Origin: Pirellulaceae bacterium
GTDB lineage: Bacteria > Planctomycetota > Planctomycetia > Pirellulales > Pirellulaceae
NCBI GenBank assembly: GCA_016784735.1
Contig: JADHUC010000061.1
Span: 1-43,710 of the forward strand
Reading direction: 5' to 3'
DNA length: 43,710 nt
The stretch's first letter is position 1. Each line of letters begins with the position of its first letter. Positions 1 to 43,710 of the stretch are shown in pieces. The notes below the pieces were generated by a model. The model was not told the DNA's origin, searched no databases, and saw only the letters and a program-made list of their open reading frames with translations. Position numbers and translations under genes: made by a program.

Positions 1-1
1 G

Positions 2-517
2 ATAGATCGGCTGGAAGCCGGCGACTACGTCGAGGCGGTCGTGGAGCACGTCGTCGTGCCGCAGTTTGCCGACGACTACTACGGGCCAAATGAGAATCTT
101 CGGGCGGCACTCAAGACAGGGCAAGACACATGGCAGATGATCCATCGTGACGCTCTCGGAAACGACCTGGCTGTCGATGTCGTCAAGGGCGAGCTTCTAC
201 GCAACCGGCCAACGATGATTCGCGCAGAACGAAATCACGCGGAGTTCGCCATCACGGGCGGCTTGGGCTACGTGCCCATCACCATCTCCGGGCTGACCGA
301 TTACCGACAGCCTCTGCTCGAAGTCAAGGAAGACGACACTTGGCTCCCAGTCGATCAAGCCGTCCACGGCAACGATTACTGGCAGACCGACTACGATGCG
401 CAGACAACCACGTGGCAGATCACTTACTCCATACCCATGGACACTCCCGGCGATCTTCGCGCTTCTCGGACGTTCCGCTTTCGACTCGCAGGATCGAGGT
501 TCACGGAATCTGAATGA
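2..517 (+). CDS. Hypothetical protein, C-terminal part (gene cut by window edge)
   Basis: The frame is open from base 2 to a TGA at 515-517. No start codon with a ribosome site is visible, and the peptide already reads as the interior of a protein (GDYVEAVVEHVVVPQFADDYYG). About 172 residues are seen. The visible part is rich in aromatic and acidic residues, with several short beta-strand-like stretches and no membrane segment. It resembles the C-terminal accessory part of a large secreted planctomycete protein, but I do not recognise the family. A GTG at 41 is only an internal in-frame codon. The gene is followed by a gene-free stretch with a palindrome at 711-744 and converges on the chorismate mutase gene. 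Confidence 0.7.
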   Translation: MDRLEAGDYVEAVVEHVVVPQFADDYYGPNENLRAALKTGQDTWQMIHRDALGNDLAVDVVKGELLRNRPTMIRAERNHAEFAITGGLGYVPITISGLTDYRQPLLEVKEDDTWLPVDQAVHGNDYWQTDYDAQTTTWQITYSIPMDTPGDLRASRTFRFRLAGSRFTESE

Positions 518-710
518 CCTCACTCCAGACCGAAGCCAGATCGTTTTGAGGGCATCCGGCGACCGAAGGAAAGACGAAGAGATGGAATCATCTCACCCGA
601 ACCGACATTGAAGGGCGTACTGTCAGTTGTGAAATAGTACCGGCGCAACACGGACGTTTCGTCCATCTGTAAGCACCGGGTCACAAGTTCTTGTACATTG
701 GAGTGGCGGC

Positions 711-744
711 AGAAACCCGGTTTTTTCGGAAAAACCGGGTTTCT
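711..744. repeat. GAAACCCGG palindrome, copy 1
   Basis: A near-perfect palindrome with arms AGAAACCCGGTTTTTTC and GGAAAAACCGGGTTTCT. Close copies lie at 7084-7117 and 16264-16297. It sits between two convergent genes, 45 bp beyond the aroH stop. The A/T-rich centre and GC-rich stem could form a hairpin in RNA from either strand, so it may end or stabilise transcripts. It lacks the U-run after the stem that a classic intrinsic terminator has. Confidence 0.85.
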
Positions 745-788
745 AACTGTGCGGAAACTCCTGGCCGGGTGCTTAGTGCACGATGACC

Positions 789-1244
789 CTACCTACCTGC
801 GTCCTCCGGCCATGTGGAGACGTCGTGACTTGCCATGTAGTCGGCGATCCATCGTTCGAGTTCTTCAAAATCGACCGGTGGCAACCGGCTCAAGTCCGGA
901 CGTAGGCTCCTGGCATCCTTGATGTAGATATGGACGATTTCCTCTTGACTCTTGGGCGTGTTCCAGTTGACCAGGATACGCACGCAACTCTGCAGCGATC
1001 CTGGGACGCTGATTTCGTAGCTGCACAGCAGCGGTACGTTGATCCAGCCCAATTGGCGCGCCGCGAAGGCAGGGAATTCGGCGTTCAGATCAGGGGTCAC
1101 CGTGAAAATGGCGCTGGCCACGTCTTCCGACTCGATTCCATTGAATCGGATCATCAGCGCGAGTAGCTGCCGCGTGGCAGTCAGGATCTCTTCGCTCGTG
1201 TTTCCTTCAGCAACCGTCGCCCCTCGGACTCCGCGGCAGACCAT
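789..1244 (-). CDS. aroH: Chorismate mutase, AroH type
   Basis: Converts chorismate to prephenate, the first step toward phenylalanine and tyrosine, in the cytoplasm. The 151 residues align along their whole length with the trimeric Bacillus subtilis AroH fold. Visible matches are the N-terminal VRGAT with Arg7, the [14 protein letters not shown] segment with Phe57, Cys74 and Glu77 (Cys75/Glu78 in B. subtilis), CVRI with Arg89 (Arg90) and HIYI with Tyr107 (Tyr108), then the LRPDL motif. All main active-site residues are therefore present. The C-terminus runs about 25 residues past the usual end. It lies 86 bp downstream of the vWA gene on the same strand, with no other aromatic-pathway gene nearby. 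Confidence 0.93.
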
Positions 1245-1330
1245 TCTCTGTTCCTTCCGAATCGGTAACTGCTATGAGTATAGCGTTATACCAGGATAAT
1301 CGAGAACAGCAGAAAAATGTAGGGCGCTGT

Positions 1331-2407
1331 TCACTGGCCCCGCCGTTGCGACATGTTCACGTACGTGTAGCCACCTCCGTTTTGTCGCGCCACTTGCATC
1401 AGGAAGTTATCTCCGTCGCTCAAGGGCCCGAATCCGAACTGAATGCAGTGGATTGTAGTGCGGCGGTCGGCGAGCTTGCGGATGCCCGCTAGTTGAATCT
1501 CGTTCAAAGACGGCTCGCCGCCATCGGTCAACAGAAACACCACATCGGGTTCCAAAGCCACTCCGGCCCGAACTGCCATCTCGTGCCCCGTGCCGCCAAA
1601 CGAAGCCAGATTGTCGATGAAATCGGCTACACCCGACTTGTTCTCTTCGGTTGCCGGAATCAGTCGCGTTGTCTTGTAGTAGACGCACTTATGATGATAG
1701 GCGACGATCTGAAACCGGTGTTTCGGCGAAAGGTGCTCAAGAGCGCGTGAAAGTTCCCCGCGCGCGGCCAAGAGAGCATTCAGGCCGCTGCCCCCCATGC
1801 TCTTGGATCGGTCGATGGCGAAGACGAACGAACGCCCCTGGGCAGACGCCGAGCCGAAGATCGAGACATCCGTAGGCGGACCAAGCGCCTGGCGGGCGGC
1901 TCTGGCGGCAGCGTCTTCGGCCAGAATCGCTTCGTCGTCCAGGCCGGGCAAGATCGGTTGGCGTCCTCCGCGACGAAGGTCCAAGCTGTGAGCTAAAACG
2001 TCGTCCGGCGTGCCGACTGGCGAATCCACTCCCGGTAGTTGGATCTCCGGAATCAACAGCGACGATGGCTGGGACGGCTCCCGCGCCGAGCCTTCAGCAT
2101 CCCCAGGATATACCTGCTCCGGAGTGGTCGTCGACCGCTCGACGTCCTCCTGAGCTTGCTCAAGAGAGTCCGTCGTGTCGTCCAAGTAGGCGAAGCGTTC
2201 TTCGTCATCCCGCTGAGCCAGCACGATTCCGACGCGACGTTTCGGCTCCTCGGAAGCAGATTTGGCCGCGGTGCGCACGCCTAGCGCCAGCAGGATCAAC
2301 AGAAACATGTGCAGCACCAACGACATCAGCCACGCGGGCAGCGAAGGCCGCTTGACCATTTCGACGGTTGTGCTCTCGGAGTGCATTGCGGTTGCGCGTT
2401 CGGGCAC
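1331..2407 (-). CDS. Membrane-anchored vWA-domain protein
   Basis: A 358-residue protein with one transmembrane segment at about residues 25-44, then a long low-complexity acidic/Pro-rich linker (about 55-180) and a C-terminal von Willebrand factor A domain (about 190-350). The metal-ion site is complete: DRSKS at 199-203, the threonine in FGGTGHE, and the aspartate in LLTDGG. Such proteins bind partners through the metal site; in planctomycetes many single-pass vWA proteins of this type occur without assigned function. The frame begins with GTG at 2407. ATG codons at 2386 and 2359 are alternatives, and no ribosome site decides between them. It is divergent from map. Confidence 0.85.
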   Translation of the reverse strand: MPERATAMHSESTTVEMVKRPSLPAWLMSLVLHMFLLILLALGVRTAAKSASEEPKRRVGIVLAQRDDEERFAYLDDTTDSLEQAQEDVERSTTTPEQVYPGDAEGSAREPSQPSSLLIPEIQLPGVDSPVGTPDDVLAHSLDLRRGGRQPILPGLDDEAILAEDAAARAARQALGPPTDVSIFGSASAQGRSFVFAIDRSKSMGGSGLNALLAARGELSRALEHLSPKHRFQIVAYHHKCVYYKTTRLIPATEENKSGVADFIDNLASFGGTGHEMAVRAGVALEPDVVFLLTDGGEPSLNEIQLAGIRKLADRRTTIHCIQFGFGPLSDGDNFLMQVARQNGGGYTYVNMSQRRGQ

Positions 2408-2578
2408 AGAATCAACCAGGACACCTACTTACCATTATCCATAATCACGCATTTCACGTCAGCATTTCACAGAAAACTGGTCACTGCGCTGATAAGCCAT
2501 ATTCGCCCAGTCGACATTTTGTTACGTTAGGAATCGGGCAGGCAAGACGGGCCATATGGAGGTAATCAAGATCCGCCC

Positions 2579-3376
2579 ATGTTGATGAGCAAGCGAAGGC
2601 GGCAGGCGGAGAAAGCGAAGCGGCAAGGTTTGCGCGCCGCGGGGCGGTTCAATGCGCAGGCGATGGACTTTATCCGGCCACACATCCAGCCGGGGATTAC
2701 CACCGGCGAAATCGACCGCTTGGTTCATGAGTACACACTTGACCACGGTCATACCCCAGCGCCGCTGAACTACCAGAACTTTCCAAAAAGCTGCTGCACG
2801 AGCGTGAACGAAGTCATTTGCCACGGGATCCCCGGCAATTACGTGCTGAAGGAAGGCGACATCGTTAATCTGGATATCACCACCATCGTCAACGGCTGGC
2901 ATGGCGACCAGTCGGAGACTTTCATGATGGGCGAAGTATCAGAGGAAGCTCGCCGTCTGGTGCAATGTTCGTTCGATTGCCTGTATGCGGCAATCGACGC
3001 AATCAGGCCAAGCTGCCGCGCTTCCGACATTGGCACTGCGGTAGTGCGAATAGCTCATGCGATGGGTTTCTCGGTCGTCAAAGACTACGTTGGCCATGGC
3101 GTGGGCAAGAAGTTTCACCAGGAACCCACGATTTCCCATATTCCCACACCAGAAGGCCGCCGCCAGCGTCTGCGGCCCGGAATGTCGTTTACCATCGAGC
3201 CGATGATCAACGAGGGGGTTCCTGACGGCGATCAGGACAAGGAGGATGGCTGGACGGTACGCACGCAAGATGGCAAGTTGTCCGCCCAATTCGAGCATAC
3301 GGTCCTGATGACGCAGGACGGGCCCGAGATTCTCACGCTAACAAAGGACGGCCCGCAGAAGGGACACAAGTTCTGA
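2579..3376 (+). CDS. map: Methionine aminopeptidase, type I
   Basis: Removes the initiator methionine from new proteins. The pita-bread fold is complete in 265 residues. The five metal ligands are Asp99 (NLDIT), Asp110 (HGDQS), His173 (GHGVG), Glu207 (IEPM) and Glu239 (FEHTV). His82 of CHGIP and His180 are the other conserved active-site histidines. The first 20 or so residues are a basic extension (SKRRRQAEKAKRQ) before the catalytic domain, which could bring it near the ribosome (inference). A GGAGGT at 2558-2563 precedes the ATG at 2579 by 15 bases, which is rather long. The second ATG at 2585 is farther still, so 2579 is kept. Confidence 0.96.
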   Translation: MLMSKRRRQAEKAKRQGLRAAGRFNAQAMDFIRPHIQPGITTGEIDRLVHEYTLDHGHTPAPLNYQNFPKSCCTSVNEVICHGIPGNYVLKEGDIVNLDITTIVNGWHGDQSETFMMGEVSEEARRLVQCSFDCLYAAIDAIRPSCRASDIGTAVVRIAHAMGFSVVKDYVGHGVGKKFHQEPTISHIPTPEGRRQRLRPGMSFTIEPMINEGVPDGDQDKEDGWTVRTQDGKLSAQFEHTVLMTQDGPEILTLTKDGPQKGHKF

Positions 3377-3468
3377 AGCGACTTGACCTTGAGCCGCCGC
3401 GCGGAATCGGTTACAAGTCCGCCCCGAGTCCCATCACGTCGCCGATCGTCTCCCTTGAGAGTCTCGCC

Positions 3469-4707
3469 ATGCGCGCAACTCCGATCATTTGGCTCTGCGT
3501 GGCCAGCGTCTGCGGTATCTGCCGCGCCCAGACCCAGTTTCCCTACGAATTGACCGTGGGGGATGGCCCCGTGGATGTTCGCAGTGGACCGGACGAGCAG
3601 TATTACGTGACTGGCACGCTGCCGGCCGGTGCCAGGATCGAGGTTTACCGGCACGATACCGATTGGCTGGCAATTCGCCCACCGAAGGGCAGTTTCAGTC
3701 TGGTGAGAAGGGATCAACTGAAGGTGGCGCCTCGATCGGATGTCGCCGAAGTAATCAAAGACGATGCGGCGTGCGAAGTAGGTTCCACCGTGGAACGCAT
3801 CGCCAAACGCGCCTCCTGGGTCCGCCTGCAGCAGGGCGAATTAGTCGAACTGATCGACGGAGGGGGACGCGAAGGCAAGGCACACACGGGCGACACCGAC
3901 GGCGAATGGCTCAGCATTTCGCCTCCATCCGGCGAATTCCGTTGGGTCAAGGCAGCGGACCTGCAGCGGGTTTCGAATGCCGAAACTGGAAAGGCGCCCT
4001 CGATCACCCGAAATCGTGCGGCTGTACAGATTCCTGCGGACGACCGGGAAACCTACGTTGCGGTCGGACCAACTCACCAGAACCGTCAGCAAGGGGCCGC
4101 TTCGGTCGATGGCAAGGCGGGCGAAGGAAAAGACTCGCCCGATGCCAAGTGGACATCCCGCAACGCGCGTTTGCAAGACGACCTGGCCGACATAGAAGTA
4201 CAGCTTTCGCTAATGGTTGCCAAGGACATGCGAAGCTGGAGGCTAGAACAGTTGCGCGACCGTCTGGAGTCTAATGCCGACAAACTCGGCAGCGAAGACG
4301 AGCGGGAACGCGCCAAGTCACTGCTCGAGCGCATTGGCGAGTTCGAAGAACTGCAGAACCGAGTCGTCCAGGCGACCGGCGACTCGCCTATCCCTGACGT
4401 CCGCACATCCGTCGCACCGGCCAACGCCACCACGCCCGCCGCGGTGGAACGAGTGACAGGCGTGCGCTACGACGGCAGCGGGTGGTTGGTGCCCGTGCAC
4501 TCGACCAAACGCACTGCGCCGCCCTACGCGTTGCTGGATGCCGAAGGCGATGTACTGCAGTATGTCTCGCCCACGCCTGGTCTGAACCTGCACCGATACC
4601 TGCGCAAGCAGGTTGGCATCTTCGGCCAACGTGGACTTCAGCAACCGCTCAAGAAGCCGCACTTGACGGCCGAACGAGTCGTCGATCTTGAGCGACATTT
4701 GCGTTAG
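3469..4707 (+). CDS. Exported protein with two SH3b-type domains and a helical region
   Basis: A 412-residue protein with a signal peptide (about 1-20, ending CRAQ). Two bacterial SH3-like units follow at about residues 26-88 and 96-168. They are shown by VDVRSGPDEQYY and by the repeated segments DWLAIRPPKGSFSLV and EWLSISPPSGEFRWV. A charged helical, possibly coiled-coil stretch follows (about 230-300), then a C-terminal domain of unknown type (YDGSGWLVPVH). SH3b domains usually bind peptides or cell-wall material, so a periplasmic or surface role is inferred. It follows map after 92 bp, with a possible independent promoter region. The family beyond the SH3b units is not recognised. Confidence 0.85.
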   Translation: MRATPIIWLCVASVCGICRAQTQFPYELTVGDGPVDVRSGPDEQYYVTGTLPAGARIEVYRHDTDWLAIRPPKGSFSLVRRDQLKVAPRSDVAEVIKDDAACEVGSTVERIAKRASWVRLQQGELVELIDGGGREGKAHTGDTDGEWLSISPPSGEFRWVKAADLQRVSNAETGKAPSITRNRAAVQIPADDRETYVAVGPTHQNRQQGAASVDGKAGEGKDSPDAKWTSRNARLQDDLADIEVQLSLMVAKDMRSWRLEQLRDRLESNADKLGSEDERERAKSLLERIGEFEELQNRVVQATGDSPIPDVRTSVAPANATTPAAVERVTGVRYDGSGWLVPVHSTKRTAPPYALLDAEGDVLQYVSPTPGLNLHRYLRKQVGIFGQRGLQQPLKKPHLTAERVVDLERHLR

Positions 4708-4731
4708 CGTGATCAAGGCCCAATTTCGGTT

Positions 4732-4760
4732 TTGACAGGATCGGCGGGACTCGATATCCT
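4732..4760 (+). promoter_or_regulatory. Possible sigma-70-type promoter for the receiver/kinase pair
   Basis: TTGACA at 4732-4737 and TATCCT at 4755-4760 are separated by 17 bases. They lie about 145 bp upstream of the GTG start of the receiver gene. A hairpin (GGCGGAC/GTCCGCC) follows at about 4775-4794, in the presumed leader. The match is to the Escherichia coli consensus, which may not apply fully in planctomycetes. Confidence 0.4.
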
Positions 4761-4906
4761 CCTGCTCTACCCGGCGGACATGGAGGTCCGCCAATACACC
4801 CCCATTGAGGGCCGCAGTCGTCTATCGGGGAACGCCGCTATTGCGGAAGTTTCGTCTCGGTAGCGAGTTATGGCTTCCTACCCCAAACGCACACGGAGGT
4901 GCGCCC

Positions 4907-5296
4907 GTGCTGAGCAAACCATCCAGAGCCCCTCGCGATAGGGTCTTGATCGTCGACCAATCCGAAGATTCGCGTGAGGTCTTGCGCACTGCGCTTGAGC
5001 GACGCGGCGTTCAAACGCTGGAAGCGTCCGGCGCTCGGCAAGGTATCGAATTAGCCCGTCAGCATCACCCCCGTGTGATCGTCTTGGACCTGGAGGCTGA
5101 TGCGGCTGCTGATGAGCACGTTCAGGCACAATACGATGCAGAATCCAAAGAGCATGATGCCCGGCTCGTGGTACTGGGTCGCACTGCCCGGTACGAGCGA
5201 ACTTTGCCGAAAGATCGGATTGTGTCGAAACCCTACCATTATGCGCCGTTGATACGTACAATCGAACGGTTGTTGGGTACTTCTGCGAGAATCTAG
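4907..5296 (+). CDS. Single-domain response regulator (receiver)
   Basis: A CheY-like phosphorylation receiver of 129 residues without an output domain. It shows the acidic pocket (LIVDQSED), the phospho-acceptor aspartate in VIVLDLE, and the conserved lysine in VSKPY. The start chosen is GTG at 4907, six bases after GGAGGT (4895-4900). A longer frame from 4805 adds 34 residues of unlikely composition and has no ribosome site. The gene ends 36 bp before the FHA-GAF histidine kinase, so the two probably form an operon and a two-component pair. Its partner after phosphorylation is unknown, since it has no DNA-binding domain. Confidence 0.85.
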   Translation: MLSKPSRAPRDRVLIVDQSEDSREVLRTALERRGVQTLEASGARQGIELARQHHPRVIVLDLEADAAADEHVQAQYDAESKEHDARLVVLGRTARYERTLPKDRIVSKPYHYAPLIRTIERLLGTSARI

Positions 5297-5332
5297 CTCG
5301 GCAGGCCGTTCGGCTTCAGGTGAGACGGCACG

Positions 5333-7054
5333 ATGGCATCGCTTTTCGTCATTCAAGGACGCGACCAGGGTAAGCGTTTCGAGCTGGATAATGGAGTGCT
5401 CGGATTGGGACGCGACGCCACGAATCCCGTGCAACTGCACGATTCGGAGGTATCCCGCCGTCACGCGCAGATCGTCGAGACCGAGAACGGCTACGATCTG
5501 GTTGATCTGAACAGTTCCAATGGCTCGTTCGTCAACGAACAGCCGATCCACCAGCACCCGCTTGCCAGCGGCGATCGCGTCCGTGTCGGCCGTACCTTGC
5601 TGATCTTCACGCCCAACGAAGACAACTCGTCCATCGACTTGGCCGAAGAAGTGGACATCATCGACCGGAATCATCCGGTGGAAGGCTCGCGGATCATCAA
5701 GGCCATCAGCCCGGAGGAAGGCGGTCGTATCCTTGCCGGCACCGACATGTCCGCTAGTCCGTGGCTGGCCCGCGCACGCAGCAATCTGCAAGTCATGTAC
5801 CGAACGGCGTTGGCCGTAAGCCACACACTGGATATCGACCAACTGTTGCAGCGCATCATGGAGTTGATCTTCGAATGGGTCGAGGCCGATCGTGGCTGCA
5901 TCATGCTCGTCGATCGAGATACCGACGAACTTGCTCCGAAGGTGTTCCACCATCGAAAAGGGACGCAAAGCAGCGACAAGATGCACATTAGCCAAACGAT
6001 CCTGGACTATGTGATGGACCGCCAAGAGGGCGTCCACACGAGCGATGCGAGACAGGATGAACGTTGGGATCCGGCGGCCAGTATTCTGAAGATTGGCGTT
6101 CGCGAGGCCATCTGCGTCCCCATGCAGGGGCGCTACGACATGGTGGGCGTCATCTATATCGACACATTCACGCCGCCGGGGCAGATGCTTCAGAATCGCG
6201 AGACCAACAGGTTCTCCGAGGAGCACCTCAAGTTGATGGTCGCCATCGGCCATCAAGCTGCGTTGGCCGTGGAGGATACTTCTTATTATTCGGCCATGGT
6301 CCAGGCGGAGCGTCTGGCGGCCGTCGGCCAGACGATCGCTACTCTGTCGCATCACGTGAAGAACATCTTGCAGGGCATCCGCGGCGGCAGCTACTTGATC
6401 GAAGAGGGCTTGAAACTTAGCGACACAAATCTGGTGCAGAAAGGCTGGGGCATCGTCGAGAAGAACCAGGAAAAAATCTCCCACCTGGTGATGGACATGC
6501 TGACGTTCAGCAAAGAACGACGACCGGAGAGAATACCGACAGAATTGAACGAAGTCGTCGACGATGTGGTTGAGCTGATGAATGCACGAGCGGCAGACGC
6601 AAATGTGGATCTTGTCTGGAAGCCCGGATCGGACGTGCCAACGTTGACGTTCGATCCGGATGCCATGCATCGCGCCATTCTGAACGTGGTCACCAACGCG
6701 ATCGACGCGTGCGAAGACGTCGAGGGCGGCCGAATTATCATCTCCACTTCGTACGAGCCGGAGGAGAAACGTGCCTGTGTGCTGGTAGAAGACAATGGCG
6801 AAGGTATCCCGCCGGAGGATATGGGGAAAATCTTCAGCGTGTTCGAGTCTCGAAAAGGCAGTCGCGGCACGGGGCTGGGGCTGCCGGTCAGCCAGAAGAT
6901 TCTGCAGGAGCATGGCGGCGACATTCGCGTGGAAAGCTCGCCGCAGATCGGCAGCCAGTTCTTCCTGGAGTTCCCCGCCATCATCCCCGCCGCCACGCCG
7001 CCGCCGGAAACGGTTACGCAACAGTTGCCTCTTTCCGACAGCGGAAGCACTTGA
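5333..7054 (+). CDS. FHA-GAF sensor histidine kinase
   Basis: A soluble histidine kinase of 573 residues. An FHA domain at about residues 1-95 has the phosphothreonine-binding residues GRD, SRRHA and NSSNGSFVN. A GAF sensor domain follows at about 150-320. The phospho-acceptor helix has His340 in LSHHVKN. The ATPase domain has the N box (NVVTNAIDA, about 451-459), G1 (DNGEGI, about 487-492) and the GTGLGL box (about 512-517). No transmembrane segment is seen, so the signal is cytoplasmic. The FHA domain suggests that it is recruited to proteins phosphorylated on threonine, for example by a Ser/Thr kinase such as that at 17558-18466 (inference). AGGTGA precedes the ATG. Confidence 0.93.
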   Translation: MASLFVIQGRDQGKRFELDNGVLGLGRDATNPVQLHDSEVSRRHAQIVETENGYDLVDLNSSNGSFVNEQPIHQHPLASGDRVRVGRTLLIFTPNEDNSSIDLAEEVDIIDRNHPVEGSRIIKAISPEEGGRILAGTDMSASPWLARARSNLQVMYRTALAVSHTLDIDQLLQRIMELIFEWVEADRGCIMLVDRDTDELAPKVFHHRKGTQSSDKMHISQTILDYVMDRQEGVHTSDARQDERWDPAASILKIGVREAICVPMQGRYDMVGVIYIDTFTPPGQMLQNRETNRFSEEHLKLMVAIGHQAALAVEDTSYYSAMVQAERLAAVGQTIATLSHHVKNILQGIRGGSYLIEEGLKLSDTNLVQKGWGIVEKNQEKISHLVMDMLTFSKERRPERIPTELNEVVDDVVELMNARAADANVDLVWKPGSDVPTLTFDPDAMHRAILNVVTNAIDACEDVEGGRIIISTSYEPEEKRACVLVEDNGEGIPPEDMGKIFSVFESRKGSRGTGLGLPVSQKILQEHGGDIRVESSPQIGSQFFLEFPAIIPAATPPPETVTQQLPLSDSGST

Positions 7055-7083
7055 GTACCCGCTCAGAAGTTTCCGCGCGGAAT

Positions 7084-7117
7084 AGAAACCCGGTTTTTTC
7101 GGAAAGACCGGGTTTCT
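7084..7117. repeat. GAAACCCGG palindrome, copy 2
   Basis: The same palindrome as at 711-744, with one changed base in the right arm. It lies between two convergent genes: 30 bp after the histidine-kinase stop and 61 bp beyond the aminotransferase stop. Confidence 0.85.
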
Positions 7118-7177
7118 GTCACCGGTCCACTATCCGAAGACTTGTGGTGAAGTACTTAGTCGACGTGTTTGGGATGC

Positions 7178-8332
7178 TCAAGCAGACTGCAATGCGTCAA
7201 CCAGTCGCTCCACGTCGTCCTCGCTCACGTAGGCATGAGGGCTGATTCGCAGCCAGTTGTTACGCAAGCTGAGCACGACGCCGCTTTTCAGGCAACGTTG
7301 CCTCTCCGCAGCCAGGTCTCGCCCCGGAAGGTCGAACGACAAGATTCCCGAAGCGTGGCGTCTGTCGCGGCTGCTCTTGATGTCCGCTCCGATTTCCTCC
7401 AGTCGCTTTGCCGCGTATTCGTTCAACGCGAGAATGCGGTCCGCAATTGGCGACGTTTCCGAAGTCAGTCCAAAACGGGCTAGAACTTCGAGACTGGCTC
7501 CTAAAGCCGCGAAGCCAACCATGTTTTGCGAGCCTCCTTCGTAGCGCGACGCCGCTCGACGGATATCCAGTTCGCAACGGGCGAAATCGTGAGCGTGCAC
7601 AACGCTGTTCCAGCCCACGTTCAGCGGTCGCAACACGTCCAGATGCTCCTCGCGAACATAGAATACGCCGGCGCCTTCCGGGCCCAGCATCCATTTGTGT
7701 CCGTCCGCGGCCAGGAAGTCCACGCCTGTGCGACGCACGTCGATAGGAAAAACGCCCAATCCTTGGATGGCGTCCAGAAAAACGAGAATCCCACGATCGT
7801 GCGCCAAAGTGACCAATTCAGCCACGTCGAGGCGCCAGCCCGTTGCGTATCCGACCCAACTGGCCGAGATGATCCGCGTTCGCTGATCGCATGCGTCGGC
7901 GATGCGATTCAGGTCCACCTGGACGCCCTCGACGGGCACCCTACGTGTCTGGACGCCACGGCTGGCCAAGTTCATCCAGGGGTACAGATTCGAAGGAAAC
8001 TCATTTGCGAGCGTGACCACGTTGTCGCCCTCGCGCCAGGGGAATCCCTCGGCTACCAAATTGATCCCGGTCGTCGTATTGGGAACCAAGGCGACTTCGC
8101 TTGTGTCCGCTGCGATCAACTCCGCCGCCAGTTGGCGAACCTCGCTCAGCCGCTCCTCCCACTGGGGCCACACCGTGTCGCCCTCCTCGGCCGCCTGCCG
8201 CGACCATGTCGCAACCGCCTCGGCCGATGGGTTAGTCAGCGGAGCAACGGCCGCATGATCGAAATAGGCTAGCTTCCTGGCAACCGGCATCAATTCGCGA
8301 AACTCACGCCAAGGATTGTCCAGCTCGTTCAT
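7178..8332 (-). CDS. Class-V aminotransferase fold PLP enzyme (cysteine-desulfurase-like)
   Basis: A 384-residue pyridoxal-phosphate enzyme of fold type I. The PLP lysine is Lys213 in DGHKWMLGPEG. Asp187 and Gln190 in FLDAIQGLG hold the cofactor ring, and PNTTTGIN (84-91) is the phosphate-binding segment. The C-terminal loop where SufS-type desulfurases carry the sulfur-accepting cysteine reads SGVVLSLRNNWLRISPH and has no cysteine. True cysteine desulfurase activity is therefore unlikely. An isopenicillin-N-epimerase-like, kynureninase-like or other C-S/C-N lyase or aminotransferase role fits better. No pathway partner is adjacent. It is transcribed toward the histidine kinase gene. Confidence 0.88.
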   Translation of the reverse strand: MNELDNPWREFRELMPVARKLAYFDHAAVAPLTNPSAEAVATWSRQAAEEGDTVWPQWEERLSEVRQLAAELIAADTSEVALVPNTTTGINLVAEGFPWREGDNVVTLANEFPSNLYPWMNLASRGVQTRRVPVEGVQVDLNRIADACDQRTRIISASWVGYATGWRLDVAELVTLAHDRGILVFLDAIQGLGVFPIDVRRTGVDFLAADGHKWMLGPEGAGVFYVREEHLDVLRPLNVGWNSVVHAHDFARCELDIRRAASRYEGGSQNMVGFAALGASLEVLARFGLTSETSPIADRILALNEYAAKRLEEIGADIKSSRDRRHASGILSFDLPGRDLAAERQRCLKSGVVLSLRNNWLRISPHAYVSEDDVERLVDALQSA

Positions 8333-8387
8333 TGCTCATTTCCGATAAGTATGTGTTACGCGTGTGGAGAAAAGGTGGACTGCTCCA

Positions 8388-8475
8388 AGTAGGTCCTGTC
8401 TGCCGGACGGGACCGCGAACCGTGCGGCAACGTTCTTGTCCAATCCGAGGTCCCGTCCGGCAGCCGGGACCTACC
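8388..8475. repeat. Paired palindrome, REPIN-like, copy 1
   Basis: Two inverted copies of a 27-bp unit (8388-8414 and 8449-8475; 24 of 27 bases match) around a 34-bp spacer. Each unit is itself palindromic around GTCYG..CGGAC, and the outer ends read AGTAGGTCC and GGACCTACC. Related pairs are at 12117-12218 and 17291-17375. It lies in the divergent region between the aminotransferase and the small membrane protein. Confidence 0.88.
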
Positions 8476-8655
8476 AGCCATCCCCACTCGCCGTCGGGAT
8501 GGGCGGGAAAAATGCGGTTGCCCCACCCATAATCCACCTAAATGAGTGGCATATGGCAATCAGGCTGGTGACAACCGGAAACTATGAACTATACTTAAAC
8601 GCTTACAGCGCTGATGCAAAGCGGGCCAAACTACGCAGCTTCGAGGACACTTCGA

Positions 8656-8847
8656 ATGCCGAAGGCATTGTGCATAACGGGACTGGCTATTTCAGGTGTT
8701 CTGTTCCTTCTGTTTCTCTGGGACTTGGCGACGCCTAGCTGGATGGCACCATTCAAAAAAGCCAGCATAATGATGGACATTGCGTTCATTCTCTGTTCGG
8801 CCGGATTGGGCTATCTGAGCTGGATCACGTGGAAAGAGAACACGTAA
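8656..8847 (+). CDS. Small membrane protein, two helices
   Basis: A 63-residue protein with two predicted transmembrane helices (about residues 5-25 and 38-56) and a short polar connection (TPSWMAPFKKAS). The ATG at 8656 is preferred because it follows GAGGA at about 8643-8647; a frame from 8614 only adds a polar stretch. The function is not recognised. It is placed alone between a repeat and the secreted vWA gene. Confidence 0.7.
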   Translation: MPKALCITGLAISGVLFLLFLWDLATPSWMAPFKKASIMMDIAFILCSAGLGYLSWITWKENT

Positions 8848-8985
8848 GCCGCGGCAGTTGCATCGTCCCTCACAAAGCTTTTACAAACTCTTGACGCCGC
8901 TCTGACCACCTTTCCGTTAATAATTGCTCTAATCCCAGTAGGGCAAACGTACTCTGTCGAACCAGAACGGGAAAGGAGCTTGGGA

Positions 8986-10311
8986 ATGAGTGCATTCACT
9001 AGACACGTCGCGGCTTCGTTGGCGTTGGTATTCGGCTTGTCGGCGTCGATGGCAACGGCAAGCCAGGTTCGCCTGGACGTCTCCATGGCGAAGCCAACGC
9101 TGCTGGCCAAGAAGAAACAGACGACTCACGTCAAGATCGGACTGACCGGGTTCAAAATGGAGAACGGAGGAAACCGTACTCCGGTCAACGTGTCGTTCGT
9201 GTTGGACAAGTCCGGATCCATGACCGGCGACAAGATCGCCAAGGCCAAAGAAGCCGCGGTTGCAGCGATCCAGCGGCTCACGAAGCGGGACATCGTGTCG
9301 GTCGTGGTTTACGATTCCACCGTTCGCGTCATCGTACCGGCGACCAAGCTGACAGACAGGCAGATGGTGTGCGATTCGATCCGCCGCATCGAGGCCGGCG
9401 GCACCACGGCCTTGTTCGCTGGGGTCAGCAAAGGCGCAGACGAGCTCCGGAAATTCCTGGACAAGAATCACGTCAACCGCGTCGTCTTGCTGTCCGACGG
9501 TTTGGCAAACGTCGGCCCGCAATCGCCAAGCGAGTTGGGCAACCTGGGCGCTTCGTTGATGAAGGAAGGCATATCCGTTTCGACCATGGGGCTCGGTTTG
9601 GACTACAACGAGGATCTGATGAGCCAACTCGCTGCACGCAGCAGTGGCAATCACATCTTCATCGAGAAGGCCAGCGATCTGGTCAAAATCTTCAATTGCG
9701 AATTCGACGACGTGCTTTCCGTGGTTGCGCAGGAAGTCGCCATCGACATCCAAGTCGAACCGGGCGTTCGACCTGTGCGAGTGCTGAACATGGATGCCGA
9801 GATAAACGGGCAGCGTGTGATCGTCAAGATGAACCAACTCTATAGCCAGCAGGAAAAATATGTGCTGCTGGAAGTCGAAGTGCCGGCGACCAGGGCGGGA
9901 AAGACGCTGGACGTTGCCGAAGTGAAAATCTCGTACTCCAACATGCAAACCAAGACCACAGATCGGCTGTCCAGCGCCGTGAGCGTGAACTTCACAGATT
10001 CGGTCGCGGAAGTCGAGGAAAAGACCAACCTGGTTGTCCTGGAGGCTTGCGTGCTGCAGATCGCCAACGGGCAAAACCAGTTGGCTACAGTGCTGCGTGA
10101 CAAAGGCGACATCGAAGGCGCGAAGAGAATCCTGATAGCAAATGGGAAGTACTTGGCCGAGAATGGCAAGGTGCTCGACTCCAAACTGCTGCAACTTCGT
10201 TACATAGACAACGTGTATCAGGCCAAGAACCTGGAAGGCACCGAGTGGCTTAAAACCCGAAAGCAAATGCGGCGGCTACAGTTCGCGGATTCGGTGCAGC
10301 AGAGTTATTAG
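8986..10311 (+). CDS. Secreted vWA-domain protein
   Basis: A 441-residue protein with a signal peptide (about 1-26, ending ATAS) and a vWA domain at about 68-245. The metal site is intact: DKSGS (74-78), GGTT (138-141) and the aspartate in LLSDG (171). After it come a beta-rich region with conserved EKYVLLEVEVPA and a helical C-terminus. This is the usual plan of secreted bacterial vWA proteins related to the inter-alpha-trypsin-inhibitor type. The start is ATG 8986, seven bases after AAAGGAG (8972-8978). A TTG at 8980 is too close to that site. It is transcribed alone and its ligand is unknown. Confidence 0.92.
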   Translation: MSAFTRHVAASLALVFGLSASMATASQVRLDVSMAKPTLLAKKKQTTHVKIGLTGFKMENGGNRTPVNVSFVLDKSGSMTGDKIAKAKEAAVAAIQRLTKRDIVSVVVYDSTVRVIVPATKLTDRQMVCDSIRRIEAGGTTALFAGVSKGADELRKFLDKNHVNRVVLLSDGLANVGPQSPSELGNLGASLMKEGISVSTMGLGLDYNEDLMSQLAARSSGNHIFIEKASDLVKIFNCEFDDVLSVVAQEVAIDIQVEPGVRPVRVLNMDAEINGQRVIVKMNQLYSQQEKYVLLEVEVPATRAGKTLDVAEVKISYSNMQTKTTDRLSSAVSVNFTDSVAEVEEKTNLVVLEACVLQIANGQNQLATVLRDKGDIEGAKRILIANGKYLAENGKVLDSKLLQLRYIDNVYQAKNLEGTEWLKTRKQMRRLQFADSVQQSY

Positions 10312-10462
10312 TGCTCTGTCAATGCTCAATTTTAGGGCGATGGTTTCGGTGGCGTATGCTTCCAGCTTGCGTTTGATGCGAGGAAGCGAAAGGCAAGCAG
10401 GATGCTTACCCCACCTTTTAGCTTTGACGAAGCACTAGGCCGTCCATAACGGCGCGATTTAC

Positions 10463-12124
10463 GTGACCAAAAAGCTAGTACTTGTTCTCCTGCTGCTCGT
10501 ATGTTTGCCGCTGGCACTTGTGGCGTGGGCGGGCGTATGGCTTGCGCGCCACGAACAGGAGTTGGTGCACCAACGGTTCCGTGAACTGCTGACCGGAAAA
10601 CTCGAAGACACCGACCAGATTGTCGCCCGGTTCTTTGAACGCAGCCAGCGCGAGTGCCTTCAACTCACCGCGTTGGAAACACTCGATCCGTCGCGCCTCC
10701 GCGACATCGTGCGATCGGAACCTCGGGTGGCTCAGTTGTTCATCCTGGAGTCGGATGGACGACTGCTGCATCCGCCGCTCGACGGCCCGTTGAACAAAGC
10801 GGAGCAGGATTTCTTGCAGCGATCCGGGCCATTTCTGCTGGACAAGGACTTGATCCGCGCCGCGTCTTCGCCGTCGGATTCTTCGACAAGTGGCGACGGA
10901 TCGCCAACCGCTGGCGAAGCAAAGCAGGGGCAACCCAGTCTTCGCGAGCAGGTTTCTTCGCATTCTGCGTCTAGCCATGGCTGGTACGTGTGGTACTGGG
11001 GCCGAGGGTTGAATCTCGTTTTCTGGCGTCGAGCCGAGTCGGGGCACGTGGTGGGCATCGAATTGGACCGATCTCGCTGGATGGCCGACTTGATCGCCGA
11101 GCTTCCGGCGACGGCCGTCGCCGGAGAAGTGCCCAGATGGCAATCGCGGATACGCCTGGTGGATTCTAATGCGAAGCCCGTTTACGAGTGGGGGGAGTTC
11201 GAGCCGCGTTCGGACACATTGCCTTTTGTGGAGATGCCGCTAAGCGCACCACTCACTTCGTGGCGATTGCAGTACTTTGTGGCAGACGAAAAACTGATCA
11301 GCATCTCGAAGAGTTCGACGTACTTCAACGTCTTTTCTGGTTTGTCGGCCGTGGCGATTTGTTTGGCGGGACTTGCGGTGTACTTCTACCGTGAATCCTC
11401 GCGAGAGTTGCGCGAAGCGGCCACGCGAGTGAACTTCGTCAACCAGGTTTCTCACGAACTGAGGACGCCGCTGACCAACATTCGGCTGTACGCCGATTTG
11501 CTGGAAACCGACCTCGGCGCGATCGACCCAATTGAGATTCGAAAACCAAGGGAACGGCTGGGGGTGATCATTGCCGAGAGTCAGCGTCTGAGTCGACTGA
11601 TTGGCAACGTGCTGACCTTCGCCCGGCAGCAACGTGGGCAGGTTAGTTTGATCCGCAAGTCGGGCCAAATGGACGCCGTGGTCGGCGCCGTCATCCGGCA
11701 GTTTGAACCGACCATGACACAGAAAGGCATCGAGGTCCGTTTTCACGGCGGCGCTTCCGATCCGGTGCAATTTGACGCCGATGCGTTGGAGCAGATTCTG
11801 GTCAATCTGTTCAGCAATGTCGAGAAGTATGCAGCGACGGGCAAGTTGATGGAGGTATCCACTCGGCAGGCCGGCGATCGAACGACCATCGACATCGCCG
11901 ATCAAGGACCGGGAATCACCGTGGCTCAACGTGAAAAGGTCTTTCAACCGTTTTACCGTGCGTCGGACTGTTTGGAGGGTGCGGCAGGCGCGGGCATTGG
12001 TTTGTCGATTGCACGCAACCTGGCCCGCATGCACGGCGGCGACGTCGACTTATTGGACACAGACGTCGGCGCGACATTTCGAGTTGACCTCCTCACTCCG
12101 AAAGCTGACGGTGGATCCCAGTAG
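10463..12124 (+). CDS. Membrane sensor histidine kinase
   Basis: A 553-residue kinase with two transmembrane helices (about 5-28 and 289-309) enclosing a periplasmic sensor of about 260 residues with no recognised subtype. The H box VSHELRTPL has His331. The ATPase domain has an N box with Asn452 (NLFSNVEKYA), DQGPGI (480-485) and a GAGIGLSIA lid (about 509-517). The start is GTG at 10463 without a clear ribosome site. The stop codon TAG lies inside the left end of the palindromic repeat at 12117-12218, which separates this gene from its response regulator. The pair is presumably one transcript. Confidence 0.92.
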   Translation: MTKKLVLVLLLLVCLPLALVAWAGVWLARHEQELVHQRFRELLTGKLEDTDQIVARFFERSQRECLQLTALETLDPSRLRDIVRSEPRVAQLFILESDGRLLHPPLDGPLNKAEQDFLQRSGPFLLDKDLIRAASSPSDSSTSGDGSPTAGEAKQGQPSLREQVSSHSASSHGWYVWYWGRGLNLVFWRRAESGHVVGIELDRSRWMADLIAELPATAVAGEVPRWQSRIRLVDSNAKPVYEWGEFEPRSDTLPFVEMPLSAPLTSWRLQYFVADEKLISISKSSTYFNVFSGLSAVAICLAGLAVYFYRESSRELREAATRVNFVNQVSHELRTPLTNIRLYADLLETDLGAIDPIEIRKPRERLGVIIAESQRLSRLIGNVLTFARQQRGQVSLIRKSGQMDAVVGAVIRQFEPTMTQKGIEVRFHGGASDPVQFDADALEQILVNLFSNVEKYAATGKLMEVSTRQAGDRTTIDIADQGPGITVAQREKVFQPFYRASDCLEGAAGAGIGLSIARNLARMHGGDVDLLDTDVGATFRVDLLTPKADGGSQ

Positions 12125-12218
12125 GTCCCGTCTGCCGGACGGGACCTTGAGGCGGGTGGGGGTTCGTTCCACGCGAATTGTCGGATCAGGTCCCGTCCGG
12201 CAGCCGGGACCTACTGGG
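12117..12218. repeat. Paired palindrome, REPIN-like, copy 2 (inside a two-component operon)
   Basis: Two inverted 31-bp units (12117-12147 and 12188-12218) match at 30 of 31 positions, with a 40-bp spacer. The left unit begins CCCAGTAGGTCCC, and its TAG is the stop codon of the histidine kinase. The right unit ends 78 bp before the response-regulator start. A transcript through it could fold into one long hairpin or two short ones. Confidence 0.92.
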
Positions 12219-12296
12219 TTGCAGCTCGACGCGACGTTAGGATGAATGAATAGGCGGAAAGGTTGAATCGCAGTTTTTCCTGATACGCGCACAGCC

Positions 12297-12983
12297 ATGA
12301 GAGTACTGCTCGCCGAAGACGATCCCCTGACTCGACAGGGACTCGCGGAGATACTCAGAGCCGAGGGCTACGACGTCGTCCAGGCCGAGGATGGCCGAAC
12401 GGCGTTGAAGCTGTTCGAGTCCGAGTCGCCGGATTTTGTCTGTCTGGACATCATGATGCCCGAAATCAACGGGTACGATCTCTGCAAGCGGATGCGAGCC
12501 GCTCGCGCGGAAGTCCCCATCGTTTTCATTACCGCCAAGTCGGACGAAATCGACAAGGTACTGGGCCTGGAACTAGGGGCTGATGACTTCATCGTCAAAC
12601 CGTTCGGCGTGAAGGAGGTTGTGGCGCGCATCCGCGCGGTAACTCGCCGCTGCCATTCGTCTCAGCGTGAGAGTCCGCCTCCCGCTTCCTTCGCGATGGC
12701 CGACCTTGAGGTCTTTCCTGCCGAACTTCGCGCTCGGCGTGGCGATCAGGTTATGGAACTGAGCCTGCGCGACGTGAAGATCCTCGAACTTCTGTGCCGA
12801 CACCAAGGTGAAGTGCTGGATCGCAACGCCATCTTCAATCACTGCTGGGGCCACGACTATCTGCCCAACAGTCGCACGTTGGACCAGCACATCTCGCAGT
12901 TGCGCAAGCGGATCGAAAACGACCCGAAGAACCCACAATTGATACGAACGGTACACGGCGTCGGGTACCGCTTTGACGGCTGA
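12297..12983 (+). CDS. OmpR/PhoB-family response regulator
   Basis: A DNA-binding response regulator of 228 residues. The receiver (1-115) shows acidic residues EDD (7-9), phospho-acceptor Asp51 (CLDIMMPE), Thr79 and Lys101 (VKPFG). The winged-helix effector (about 130-226) has the usual recognition helix region SRTLDQHISQLRKRI and the wing RTVHGVGYRF. It pairs with the histidine kinase just upstream, from which it is separated by a repeat. Its target genes are unknown; the next gene downstream has its own promoter-like sequence. Confidence 0.95.
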   Translation: MRVLLAEDDPLTRQGLAEILRAEGYDVVQAEDGRTALKLFESESPDFVCLDIMMPEINGYDLCKRMRAARAEVPIVFITAKSDEIDKVLGLELGADDFIVKPFGVKEVVARIRAVTRRCHSSQRESPPPASFAMADLEVFPAELRARRGDQVMELSLRDVKILELLCRHQGEVLDRNAIFNHCWGHDYLPNSRTLDQHISQLRKRIENDPKNPQLIRTVHGVGYRFDG

Positions 12984-12993
12984 TTCAAAACGC

Positions 12994-13023
12994 TTGCAGA
13001 TTCTGCCTTCGCGCTACTAGGAT
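12994..13023 (+). promoter_or_regulatory. Possible promoter of the STN-repeat gene
   Basis: TTGCAG at 12994-12999 and TAGGAT at 13018-13023 are 18 bases apart, 75 bp before the ATG at 13098. Each hexamer differs from the sigma-70 consensus at two positions. Confidence 0.35.
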
Positions 13024-13097
13024 AGAGGAACCGGGGCGCAGTGCGGCTTCACGGTCACGCTGGGTGTTTTCCCTATTTGGATTCGAAGGAGACGAGT

Positions 13098-14834
13098 ATG
13101 TTGCGACATCCTGTATTGTTCGGGGCCGTGCTGTTTCTGTGGCATTGTGGCTGCATGGACTTGCCAGCCGGCGAGAAAGCCGAAAAGACGTCCCCTCCGA
13201 CCGCGGACGCTACAGATTGGAGGGGGAAATTAGAGTTAGCCCTGGACAAGAGGGTCTCCGTTGACTTTGAAGAGCAACCGCTGAACGAGGTGGTCGAGTA
13301 TCTGCGAGAGCAGGCTGGAGTGACAATACTTGTTGATGTTCGCGCCTTGGACGACGTGGGTCTGCCCTTCGATTCCCCTGTGTCGGGGAAGTTCTCGGAT
13401 ATGCCCCTGCGCAGCGTGTTGCGGCACTCGCTTCGAGAGTTCGATCTGACTTGGACGTTGCGCGACGGCGCGTTGGTGATTACGACGCCCGAAGAGGCAG
13501 AGTGTTGCATGGAGACCAGGGTGTACGATGTCCTTGACCTCGTCAGACTCAACGATCAATCAGCACCCGATGAATACGACTACCACTCGATCATAAGCCT
13601 GATTACGACAACCATTGCACCACAATCTTGGGATACCGTCGGCGGGCCGGGATCCATCGAAGCGTTTCGTGGTGGTGTCGTAATATCGCAGACCCCAGAC
13701 ATCCTTGGCCAAGTGAACGATGTGTTGGCGATTTTCCGTAAGGCGAAGAAGATAGCAGAAGAGCATACGTGCAACGCTCCACCGACTGTTTCTATTGACT
13801 TCTACGAGGATGACCCGGCAGTAGTGAGAATTGAACGGGCCCTGGAAACGCCGATGACGTTCGACTTCGTAGAGACAGCTCTGCACGACGTGGCGGAGTT
13901 CATTGCCACCAAGTGCCAAATCAACGTCGTGCTCGATCGCAGGGCGCTAGACGACGTGGGAATTGGCGATGACGTGCCCATCACCTTTCGCGCCAATGAC
14001 ATGCGAGTTCGGCATGCCCTGATACACATACTCCGAAACATCGAGCTTACGTGGGTGTGCCGAAATCACGCGTTGGTAATCACCACGCCGGACGAAGCGG
14101 ACGACATGCTCCTCACAATGGCTTATCCTGTGGCCGACTTGCTCGGGAAGAAGCTCGGGACCGACATGTTCGGTGATCCCCAACGCTTAGCAAGCCACGA
14201 TGATGTCATTGACCTGCTGACGTCGGTTGTGGCACCCCAGACTTGGGACGACGTGGGCGGTCCGGGCAGCTTCGAGTTTTGTCCGCACATCGCCGTCCTT
14301 GTCGTTTCGCAGGCTCCCGATGTCCATGGACACGTCGCCGACTTGCTGGGAAAGGTCCGTCGACACTTGGCCGAGTGCCAGGCGTCCCCAGGGACCTCGG
14401 TCGCGCCCCAAGGGGCCGATGCGACTCGCTTGGTCATCTACAGCGTGCCCACTGCGCCTTCCAACACCGCGCAGTCTTCATCAGTCAAATCCGCACCCAA
14501 AGGGAGTGTGGGGCAGGTTGGAGACGCCATCGCGGCGGGCGCCCCACTCGCACAGTTCGGCGGAATGGGCGGCGGTACCTCAGGCACCGGCGGCGTGTCC
14601 GTGCAAGTAGTCATCCCGGAAGGCGAACTTCTGACCCTGATCATGGACCTGATCGAACCGGCCAGTTGGCGCGAGCGGGATGACGTCTACGCCAGGGCGG
14701 TCCCTGGTAGCCTTGTCATTCGTCACACGGATGCCGTTCACAAGCAGATCGGCAAGCTGCTCGGAAGACTCAACGCACGCCGCCCCGCCCCGTCCGCGAC
14801 ATATATGGGAGGAGGCGGAGGAGGGTTCTTCTAA
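13098..14834 (+). CDS. Exported protein with tandem STN-like and 'IAPxSW' units
   Basis: A 578-residue exported protein. A hydrophobic N-terminus (1-20) contains Cys residues (WHCGC) but no standard lipobox. Two similar halves follow. Residues about 44-215 and 244-420 each hold an STN-like domain (LELALDKRVSVDFEEQPL and IERALETPMTFDFVETAL; both contain RALDDVG and end ALVITTP). Each half then has a segment with IAPQSWDTVGGPGS (173-186) or VAPQTWDDVGGPGS (378-391). A third, degenerate copy is IEPASW (519-524). STN domains occur at the N-terminus of secretins and TonB receptors, but no secretin barrel is present. The start follows AAGGAG (13086-13091). The C-terminus is glycine-rich. Confidence 0.88.
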   Translation: MLRHPVLFGAVLFLWHCGCMDLPAGEKAEKTSPPTADATDWRGKLELALDKRVSVDFEEQPLNEVVEYLREQAGVTILVDVRALDDVGLPFDSPVSGKFSDMPLRSVLRHSLREFDLTWTLRDGALVITTPEEAECCMETRVYDVLDLVRLNDQSAPDEYDYHSIISLITTTIAPQSWDTVGGPGSIEAFRGGVVISQTPDILGQVNDVLAIFRKAKKIAEEHTCNAPPTVSIDFYEDDPAVVRIERALETPMTFDFVETALHDVAEFIATKCQINVVLDRRALDDVGIGDDVPITFRANDMRVRHALIHILRNIELTWVCRNHALVITTPDEADDMLLTMAYPVADLLGKKLGTDMFGDPQRLASHDDVIDLLTSVVAPQTWDDVGGPGSFEFCPHIAVLVVSQAPDVHGHVADLLGKVRRHLAECQASPGTSVAPQGADATRLVIYSVPTAPSNTAQSSSVKSAPKGSVGQVGDAIAAGAPLAQFGGMGGGTSGTGGVSVQVVIPEGELLTLIMDLIEPASWRERDDVYARAVPGSLVIRHTDAVHKQIGKLLGRLNARRPAPSATYMGGGGGGFF

Positions 14835-14859
14835 TCGAAGAGAGCATATTTGCATAAAG

Positions 14860-14894
14860 AAAACGGGTCCCGCTCGCCGAGCGGGACCCGTTTT
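14860..14894. terminator. Bidirectional intrinsic terminator built on a repeat-like palindrome
   Basis: A perfect hairpin with 16-base arms AAAACGGGTCCCGCTC and GAGCGGGACCCGTTTT around a 3-base loop. It lies between convergent genes, 26 bp after one stop and 30 bp from the other. A's on the left and T's on the right let it act in both directions. Its core (GGTCCCGCTCGCCGAGCGGGACC without the outer bases) is closely related to one unit of the repeat at 17291-17375. Confidence 0.88.
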
Positions 14895-14923
14895 GCCAAC
14901 AGATCTACGATCATTTGGACGAG

Positions 14924-16099
14924 CTACTGGCGGTCGATCATGAACAATCCGTTGTGAGCGACGGGCAAAAGCGGCCCGTAGTATTTGTTGTCGTGGCCCC
15001 AGAGGCGTCCGGGATACCAGACCACTCCGATTCCCACATTCCAAGACTCTTGGGCGTGGCCTGCAAGCGCACCTCGCCCATCGCCTTCCTCGGGAATCAA
15101 GTAGGAGAAGCCCCCTTCCAGCGCCCATGCGTCGGCCAAGGGAAGTCGAACGTCGGCACCGATCAACCCGTCGCTCTGATTCGACCATCCCGCGAACATC
15201 CGGGCCTCGCTTTCGAGGCATGGGCCGAACTTCTGTCGGTAGAAGCAGGCGTACAGGTCGGTCGATTCCCAAGTCTCAAGCGCTCCTAGAACTCCCGGCT
15301 CCGTGGCCGTCCTTGTGCCATTGGTGAACCAAAAGCCAATATCGTGCGTCCCACACGTTACCCAACTCAGTTCGCCACGTATGTTGAGAAAATCTGCGTC
15401 GTGATACCAACTGTCCGAGAGGTAGTCGACGACGACACCGCCCTGCAATCCCACGTCCACGCGGCGAAACAGGCCAGCCGTGACAAACGTCTGGTTGCGG
15501 GAGTCGTTCGTGAATTCTGCGCCGGCAAAATTGCTGTGTACGGCGCGAAAGCCAATCTGGCCGCCAAGGCACTGGAATCCCGGAATCGGGACACCCCAAT
15601 TCAAGCCTTCATTGAAACCGAAGCTCCCGCTGCCGCTCCCGTTCTGATAGTTGACGGGGCCCGTGAATCCCTGGACGCCGAACGATAGTTCAAGATTGCC
15701 CACGGGGAGCATTCCACACGGAACCAGACAGCATTCCGCACAACTCCCGTCTACACAGGTCCCTCCCATACAGCCCCCACCGGCACCACATGATCCGGCC
15801 ATGGGAGCCTCCTGTCCAATGACCAAGTCTCCCGTGGAAGCGTCTTCGTAGTACGTGCCGCCGTCGACAATCTCGACGTCCGGCTCCATCGCCGATAAGG
15901 TGGCACCCTTCATGTGTTTCGGTACGAAGCCAACCGGTTGAGCTGCCGTCCTTGCGACAAGTTGACGCGGACTTTCAGCCCGAACCGCTCGCTTCTTGGT
16001 TGTCGTCTGGCCTGATGCATCGTTGGCCATGACTCCCACCCAAACCGCTAGCAGACCCAATACACAGAGTTTTCCAAGTGTTCGCGCGACGACAGTCAT
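14924..16099 (-). CDS. Exported beta-barrel-like protein (planctomycete family)
   Basis: A 391-residue protein with a signal peptide (about 1-30), a variable linker, and a cysteine cluster with seven Cys between residues 104 and 128. From about 137 a repeated strand pattern resembles an outer-membrane barrel (NLELSFGVQGFTGPV, GLFRRVDVGLQGGVVVDYL, TDLYACFYRQKFG). It matches my memory of a planctomycete-specific family of unknown function (possibly DUF6666; a profile search would settle it). The Cys cluster may form disulfides or bind metal. The start follows AAGGA at a normal distance. It is separated from the upstream STN gene by a bidirectional terminator. Confidence 0.8.
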   Translation of the reverse strand: MTVVARTLGKLCVLGLLAVWVGVMANDASGQTTTKKRAVRAESPRQLVARTAAQPVGFVPKHMKGATLSAMEPDVEIVDGGTYYEDASTGDLVIGQEAPMAGSCGAGGGCMGGTCVDGSCAECCLVPCGMLPVGNLELSFGVQGFTGPVNYQNGSGSGSFGFNEGLNWGVPIPGFQCLGGQIGFRAVHSNFAGAEFTNDSRNQTFVTAGLFRRVDVGLQGGVVVDYLSDSWYHDADFLNIRGELSWVTCGTHDIGFWFTNGTRTATEPGVLGALETWESTDLYACFYRQKFGPCLESEARMFAGWSNQSDGLIGADVRLPLADAWALEGGFSYLIPEEGDGRGALAGHAQESWNVGIGVVWYPGRLWGHDNKYYGPLLPVAHNGLFMIDRQ

Positions 16100-16263
16100 G
16101 GGAGAAATCCTTCCCTTACCCTAGATGTGAGGCCCCCCGCCGAATCCAGTGTGGCCGTAGCGACTGTATCGGAGATCTCCCAACCGGAACTTTCGCCAAA
16201 ATCGGAATAATCAAAAAAGGCGAGTTAGATGCCCCAGTTTGACATGCGGGTGCCGCAAAAAAA

Positions 16264-16297
16264 AGAAACCCGGCTTTTTCGAAAAAGCCGGGTTTCT
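16264..16297. repeat. GAAACCCGG palindrome, copy 3
   Basis: The same palindrome family as at 711-744 and 7084-7117, with a GGCTTTTTC/GAAAAAGCC centre in which the compensating change keeps the stem paired. It lies 39 bp beyond the stop of the gene at 16336-17052. The paired change supports selection on the RNA or DNA hairpin. Confidence 0.85.
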
Positions 16298-16335
16298 AGC
16301 CATCACCAAATGTTCGAGGCTTTGTGCGCGCATAC

Positions 16336-17052
16336 TTACGGGCGCGGGCCGGTGCGAGTCCTCATGCCGTCGTACCAGACGTTTGGGTAGGGCGACTTCG
16401 GCTTCGGCGGCAAGTGCTGGGGCGGCATTTGGCCGTGCTTGGAACCGCCGCGGGCGTGCCGTGGATAGCCGTTGTGCTGAGGGTAACCGTACCCATATTG
16501 CGGCGCCAACCGAGTATCGCCCGTGTTCAGATTGTAGTTGTAGACGGGTCCGACACTGGAAAAGAATGGCATCCCGCTGAATCGTACGTACCGGCGGTCG
16601 CCGGAGACGACTGCTGAAGCGCCCAAGTGTGCGCCCTGCGGAAACCACTGAACAACGGGCATGTATCCCACGGGATACCGGTAACCGTAGCGTCGCAACC
16701 AGAGTTCGCGTTCGAGCATCTGCCGGAGCCATCGGGCTCGCTGCAGTTCCCACTGTGTCTGCTGCACCAACTGTTGATTGTTGGGCGGTATCTGCTGTGC
16801 GAGAGCTACATCAACCAGGGCGTCAATCTGTTTCGGCTTCATGCCATCGACGGCCGCGCGAACCTGGCGGACCTGTTGCGCGTTATCGAGTCCCTTCACC
16901 ATCTGGTTTCGCAGCCACTGGCGTTTCTGGGTCGTTGTCTGCAGCTTTGGCTGCACATTCTTAAGGCCCGCTGCGGCATGTTTCGAGTCGGCGGCATGTG
17001 TAGCAAGCGGCAACAACGCAACGACGGCGGCTAGTACTGCAATCCGGGTCAT
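16336..17052 (-). CDS. Exported Gln/Pro/Tyr-rich protein
   Basis: A 238-residue protein with a signal peptide (about 1-20, ATHAA). A helical, Gln-rich part follows (about 35-120). A short conserved-looking segment follows (WFPQGAHLGASAVVSGDRR, about 136-154, then YVRFSGMPFFSSVG), then a low-complexity Gly/Pro/His tail. The segment 'VVSxDRRYVR..PFFS' resembles one I associate with planctomycete secretin-like and STN-containing proteins; that link is an inference from memory. No enzyme motif is seen. A good ribosome site (GAGG) precedes the ATG. Function unknown. Confidence 0.8.
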   Translation of the reverse strand: MTRIAVLAAVVALLPLATHAADSKHAAAGLKNVQPKLQTTTQKRQWLRNQMVKGLDNAQQVRQVRAAVDGMKPKQIDALVDVALAQQIPPNNQQLVQQTQWELQRARWLRQMLERELWLRRYGYRYPVGYMPVVQWFPQGAHLGASAVVSGDRRYVRFSGMPFFSSVGPVYNYNLNTGDTRLAPQYGYGYPQHNGYPRHARGGSKHGQMPPQHLPPKPKSPYPNVWYDGMRTRTGPRP

Positions 17053-17557
17053 TTCCTCGTCCCCTCTGTTCCTCTCGGTAGATCCGAAATCGTGGAGCCG
17101 ATCCTCAATTGACTGCTAGAACTGCAACTTTTGCGCCGCATGATAGCACCAAATGGCCCCAAGCCCTTTCTCCCGTGATTATAGGCACTTGCGTCTCTCT
17201 CGTGCAACGCATGCCGCGTACGCCGTCCAATGTCAACGTCGCCGACCTGATAACACCTCTCGTCAAACTGACGACACGCCTCGATTAGCCAAGTAGGTCC
17301 CGCTTGCCGAGCGGGACCTCGAATTCCGAAGCTGTCAGCATTTCCAGGTCCCGCTCGGCAAGCGGGACCTACTTTCCCGACAGCCTCCAGCTTCCGGTTG
17401 GACGCCCCCCCTTTCTGTCGCCTGTAGTCCGTTGTCGACGCGGAACAGGTAAATGCCTTATTCAACTTGTCGCCCCTGGCGGCCGATTGAAACAATAGAC
17501 CCGGATTCTGTTTGTCCAATTTCAACTCATCAGGACCTTCTGCGTCCGCATCGTCTC
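17053..17557. other. Gene-free stretch between divergent genes
   Basis: About 505 bp between the exported protein and the Ser/Thr kinase. It holds the perfect paired palindrome at 17291-17375. Apart from that, no open frame with a ribosome site, RNA gene or clear promoter was seen. The frame from 17453 could extend the kinase by 35 residues, but without support. Confidence 0.6.
17291..17375. repeat. Paired palindrome, REPIN-like, copy 3
   Basis: Two 29-bp units (17291-17319 and 17346-17374) are perfect inverted copies with a 26-bp spacer. The ends are AAGTAGGTCCCGC and GCGGGACCTACTT. Each unit also folds on itself (GTCCCGCTT/GAGCGGGAC). The perfect match suggests recent spread. Confidence 0.93.
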
Positions 17558-18466
17558 ATGACGCAGGTTTCCCGCGAACCTACTAACGCTGCGCGCACTG
17601 AAGCGTGTAACGACGGGCATTCCACCGTCGGCAACTGGAGCGTTGTCGGCCTGTTGGGGGAAGGTCCGTGGTCGCGCGTGTATCGAGCCAAGCCGCTGGG
17701 TTCCGATGCCAGAGCGCACTCGGACTACGCCATCAAAGTCGCTCGACAAGATGCCGGCACGGACACCGCCACGGCGATCCGTCTGATTCGCCGAGAAGCG
17801 TCTGTCGGCCGCACCGTGGCCCATCCGCATCTGACTTGCGTCCTCTCTTCGCACGTCAGCCAATCGCCGTACTACGTCGTGATGCCTTGCCTGGACGGCG
17901 TGACGCTGGAAGCCGCACTTGCCGAAGCCGGGATAGTCCTCACACCTCACGCCCTTTGGATTGCCCGTCAAACGGCACAGGCGATCCGGGCTCTACACGA
18001 TCACGGATGGATCCACTCGGATGTCAAACCCGACAACATTTTCGTCTCGCAAGACGGCCACGTCACGCTTCTGGATCTTGGGCTAGCTCGGCAGATAGGG
18101 CACATCGAGTGCGCCGGCGACGGCCCCTTGGCGGGTACGATGGCCTATGCTGCACCGGAGGCCTTCAGTTCCATCGACGAAATCGGTCCGCGGAGCGATA
18201 TCTACAGCCTGGGCGTAACACTGTTCCGGATGTTGACGGGAACCTTGCCCTTCACGACCCACACGGCGGCGGACCTGGCCGCCGCGCACCTGCGCGGGAC
18301 ACCTCCCGATCCCCGCCGATTCAATCCGTTGCTTCCCAGCCGCGTGGTTCGCTTGTTAAAGAGGATGCTGACCAAGCAGCCCTCGCGCCGACCGTGCGCC
18401 GCCGAATTGGTCGCTTGGCTTGCAGATCTGGAAATCGACACATTGGACGACCGTTTTGCGGCCTAG
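17558..18466 (+). CDS. Ser/Thr protein kinase (PknB-like), soluble
   Basis: A 302-residue protein with only a kinase domain and no transmembrane segment. The glycine-rich loop is [12 protein letters not shown] (31-42), the ATP lysine Lys60 (YAIKVA) and the alpha-C glutamate Glu80. The catalytic loop reads HSDVKPDN (153-160) in place of HRD. The metal-binding loop reads DLG (173-175) in place of DFG, and AAPE ends the activation segment. The proton-acceptor Asp155 and both Asn/Asp ligands are kept, so it is likely active. The start at ATG 17558 is a choice; 17453 is possible. Its stop TAG shares the palindrome CTAG with the convergent isomerase stop. Confidence 0.9.
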
Positions 18467-20127
18467 GTCCATCCCTTTCCGCTTTTCTTTGTGCCGCAAA
18501 TGGCCACTTCCATGCCCATGGCTTTCGCCATGCACGCCTTGGCCAACATCGCCTTATCGGCCTCGACCGCCGAATTGGCGTAGGCAACTTGAATGTGATT
18601 GCTCTTGTGGCGAGCCATCATCTGGTCGCGGGACACGCCGTAGGTGACGGCGTGCATGATCGGCCATTGCGGCGTTGTCGCTTGCCAGCGTCGTTCGGTT
18701 TCTTCTTGCGGAAGCTCGATCACGCCGGCACGGCCCAAGTCCATTTTCAGTTTCTTGTTTTCGATGAAGACGCGCGACCAGACGATCTCGCCAAGCTTCG
18801 AGATGCCTTTGATCGTGCCGCCCCCGTTGGGGAAGTACATCGCAGGCTGCCTTTCGCTGGTGACTCCTTTCCAGCCGCCTTCCAGATGGGCCGGTGGCAC
18901 CGAGCCGCTGATCAGAAACACCCAGACGTACTCCTTCGTCGAGCCCGAGGCATCCCAGTCTCCCCAACGCATGTCGTGCAACGTGTTCTCGACGGGCTGC
19001 CCCATCGTCTTGTGGACTCGATAGGTCATCAGGCCGTCTAGCCCGGCGCATTCGTCCACTTCGTTGAAGTGCGTTACCGGTTCGCCCTTGTAGAGGACGC
19101 GTCGCCCGTCGCGACTTCGCACTGGCGGTCGATCGGCGTTATTCAGAGTACCTTCGACCAAGTCACTGGCCGGCAGCAGGTCCTTGAGGCCCTGCTGGTA
19201 CTGAATGCCAATCAGATCGCATCCGAAATCGTCCGCAATGCGCACCGCGGCGATGTACATTTTGCACTGCTTGAGAATCTGGGCGTCGGTCAAGTGCTTT
19301 GCGTGACTGGGCCCCGTTTGGAAAGTCACGCCTTTCTTTTCCATCCATTGGCGAACGGCCTGGGCTTCGTCCTTGCTGACCTGTGTGGTCTCGTAATACA
19401 GCGCCGATTGGCTCAGGCGTTCCTTGTAAACTCCCGTAGGATTAAGCAGATGGTCGGGGATGATGGCATTGAACATGCCCATGCATCCTTCATCGAACAC
19501 GCCCATGATGGCCTTTTCGCGTTTCACTTGGGCCGCCAGGGCTTCGCCCAACTTCTGCTCCTGCTGGCCGACTTTGACTTTGGCAAGCGGCGTCGCGTGA
19601 TTGACCTTGTGACGCACCTGCCCCTTGTCCAGCCACGTTCTCAGGTTGTCCTGGAACGCATCATCGGTGAAGTCTTCGCTCCACAGCGTCGAGTACTTGA
19701 CGCCCGCCTTGGTCATGGAACCGTTCAAGTTCAGCATGCCGACGAGTCCGGGCCACGTGCCTGACCAGTTAGCCACCGTGAGGATCGGCCCCTCGTGGGA
19801 AATCAGACCGTGCAAAATATGATGGGAATACTGCCAAACGGCTTCGGCCACGATCAGCCGGCACTTGGGATCGATCCCGGCAAATACCTGCATACCTTCC
19901 TTCTGCGACCCGATGAAACCGTGTTTTTCGTTCTTCTTGTACGGGTGAGCGCGAACGAGTTTGTAACCGCAGCCGGCTACGGCCTTGGCCAACGTCGCCT
20001 CCATGTCCTTCTGGGCGGCCCAGCAATTCTGGTTGGCCGTCAGACGCAAATCGCCGTTGGCCACGAGCAAAACGTCACGTTCGCCGGCCTTTGGGGTCTC
20101 GGTCACCTTGGGTACCACATATGCCAT
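18463..20127 (-). CDS. L-fucose isomerase-like protein
   Basis: A 554-residue sugar isomerase of the FucI/AraA fold, close to the length of FucI. Recognisable parts are an N-terminal domain, the segment [13 protein letters not shown] in the central region, the [13 protein letters not shown] segment, and a C-terminal beta-domain ending [11 protein letters not shown] and [19 protein letters not shown], the last being typical of fucose isomerases. The DEG glutamate and NHI histidine are likely metal ligands (inference by position). The substrate could be L-fucose or another aldose/ketose. Kinase and aldolase genes are absent nearby, so pathway use is not proven. AAGGAGA precedes the ATG. It is divergent from pup. 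Confidence 0.88.
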
Positions 20128-20293
20128 GATCGGATTCTCCTTCCAGGTGCAAATGGTCTATTGATCGTGGGCGAAGCAAAAGCCCGTCAATCGGTGCGCG
20201 GAACTTGAGAACGACGGGCCTACGCAATTACCCGTCAAATATGATTTGACACAGTACCAGCTATCTTATCACCCAATATCGAGTGCCGCCACC

Positions 20294-20324
20294 TTGCCAC
20301 GAGCGGTTTTCTGGGTACGATAAT
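20294..20324 (+). promoter_or_regulatory. Possible promoter of pup-pafA
   Basis: TTGCCA (20294-20299) is followed after 16 bases by TACGAT (20316-20321), with the overlapping GATAAT (20319-20324) also available at 19-base spacing. It ends 43 bp before the pup start. The consensus match is fair; transcript mapping is lacking. Confidence 0.35.
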
Positions 20325-20352
20325 AGGTTGAGAACGGTATATCACGCCAGCG

Positions 20353-20359
20353 AAGGAGG
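20353..20359 (+). promoter_or_regulatory. Strong ribosome-binding site of pup
   Basis: AAGGAGG ends 7 bases before the ATG at 20367. An ATG at 20360 touches the site directly and opens an unrelated frame, so it is not used. This site is the main proof that the 54-codon frame is translated. Confidence 0.8.
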
Positions 20360-20366
20360 ATGACGC

Positions 20367-20531
20367 ATGCCAACCGATACGATGATCAGGGAAAGGGAAT
20401 ACACGGATACGGCTCCAGGCAAGCCGGAGACTTTGCCACTGGAGAAGGCCCTGGAACAGATCCACCGCGACAGCCGGGAGAAGGCCGAGGAATTCCTGGA
20501 CGAGACGGTCGTTCCTCACGGGGGTGAGTAG
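20367..20531 (+). CDS. pup: Prokaryotic ubiquitin-like protein (Pup/UBact type), 54 residues
   Basis: A small acidic protein (14 Asp/Glu against 7 Lys/Arg) that ends in Gly-Gly-Glu, the exact C-terminus needed for ligation by PafA without prior deamidation. The C-terminal half (LEKALEQIHRDSREKAEEF, then LDETVVPHGGE) has the helix-forming pattern that in Mycobacterium Pup binds the ligase and proteasome ATPase. The N-terminus is polar and probably disordered. Lys19, Lys27 and Lys39 could be self-modified. It has a strong ribosome site and overlaps the pafA start by 8 bases, so translation is coupled. The sequence is diverged from actinobacterial Pup and may belong to the Gram-negative UBact group. 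Identity rests on the C-terminus plus context. Confidence 0.9.
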   Translation: MPTDTMIREREYTDTAPGKPETLPLEKALEQIHRDSREKAEEFLDETVVPHGGE

Positions 20532-22218
20532 CAATTTGCCGGCAATCTTCGATCGCTTGGTCGGGCTGGAAACGGAGTATGCGATGCGTTTCCATCCGGC
20601 CAATTCTTTTGCGCGCAAGCCCGCCAAGTTCCGACTCTACTTGTCCCTGATAGCCGCGCTGCGCGAACGCGTATTGACTGTCCGCGCGAAGCATTTCAAA
20701 GAAGGCGTGTTCATCGCCAACGGTGGCGCAGTTTGGTTCGAAACGGAACGGATCGCTTCGGACGGCGGATTGGTCGAAGGCGCCACGCCCGAGTGCCGTG
20801 GGCCGCGTCAGGTGCTGGCCTACCAACGCGCCCAGGACGAGCTTCTCTCGCAGGCCGCTCGCGCTGCCCCCGTCGACGGAGAACTGCGGCTGATTAAGAA
20901 CTGCCGCGACAGCCGTGATAACGTCTACGGAGCGCAGGAGAATTACGAGGCGATATTGGCCGGCGGGTTCCGCCTGATGCTGTGGCGAGCCGGATTGATC
21001 ATGCTGCTGCCGGTGGTGCTGGTGATGTGGGCGTGCCTGCTGGCAGTGATCATCTCTGTTTTCATTTACTTGGCCGTCGCGGGTTTGGCCTATCTGATCA
21101 TTCGGCTGTTGGTCAAGCGACACCGCCGAATCGGAGTGTTTCTTTTCGGGCGAGACTTGATCGAAGGTCAGGAGACGGGCGCACCGCTGCCCGCGTGGAT
21201 GGAATGGTTGATGCTTTGGATAGCGCGTCTGATTAGTGCTCCGCTGGCAATCGGCTTGATTCTTCTGGCCCGGCTCACAGCCTTTCGTGAAATCCGCAGC
21301 CAGGCGTTGGCCCTGCTGGTCAGCCGATCCGTTATTGCAGGCAGCGGCATGGTCGACCGGGAAGGCAACTTCCATTTGGCCGACAAGGCACCGGCCATAA
21401 ACTGCATCGTCGGCTTTGGCGGCTACTTGTGGGACCGGCCGATTTTCAACTTTGGTCATTTCTTCAAAGCGGTGTCGTTGGAGTCCTTTCTGGCGCCGGG
21501 AGACTACTTCGGACTGTTGCGCGAACGACAGCGGCTGCAGATCGGTCTAGGGGACTCGAACATGTCCGAGAAGGCCGAGTTCTTACGAATCGGAACCACT
21601 TTGCTGGTACTGGATGCGATCGAAGCCGGACAGTTGAAAAATGCCCCGCGTTTGCGGCGTCCCATCCGGGCACTGCATCAGATATGCGCGGATCCTTCGC
21701 TGTCGATCGAAGTTGATTTGGTGGGTGGGCGCCGCGTCACGGCCCTTGACTTGCAGCGATACTACTTGGATGCCTGCCAACGATTCGTTGATACGCGCCC
21801 GGACGCTCCGGCCCAGGCGTACGAAGTACTGGCCACGTGGGCCGATACGCTGGATTCGCTCGAACGCTCGCCCGAATCCTTGGTCGGATCGGTGGATTGG
21901 GTGACGAAGAGGTTCTTGCTGGAGAAGGCGGGGCATGATGCACAGTGGGCGGAACGCAAGAAGATCGACATCCGCTACCACGAATTGTCAGACGAAGGAT
22001 ATTTTCACGTGCTGGCGCAGACGGGTCTCACGGAGACACTGGTAGACGACGACGAGGTGGACCGAGCGACGCGCACGGCGCCACCAAACTCGCCCGCAAC
22101 GACGCGAGGCCACTACATTCGTGAGTTTGCGGGTGGCGACGAACCGTTTGCGGTAAACTGGAAACGAATCCTGATCGGCCGCGGCAAGAAGGCCAAAGTG
22201 ATCCGGCTGTATCGTTAG
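20524..22218 (+). CDS. pafA: Pup ligase (PafA homologue) with a transmembrane insertion
   Basis: Joins the C-terminal glutamate of Pup to lysines of target proteins with ATP. In order: GLETEY (14-19, metal-binding glutamates), NGG (66-68) and ATPEC (87-91), KNCRDSRDNVYG..ENY (125-141), GDSNMSEK (343-350), DWVTKR (458-463), IDIRYHEL (481-488) and RGHYIREF (528-535). All are hallmark PafA/Dop segments. It is 564 residues long; actinobacterial PafA is about 450. The surplus lies at about 150-258 and contains hydrophobic stretches at 152-197 and 224-252, likely several membrane helices. The aspartate of the usual YLDVG motif appears to be Glu73. GTG start at 20524. PafA rather than Dop is inferred from ETE and linkage to pup. 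Confidence 0.93.
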   Translation: MSSNLPAIFDRLVGLETEYAMRFHPANSFARKPAKFRLYLSLIAALRERVLTVRAKHFKEGVFIANGGAVWFETERIASDGGLVEGATPECRGPRQVLAYQRAQDELLSQAARAAPVDGELRLIKNCRDSRDNVYGAQENYEAILAGGFRLMLWRAGLIMLLPVVLVMWACLLAVIISVFIYLAVAGLAYLIIRLLVKRHRRIGVFLFGRDLIEGQETGAPLPAWMEWLMLWIARLISAPLAIGLILLARLTAFREIRSQALALLVSRSVIAGSGMVDREGNFHLADKAPAINCIVGFGGYLWDRPIFNFGHFFKAVSLESFLAPGDYFGLLRERQRLQIGLGDSNMSEKAEFLRIGTTLLVLDAIEAGQLKNAPRLRRPIRALHQICADPSLSIEVDLVGGRRVTALDLQRYYLDACQRFVDTRPDAPAQAYEVLATWADTLDSLERSPESLVGSVDWVTKRFLLEKAGHDAQWAERKKIDIRYHELSDEGYFHVLAQTGLTETLVDDDEVDRATRTAPPNSPATTRGHYIREFAGGDEPFAVNWKRILIGRGKKAKVIRLYR

Positions 22219-22754
22219 CTGTAGCCCGCGTGCGAAAGCAAGGTGGCGATGCTATCACGCGACTTGCCGATTCTCGTAAAACACTATTGACCCTGCCGGT
22301 TGAATGTCATATCCTCCCGCCTCGTCATGACGGTAGACCATGTGACCAGCGAGACACGAAGGCCGTCACCAGAAGGCGGTTGTCTCACTCGACGCGTGGT
22401 CGTGCCGGGCGATGGCAAACGAGTGAACGAGTCTGCATCTGGAGCGCAGCCGTGCTGCGTCTCTGCGGACCACGAAGCGGTGTGTTGGCACGGAAGCTGA
22501 CCCGCCACTTCGCCAAACACCACGGTTGCCGGAAAACGGACCCACAACCACAAGCAGGATGCGCCGGTTGTACTTCGTCCAATCGCTCCCGGAGCTAGTG
22601 CGGAATCCTTTGCCCCCCTGGGATGCCGTTGCTTCCGGGAGCCTTTTTTTTGCGCCCATCCCCTCTGGAATTCTTCAGAAACACCTCGAAGTCGCAGCGA
22701 CTTGGTGACGATACCGATTTAAGAGGTATTGCCGGTTCTTTGTGGAGCGTTGCC
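22219..22754. other. Gene-free stretch after pafA; possible structured RNA
   Basis: About 536 bp without a convincing gene. At 22351-22386 GAGACA pairs with TGTCTC, enclosing CCGTC/GGCGG (22363-22367 with 22375-22379). A second hairpin, CGCAGC-CGT-GCTGCG, lies near 22446-22460. A 57-codon frame from ATG 22327 exists, but no ribosome site or family is recognised. A T-run near 22645 follows no stable stem that I can find. Confidence 0.35.
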
Positions 22755-23141
22755 TTGGACATCGATCCTGAATTCATTGAGTGGGTCCGCGGTTGGATCA
22801 ATGACATCCTGGTGTGGATCGGTTTCGGCACCGTCGTCGGGCTGTTGGCCAAGGCGATCATGCCGGGCCGGGACCCCGGCGGGGCGATTGCCACGCTAGC
22901 AATGGGAATTGGCGGCACCGTGATCGGATGTGGCCTACTGGCCTTTTTCTTTGAAGGTCGTCGCGTCACCCCAGTCAGCGGGTGGGGCTTCGCCGTCGCC
23001 ACGGCCGGGGCGTTCATCATCCTGTTCTTCTACAAGCTGCTAGGCGGCTATTGGTTCGTCGAAGGTGAACACCCGCGAATGCGTCTGCGCCCCCACCGGC
23101 GCCGGCGAAGATACCGTGCGTCGTATTACGACGATGTGTAG
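22755..23141 (+). CDS. GlsB/YeaQ/YmgE-like membrane protein
   Basis: A small integral membrane protein of 128 residues with three predicted helices. The first two hold the family signature GLLAKAIMPGRDPGG and a glycine-zipper GIGGTVIGCG. The tail is strongly basic (HRRRRRYR). Members of this 'transglycosylase-associated' family are stress-induced inner-membrane proteins; their biochemical role is unsettled. The start taken is TTG at 22755, seven bases after GGAG (22744-22747). A frame from ATG 22623 adds 44 residues that look noncoding. Its position after pafA is 536 bp away and not clearly functional. Confidence 0.8.
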   Translation: MDIDPEFIEWVRGWINDILVWIGFGTVVGLLAKAIMPGRDPGGAIATLAMGIGGTVIGCGLLAFFFEGRRVTPVSGWGFAVATAGAFIILFFYKLLGGYWFVEGEHPRMRLRPHRRRRRYRASYYDDV

Positions 23142-23379
23142 GGTGTATCACTCGCGGCCCAGGCGTTGACTTCTGTACAGGTCCAACTATCTGCAGTCCT
23201 GGCGCGCGGCTGAAATGGCGTTTGTTGAAAGTTGCGACCTCGCAGTCCGCCTTTGCCATCCGTGGGTTTCTTGCAGAGGAGACAGGTCGATTATTGACGA
23301 TTTGCGCCGCGTTGGCGAGACTGTCGGTATGCCGCGTATTGCCCGAATCCCAGCTATGCAGAAGAAAGGTGGGTCCATC

Positions 23380-24723
23380 ATGAAATCAATCAATCGCCGT
23401 AGCTTCCTCAAGACCAGTCTGGCCGCGTCGGCGCTTGGGGTCGCGCCGTTCAATATTCTCAAGGCCGGTCCGTCGCCAAACAGCAAGCTGAACATTGCCT
23501 GCGTGGGTGTCGGCGGGATGGGATCGAGCGACGCGAGTTACTTCGCGAGAGATGACAACGTGATCGCCCTGTGTGATGTGGACGAGGCGAGACACAACAA
23601 ATGTATCGCGGGGAAGAAGAACCTGCACGGGATTAAGCTCTGGAAAGACTATCGCGTCATGTTCGACAAGATAGGCAAGGAGATAGATGCCATCTATACC
23701 GGGACGCCGGACCATGTCCACTTCGCGGTATCCATGTTTGCCATCCGACGCGGCAAGCATGTCTATACACAGAAGCCGCTCTGCCACACGGTCAATGAAG
23801 TCCGCGTCCTGACCGAGGAATCGAAGAAGCACAAGGTCGTGACCCAGATGGGCCACCAGGGCCATTCGGGCAGTAGCTCGGCCACGATCAGGGACTGGGT
23901 TCGAGCGGGATCCGTTGGCGAGATCAGGGAGGTGTGGGCCTACTCCAGGAAGAATTATTGGACCAAGGTACATCCCGTCCAGCCAAGTGAATGCCCGACG
24001 ACGCTCCAGTGGGACCTGTTTCTGAACAGGGCGGAAGCGATACCCTTCGGTTCGAGCTATATGAATCGTGAATGGATAAGGTTCAGTCATTTCAGCGGTG
24101 TGGTAGGGGATATGGGCGCACATATTCTGGACGCGGCCTATTACTCGCTCGACCTGAAGACGCCTACCAGCGTCAGGGCTGAAGTGCCCGCCCCACCCGC
24201 TCCGGGTCTCCTGCCCAAAGCCGGGGTCATCACCTGGGAATTCCCCGTCCGTGGCGAACGGCCACCGGTAACAATGAAATACAATCTTGGCCCGGAGATT
24301 CCCTACCCGCGTCCGAAGGATCTGGAAGAAGGCCGCAAGGGATCATTCTTGGACAGTGGATCGGTCCTGATCGGCACAGAGGGTTCGATAATCGTGGGCA
24401 GCCACAGCCAAGGCGGCAGGATAATCCCCGAGGCGAGGATGAAAGAGACTCCTAAGCCGCCCGAGGTATCCTTTCGCTGCAAGGCCGGCAACCATCTGCA
24501 GAACTGGGTCATGGCATGCAAAGGCGAAGACGAGGCCATGTCCGAGTTCGACTACGCGGGGCCGCTGTCGGAGATCATTGTGCTCGGCGATCTGGCAATG
24601 ATGCATCCCGGAAGGAAACTGCTTTGGGACGCTGAGAACATGAAGATCACCAACGACGATGAAGCCAACAACAGCCTCTTCATGAAACGACTCGCACCGC
24701 GCGATGACATGAACTGGTACTAA
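23380..24723 (+). CDS. TAT-exported Gfo/Idh/MocA-family oxidoreductase
   Basis: A 447-residue NAD(P)-dependent sugar oxidoreductase-type protein exported folded through TAT. The twin-arginine signal is NRRSFLKTSL near the start. The Rossmann fold has CVGVGGMGSSD, and the catalytic EKP lysine motif reads QKPLCH (TQKPLC). This substitution is common in exported planctomycete members. The C-terminal domain contains GDMGAHILDAAYYSLDL. It probably acts on a polysaccharide-derived sugar in the periplasm; the substrate is unknown. The start at ATG 23380 follows AAAGGTGG; longer frames from 23215 lack support. Its stop overlaps the convergent propeller gene by 4 bases. Confidence 0.92.
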   Translation: MKSINRRSFLKTSLAASALGVAPFNILKAGPSPNSKLNIACVGVGGMGSSDASYFARDDNVIALCDVDEARHNKCIAGKKNLHGIKLWKDYRVMFDKIGKEIDAIYTGTPDHVHFAVSMFAIRRGKHVYTQKPLCHTVNEVRVLTEESKKHKVVTQMGHQGHSGSSSATIRDWVRAGSVGEIREVWAYSRKNYWTKVHPVQPSECPTTLQWDLFLNRAEAIPFGSSYMNREWIRFSHFSGVVGDMGAHILDAAYYSLDLKTPTSVRAEVPAPPAPGLLPKAGVITWEFPVRGERPPVTMKYNLGPEIPYPRPKDLEEGRKGSFLDSGSVLIGTEGSIIVGSHSQGGRIIPEARMKETPKPPEVSFRCKAGNHLQNWVMACKGEDEAMSEFDYAGPLSEIIVLGDLAMMHPGRKLLWDAENMKITNDDEANNSLFMKRLAPRDDMNWY

Positions 24724-27700
24724 TCGTGAGCGGATCGTCTCGCAGCGTGCGGCACGATTGGATCGATTTCACTTCCGAAGCAAACGAGAGTCCCCTGTTC
24801 GGTGGCAATAAACAGTTGCTTGTTTGCAGCAATCATGCCGTCGAAGACCGGCAGTGCCTCCAGGTGACACTCAAAGAGCTTCTTGCCGTCCTGCTTCGAG
24901 ACCGCAAGCACGGTCGAGCCGCCTTCGCCTTTCCATAGAGCCGCCTGTTTGGTCAAATCGGCTTCCTTGCTTCGGACTCCATCCTTTGCATCGCGATAGA
25001 ACAAAACGCCTTCATCGCTGACATCGTCTGGACCGGCGACGAAAAGTGCGTCCTTTGTCGCCACCATGGCCGTCACAAGCAGCGGCATATTCCGGTCTTC
25101 CCACTTACATGCATACGAATCCACGCGAGCCGGGCGCGGCCCGCTGGGCAGTCCAAGCTGTCGATCGATCTTCATCTTGGGGAAGTTCTCCAATTGAGCC
25201 ACTTTGAAGGCGTCGTGGGCGTAAATGTCTCGCGTTTGATGAGCGTCCTTGTCCACCGCGAAGAGACGGTATTCAAGCGAAGTGGTCCATTTGTAATACT
25301 CAGGTTGCCGGCCGAAACCGAACACGGTTGCGTCATCCACCACCAGCAATCGTCCGGACGGGTTGTAACGTCCGGCATTCAAATGCCCGATCCAGCCGCC
25401 GGGAAAGGTCCTGGCATAGGTCCAATAGGATCGATGGAACCAGTTGTCTTCCAGAAAGCCGGTGGGCGAGAACAGATGGGCCGGTTCCGTCTCCTCGGCG
25501 ATGTGGGTAATGCGCCGCCGATTCCCCTGCATGTCGAAGGGCAGCGAACGCATATAGATGTTCTTGCCGTCACAGGAGAGCACGTCCGGCAACGTAGTCG
25601 TCATGTCCAACCAGGAATCGTATTTCGTGACGCTCCCGCCGAGCAGCGGATCGGTCTGGTCCATGACCGTTTCGGAGATCTTCTGTCCGGTCATCGGATC
25701 CAGGCGCAGATAACGGAGCCCGCCGTCCAGGAACATGTTCCGGCCGGCCACGCAATGCACTTCGCCGTTCTCGACCAGAACGCTTCCGCTGACGGGCCAC
25801 GCCGATTCCAGCCGGCCGTACACCAAGATCAGCGACTCATGGGGAAATGCGCGGTATCGCCAGACCAATGCACCGTCCTGGGCACGTAAGCAGTAAACCC
25901 ATCCGTCACGGGACCCGAAGAGAACAAGCCCCCTGTAGATTGTGGGCGGCGAATCAACTCGACTACCGACGGTGTAGCTCCAAAGCGGTTCGCCGCTGCT
26001 CATGTCCAAGGCATGGATCGTGTGTTCTTCCTTGGCGCTGACGAAAATCCGGCCTCCGGCCGCGACTGGCTGCGTAAGCTGTTCGCCCAAACGAACTTGC
26101 CATCGTTTTGTTAGCTTTGTGGGAACCGATGTCTTTGTCGATCCGCTCCGGGCTGGGTTCTGACGAAAGGTTGGCCACTCTTCGGCGAACGGGCAATCGG
26201 CGCTGGCTGTCAGTGTATTCCCGTAGGCCTCGCCCGTTTCCAGCCGCTTGCTCTCCGGTATCGCAGCACCCTGCCGTCCCGTGGAAGTCAACGCCGTGAA
26301 GCCGTTGATCTTGGCCTCAAAGTAGCACGCGCAGGCATGGGGCGGTGCATAGAGCAGGCCGTTCGAGGGCATAATGCCGTAAATGCATCCGCCGCGAACC
26401 CAGTGATTTGCCGTCCACTTTTCTCGCTTGAGATCAACGAATTCGACGCCCATGCGGGCCGGCAGGATATAGTTGCACGTGGCCTTCGAGAAATGGCATC
26501 GGTGATGCGACAGCCACACGGCATCAATATCAGGCAAGAAACTTCGCTTGATTTCCCCCGTCAGCAGATCACGCCCTTCGAATCGCCCCGAGTTTTTCGC
26601 ACCGGCCGTGTCGCCGTACCACACGAGACCGTCGATTACGAACAGATCTTTCGGCGAGACGTAGCCCGAGCGGGGCTGGGGTGCCGACCATAGCAGGTTT
26701 CCGCCGTCACTGGAGAGGGCATACACCGCTTTGTTCAGCGCGACAACCACCGCCTTCTCCTGCAAAATCAGCCGAGGCGGATTCTTCGTCAGCCAGTTGG
26801 CTCGACTCTGTTCCGGAAGGTGCTCGGATGACCATAGCGTCATGCCGTTTTCACGATCGAGAGCGAAGACTTTCGTCTCGTCAAGAAAGACAACCATCTC
26901 CGCGTTAGCGGCCAGCGTCAGAGCGCTCACACTGTGCCCGTTGTCCCACACCATCGTACCGGTGCCGGGATCTGCGGCTGTGAGGAATGTGCCCGAATCA
27001 TCGCCTCTCACCAAGAACAGACGATCTTCCGAGAGAATGATCTCTTGCGTGCCCTCTGTTCCGCGGCAAACCCGCAGAGTCTTTCCGGTCATCGCATCCA
27101 GCACGGAGACGGGCTGATCGATCCCCAGGGTCACGTAGACATGGTCGTCGTCCACAACCAGGCGACGCGGCATGGAGGCCGGACCGTTCTTGAGGGGATG
27201 GAGGTGGTCGAACCAGTTTTCAATCGACCGTTGCCACAACAGCAATCCGTTGAAGGCGTCCCGTGCGGTAAGCTTCCATTGGGGCGGATGCAGCATGGAG
27301 ACCTTGGGACCTTCGTCACAGATGAAAAACAGCTTGCCGCCCGACGAGACCAGTGCGTTCATACTGGCCATATGTTCGTGATGTCGCGCCCATTTTGGAT
27401 CGCTTGCCCATTGCAGTTGCCTGGGCGGCTTGACAAGATCATCCTCCGCAACCGGATTCCCTGAAGGGTCGTGGAGATAGTGAGTCCATTCGTCCATCTC
27501 TGCAGGGACCGGTTTAGTCCATTTTCGATTTCCGATTCTTGATTGCCGATCGAGGAAGATGGCGACACCGCCAGGAGCCAATACCCGCCTTATCTCTTCA
27601 TCTGACACCCGACACCTGACACCTGACACCACAATCAGATTGACCAGGTTGTCGGCATAGGGCAGCCTGTCGCCCTCCAGGCGATCAACAGAGACACGAC

Positions 27701-27974
27701 CGTACCAGCCCTTGCTCCGCAGGAATGCCCGCATGGCAGCGACTTCGTTGACATCGCGGCTAAGCACGTGGACCACGAAAGCATCATGGGCATTCAGCTC
27801 CGTTACCAGCTCGCGATCGGCCCCGATCGAGACGACAAGCCCCCCTGCCAAGCCGGCATCTGCCATCATCTCAGTCGCCGTCATGGCGAACACTGCGTTC
27901 TGCGAAACTAAAATGAAAAGCAAGGCATGAATAAATTGTGGTACTTTCATGAGTGCACAGTGTTCAGTCTTCAT
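24720..27974 (-). CDS. Exported fusion: methyltransferase-like domain plus PQQ-type beta-propeller
   Basis: A 1084-residue protein with a signal peptide (about 9-30). A Rossmann-like region follows at about 43-140: GGLVVSIGADREL, then LPYADNLVNLIVV, then RRVLAPGGVAIF. This is the pattern of class-I SAM methyltransferases, probably degenerate. The rest is a quinoprotein-like propeller with tryptophan-docking repeats such as GLLLWQRSI, GTMVWDNG, GNLLWSAPQ, EPLWSYTVG and GALVWRYRA, and the family segment HHRCHFSKATCNYI. PQQ cofactor use is not implied. Two heptamer tandem arrays lie in the first 150 codons. The start could also be ATG 27950. Confidence 0.85.
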   Translation of the reverse strand: MKTEHCALMKVPQFIHALLFILVSQNAVFAMTATEMMADAGLAGGLVVSIGADRELVTELNAHDAFVVHVLSRDVNEVAAMRAFLRSKGWYGRVSVDRLEGDRLPYADNLVNLIVVSGVRCRVSDEEIRRVLAPGGVAIFLDRQSRIGNRKWTKPVPAEMDEWTHYLHDPSGNPVAEDDLVKPPRQLQWASDPKWARHHEHMASMNALVSSGGKLFFICDEGPKVSMLHPPQWKLTARDAFNGLLLWQRSIENWFDHLHPLKNGPASMPRRLVVDDDHVYVTLGIDQPVSVLDAMTGKTLRVCRGTEGTQEIILSEDRLFLVRGDDSGTFLTAADPGTGTMVWDNGHSVSALTLAANAEMVVFLDETKVFALDRENGMTLWSSEHLPEQSRANWLTKNPPRLILQEKAVVVALNKAVYALSSDGGNLLWSAPQPRSGYVSPKDLFVIDGLVWYGDTAGAKNSGRFEGRDLLTGEIKRSFLPDIDAVWLSHHRCHFSKATCNYILPARMGVEFVDLKREKWTANHWVRGGCIYGIMPSNGLLYAPPHACACYFEAKINGFTALTSTGRQGAAIPESKRLETGEAYGNTLTASADCPFAEEWPTFRQNPARSGSTKTSVPTKLTKRWQVRLGEQLTQPVAAGGRIFVSAKEEHTIHALDMSSGEPLWSYTVGSRVDSPPTIYRGLVLFGSRDGWVYCLRAQDGALVWRYRAFPHESLILVYGRLESAWPVSGSVLVENGEVHCVAGRNMFLDGGLRYLRLDPMTGQKISETVMDQTDPLLGGSVTKYDSWLDMTTTLPDVLSCDGKNIYMRSLPFDMQGNRRRITHIAEETEPAHLFSPTGFLEDNWFHRSYWTYARTFPGGWIGHLNAGRYNPSGRLLVVDDATVFGFGRQPEYYKWTTSLEYRLFAVDKDAHQTRDIYAHDAFKVAQLENFPKMKIDRQLGLPSGPRPARVDSYACKWEDRNMPLLVTAMVATKDALFVAGPDDVSDEGVLFYRDAKDGVRSKEADLTKQAALWKGEGGSTVLAVSKQDGKKLFECHLEALPVFDGMIAANKQLFIATEQGTLVCFGSEIDPIVPHAARRSAHD
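27521..27555. repeat. Heptamer tandem array, ATTNNCG type
   Basis: Five 7-base units in a row (ATTTTCG, ATTTCCG, ATTCTTG, ATTGCCG, ATCGAGG) inside the coding region, encoding about residues 140-151 of the propeller protein, at the junction of its two domains. A unit is not a multiple of three bases, so gain or loss would shift the frame. Confidence 0.6.
27603..27630. repeat. Heptamer tandem array, TGACACC x4
   Basis: Four 7-base units (TGACACC, CGACACC, TGACACC, TGACACC), with a single base change. It lies in the methyltransferase-like domain and encodes VSGVRCRVS on the other strand. Confidence 0.85.
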
Positions 27975-28323
27975 GTTCGGCGTTCCAAGAATTCGGTACT
28001 AGCACGTCGACGGACATACCGACTTGCTCGGGCGTCCTGGTGTATGAACCAGGATCGTATTCTAAAGCAATTCTATCGCACGCCACACACAGCCACAATT
28101 GATCGCGAACCAGGTGATGCCGTCTTCGTCGTCACACAAATGATGATCTCGTCACCTGATGTGCAGGGTCATCTTGAGCAAGTCTCGCGGACAATTGTTC
28201 ACCGAAGTTTCGATGGACCAGCACACCTGGCGAGCAACTCGAGTACAGAGGCTGTCCCAACGGCGGGGACAAATGCGTCATAAACCCTGGAAACCCGGCG
28301 CGGCCGGCGAAGCCATCCGCCGT
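27975..28323. other. Gene-free stretch
   Basis: About 349 bp between two leftward genes. I see no frame with a ribosome site, no stable terminator and no repeat of the families in this window. It probably holds the promoter of the propeller gene. Confidence 0.5.
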
Positions 28324-29715
28324 TTACTTGAATCTGAACGAGTAGAGGTCGCACTGCGTCATCACGAATCGAAGCCGGATCGGTTTCCCGATCAACTCGC
28401 CCACGTCGGTGGATTCCTTCCAGCGAACCGTCTGGGCAATGTCGTCGCCGACGATCTCCGGACAATCCGTGATTCCGTACTCGGGCACCACTTTGCCTTG
28501 GGCATCCTGGATCTCGACTTGCAGGCTTCCGACCGCTGAGGTGCTGAAGTTGACGACCAGGCTCTTGCCGCTGAACTTCAGGGCTTTCGTCAGAAGTTCG
28601 CCTGCGCTGGAGCCGACTCGGGCGGAAACGAAGCCGTCCGTTCGCAGTACGTAGCGGTGCCCGCTCTTGTGGTAGATCGACATCTCCGCCGGTCCCGTCG
28701 GGACGACGTTGAGCGCGACGTAGTTCGATCGGTTTCCCCAACGCGTCTTGTCGAGTCCCGGACGGATGAAAGCTTCGGTGAAGAGGCGTTCGTACTTTGT
28801 CGATCCGGCTCGCGTCGCCATAAACAGGATATCGGTGGAGCTTCCCCGTTTCGGCACAAACCGCGTCGGCAGGGCGATGTAAAGATGCGGCGCGCGGAAG
28901 TAGGGATGGGTCTGGTTCGTATAGAGGTGCTCGTCGGGCAGGTTCGGGTTCATCGCCACCGCCTCAGTCCAGTTCAGGTAGTCCTTCGACGTCGTCCGGC
29001 TGATTGTGCGAAGTTGCCCGTGCGGCGTGATCAGCGTCCGGAAGTAGCAGACGTACTGCTGCTCCACTGTGGACCAGAACGAAACATTCTGCGAATCGAA
29101 CCCGTAGCCCTCCGAGGTGATGACCGGTTTGTTGAGCATCTTCTTCCAATGGATGCCGTCTGCGGAGGCAAATGCATAGAGACCCCCGCCACGATGAGAC
29201 CCGGCGAGCGTCTTGAAACGCTCCTTACGCTCCGCGTCAGGCCGCGCGTCCAGGAAGGGTGAAAAATTGTGACTGAAGGGCGCCGCTCCCTCCAGAATCA
29301 GGTTCTTCCCGTTGGCGCTGGCCACGTCGCTGATGCCCAGATCGGGAAACGTCCATTCGTGGCCGTCCCGGCTTTCGGCGTAGCAGGTGACCTCTCCCGG
29401 ATGTCCGTCGTGTTTGGGCCCCGTGTAGCTGGCCAGAGACTCTCGATAGTACGCCCGGTACAGATTGCCGTCCTTGATGACGGTCGTGTAGACGATTGGA
29501 AGCGGATTCTTTGGAAGCGGCGCGGCTTGAGGTTCGTGGAGTCGGAACTCCACTCCTTCGAGATTCTCGACGAGTTGCCGGTCCACGAACAATTCGAGCC
29601 GCTGACCGATATCGATCGCCTGGCTTTTCTTACTCTCTTGTGCGACTACCGCAGACGGTGTCGCGCCGACGGCGACGACTATCAGCCCCAGGACATTTCC
29701 CAACAGCCGCTTCAT
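28324..29715 (-). CDS. Exported five-bladed propeller glycosidase-like protein (GH43/GH32-like)
   Basis: A 463-residue protein with a signal peptide (MKRLLGNVLGLIVVAVGATP). The body shows repeated bladed segments: LYRAYYRESL, TCYAESRDGHEWTFPDLG, LYAFASADGIHWKK and FYRTL-like strands. It ends in a beta-sandwich-like C-terminus (LVVNFSTSAVGSLQVEIQD). Such planctomycete proteins fall near GH43/GH32 or sialidase propellers and are thought to act on polysaccharides. Catalytic acids cannot be assigned with certainty. The start at ATG 29715 follows GGAGGAAA; a longer frame to 29769 is less likely. Confidence 0.8.
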   Translation of the reverse strand: MKRLLGNVLGLIVVAVGATPSAVVAQESKKSQAIDIGQRLELFVDRQLVENLEGVEFRLHEPQAAPLPKNPLPIVYTTVIKDGNLYRAYYRESLASYTGPKHDGHPGEVTCYAESRDGHEWTFPDLGISDVASANGKNLILEGAAPFSHNFSPFLDARPDAERKERFKTLAGSHRGGGLYAFASADGIHWKKMLNKPVITSEGYGFDSQNVSFWSTVEQQYVCYFRTLITPHGQLRTISRTTSKDYLNWTEAVAMNPNLPDEHLYTNQTHPYFRAPHLYIALPTRFVPKRGSSTDILFMATRAGSTKYERLFTEAFIRPGLDKTRWGNRSNYVALNVVPTGPAEMSIYHKSGHRYVLRTDGFVSARVGSSAGELLTKALKFSGKSLVVNFSTSAVGSLQVEIQDAQGKVVPEYGITDCPEIVGDDIAQTVRWKESTDVGELIGKPIRLRFVMTQCDLYSFRFK

Positions 29716-29892
29716 GGCTTTCCTCCGCGTTGACCGTTCAAGGCCCAGTCCACAGCGGATTGAGTCCAACGGCGCTGCGGTGAATTTAGGTGGGCGGCCC
29801 CAGCGAAGTCAACCCATGGGCGGGCATTGCCGCGCCATCTGCAAAATCGGTCGTTTCTCGGTGCGCAAACCCCGGCCACGGGAGGATACGTG

Positions 29893-32718
29893 TTACCTCG
29901 CCGTGCGTCCGAGGCAGTGCAGCCGGCCATCCACAGTCGACACCAGAATCTCCGGCTTCTGATCGCCATCAAGATCAGCAATCACAGGTGACTCAACTCT
30001 AGCGCCAAGGTCGACGTTCCACACGATCTTACACTTGCCGGCGGTCGCCTTGAGTGCGTACAGCTTGCCGTCGCCAGATCCGCAGAGCAGTTCGGTCCGA
30101 CCGTCCGCATCGACGTCGAGCGTGGCGAAGTCGCTCAGCGGCGGCGGGAGTCGAAGCGTCCAGCGGACATTTCCACCGTGGTTCGCCGCGGTGAGTTCCT
30201 GGTCGGCGGGGCAATTCGGGCATCTGCTTTGAAGCGGTCCGGCGTCAAAGGCACGCAACAGACCGTCTTTCTGCGTGGTCACCAGTTCAATCGCCCGATC
30301 TCCGTCCAGATCCGCCAAGCCCGCTTTGCTTGCATGCGTCGTATCGCGCGTCAGTCCGTAGTGCCATACAGGCGCGCCGTCGAGCTTCGTCAGCAGCGTG
30401 AGGGCATAAGCGTTGTTGTGGAATACGAGCGGCCTCCCGTTGCCCGAGAGATCGGCCACGATCGGTGTCGCGTACGCGCCCCAGTGGCCCGGCACAGCGG
30501 CCGTGATGGCCCTGTTTGGTGTCAGGGAGCGGTTGCCCTTCACGCTGATGACCTCGTACCAATTTTCTGACGAGGCGATGAGATCGTCGGCTCCGTCGGC
30601 ATCAAGATCGTGAACGGCCGTCGGAAGATGAAGAACAAAGCTTGTGGAAGGTACGCGTTTGGGACCTAGATAATCTCGCATCCAAAGTGGCTTGCCACTC
30701 GTCCCGTCATAGGCGACAACGCGGGTATTCTCGTAAGCGACTCGGTAGCGAGCAACGAACCATCGCCCGCGCCCCGCCCCGAGGCTGCCCGATGGTCCGA
30801 GAGCCGTCTCGGTCGCGCCGGTCGGAGGCAGTATCTGAAGCTCTCGGTTTCCGGCCGCATCGACGGCGACAATCTCAACGACGCCATCGCTGTTTTCTTG
30901 CGGGGCGAGCACCTCGTTCTTGCCGTCGCCATCGAGGTCCGTAATACAAACGCCAACGGACGGCGGTGATTTTTCGATCAACACGCGCCGATCCGAACCG
31001 TTCGCAGCGAGACTGACAATGGAACCGGAAAACTCGCGAACGACGATGCGCATGCTGTTGCCGAGGATGCCGACGACGGCTGGCGTGGCTGCATACGATT
31101 GCCGACGCGGAGCCCGATACGAAACTCGCTTTGCTCCGTTCTCGACCACCGTTACTTCTGAACCGTCCCATGAATAGGGACGCGGTTTTGATGCCGTCGT
31201 GCCCAGCGCCGCATGACTCTCGATCCTTTGAACCCGCTCCAGCGAATCGCTCGTCAGCCGGCAACCCCAAACGCCGTCAGCGAACCGCAATAGGAACAAT
31301 CCGCCGGCCGGTTGATCTCGCCAGAGCGGCATGTTGACGCTCGAACTACGAGCACCAACCGCCCGCGTCAAGTTGCCTTCCGACGGAGCCGGCATCACCA
31401 ACGGAGTGACGTCTTCGCCTCGCCAGCGATCAACGAACGTGTCGCCAGTCCAATTGCAGATCCGCAGTGAGTTCTTACCCTCACGAAGAAGAACTTCGAG
31501 AGGAGCGACACCGTCGAGGTCGTCAACGGTGAGCACGGTTTGATCGGCGGCGTCGTAAACACGCTCACCTTCATTGGCACCGAAGATGACCAGGTGAACC
31601 TTCTCGTCGGAGTGTTCATTGGTGACGGCGGTCAAGATCTCGATCTCTCCGTCGCCGTCCAGATCGATGAATGGATCTGGGGCCGCCCGGTCGATTTTCA
31701 CTTGGGATTGGTATTGGTTCTCGGCGTCGCCAACAACGCGTTTCCACTTGCTCCGCGATGTCTTGCCGTCCTGCGTGGCAACTTGAACGCCGGGGATCAT
31801 CGGATTGATCATCAACAGTGACGGCAGTTCACCATCTGCCAACGGAACGGCCGCAGTCGCCGCCCAATAGGTGCGAATTTTCGGCCCCCACGTTGTCTGC
31901 ATCGTCTTCTCGCCCGACGACAGGTCGTAAACCCACATCGCTTCGTGCGAGATCATCACCATGTCGGTGTGCCCATCGCCATCCATGTCAGCCAGCAGAT
32001 GCAGCGGGGCGTAGATCGTGCCTTCTTCCTCGGCGTGGAAACGCAACTTGGGTGCATCGACTCCGTCTTCAAAGCTCCACAAGTATCCGACACCGCGCGC
32101 CGCACTGCCGCCAAATCGCTTCTCTGAATCGCCGCTCCACCATGCACAAAGCTGCTCGCCCGGAATGCCGGCCAGAATACTGCCGAAGCGTTCGTAGCGC
32201 CCAAATACGTTTCCACACGAATAAAGGAAGGCGGCCTTGCCCGTGGAGCCGCTGACCATGTAGCGGTGATGTGCGACGCCGGTGCTCGATGCAATCAGCA
32301 ATCCTCGCGTGCCGTCGCCGGCAAAATCCCGAATCTGAATCACCTGTGGCTGGGAGAATTGCTGCGTTTCCCACAACTTGTCTCCATGCACGGTTTGGCA
32401 GATGAGCCGATCGGCGAGCACACGGAGCAACTCGTCACGTCCGTCACCGTCGACGTCGACCAACTGCACCTGTTCGGTGCTTGTGCTCGCACCACCAAGG
32501 TCGTACGTCCATCGCTTGTGCGGTGCCTCGGCGAGTCCCCCGACCAGTGGCGAAAACCCGGTCAGGCCGGGATCGCGACGGTATGCGGGCCACTGGGCTG
32601 CAGGTACGTCAGACGAAGCCAGTCTCAGGCCCTTCGCCGATTCTTGGCCCGTAGAAACGCCCACAATACCGGCCACCACGACCGTGGCCACAACACATCG
32701 CCCTAACAAACTGCTCAT
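29893..32718 (-). CDS. Exported VCBS/FG-GAP repeat beta-propeller protein
   Basis: A 941-residue secreted protein (signal peptide about 1-25) built of many repeats with calcium-binding loops of the form DxDGDG: VDVDGDGRDEL, LADMDGDGHTDMV, IDLDGDGEIEI, ITDLDGDGKNEV, VHDLDADGADDL, LADLDGDRAIEL and IADLDGDQKPEI. These are the blades of integrin-alpha-like propellers. A PQQ-like segment GKPLWMRDYL is also present. No catalytic motif is seen; binding of polysaccharide or surface partners is the likely role. It lies between the GH43-like gene and the PQQ-type gene on the same strand; the three genes may share a regulon. Confidence 0.9.
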   Translation of the reverse strand: MSSLLGRCVVATVVVAGIVGVSTGQESAKGLRLASSDVPAAQWPAYRRDPGLTGFSPLVGGLAEAPHKRWTYDLGGASTSTEQVQLVDVDGDGRDELLRVLADRLICQTVHGDKLWETQQFSQPQVIQIRDFAGDGTRGLLIASSTGVAHHRYMVSGSTGKAAFLYSCGNVFGRYERFGSILAGIPGEQLCAWWSGDSEKRFGGSAARGVGYLWSFEDGVDAPKLRFHAEEEGTIYAPLHLLADMDGDGHTDMVMISHEAMWVYDLSSGEKTMQTTWGPKIRTYWAATAAVPLADGELPSLLMINPMIPGVQVATQDGKTSRSKWKRVVGDAENQYQSQVKIDRAAPDPFIDLDGDGEIEILTAVTNEHSDEKVHLVIFGANEGERVYDAADQTVLTVDDLDGVAPLEVLLREGKNSLRICNWTGDTFVDRWRGEDVTPLVMPAPSEGNLTRAVGARSSSVNMPLWRDQPAGGLFLLRFADGVWGCRLTSDSLERVQRIESHAALGTTASKPRPYSWDGSEVTVVENGAKRVSYRAPRRQSYAATPAVVGILGNSMRIVVREFSGSIVSLAANGSDRRVLIEKSPPSVGVCITDLDGDGKNEVLAPQENSDGVVEIVAVDAAGNRELQILPPTGATETALGPSGSLGAGRGRWFVARYRVAYENTRVVAYDGTSGKPLWMRDYLGPKRVPSTSFVLHLPTAVHDLDADGADDLIASSENWYEVISVKGNRSLTPNRAITAAVPGHWGAYATPIVADLSGNGRPLVFHNNAYALTLLTKLDGAPVWHYGLTRDTTHASKAGLADLDGDRAIELVTTQKDGLLRAFDAGPLQSRCPNCPADQELTAANHGGNVRWTLRLPPPLSDFATLDVDADGRTELLCGSGDGKLYALKATAGKCKIVWNVDLGARVESPVIADLDGDQKPEILVSTVDGRLHCLGRTAR

Positions 32719-32827
32719 TGGTCGACCTGCCGGACAATCAAGGGGTTCTGTGTCATATGGGGATCGGTGGCGGCGGATTGCTGCGGTGGGACTCCCAAGA
32801 AGCGTTCGGATATGGAATCGGACGGTC

Positions 32828-34102
32828 CTACTCGAACTTAAGGCACGTCAGGTGTCCCTTCGTGGTTTTTGCGTAGAGATGCCCGTCGACGAGCACCGGA
32901 TAGGGCCAGTAGAGCCCTTTGCCTTCACGGGAGCGGTCTCCCTCAAGCGGCTTGATCCGCTGTCGCTCCTCGTACTTGCCTCCGTCGAGTGTTCCCCAGG
33001 ACAATTCGCCCATCTGGCTGAGTTTCACGAGCGTGTCGCCGGCGAGGAGTAAATTGCCGAATTCGGTGGGCTTCTCCCATTCGACCTCGCCTGAAGCAAC
33101 ATCCACGCAAACTAGCACGCCCTCGCGCTTCGTGCCGCTGATGTTGGCCAGCGCATAACCGTCGTGGTAGACCTCCTGGTTGAAGGCAAACCAATCGTCG
33201 CGTCCGAAGTTGGCGGCCTCACAGAGCCATTCTTCGCTGCCGTTGTCGGCGCTGAGCGCGAGCTTGCTCAGGCCGAATTTGGCGTGCAGGACGTAAAGAC
33301 TGCCGTCGTACCACCGGGGCGTTACCCCATTGCAGTTTGAGACGCGAGTGCGCCAGTCGGCCGATTCCGTGAATACCGGCTCGCCCGACCGCGGATCAAC
33401 AAAGTGGATGTTGGTCGCCGTCTGGACTACAAGCGCGGGCCGATCGAACACATGATCCAGTAGGGGAACGACCGTCGCATATGCCTTGGCAGGCTTTTCA
33501 CTGCTCCAAACGGTCTTGCCCGTCGCTTTTTCCAGCGCAAGTCCCTTCTCGCCCACGTTGAACACTACCAGGCCACCGACGACCGTGGCCGATCCGCTGA
33601 AACCCCACCATCCGCCTTTTGCCTTCCACTGCTCGGCCGAGGCCTCCCAGCGCTTCTTCCCGTCGGCCGCGTCGAGGCAGAAGATCTGCCCCACGCGGCT
33701 GATCGTGTACACATGGCCGTCGACGATCGTGGGCGTAGCGTTGGGACCGCCGGGGTAGAGCCGGGGATTCAAGTCGCACTTGTACGCGAAACGCCAAATC
33801 TCTTCGCCCGTGGCTGCGTCCAGACAGACAACGTGCTCCGAACCTTTGTCGTTGCCCATGGTGAAAAGCTTGCCGTCGACGATCGTCACGGAGCAGGAGC
33901 CGTTGTCCACACCCGTCGACCAAACCTCGGTCACGCCGTCGCCGGCAATCTGCCCGTCCGGTGAGTTACCGTCGTATCCCGGCCCGCGGAAGTGCGGCCA
34001 CTCGGCCCCTTGCGACTGCCCGCCGCACAGCAAGCCTGCAATCAGCGCGACGCAATAGCAGGTCGCAAGAGTTCTTTTCGACGTAATTGTTCTTCGATCC
34101 AC
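32828..34102 (-). CDS. Exported PQQ-type beta-propeller protein
   Basis: A 424-residue protein with a signal peptide and seven or eight blades of quinoprotein-like repeats: WPHFRGPGYDGNSPDG at the start, GEEIWRFAYK, GKKRWEASAE, GKTVWSSEKP, GSEEWLCEA and GEVEWEKPTE. The opening 'WPxFRGPxxxG' is the hallmark of the planctomycete PQQ/BamB-like family. No PQQ-ligating pattern is evident, so a structural or binding role is as likely as dehydrogenase activity. The start taken is GTG 34102, eight bases after AAGGAG; ATG 34126 is possible but has no ribosome site. Confidence 0.9.
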   Translation of the reverse strand: MDRRTITSKRTLATCYCVALIAGLLCGGQSQGAEWPHFRGPGYDGNSPDGQIAGDGVTEVWSTGVDNGSCSVTIVDGKLFTMGNDKGSEHVVCLDAATGEEIWRFAYKCDLNPRLYPGGPNATPTIVDGHVYTISRVGQIFCLDAADGKKRWEASAEQWKAKGGWWGFSGSATVVGGLVVFNVGEKGLALEKATGKTVWSSEKPAKAYATVVPLLDHVFDRPALVVQTATNIHFVDPRSGEPVFTESADWRTRVSNCNGVTPRWYDGSLYVLHAKFGLSKLALSADNGSEEWLCEAANFGRDDWFAFNQEVYHDGYALANISGTKREGVLVCVDVASGEVEWEKPTEFGNLLLAGDTLVKLSQMGELSWGTLDGGKYEERQRIKPLEGDRSREGKGLYWPYPVLVDGHLYAKTTKGHLTCLKFE

Positions 34103-34296
34103 GGCGTGTTCTCCTTGCACTGACATTTCCCATGTGGGTTGAACCCGAAACCGGTCCAGGCTCGCGGGCGGTGACTATTGTAACATTGTTGTTTGGGCAT
34201 GGTGCCTCCGCATAGTGCAGAGGCTATCATAACCTCCGGAAAAACAGGAAGTTGCGTTTCGCCAAGGGCTGCGCAAGAATCGGTGGACCAGGACAC

Positions 34297-34312
34297 AGGA
34301 GTAAATCCGTTG
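34297..34312 (+). promoter_or_regulatory. Ribosome site and TTG start of the TIM-barrel gene
   Basis: AGGAG (34297-34301) is followed after 8 bases by TTG (34310-34312), just before the twin-arginine signal. This makes TTG the best start, in preference to the upstream frame from 34193. Confidence 0.6.
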
Positions 34313-35830
34313 GACAGACGACGATTCCTTCAGACCGCATCTGCATCTTGTGTTGTGGGAGCGACCGCTCCGGGTGCTTCCCGATTGGTTGCCGGCAGCG
34401 TCGCGCCGCGCACCGAGAAACGCTCGATTCGCAAGCCGCTGACAGCTTACACGGCCGATGACCACCGGCGACGGCTTGAGAACATCGCGATCTGCGAGCG
34501 TGGTATTGCGACGTGCCTCAGAAAGCACTTGATTACCAGTTACCTGCCGGGCCAGGCGTACTACAACCTGGGTGAGTACCCGAGCCGCAAACCGTGGCAA
34601 CCCAGCGAATATGACGACGCGGAACTGGATCGGCTTCGCGACCATGGGATCGAGTTGATCCAGGTGTGGCTCGACTGGTGTGACGAACTTCGCCTATTCG
34701 GCGGCGATAAGTTCAACGCGCCCAATCCGGACACCTTTCGCCAATTCATCGACAAAGTGCACACCCGCGGCATGAAGATCATCCCTTACACGTCCGCCGG
34801 TTACTTCGAGCGGAGGGATCCCGAGTTGCGGCCCGAGTGGTCGCGCAACGAGAAGCAGGACCTTCGAGAACTCTGTTGGGACTGGGCACGATGCTCGTAC
34901 GCCAGTCCCGGATGGCGAGCCTATTTGCTGCCACGATTGGCGCGGATGATGGACGAGTACGGCGTCGACGGACTGTATAACGACATGGGTTACGGGCAAG
35001 GAGTCGCTGCCAACAAGATGCCGCCGACCAAAGATGAGGTGCTCGCTTTCGAGGAAACCGAAGATGAAGACGGCTACCTGACCGATATGCTGGGGCTGAT
35101 CTACGACATGGTCAAACGGCGCGGGGGCATTGTCAAACTGCACCGTAGCGGAACACAGTGCCCCAAGACGTCTTTGAAGGTCTACGATTACCTGTGGGTC
35201 GGCGAGGGGGGACGCAACGGTGATCGACTCCGCGAGGCAGTCAAAGACCACCCGCCCTACGTTGTTCCTTGCCTGGACATGAGCAAGGCATCCATCGAAA
35301 ACGAGGACGAACTCTACCTGCATGCCATTCCCTACATGCAGTTCCCATTTCTCTCGGCCGGCCGGCCATTTACCGGCGAGCGTGCGGCGATTCCAGGCAT
35401 CACCTACACGCTCGGCAGGAAGGACCACTGGTCGCAGCACTACCTGGCCATCCACGAGCACTACAAAGCCCATCCCGACGGACCTTACTCGTATTCCCAG
35501 TGGGACTCGGCCGTCCCTCGCCCCGCGGCGCGCCCCGCGCACGAGCGTTGGCTCAAACAGTACCTGCCGATGGTCGAGGAGAGCACATGGGCGTGGCTGG
35601 AATTGGGCGAGTCAAGCCTCTTCGCCGCGCCCTTGCCCAACAACGTGGTGGCCTCGGCATTCGCAAACCGCGAGCTGTACGTGGCACTGGCCAACTACGG
35701 TGTCAACCCGGTTGAGGTTGCGACGACGGATGACTACGTCCCGATTGACAAGCCTACGGAACCCGGCACGAGGATTTGGAGGTTGGACGGCCGGTCGCTC
35801 CGCATCCTCCGCCGTGAGTCGATCTCTTGA
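34310..35830 (+). CDS. TAT-exported TIM-barrel protein, probable glycoside hydrolase
   Basis: A 506-residue protein beginning with a twin-arginine signal (DRRRFLQTASASCVVG). The body reads as a (beta/alpha)8 barrel of glycoside-hydrolase type: LIQVWLDWCDELR, MKIIPYTSAGYFE, YGVDGLYNDMGYG and GIVKLHRSGTQ as successive strand/loop segments. The aspartate in LYNDMGYG is a candidate nucleophile, and WVGEGG another acidic loop. A beta-sandwich C-terminal region follows (ELYVALANYGVNPVEV). The family number cannot be given from sequence alone. It lies first in a rightward run with the beta-helix and GH39-like genes. Confidence 0.8.
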   Translation: MDRRRFLQTASASCVVGATAPGASRLVAGSVAPRTEKRSIRKPLTAYTADDHRRRLENIAICERGIATCLRKHLITSYLPGQAYYNLGEYPSRKPWQPSEYDDAELDRLRDHGIELIQVWLDWCDELRLFGGDKFNAPNPDTFRQFIDKVHTRGMKIIPYTSAGYFERRDPELRPEWSRNEKQDLRELCWDWARCSYASPGWRAYLLPRLARMMDEYGVDGLYNDMGYGQGVAANKMPPTKDEVLAFEETEDEDGYLTDMLGLIYDMVKRRGGIVKLHRSGTQCPKTSLKVYDYLWVGEGGRNGDRLREAVKDHPPYVVPCLDMSKASIENEDELYLHAIPYMQFPFLSAGRPFTGERAAIPGITYTLGRKDHWSQHYLAIHEHYKAHPDGPYSYSQWDSAVPRPAARPAHERWLKQYLPMVEESTWAWLELGESSLFAAPLPNNVVASAFANRELYVALANYGVNPVEVATTDDYVPIDKPTEPGTRIWRLDGRSLRILRRESIS

Positions 35831-35865
35831 GATACATGCTGTCTTCGAAAGGAAACGGTTAACCA

Positions 35866-37224
35866 ATGAAACGATGTGATTTCCTTCTCGAATTGTGCTG
35901 TCTGTTATTCATGCTCGGTTGGGCACATCCAACGTTTGCGGAAGCCTACTACGTGGCCCCCGATGGCCAGGACGGCGATCCGGGAAACGAGACGCAACCG
36001 TGGCGCTCGATTCAGCATGCGGCCGATCGTGTGCATCCTGGCGACACGGTCCGCATCCGGGCCGGGGACTACTACGTCGGACAGGGCCTGTACTTCCGCC
36101 GCGCGGGGACGGCCGAGGCTCCCATCGTCTACCGAGCGCACGGCGACGGTCCCGTGCGGATCACGAACTCGACCGTTCTTTCAGGACCATGGAAAAAGGT
36201 GCAGCACGACATCTACTCGACCACCGTGCCAAAGGGTACGGAGTGCGCCTTCGACGGCGACGAGCCCCTGACGTCACCCGGTGCCCACGGGTTCAAGGGC
36301 GACACGATCGGGCAGATGATCCCTGGATCATTCCTCGTGGAGGACCAGACGCTGTACGTGCGGCTTGCCGGAGGCGCCGATCCCTCCGCTCGCAAGATCC
36401 GCGCCGCGCCATATCACGCGATCAGCTTCTACGAGAACCACTACAATGTGTTCGACGGGTTGACCGTGGAGTACACGTACAACGCCTTCAAACGACAGCG
36501 AGACACGACGCACCACGTTACCATCCGCAACTGCACCATCCGCTGTATCCGCAGCCAAGGGATCCAGCCTGTGGCGAAGGACTGCGTTATCGAGCACAAT
36601 CTCTTCCAGAAGATCGGGACTACGAAATTCCTGCACGGTATATACTGCGGCACGTCGAACACCATCATCCGGTACAACGTCTTCGAGGAGATCGCCGGTG
36701 CGGCGATTCACTTGTATCCGACGGGTGGACGGTCGGAGGTCTACGGGAACGTGTTCCGCAAACCGCGAAAGATGGCGGGTGGAGGTTACTACGGCGAAAT
36801 CGTGGCCTGGGGCGATGGCGGTCACAAGATCTACAACAACGTGTTTCTCGGCGGAGGAGTCCGCTACGGCATCAGCGCAAACTCGAATGAAAACGAGATC
36901 TACCACAACACGTTCGTGGGATGCCCCAGGGCGATCTATTTGCATGAGGGCAAGAAGGGCAATCGGGTCCAAAACAATATTCTCGTCGAGGGCAAGATCG
37001 AGGACCATGGGCGGGGGAGCGTGATCTCGAATAACATGCAGGCTGATCCGGAGTTTCTGAACGCAGCAACGGGCGATGTCCGCCTGCGCCCCGATAGCCC
37101 GGCTATCGACGCAGGGATTCGCATCCCGCTCGTTCGAACGGACTTCAACAGGACGCCGCGACCCCAGGGAAACGCCCCGGACCTTGGCGCTTTCGAATTC
37201 GTCGAGTCAAAGGAATTGCACTGA
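35866..37224 (+). CDS. Secreted right-handed beta-helix protein (polysaccharide lyase/epimerase-like)
   Basis: A 452-residue protein with a signal peptide (about 1-25). The opening YYVAPDGQDGDPGNETQPW and SIQHAADRVHPGDTV is the DUF1565-type start of parallel beta-helix proteins. Rungs with repeated N/H/I patterns follow: VTIRNCTIRCIRS, CVIEHNLFQKIG, TIIRYNVFEEIAG, HKIYNNVFLGGG and NEIYHNTFVGC. The DxGAFE ending (DLGAFEF) is usual for the group. It probably degrades or binds uronic-acid polymers. It follows the TIM-barrel gene by 35 bp and precedes the GH39-like gene by 32 bp, so the three form an operon. Confidence 0.9.
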   Translation: MKRCDFLLELCCLLFMLGWAHPTFAEAYYVAPDGQDGDPGNETQPWRSIQHAADRVHPGDTVRIRAGDYYVGQGLYFRRAGTAEAPIVYRAHGDGPVRITNSTVLSGPWKKVQHDIYSTTVPKGTECAFDGDEPLTSPGAHGFKGDTIGQMIPGSFLVEDQTLYVRLAGGADPSARKIRAAPYHAISFYENHYNVFDGLTVEYTYNAFKRQRDTTHHVTIRNCTIRCIRSQGIQPVAKDCVIEHNLFQKIGTTKFLHGIYCGTSNTIIRYNVFEEIAGAAIHLYPTGGRSEVYGNVFRKPRKMAGGGYYGEIVAWGDGGHKIYNNVFLGGGVRYGISANSNENEIYHNTFVGCPRAIYLHEGKKGNRVQNNILVEGKIEDHGRGSVISNNMQADPEFLNAATGDVRLRPDSPAIDAGIRIPLVRTDFNRTPRPQGNAPDLGAFEFVESKELH

Positions 37225-37256
37225 CCAATCAATAGTCTGTCGCGAAGGGAACCGTC

Positions 37257-38834
37257 ATGGACCGCTTGGCCGTTTGTCTTGTTGCTGCAGCATTTTTTTC
37301 CCCTTGCGAGGGCATCGCCAAGTCGCCCGGCATTGCTCAAGGCGATCGCGTCGACGTCGTCGTTGACGTCAACAGCAAGTTGGGAGAACTCTACAATTTC
37401 TGGAACGTCTTTCCGGTCACGGTCCAGACGCCGTTCCTAGACGAGACGCAACACGCGAAGCTGCGCCGGACGTATCGGTACGCTGAATACATCAACTGCG
37501 TACGACTGCTGGGCGGGATCGACTTGGAAAAGGACGACTACTTCCGGGGCGTCGATGCCCAGGGCCGGGCGATCTGCAATTTCTCAGAAGGGATCGCGAT
37601 GCTTTCGGGCATTCGCAAGTGCGGATTCACGCCCTGGATCGTACTGGACAACGTCCCGGCAGCAATGTGTGATACCCCCACGAAGAACCGTTACGGCAAC
37701 ACGGAACCGCCCAACGACTTTCGTGTCTGGGGCAGCTACGTCCGGCAGTTCGTTCAGGCGTTGGTCCATGAGTTCGGACGCGAGGAAGTCAGCCGGTGGC
37801 GATTCCGCGTCGGCACCGAACCCGATCTCAAACCGGGACACTGGTCGGGAACGAAAGAGCAGTATTTCGCGCACTATGACCACACGGTGGCGGCCGTGTT
37901 GAGTGTGCTTCCCGGCGCAAATATCGGGCCGGGGAATATCATCGATCCTGTGAAGAAGCGGAAATGGCAGTCGTGGGGCACGGAGATTATCGAGCACTGC
38001 GCCACGGGGACTAACCATGCCACCGGCCAGGTCGGTACGCCGATGAGCTTCTTCGCATCGAGCTACTACACGGCGGTGGGCACGACGGACGAACGCTTCG
38101 ACACGTTGATCGAGCTACTGCGGGGCAAGTTACAGCAATATCCCCAATTTACCGACACGCCGGTCGAGATCCAGGAGTTCGGCATTCTGAGCGAGGGTGG
38201 GAAGTGGATCGTCGGCGACGGCACCGAATTCGGCGGTTCGTGGATGGCGCACTTCGCCGACAAGATCTATCGTCTGCGCGTACGTCGAGTTTACCAATGG
38301 TGGTGGAACACCAACAAAGGAGGCGGAATCCCCATCCCACTCAACCATGTGATGGACATGCTCGAAGCGATGGTCGGCGGCACGCGGCTCAAGGCCGAGG
38401 CATCGCGTTCCAGCGAGGCGGACCATGTCGGATGCATCGCCGTCACGAAGGAAGGACACATCGATCTGATCGTCTTTCGCCACCTGGCTGTGCGAGATAA
38501 CGGCCAACCGGTCCCGGTCCGAGTGACCCTGCAAGGCGACGCCATGGCAGACAACGACTGGACCATCACTCGGGCCGCCATCATCGACGGTCGTCACACC
38601 GGCTTCATGCACGAGCAGAAGGCCGACATGGATCGAGCCCGTGCGGCGGCGGGCGCGAACGCTAATCCTTACGCCGTCGCAATCGCAGTCATGGCCGCAA
38701 ATAAGGCCAGGTACGAGCGAATGAGTGCACTTTCCAAACTGGAATCGCCGTCTCTGACGACCGCCCCATCAGGCAGTGTCCGCTTCGATCTGGAACTGGA
38801 TGGCCACAGCGTGATTCACCTACGCCTGGAGTAG
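37257..38834 (+). CDS. Secreted GH39-like glycosidase (beta-xylosidase type)
   Basis: A 525-residue protein with a signal peptide and a clan-A TIM barrel. The general acid/base is Glu188 in FRVGTEPD (GH39 usually has NEP-type residues here). The nucleophile is Glu307 in VEIQEFG. The WWWNTNKGG segment is near the active site. The C-terminal beta domain ends SVIHLRL. GH39 enzymes include beta-xylosidases and iduronidases, so the target could be a xylose- or uronate-containing polymer. The ATG follows AAGGGAA. It is third in the operon. Confidence 0.87.
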   Translation: MDRLAVCLVAAAFFSPCEGIAKSPGIAQGDRVDVVVDVNSKLGELYNFWNVFPVTVQTPFLDETQHAKLRRTYRYAEYINCVRLLGGIDLEKDDYFRGVDAQGRAICNFSEGIAMLSGIRKCGFTPWIVLDNVPAAMCDTPTKNRYGNTEPPNDFRVWGSYVRQFVQALVHEFGREEVSRWRFRVGTEPDLKPGHWSGTKEQYFAHYDHTVAAVLSVLPGANIGPGNIIDPVKKRKWQSWGTEIIEHCATGTNHATGQVGTPMSFFASSYYTAVGTTDERFDTLIELLRGKLQQYPQFTDTPVEIQEFGILSEGGKWIVGDGTEFGGSWMAHFADKIYRLRVRRVYQWWWNTNKGGGIPIPLNHVMDMLEAMVGGTRLKAEASRSSEADHVGCIAVTKEGHIDLIVFRHLAVRDNGQPVPVRVTLQGDAMADNDWTITRAAIIDGRHTGFMHEQKADMDRARAAAGANANPYAVAIAVMAANKARYERMSALSKLESPSLTTAPSGSVRFDLELDGHSVIHLRLE

Positions 38835-38858
38835 CCTCACGCTGGAGCGGACAAAGTC

Positions 38859-39956
38859 TCAATCAATGTTGATTTTGCGGCGATACATATAGTCGTGATC
38901 GTGGTCGGGGCCCTTTCGCGGGAAATAGATGAAGAAATCATCGTCAACCGTGTGGCAGTCGGCCGACGGACCGTCAAAGTCAACAAACGAGGAGTAGGGT
39001 TGGATCGCACCATTGCTGACCTGGTCGACGACCGTTTCGAGTGACCAATCAAGGCCGTCTGGCGACGAGAACAGAAGTAGTTTCCCAGCAGCGTGGGTTT
39101 GGACGGCGAGGAGGTATTTGCCGAGTGCGGTACAGTAGGTGGCGTCGGCGTGAAGGTCTTCGCCGCCGGTGATATGAGGAATGAGATCTTCGCCCGGCTC
39201 GCCTGAAAGGCCGGGTATGTCCCACTTGCCATCACGATATTTGTGCCAGGGGGTGACTTGGTGCTTGGCCGCAGCCGTGATCACCGTGTCGAGCTCGGCC
39301 CGCGCAGCGCACTGAATGGGCGTTCGCCGGGCGCCGGCTTCCGCGGGAATGACGTCGTTGAAGTAGACATGGAGGTAGTCGCCGCGGATGATGTAGGCAC
39401 CGCCACCGACATTTTGGCGGTCATCTGCCGGCTTGACGATTTCGCCGCAGTAGGTCCAGCTCACGCCGCGATCGGTGGAGTAACCCAACCCCAAAGCAAA
39501 ACGTTGATGAGCTTGCCTTCTTCTGGTTTCTCTGGGTGCGTTGTTGAGTTCGGCATGCGTAATCGTCAGTAGATCGCCGTTGGGACATTCGTACATACCG
39601 AGAATCCAGATTCCCTTTTCCAACTGGTCCTGGTAGTAGCCGTTGTAGTCCCAAAATGCTTTGTCGGTCTTACTCCCGACGTGACACTTGAGAGGATCGT
39701 CAGGCGGGCCTTTGTGCCAGGAATGGCGGCTCCTTCGCTGCTGGCTGGTTTCGAGACGGCAGCCGAAAGAGTGAAAGAAGTGCATTTCGCCATCCTTCCG
39801 GAGAGTCGAGAGACTGCCGTCGTAACGAATTGGAATCTCGTCTTCGGTGTAGATAAGCTCCAGCTCGCCCAGTTTGAGTTGCTGTGCCTGAAGGGACACC
39901 GCAAGTAGCAGTTGAACGAGCATGAGGGTGACAACGTAGCCAGTCTTGTCTTTCAT
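38859..39956 (-). CDS. Exported sialidase/GH43-like propeller protein
   Basis: A 365-residue protein with a signal peptide (MKDKTGYVVTLMLVQLLLAV). Asp-box-like and bladed segments are GYSTDRGVSWTYCGE and LFSSPDGLDWSLETVV, typical of sialidase-type or GH33/GH43 propellers. The other segments (ADDRQNVGGGAYIIRGDYL, HADATYCTALGKYLL) are extended strands. A catalytic triad cannot be named. The frame could begin at TTG 39974; ATG 39956 is preferred as an ordinary start next to the signal. It is convergent with the GH39-like gene. Confidence 0.78.
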   Translation of the reverse strand: MKDKTGYVVTLMLVQLLLAVSLQAQQLKLGELELIYTEDEIPIRYDGSLSTLRKDGEMHFFHSFGCRLETSQQRRSRHSWHKGPPDDPLKCHVGSKTDKAFWDYNGYYQDQLEKGIWILGMYECPNGDLLTITHAELNNAPRETRRRQAHQRFALGLGYSTDRGVSWTYCGEIVKPADDRQNVGGGAYIIRGDYLHVYFNDVIPAEAGARRTPIQCAARAELDTVITAAAKHQVTPWHKYRDGKWDIPGLSGEPGEDLIPHITGGEDLHADATYCTALGKYLLAVQTHAAGKLLLFSSPDGLDWSLETVVDQVSNGAIQPYSSFVDFDGPSADCHTVDDDFFIYFPRKGPDHDHDYMYRRKINID

Positions 39957-40023
39957 CTTCTGTCGTGTCTCCAAAATCGAATCATTACCGTTCTATTCAC
40001 TTGGGCGCACCCAGTCCACCTCG

Positions 40024-40098
40024 AAGTAGCGCAGGGTCGGTTCCCACCAGCCAATCGACCTATTCGCAGCATTTGGCCGGTGGGAACCAGCCCTACTT
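40024..40098. repeat. Diverged paired inverted repeat (REPIN-like)
   Basis: Inverted units begin AAGTAG (40024-40029) and end CTACTT (40093-40098), with GGTTCCCACC (40039-40048) facing GGTGGGAACC (40079-40088). It keeps the AAGTAG boundary of the three other pairs but has a different core and an indel between its halves. It lies in the gap between two leftward genes. Confidence 0.7.
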
Positions 40099-40131
40099 GG
40101 CTCCAGGAGGACATTCGATCGCGTTGACAGC

Positions 40132-41412
40132 CTAGCGTGGTTTGCGAGGCGCTTGTCCGACGTCGATATCCACACAGTTCTCTTCAATGGTCTCATCCAG
40201 GACCGATCGCGGACTGGGACGCAGTGGATCCAAACAATCGGCTTGGTCGAACCCCCAGCGTAAGTAAGCAGCCAACGGGCTGTCCAACGCTACTACTTCG
40301 CCGTCGGCAGCGCACGTGTCGCACAGGGCGTCGAGGTATTTGCGTATCAGGCTGCTCTTTTGCCATGACTCCGCGTGAAGGAGCAACTCATCAAGTTTCG
40401 CTTGTTCTTCGGCCTGGCGTCTTTCAAGTTCCTCCCGCCGTTGACGCAGTTCCTCTTCGCGTGCGCTTCTGAGTCGTTCTGCTTCCGCACGCTGTCGCGC
40501 AAGTTCTTCCTTTTCCCGTCGGCGTATTCGTATTTCTCCGGCTTCTCTGACGAATTCAAGGAGCAATCCTTCGAGCTTGTCCTCGACCTTCTTCGACTTA
40601 CCGTCCATCGCGAGCGGAGACCGATAGCTTGATGGCCCGTCATCAAAGAGGAGCAGACCACTCGGAACAAGTTCAGTGCGGTTGCGGTCCCAGGAATACT
40701 CCGCGTCTTCGTTCTTAATGCGGACCTGATTATGCTTCTCACGCAAGCGAAGCACAGTAATTCTCTCGCCGCCGATTATCACGACGGTGCTGGTTCTTCG
40801 TTTGTTGTAGCGGGAGGTCACGACTTCGACGCTTCCACCGATCGCTTCAAGCCTCTTGATGAAGGCATCCATCACTCGAAGTGCCCGCTTGACCGAGCCG
40901 TCGCTGACTTCGATGGAGAGTGTCGGCCCTAACGTCTCCCGGCTGTCATGCTTCCGTTGCGACCACGGAATCTTGCACTCTGCGATCTGTTTCTCGATCC
41001 GTTCCTTGATTGCCGCCACTAGCGGATGGGGATTACGAAGCGCGCTGCTAACCTCTACCGGGCCTAGCTTTCGGACTTTTTCAAGAATCTCCAAAATGTC
41101 TGAGTCGTACTGCAACTCTCGGGGCGGCTCGTTGACGGAAACTCCAAAGTCGTCATGTGCATGGAATGTCAACGACTGAATATCGGGATCTGGGTTTTCT
41201 GGCAAGGGTGTCTTTCGTGGGTTCTTGCGGTTGGCTAGCTGCGCCCAGTAGCCGGGGTACGGCTTCGGAATGTCAAAGGACTTACAGAGCTTACCAATCA
41301 TCACGTCGGAACAATCAAGCTCGTTGGCAAGCTTGGTCGCCGGTCGCGTCCAGACAAACTCGTAGAGTTCTTCGCGAGTGAACGTTCGCGTTCTACATTC
41401 TTTGGTCGTCAT
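40132..41412 (-). CDS. Hypothetical HTH-like protein with long coiled coil
   Basis: A 426-residue protein. The N-terminus TREELYEFVWTRPATKLA and then CSDVMIGKLCKSFDIPKPYPGYW forms a helix-turn-helix-like unit that occurs in a widespread but unnamed family. A middle beta/alpha domain follows. Residues about 275-345 are a charged coiled coil (RRREKEELARQRAEAERLRS and onwards). No catalytic motif is seen. The role may be DNA binding with dimer formation. The start at ATG 41412 follows AGGGGA; the frame to 41487 is less likely. I recall the N-terminal motif from genomes of diverse bacteria, not from a characterised protein. Confidence 0.78.
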   Translation of the reverse strand: MTTKECRTRTFTREELYEFVWTRPATKLANELDCSDVMIGKLCKSFDIPKPYPGYWAQLANRKNPRKTPLPENPDPDIQSLTFHAHDDFGVSVNEPPRELQYDSDILEILEKVRKLGPVEVSSALRNPHPLVAAIKERIEKQIAECKIPWSQRKHDSRETLGPTLSIEVSDGSVKRALRVMDAFIKRLEAIGGSVEVVTSRYNKRRTSTVVIIGGERITVLRLREKHNQVRIKNEDAEYSWDRNRTELVPSGLLLFDDGPSSYRSPLAMDGKSKKVEDKLEGLLLEFVREAGEIRIRRREKEELARQRAEAERLRSAREEELRQRREELERRQAEEQAKLDELLLHAESWQKSSLIRKYLDALCDTCAADGEVVALDSPLAAYLRWGFDQADCLDPLRPSPRSVLDETIEENCVDIDVGQAPRKPR

Positions 41413-41550
41413 GCGAGCATCCCCTGACAATATTGAGGAAGGAAACTGCGTTTGAGCCGACTTGAGATTGCCTGAATCGCCAAACACGACGAGCAGTCCG
41501 CTGCCTCACTGACCGGTTCCCATGAACATTTTCCTCCCACGGCTAAGTGA

Positions 41551-42207
41551 ATACAATCACCCAGCCAGGCCATTACGTTCTGTCAAAAGCTATCCTCGCT
41601 TCTGAATGAGCAATGTGCAGGGCGCGTGTATCGCTTGCCTACAAAAGCCGAGTGGGAATACGCCTGTCGAGCCGGGACTACCACACCCTTTCATTTCGGC
41701 AGCGACTTGGACGGACGGCAAACGAATTGCGACGGTACGCAGCCATACGGTACATCGAGAGAGGGACCAAGTTTGAAGCGAACCACCAAGGTCGGCAGCT
41801 ACCGCCCGAACGCATTCGGTCTCCACGATATGCATGGGAACGTGGCGGAATGGTGTCAAGATTGGTTTGGCCCCTACGTCGTGGATATCGTCGATGACCC
41901 AGTGGGCTCTGCAGGTGGCTCACGGCGAGTAGCAAGGGGTGGGTTCTGGCTCGCCGCTGCCTGGGGTTGCCGTTCGGCGCATCGCGGCGGCAGTGCTCCG
42001 ACGGGTCGCGCGGGCAATCTCGGTTTTCGAGTGGCCATGCCGGCGGCGATCGTATTTCGCAAGGGCCATCGGATTCGCATCCACGTTCAAAGCAGTTGTT
42101 GGCCGCTCTGGGATCGCAATCAGAACACCGGCAACCCAATCGGAATGGACGCACAGGTCCAGGTGGCTCGGCAGACGATCTACCACGACGCGTCCCAGCC
42201 TATTTGA
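41551..42207 (+). pseudogene. Chimeric remnant: SUMF1-domain fragment joined to CocE-type C-terminus
   Basis: The frame is open from just after a TGA at 41548-41550. It contains the C-terminal half of an SUMF1/formylglycine-generating-enzyme-type domain: FCQKLSSLLNEQCAGRVYRL and PTKAEWEYACRAG, then MHGNVAEWCQDW, RRVARGGFW and NLGFRVAM. At about 42040-42055 it switches to the C-terminal tail of CocE/NonD-type hydrolases (FRKGHRIRIHVQSS, LWDRNQNTGNP, QTIYHDA). Neither half is complete and no ribosome site is seen at the best start (GTG 41626). It looks like a fused remnant of two genes. It overlaps the convergent hydrolase by 8 bases. Confidence 0.8.
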
Positions 42208-43710
42208 ACGTTGCCGATATCCAGTCGAACACTTCTTTCTGTGGCGTGTCCCGGTAACGGGCTGACCACCTGTTGATATCGTAATTGGCAAGCAATCGAA
42301 TCCTGTCACTCGCATTCATCAAGCCATACACTTTGCGCACCTCACCGACGCACTGGACAACGTCCGCTTGCGGATGATCCCAATCGAGCTGCGGCGCAAC
42401 GACCATCACTGGTCGAGGTGCGATGAGAGCCAGTGTTTCATGCATGTCAAACGGGATTCGCTTGGGATCGTCAACAAAGAAGCCTAATCTCGGCAACAGT
42501 CCGTGCATGTGCGAGTACCTTTTGATGATCGCATGCGATTTCTCCTTCTCGCGGTTGCTCAAGCGGAAAGGCGAAACGCCACAGACGGTAACTACCCCTT
42601 TGATCCTGTCGTCCGTGGCGGCGGCATACAGTGCCACCGTACCGCCCATCGAATAGCCAAGACAGTAGATCCTTTCCGGGTCGATCACATCAAAGTTCGA
42701 TAGGGCGTCCACGGCCGCTTGGACGTCCGTCACCATTCTGCCCATCAGAGACCAATTCGGGTGCCTCTTATAGAAGTTCGCGCCTTCGGCGACCCTCGTT
42801 CCAAAGCCGATCTGGTCTAACGCAAACACCGCATACCCCATCTTTGTCAGCGCGACCGCCGGCGGCGGGTATCGCCCGTTGCCGTAACCTGGATTATGCG
42901 AGAAAGGGTGAAGCCAGATCACGACGGGCAATCTGCCTCTCGGCCTCTCTTCATCGGCTTCTTTGGGGTAATACAAGTCTCCCCGCAAATAGTCGCCAAA
43001 CGACAGATAGGGAGATAAGGTCAGCTTTCCCATCGTTGCCCTCGGTGATGGTCGGCCGATCGTAGCGGAAATGTAATCAGCTCTCGGTCGCTGGGCGGCT
43101 GCCGCAAACTCCTTTGGCCCAGGATTCGTGACGCCGGGCGGCGTCTCGCCTAAACTCCAACGAATCCGTTCCATCATCAATGGCTTCTTCTTCATCCACT
43201 GCCGCAGCGTGTCGATCTTGCGACCGTCCGACGAACGAAGTAGGTCGTCGATCCCTCTTTCTGGATAATCCAGCGGATCAATGTTCTCACGGCTCGCTCG
43301 CTTCCACTCGTCGAACGAATAGTCGTGGTACAAAGTGCGCGGCGGCTCCGTATCGCCTCGCCCAAACACGTAGTCAAAGAAATCAAAATAGTCTTCGATG
43401 TCTCTGGCGGAAGTGCTGTGCCCGCCGCCTCGAAATCGAAGCGCGATCTTGTCTCCCGCGCCCAGGAAGTCGTAGACGGTTTTTGCCGACTTGTATACCT
43501 GTTCTTGCGCCCAATTGTTGGCTTCGGTTTCGTTTGTCGCGGTACTCAACATGCAAGCATTCGGAGCGACCAGAGCGACCAAGCTGTTCGAGTCCACGGG
43601 CAACTGGTTCTCTCGACCCACAAAGAACCGCCACCGCGGATGAAACCAACTTCTTCGAAGCCTCACGTGCAAGGACATGTTGCCTGCGCAAAAATTGTCG
43701 CGGTCGAAAC
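42200..43710 (-). CDS. Alpha/beta hydrolase with two hydrolase parts, N-terminal end missing
   Basis: The frame is open to the window end (FDRDNFCAGN precedes the first Met at 43678), so the true start is outside. The first visible part (RWRFFVGRENQLPVDSNSLV, then GGGHSTSARDIEDYFDFFDY) matches the C-terminal end of planctomycete esterases close to CE15 or acetylxylan esterases; its histidine lies in GGGHS. The second part (LPVVIWLHPFSHNPG, GYAVFALDQIGFGTR, CLGYSMGGT with nucleophile serine, DPERIYCLG) is a second alpha/beta hydrolase of dienelactone-hydrolase type. It probably removes ester groups from polysaccharides. The C-terminus is complete. Confidence 0.83.
   Translation of the reverse strand, partial: FDRDNFCAGNMSLHVRLRRSWFHPRWRFFVGRENQLPVDSNSLVALVAPNACMLSTATNETEANNWAQEQVYKSAKTVYDFLGAGDKIALRFRGGGHSTSARDIEDYFDFFDYVFGRGDTEPPRTLYHDYSFDEWKRASRENIDPLDYPERGIDDLLRSSDGRKIDTLRQWMKKKPLMMERIRWSLGETPPGVTNPGPKEFAAAAQRPRADYISATIGRPSPRATMGKLTLSPYLSFGDYLRGDLYYPKEADEERPRGRLPVVIWLHPFSHNPGYGNGRYPPPAVALTKMGYAVFALDQIGFGTRVAEGANFYKRHPNWSLMGRMVTDVQAAVDALSNFDVIDPERIYCLGYSMGGTVALYAAATDDRIKGVVTVCGVSPFRLSNREKEKSHAIIKRYSHMHGLLPRLGFFVDDPKRIPFDMHETLALIAPRPVMVVAPQLDWDHPQADVVQCVGEVRKVYGLMNASDRIRLLANYDINRWSARYRDTPQKEVFDWISATFK

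Follow-up and report, generated by a model that had tools for sequence, protein, structure and literature searches.

The closest described counterpart of the locus analysed here was reported in 2008 by Iyer, Burroughs and Aravind (PMC2588565) who, in the parts of that paper drawn on here, described a Pup ligase carrying a transmembrane insert, together with Pup, in Rhodopirellula and Plesiocystis. According to the same parts of the paper, Pup has 50-90 residues, ends in G[EQ], is encoded by a small un-annotated ORF and is invariably adjacent to the ligase gene; the insert lies immediately after core strand 4 of the ligase, four transmembrane segments and a linked gene for a membrane protein are reported, and the proteasome genes are unlinked. 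Single-copy PafA/Dop-related proteins of planctomycetes also served as the outgroup in PMC7947786, the main text of which does not contain the word 'transmembrane'.

The window, i.e. the whole 43,710-nucleotide stretch of DNA that was analysed, encodes a pair of this kind, the features of which are listed in Table 1. The first-pass annotation had pointed to a 54-codon frame with a Gly-Gly-Glu terminus, a ribosome-binding site just before it and an overlap with the following gene, and each of these was verified in the sequence, as were the GLETEY, QENY, GDSNMSEK and RGHYIREF segments of the ligase ORF. Its proposal that a Pup-type modifier gene is here coupled to a PafA/Dop-family gene is borne out by the PF03136 match of the ligase (the cut-off is 25 bits), the overlap of the two ORFs and the conserved pairing described below. 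The size of the small protein lies within the 50-90 aa of Pup-type proteins, its terminus is of the G[EQ] type and it adjoins a PafA homologue. It terminates in HGGE and, as the last residue is already Glu, no deamidation step would be required, which was also claimed.

Table 1. Positions of the tag and ligase genes and their features in the window.
Feature	Position	Strand	Detail	Basis
AAGGAGG ribosome-binding site of pup-like ORF	20353..20359	+	7 bases 5' of its ATG	direct reading
pup-like gene, 54 aa, MPTDTMIREREYTDTAPGKPETLPLEKALEQIHRDSREKAEEFLDETVVPHGGE	20367..20531	+	ATG at 20367, stop TAG 20529-20531	
C-terminal Gly-Gly-Glu codons of pup-like ORF	20520..20528	+		direct reading
pafA-like gene, 564 aa	20524..22218	+	GTG start, 8-base overlap with pup-like ORF	PF03136, 292 bits
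Glu73 codon, at PafA catalytic Asp position	20740..20742	+		HMMER alignment to 4b0t
Hydrophobic insert after ENY strand, predicted membrane anchor	20947..21294	+	codons 142-257	

It had further been suggested that the small gene would escape notice, and it is indeed without a match to Pfam or NCBIfam profiles; nor was any Pup or UBact match found for it in Pfam, NCBIfam or PDB sequences. The Pup profile PF05639 matched neither the 54-aa tag, nor the pup-like ORF in a search of the genome, nor did it appear among the matches of 25 tags; in the controls for this search one control genome scored above the cut-off and C. glutamicum was among five that gave a signal. UBact identity, the other possibility raised at first pass, found no support, as NF033388 gave no match to the pup-like ORF, although that model is without a positive control here because no control genome passes its cut-off. 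The missing Pup profile match counts against a Pup-type reading of the tag. The first-pass annotation had proposed these HMM searches and had named a missing profile match and a lack of conservation of the small frame upstream of pafA in relatives as grounds for refutation; the profile match is missing, yet the upstream conservation proved to be strong.

Against the PafA equivalog TIGR03686 the ligase scored 180.6 bits, and against the Dop model 178.7 bits, both below the cut-offs (551.3 and 492.3, respectively). Its nearest solved structures are Dop and PafA, with sequence scores of 239 bits for Dop and 177-178 bits for PafA. The AlphaFold2 model of the ligase (pLDDT 93.5, pTM 0.93) has a PafA/Dop-like GS fold, and a Foldseek search with it returned Dop 7oxv with an E value of 5.9e-27 and the PafA-Pup complex 4bjr with an E value of 1.3e-24, the TM-scores normalised by target being 0.75-0.84 for Dop entries and 0.69-0.74 for PafA entries. 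This greater nearness to Dop than to PafA, in sequence as well as in structure, counts against the ligase reading. In an alignment of the window ligase with those from 52 of 80 loci, the column of the catalytic Asp (NGxRLYxD strand) holds Glu in 52 of 53 sequences and Asp in one, and Glu was likewise present in all 30 of a smaller locus set. The exchange at position 73 preserves the carboxylate; it also counts against the ligase reading. GxETEY, ENY, R268, R337, K462, H486 and R528 are preserved in 49-53 of the 53 ligases.

Directly after the ENY strand the ligase carries a hydrophobic insert of about 115 residues that is present in 53/53 aligned homologues (94-138 aa separate the bounding columns, and every sequence shows one hydropathy peak or more), which is partly expected because the homologues were selected by their likeness to the window ligase. 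In the predicted model a strand (139-144) is followed by helices at 148-160, 162-196 and 224-251, and the insert is predicted, from hydropathy and this model, to serve as a membrane anchor. The estimates of the number of membrane segments disagree, with two long helices in the model, between one and six hydropathy peaks per sequence and the four transmembrane segments given in 2008, and this counts against the anchor reading. The first-pass annotation made no mention of this insert, which is the main feature of the ligase.

We consider it probable, on the strength of the sequences and the structural model, that the pair constitutes a membrane-associated two-gene pupylation system without a proteasome, in which an anchored ligase would attach a Pup-type tag to what are likely to be membrane targets. 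The 54-aa protein would be the tag, ready-made with its C-terminal Glu, and the overlapping gene would encode a Pup ligase of the glutamine-synthetase fold, which would use ATP to phosphorylate the gamma-carboxylate of that Glu and would join the activated residue to lysines of target proteins. The helical insert after core strand 4 would tether the catalytic domain to the inner membrane face, which would make proteins in or near the membrane the likely targets. We infer that the pafA-like protein has ligase activity and is located at the membrane, that the final Glu of the tag is ligated to lysines via its gamma-carboxylate and that the outcome of tagging is regulatory and non-proteasomal.

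Partner genes were surveyed in 60 genomes, comprising the window's own genome and its relatives, 20 of which are carriers of the pair; the own genome is 79% complete, and absences in it alone are therefore weak. The search for Dop that had been suggested at first pass found no second PafA/Dop gene in 17 of the 20 carriers, each with one PF03136 gene only, the own genome being among the three with more. The PF03136 match was also single in eight of ten named genomes, while Paraliomyxa has two matches within one open frame and Roseiconus has two PF03136 genes. A potential explanation for the solitary gene is that one membrane-anchored enzyme is bifunctional, serving for the removal of the tag as well as for its ligation, so that the membrane mark would be reversible with no distinct Dop. 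This would suit the score and fold, which lie nearer Dop than PafA, and also the spacing between the first catalytic Glu and the HPE/LVE Glu. On alignments of the ligase with Dop and PafA this spacing was counted as 69 residues (PafA, 54; Dop, 91), so that the enzyme has some of the length of the Dop loop. However, an irreversible tag, or one diluted by growth, would require no remover, and we regard a bifunctional enzyme as rather unlikely.

The first-pass annotation had also called for searches for PrcA/PrcB and the ARC/Mpa ATPase. None of the 20 carriers has a PF00227 pair (0 or 1 gene each), and hence there is no alpha/beta 20S pair in any of them; the own genome, at its level of completeness, yielded no PF00227 gene at all. 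Across the survey PF00227 genes were found in 52/60 genomes, and the only match typed further, that of L040, is HslV. An Mpa/ARC ATPase above the TIGR03689 cut-off occurs in 0/60 genomes. The own genome does encode an ARC-like relative (89 bits against a cut-off of 504.75), which is part of another cluster, and AAA proteins that match the pup_AAA profile below its cut-off are present in 59/60 genomes. A link to the proteasome or Mpa was rejected, none having been found in these surveys or beside the ligase at the 80 loci.

Apart from the tag, no neighbour recurs across lineages when ORFs of 80 aa or more are considered up to 8 kb from the ligase at the 80 loci. No conserved membrane-protein partner was found among them, the recurrence seen being mostly synteny of close relatives; the ORF at 22623-23141 next to the ligase looks hydrophobic by eye, has no Pfam match and does not recur across the 80 loci. 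A role in defence was likewise rejected, as the window ligase has no PADLOC match. FtsH is a membrane protease, and the tag could in principle deliver membrane proteins to it, or to Lon, Clp or HslUV, instead of to a 20S proteasome. The location of FtsH and the widespread sub-cut-off pup_AAA and PF00227 matches would fit such a degradative system, but no protease-type gene recurs beside the pair and the AAA and PF00227 genes occur in carriers and non-carriers alike, so that we think this reading unlikely.

An ORF ending GG[EQ] was found near the start of 48/78 ligase genes compared with 3/627 other ORFs at the same loci. Here an ORF was counted if its stop fell between -450 and +90 bases relative to the ligase start. 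Of the 80 loci, the 78 with 140 nt or more of upstream sequence supplied the ligase genes, and the 627 controls are ORFs of 150 aa or longer, picked by a simple longest-ORF procedure. A narrower Pup motif with a GE terminus was found at 50/78 ligases and at 0/627 control ORFs; as this motif was derived from overlapping loci, the GG[EQ] figures provide the fairer comparison. All 48 tags end in GGE, and the GGQ terminus that the search of the loci permitted was not found among them. A tag-like ORF ending GE lies at most 450 bases upstream of the ligase in 57/80 loci (the L095 tag, which ends QQQGE, was included by name) and adjoins it in 26/30 loci of the smaller set, the two sets overlapping and their counts not being independent. 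Records labelled Planctomycetota, Myxococcota, Thermoanaerobaculia, Spirochaetia, Oligoflexales and Verrucomicrobia are included in the 57. Over the last 34 tag codons, comparison of the window with six relatives gave uncorrected proportions pS of 0.62-0.84 and pN of 0.21-0.40; pN/pS was 0.31-0.55 in the six comparisons, with two to three times as much synonymous as replacement change per site. We conclude that the small ORF is a gene, given its frequency at ligases relative to other ORFs, and that it is under purifying selection.

At 21/78 loci an adjacent tag was not found by pattern, by profile over the loci or by comparison of upstream ORFs. These are mostly records labelled Rhodopirellula, Stieleria, Rubripirellula, Roseiconus or other planctomycetes, along with a 'Proteobacteria' MAG, and the absence of a recognisable adjacent tag from them counts against the two-gene tagging reading. 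When four genomes of this type were searched as a whole with the tag profile and no tail filter, an unlinked tag ending DGE was found in all four, R. baltica strain BR-MGV among them; in R. europaea 6C the tag adjoins the ligase. An alignment of 25 of the 26 tags from the 30-locus set (L016 excluded) has a constant Gly-Glu end and a variable remainder, the constancy being partly by construction because the searches required a GE or GG[EQ] end. The nearness of the enzyme to Dop and the replacement of the catalytic Asp by Glu would also agree with an enzyme that is merely hydrolase- or deamidase-like and is bound by the small protein as an unconjugated regulatory peptide. Set against this are the Gly-Glu end that stays constant while the rest of the tag varies, even if partly by construction, the four unlinked tags, which were found without a tail filter and also end in GE, and the 17/20 carriers without any other PafA/Dop-type gene; we judge it improbable. 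That the small reading frame arose by chance or is a leader without tag function, as its lack of Pup or UBact matches and the 21 loci without it at that place might suggest, is very improbable in view of its enrichment at ligases, the purifying selection and the preserved tail of the unlinked copies.

Elsewhere in the same genome another cluster combines genes of two kinds: those of a ubiquitin-type set, namely ThiF/E1, E2-like and JAB-like proteins plus a small candidate ubiquitin-like protein, and those of a further Pup-type set (a tag ending SGQ, Dop-like, PafA-like and ARC-like ATPase). It was found in five genomes, whole or interrupted by contig ends (in the own genome there is a gap between contigs C20 and C394), and no precedent for the combination was present among the literature matches listed, as far as those sources were available. 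This composite cluster is more surprising than the window pair and, if it works as one system, it would link two conjugation chemistries that are usually considered independent. We put forward only tentatively the broader idea that single-enzyme, anchored, proteasome-free and possibly reversible pupylation is a widespread non-degradative mark of membrane proteins in Gram-negative phyla, accompanied in the own genome by a composite Pup-type and ubiquitin-type system.

The novelty implied at first pass is limited because the arrangement, with its un-annotated small planctomycete Pup, had been described in Rhodopirellula and Plesiocystis in the parts of the 2008 paper considered here (PMC2588565). 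That prediction of proteasome-free membrane-bound Pup ligases acting on membrane proteins has apparently not been taken further, as no follow-up was present among the literature matches listed, within the portions available. The data now make it testable, with the gene pair in many genomes, named carrier strains such as Paraliomyxa miuraensis SMH-27-4, and a description of a tag family outside Pfam and NCBIfam, of its Gly-Glu end and of the almost constant exchange of Asp for Glu in the active site. Should the ligase work, Pup would serve bacteria for signalling as well as for degradation, which would bear on the origin of ubiquitin-like marking outside proteolysis.

UBact is a small tag of Gram-negative hosts with a PafA-type enzyme, features that it has in common with the window pair, but the tag does not match NF033388 and no proteasome pair was found. 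With the actinobacterial Pup-proteasome system (PF05639, PafA, Dop, Mpa/ARC and PrcAB) the pair shares the PafA/Dop fold, most catalytic motifs and a tag ending in Glu; it differs in the absence of a tag-profile match, in the hydrophobic insert and the Glu for Asp, and in having no Mpa/ARC above cut-off, no 20S pair and, in 17/20 carriers, no separate Dop. Relative to the accessible parts of the 2008 description (PMC2588565), no neighbour besides the tag recurs across lineages in the 80 loci, in contrast to the linked membrane-protein gene reported there, and Rhodopirellula-like genomes can carry an unlinked tag (4/4 tested), in contrast to a Pup that is always adjacent. In the size of Pup, the G[EQ] end, the un-annotated ORF and the lack of linkage to a proteasome, as well as in the hydrophobic insert placed after core strand 4, the window pair is nevertheless of the type described in those parts of that paper.

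Direct reading of the window bears out the first-pass annotation's 54-codon frame ending in Gly-Gly-Glu and overlapping a pafA-like gene (see the table). The window is one entire contig from an 11.66-Mb draft genome in 450 contigs (completeness 78.7%, contamination 5.5%), whose closest named relatives are Pirellulaceae/Planctomycetaceae records, in a comparison from which the genome's own records were possibly excluded. The proposal of a hidden Pup/UBact pair stood in part: the small ORF is a gene and the ligase belongs to the PafA/Dop family (PF03136), but the tag matched no Pfam or NCBIfam profile.

Features of the window and of related loci
Sequence	Positions	Strand	Feature	Observation
Window	14927-16099	minus	DUF6666 gene	function-unknown family; strong match, 293 bits
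Window	18466-20127	minus	divergent neighbour upstream of pair	weak L-fucose isomerase domain matches, under Pfam cut-off
Window	20353-20359		AAGGAGG	
Window	20367-20531	plus	tag gene, 54 aa	ATG at 20367; C-terminus ...VVPHGGE
Window	20524-22218	plus	ligase gene, 564 aa	GTG start
Window	22623-23141	plus	ORF downstream of ligase, 172 aa	hydrophobic by eye; no match in Pfam search; no recurrence beside other ligases
C20, same genome			JAB-like gene, upstream of ATPase	17.9 bits, under Pfam's 25
C20, same genome			90-aa protein, upstream of ATPase	ends SAGGR
C20, same genome			322-aa gene, upstream of ATPase	
C20, same genome			206-aa gene, upstream of ATPase	HPN...CLG motif
C20, same genome			ThiF gene, upstream of ATPase	67 bits, over cut-off
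L168 (G342:C1)	7409-7786		ORF upstream of PafA-like gene	ends YSSGE
L168 (G342:C1)	7841-9259		lone PafA-like gene	no matches to remaining composite-cluster members

That the small ORF is a gene can be seen from its conservation and from selection on it. Ligase matches were found in 33 of 98 genomes (this one and 97 relatives), one of them weak, and a tag-like ORF ending GE lay at the expected place in 26 of 30 fetched loci, one of the four tagless loci having just 29 bases upstream. A second, overlapping set took the best 80 named loci out of 244 relatives. Of these, 57 had a tag-like ORF no more than 450 bases upstream, with a GGE end in 48 and an NGE, EGE, VGE, QGE, DGE or CGE end in nine, one of these nine let in by name; a GGQ end was also permitted in this search and none was seen. 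A GGE or GGQ end preceded 48/78 ligase genes as against 3/627 of the remaining ORFs with a length of 150 aa or more at those loci, and a tighter motif, derived from overlapping loci, preceded 50/78 as against 0/627. Over the last 34 codons, the window tag compared with six relatives gave pS of 0.62-0.84 and pN of 0.21-0.40 (ratio 0.31-0.55). The start Met and final Gly-Glu were invariant among 25 aligned tags, the latter partly by construction as the search required that end; tags later found by profile alone likewise end GE.

Of the 78 loci whose upstream sequence was long enough, 21 gave no adjacent tag; by name most of these belong to the Rhodopirellula/Stieleria/Rubripirellula kind, and one is a proteobacterial MAG. 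In R. europaea 6C (L138) the tag is adjacent to the ligase. Four of the genomes with tagless loci (those of L109, L113, L120 and L137, all Rhodopirellula-like) were searched whole with a tag profile, and each gave a match away from the ligase (L162, L163, L164 and L161, respectively), with E values of 1.1e-6 to 1.3e-3. These matches run to the C-terminus and end RSN(T/R)(S/G)xDGE, and we conclude that the tag gene can separate from the ligase gene and that a GGE end is not strictly required. The L120 genome also has a second ligase locus (L133) with its own adjacent GGE tag. By eye, the genes after the unlinked tags at L163 and L164 are alike: the first encodes a membrane/coiled-coil protein and is followed by ORFs of ~210, ~780 and ~215 aa.

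The window ligase matched PF03136 at 292 bits, and the NCBIfam PafA and Dop models at ~180 bits each, far under their cut-offs. With a profile of 30 homologues, Dop structures came out on top at 239 bits, ahead of PafA at 177-178 bits. An AlphaFold2 model built with 52 homologues (pLDDT 93.5, pTM 0.93) gave Dop or PafA for all of its top eleven Foldseek matches, including Dop 7oxv (E 5.9e-27) and the PafA-Pup complex 4bjr (E 1.3e-24). The conserved active-site residues are retained in homologue alignments. In a phmmer alignment GGAVWFE of the window ligase lies opposite GSRLYLD, placing Glu73 in the column of a PafA Asp, which we take to be the catalytic one; this column holds Glu in 52 and Asp in one of 53 aligned sequences. 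It would correspond to Dop D94, a residue proposed to activate a water molecule for hydrolysis of the phosphorylated intermediate (PMC8599861).

A hydrophobic insert, absent from the first-pass account, lies directly after the ENY strand. In all 53 sequences of the alignment this stretch measures 94-138 residues and contains one or more hydropathy peaks; the homologues were picked by likeness to the window ligase, so the count is no measure of how often relatives lack the insert, and the phylum also has PF03136 proteins of other types. The gap between aligned blocks at this point is 0-6 residues in solved Dop/PafA structures as against 105-111 in the window ligase, and in the model the insert forms helices 148-160, 162-196 and 224-251, after which the fold continues.

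The companions that the first-pass annotation suggested looking for, Dop, ARC/Mpa and PrcA/PrcB, were sought in 60 genomes. PF03136 matches occurred in 20, of which 17 had a single gene; G006 had two, each sharing 40-42% identity with the window ligase, and the window's genome and G009 had two further genes each, different from the window ligase. PF00227 was matched in 52 of the 60 and never more than once per carrier, and an alpha/beta 20S pair in carriers is therefore excluded on this evidence; the one match that was typed is HslV; the window's own, incomplete genome gave no PF00227 match. No gene in the 60 genomes reached the proteasomal-ATPase cut-off, and no neighbour of the ligase other than the tag recurred across lineages.

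PF03136 of any type was found in 38 of 392 Planctomycetota genomes sampled, with tandem genes (312-343 bits) at the top of the search in G123:C97, G423:C901, G120:C31, G157:C308 and G158:C63. Pup and UBact profiles gave no match over cut-off in G123 and G120, and the tags of these genomes may therefore be unrecognised too.

Elsewhere in the window's genome, a draft with 5.5% contamination, a composite cluster is split over two contigs: C394 (L160) starts with both other PF03136 genes and, between them, a small ORF ending RRNRSGQ, and C20 (L159) starts with an ARC-like ATPase directed out of the contig. The ATPase is contiguous with the tag and PF03136 genes in G009 (L158, G009:C75), which lacks the ThiF and 206-aa genes at its contig end. 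The entire cluster occurs in identical order in G370 (L165) and G126 (L166), and G297 (L167), of the genus of G126, shows only the Pup-type half and, at the contig end, a fragment of the ATPase. All five genomes have a tag-like ORF (SGQ in three, SGE and PGE in one each). For the window's genome, NCBIfam ranks one of the two PF03136 proteins of the cluster as Dop-like (97.5 versus 65.8 bits) and the other as PafA-like (100.6 versus 53.9), and the ATPase best matches pup_AAA (89.3 bits) with CDC48 close (82.5), all far under cut-offs.

The HPN...CLG motif of the 206-aa protein is presumably that of an E2; the top five PDB matches of its family were ubiquitin-conjugating enzymes with weak E values (0.016-0.1), and all 14 comprised eight of these and six cytochrome f. 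The 90-aa protein gave no match in profile and database searches, and a C-terminal GG followed by one further residue is missing from two of its four homologues, so 'ubiquitin-like' is a candidate label from place and size. The cluster appears, by sequence, to combine a ubiquitin-type set (ThiF/E1, E2-like, JAB-like, ~90-aa protein with SAG close to its C-terminus) with a Pup-type set (tag, Dop-like, PafA-like, ARC-like ATPase), a combination for which a literature search, partly of best-ranked titles only, found no paper. Among the carriers of the membrane type of ligase that were searched, only 2/20 have extra PF03136 genes of this kind, and the cluster is therefore no general partner for the window pair.

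We propose that the window tag would need no deamidation step, and that the ligase, anchored in the membrane, should use ATP to activate the tag's terminal Glu and then attach it to lysines of proteins in or near the membrane. The outcome would most likely be regulatory, or degradation via another protease, because no proteasome or Mpa was found. The chemistry and the membrane location are predictions, while the genes, their conservation and selection, the modelled fold, the insert and the failure to find partner genes are results.

Among the titles listed in the best-ranked part of literature searches, none reported experimental work on the membrane type. In the parts available, Iyer, Burroughs and Aravind (2008; PMC2588565) describe Pup in Rhodopirellula and Plesiocystis, encoded by unannotated small ORFs, with ligases in which four TM segments are inserted after core strand 4, note that proteasome linkage is absent and propose pupylation of membrane proteins; the window pair thus belongs to a type already described. 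Single planctomycete homologues served as outgroup in a 2020 paper, in the part available (PMC7947786). To this known type we add its breadth over records of several phyla, statistics for the tag as a gene, a tag beyond the reach of Pfam and NCBIfam profiles, unlinked tags, the Asp-to-Glu change and genome-wide partner searches.
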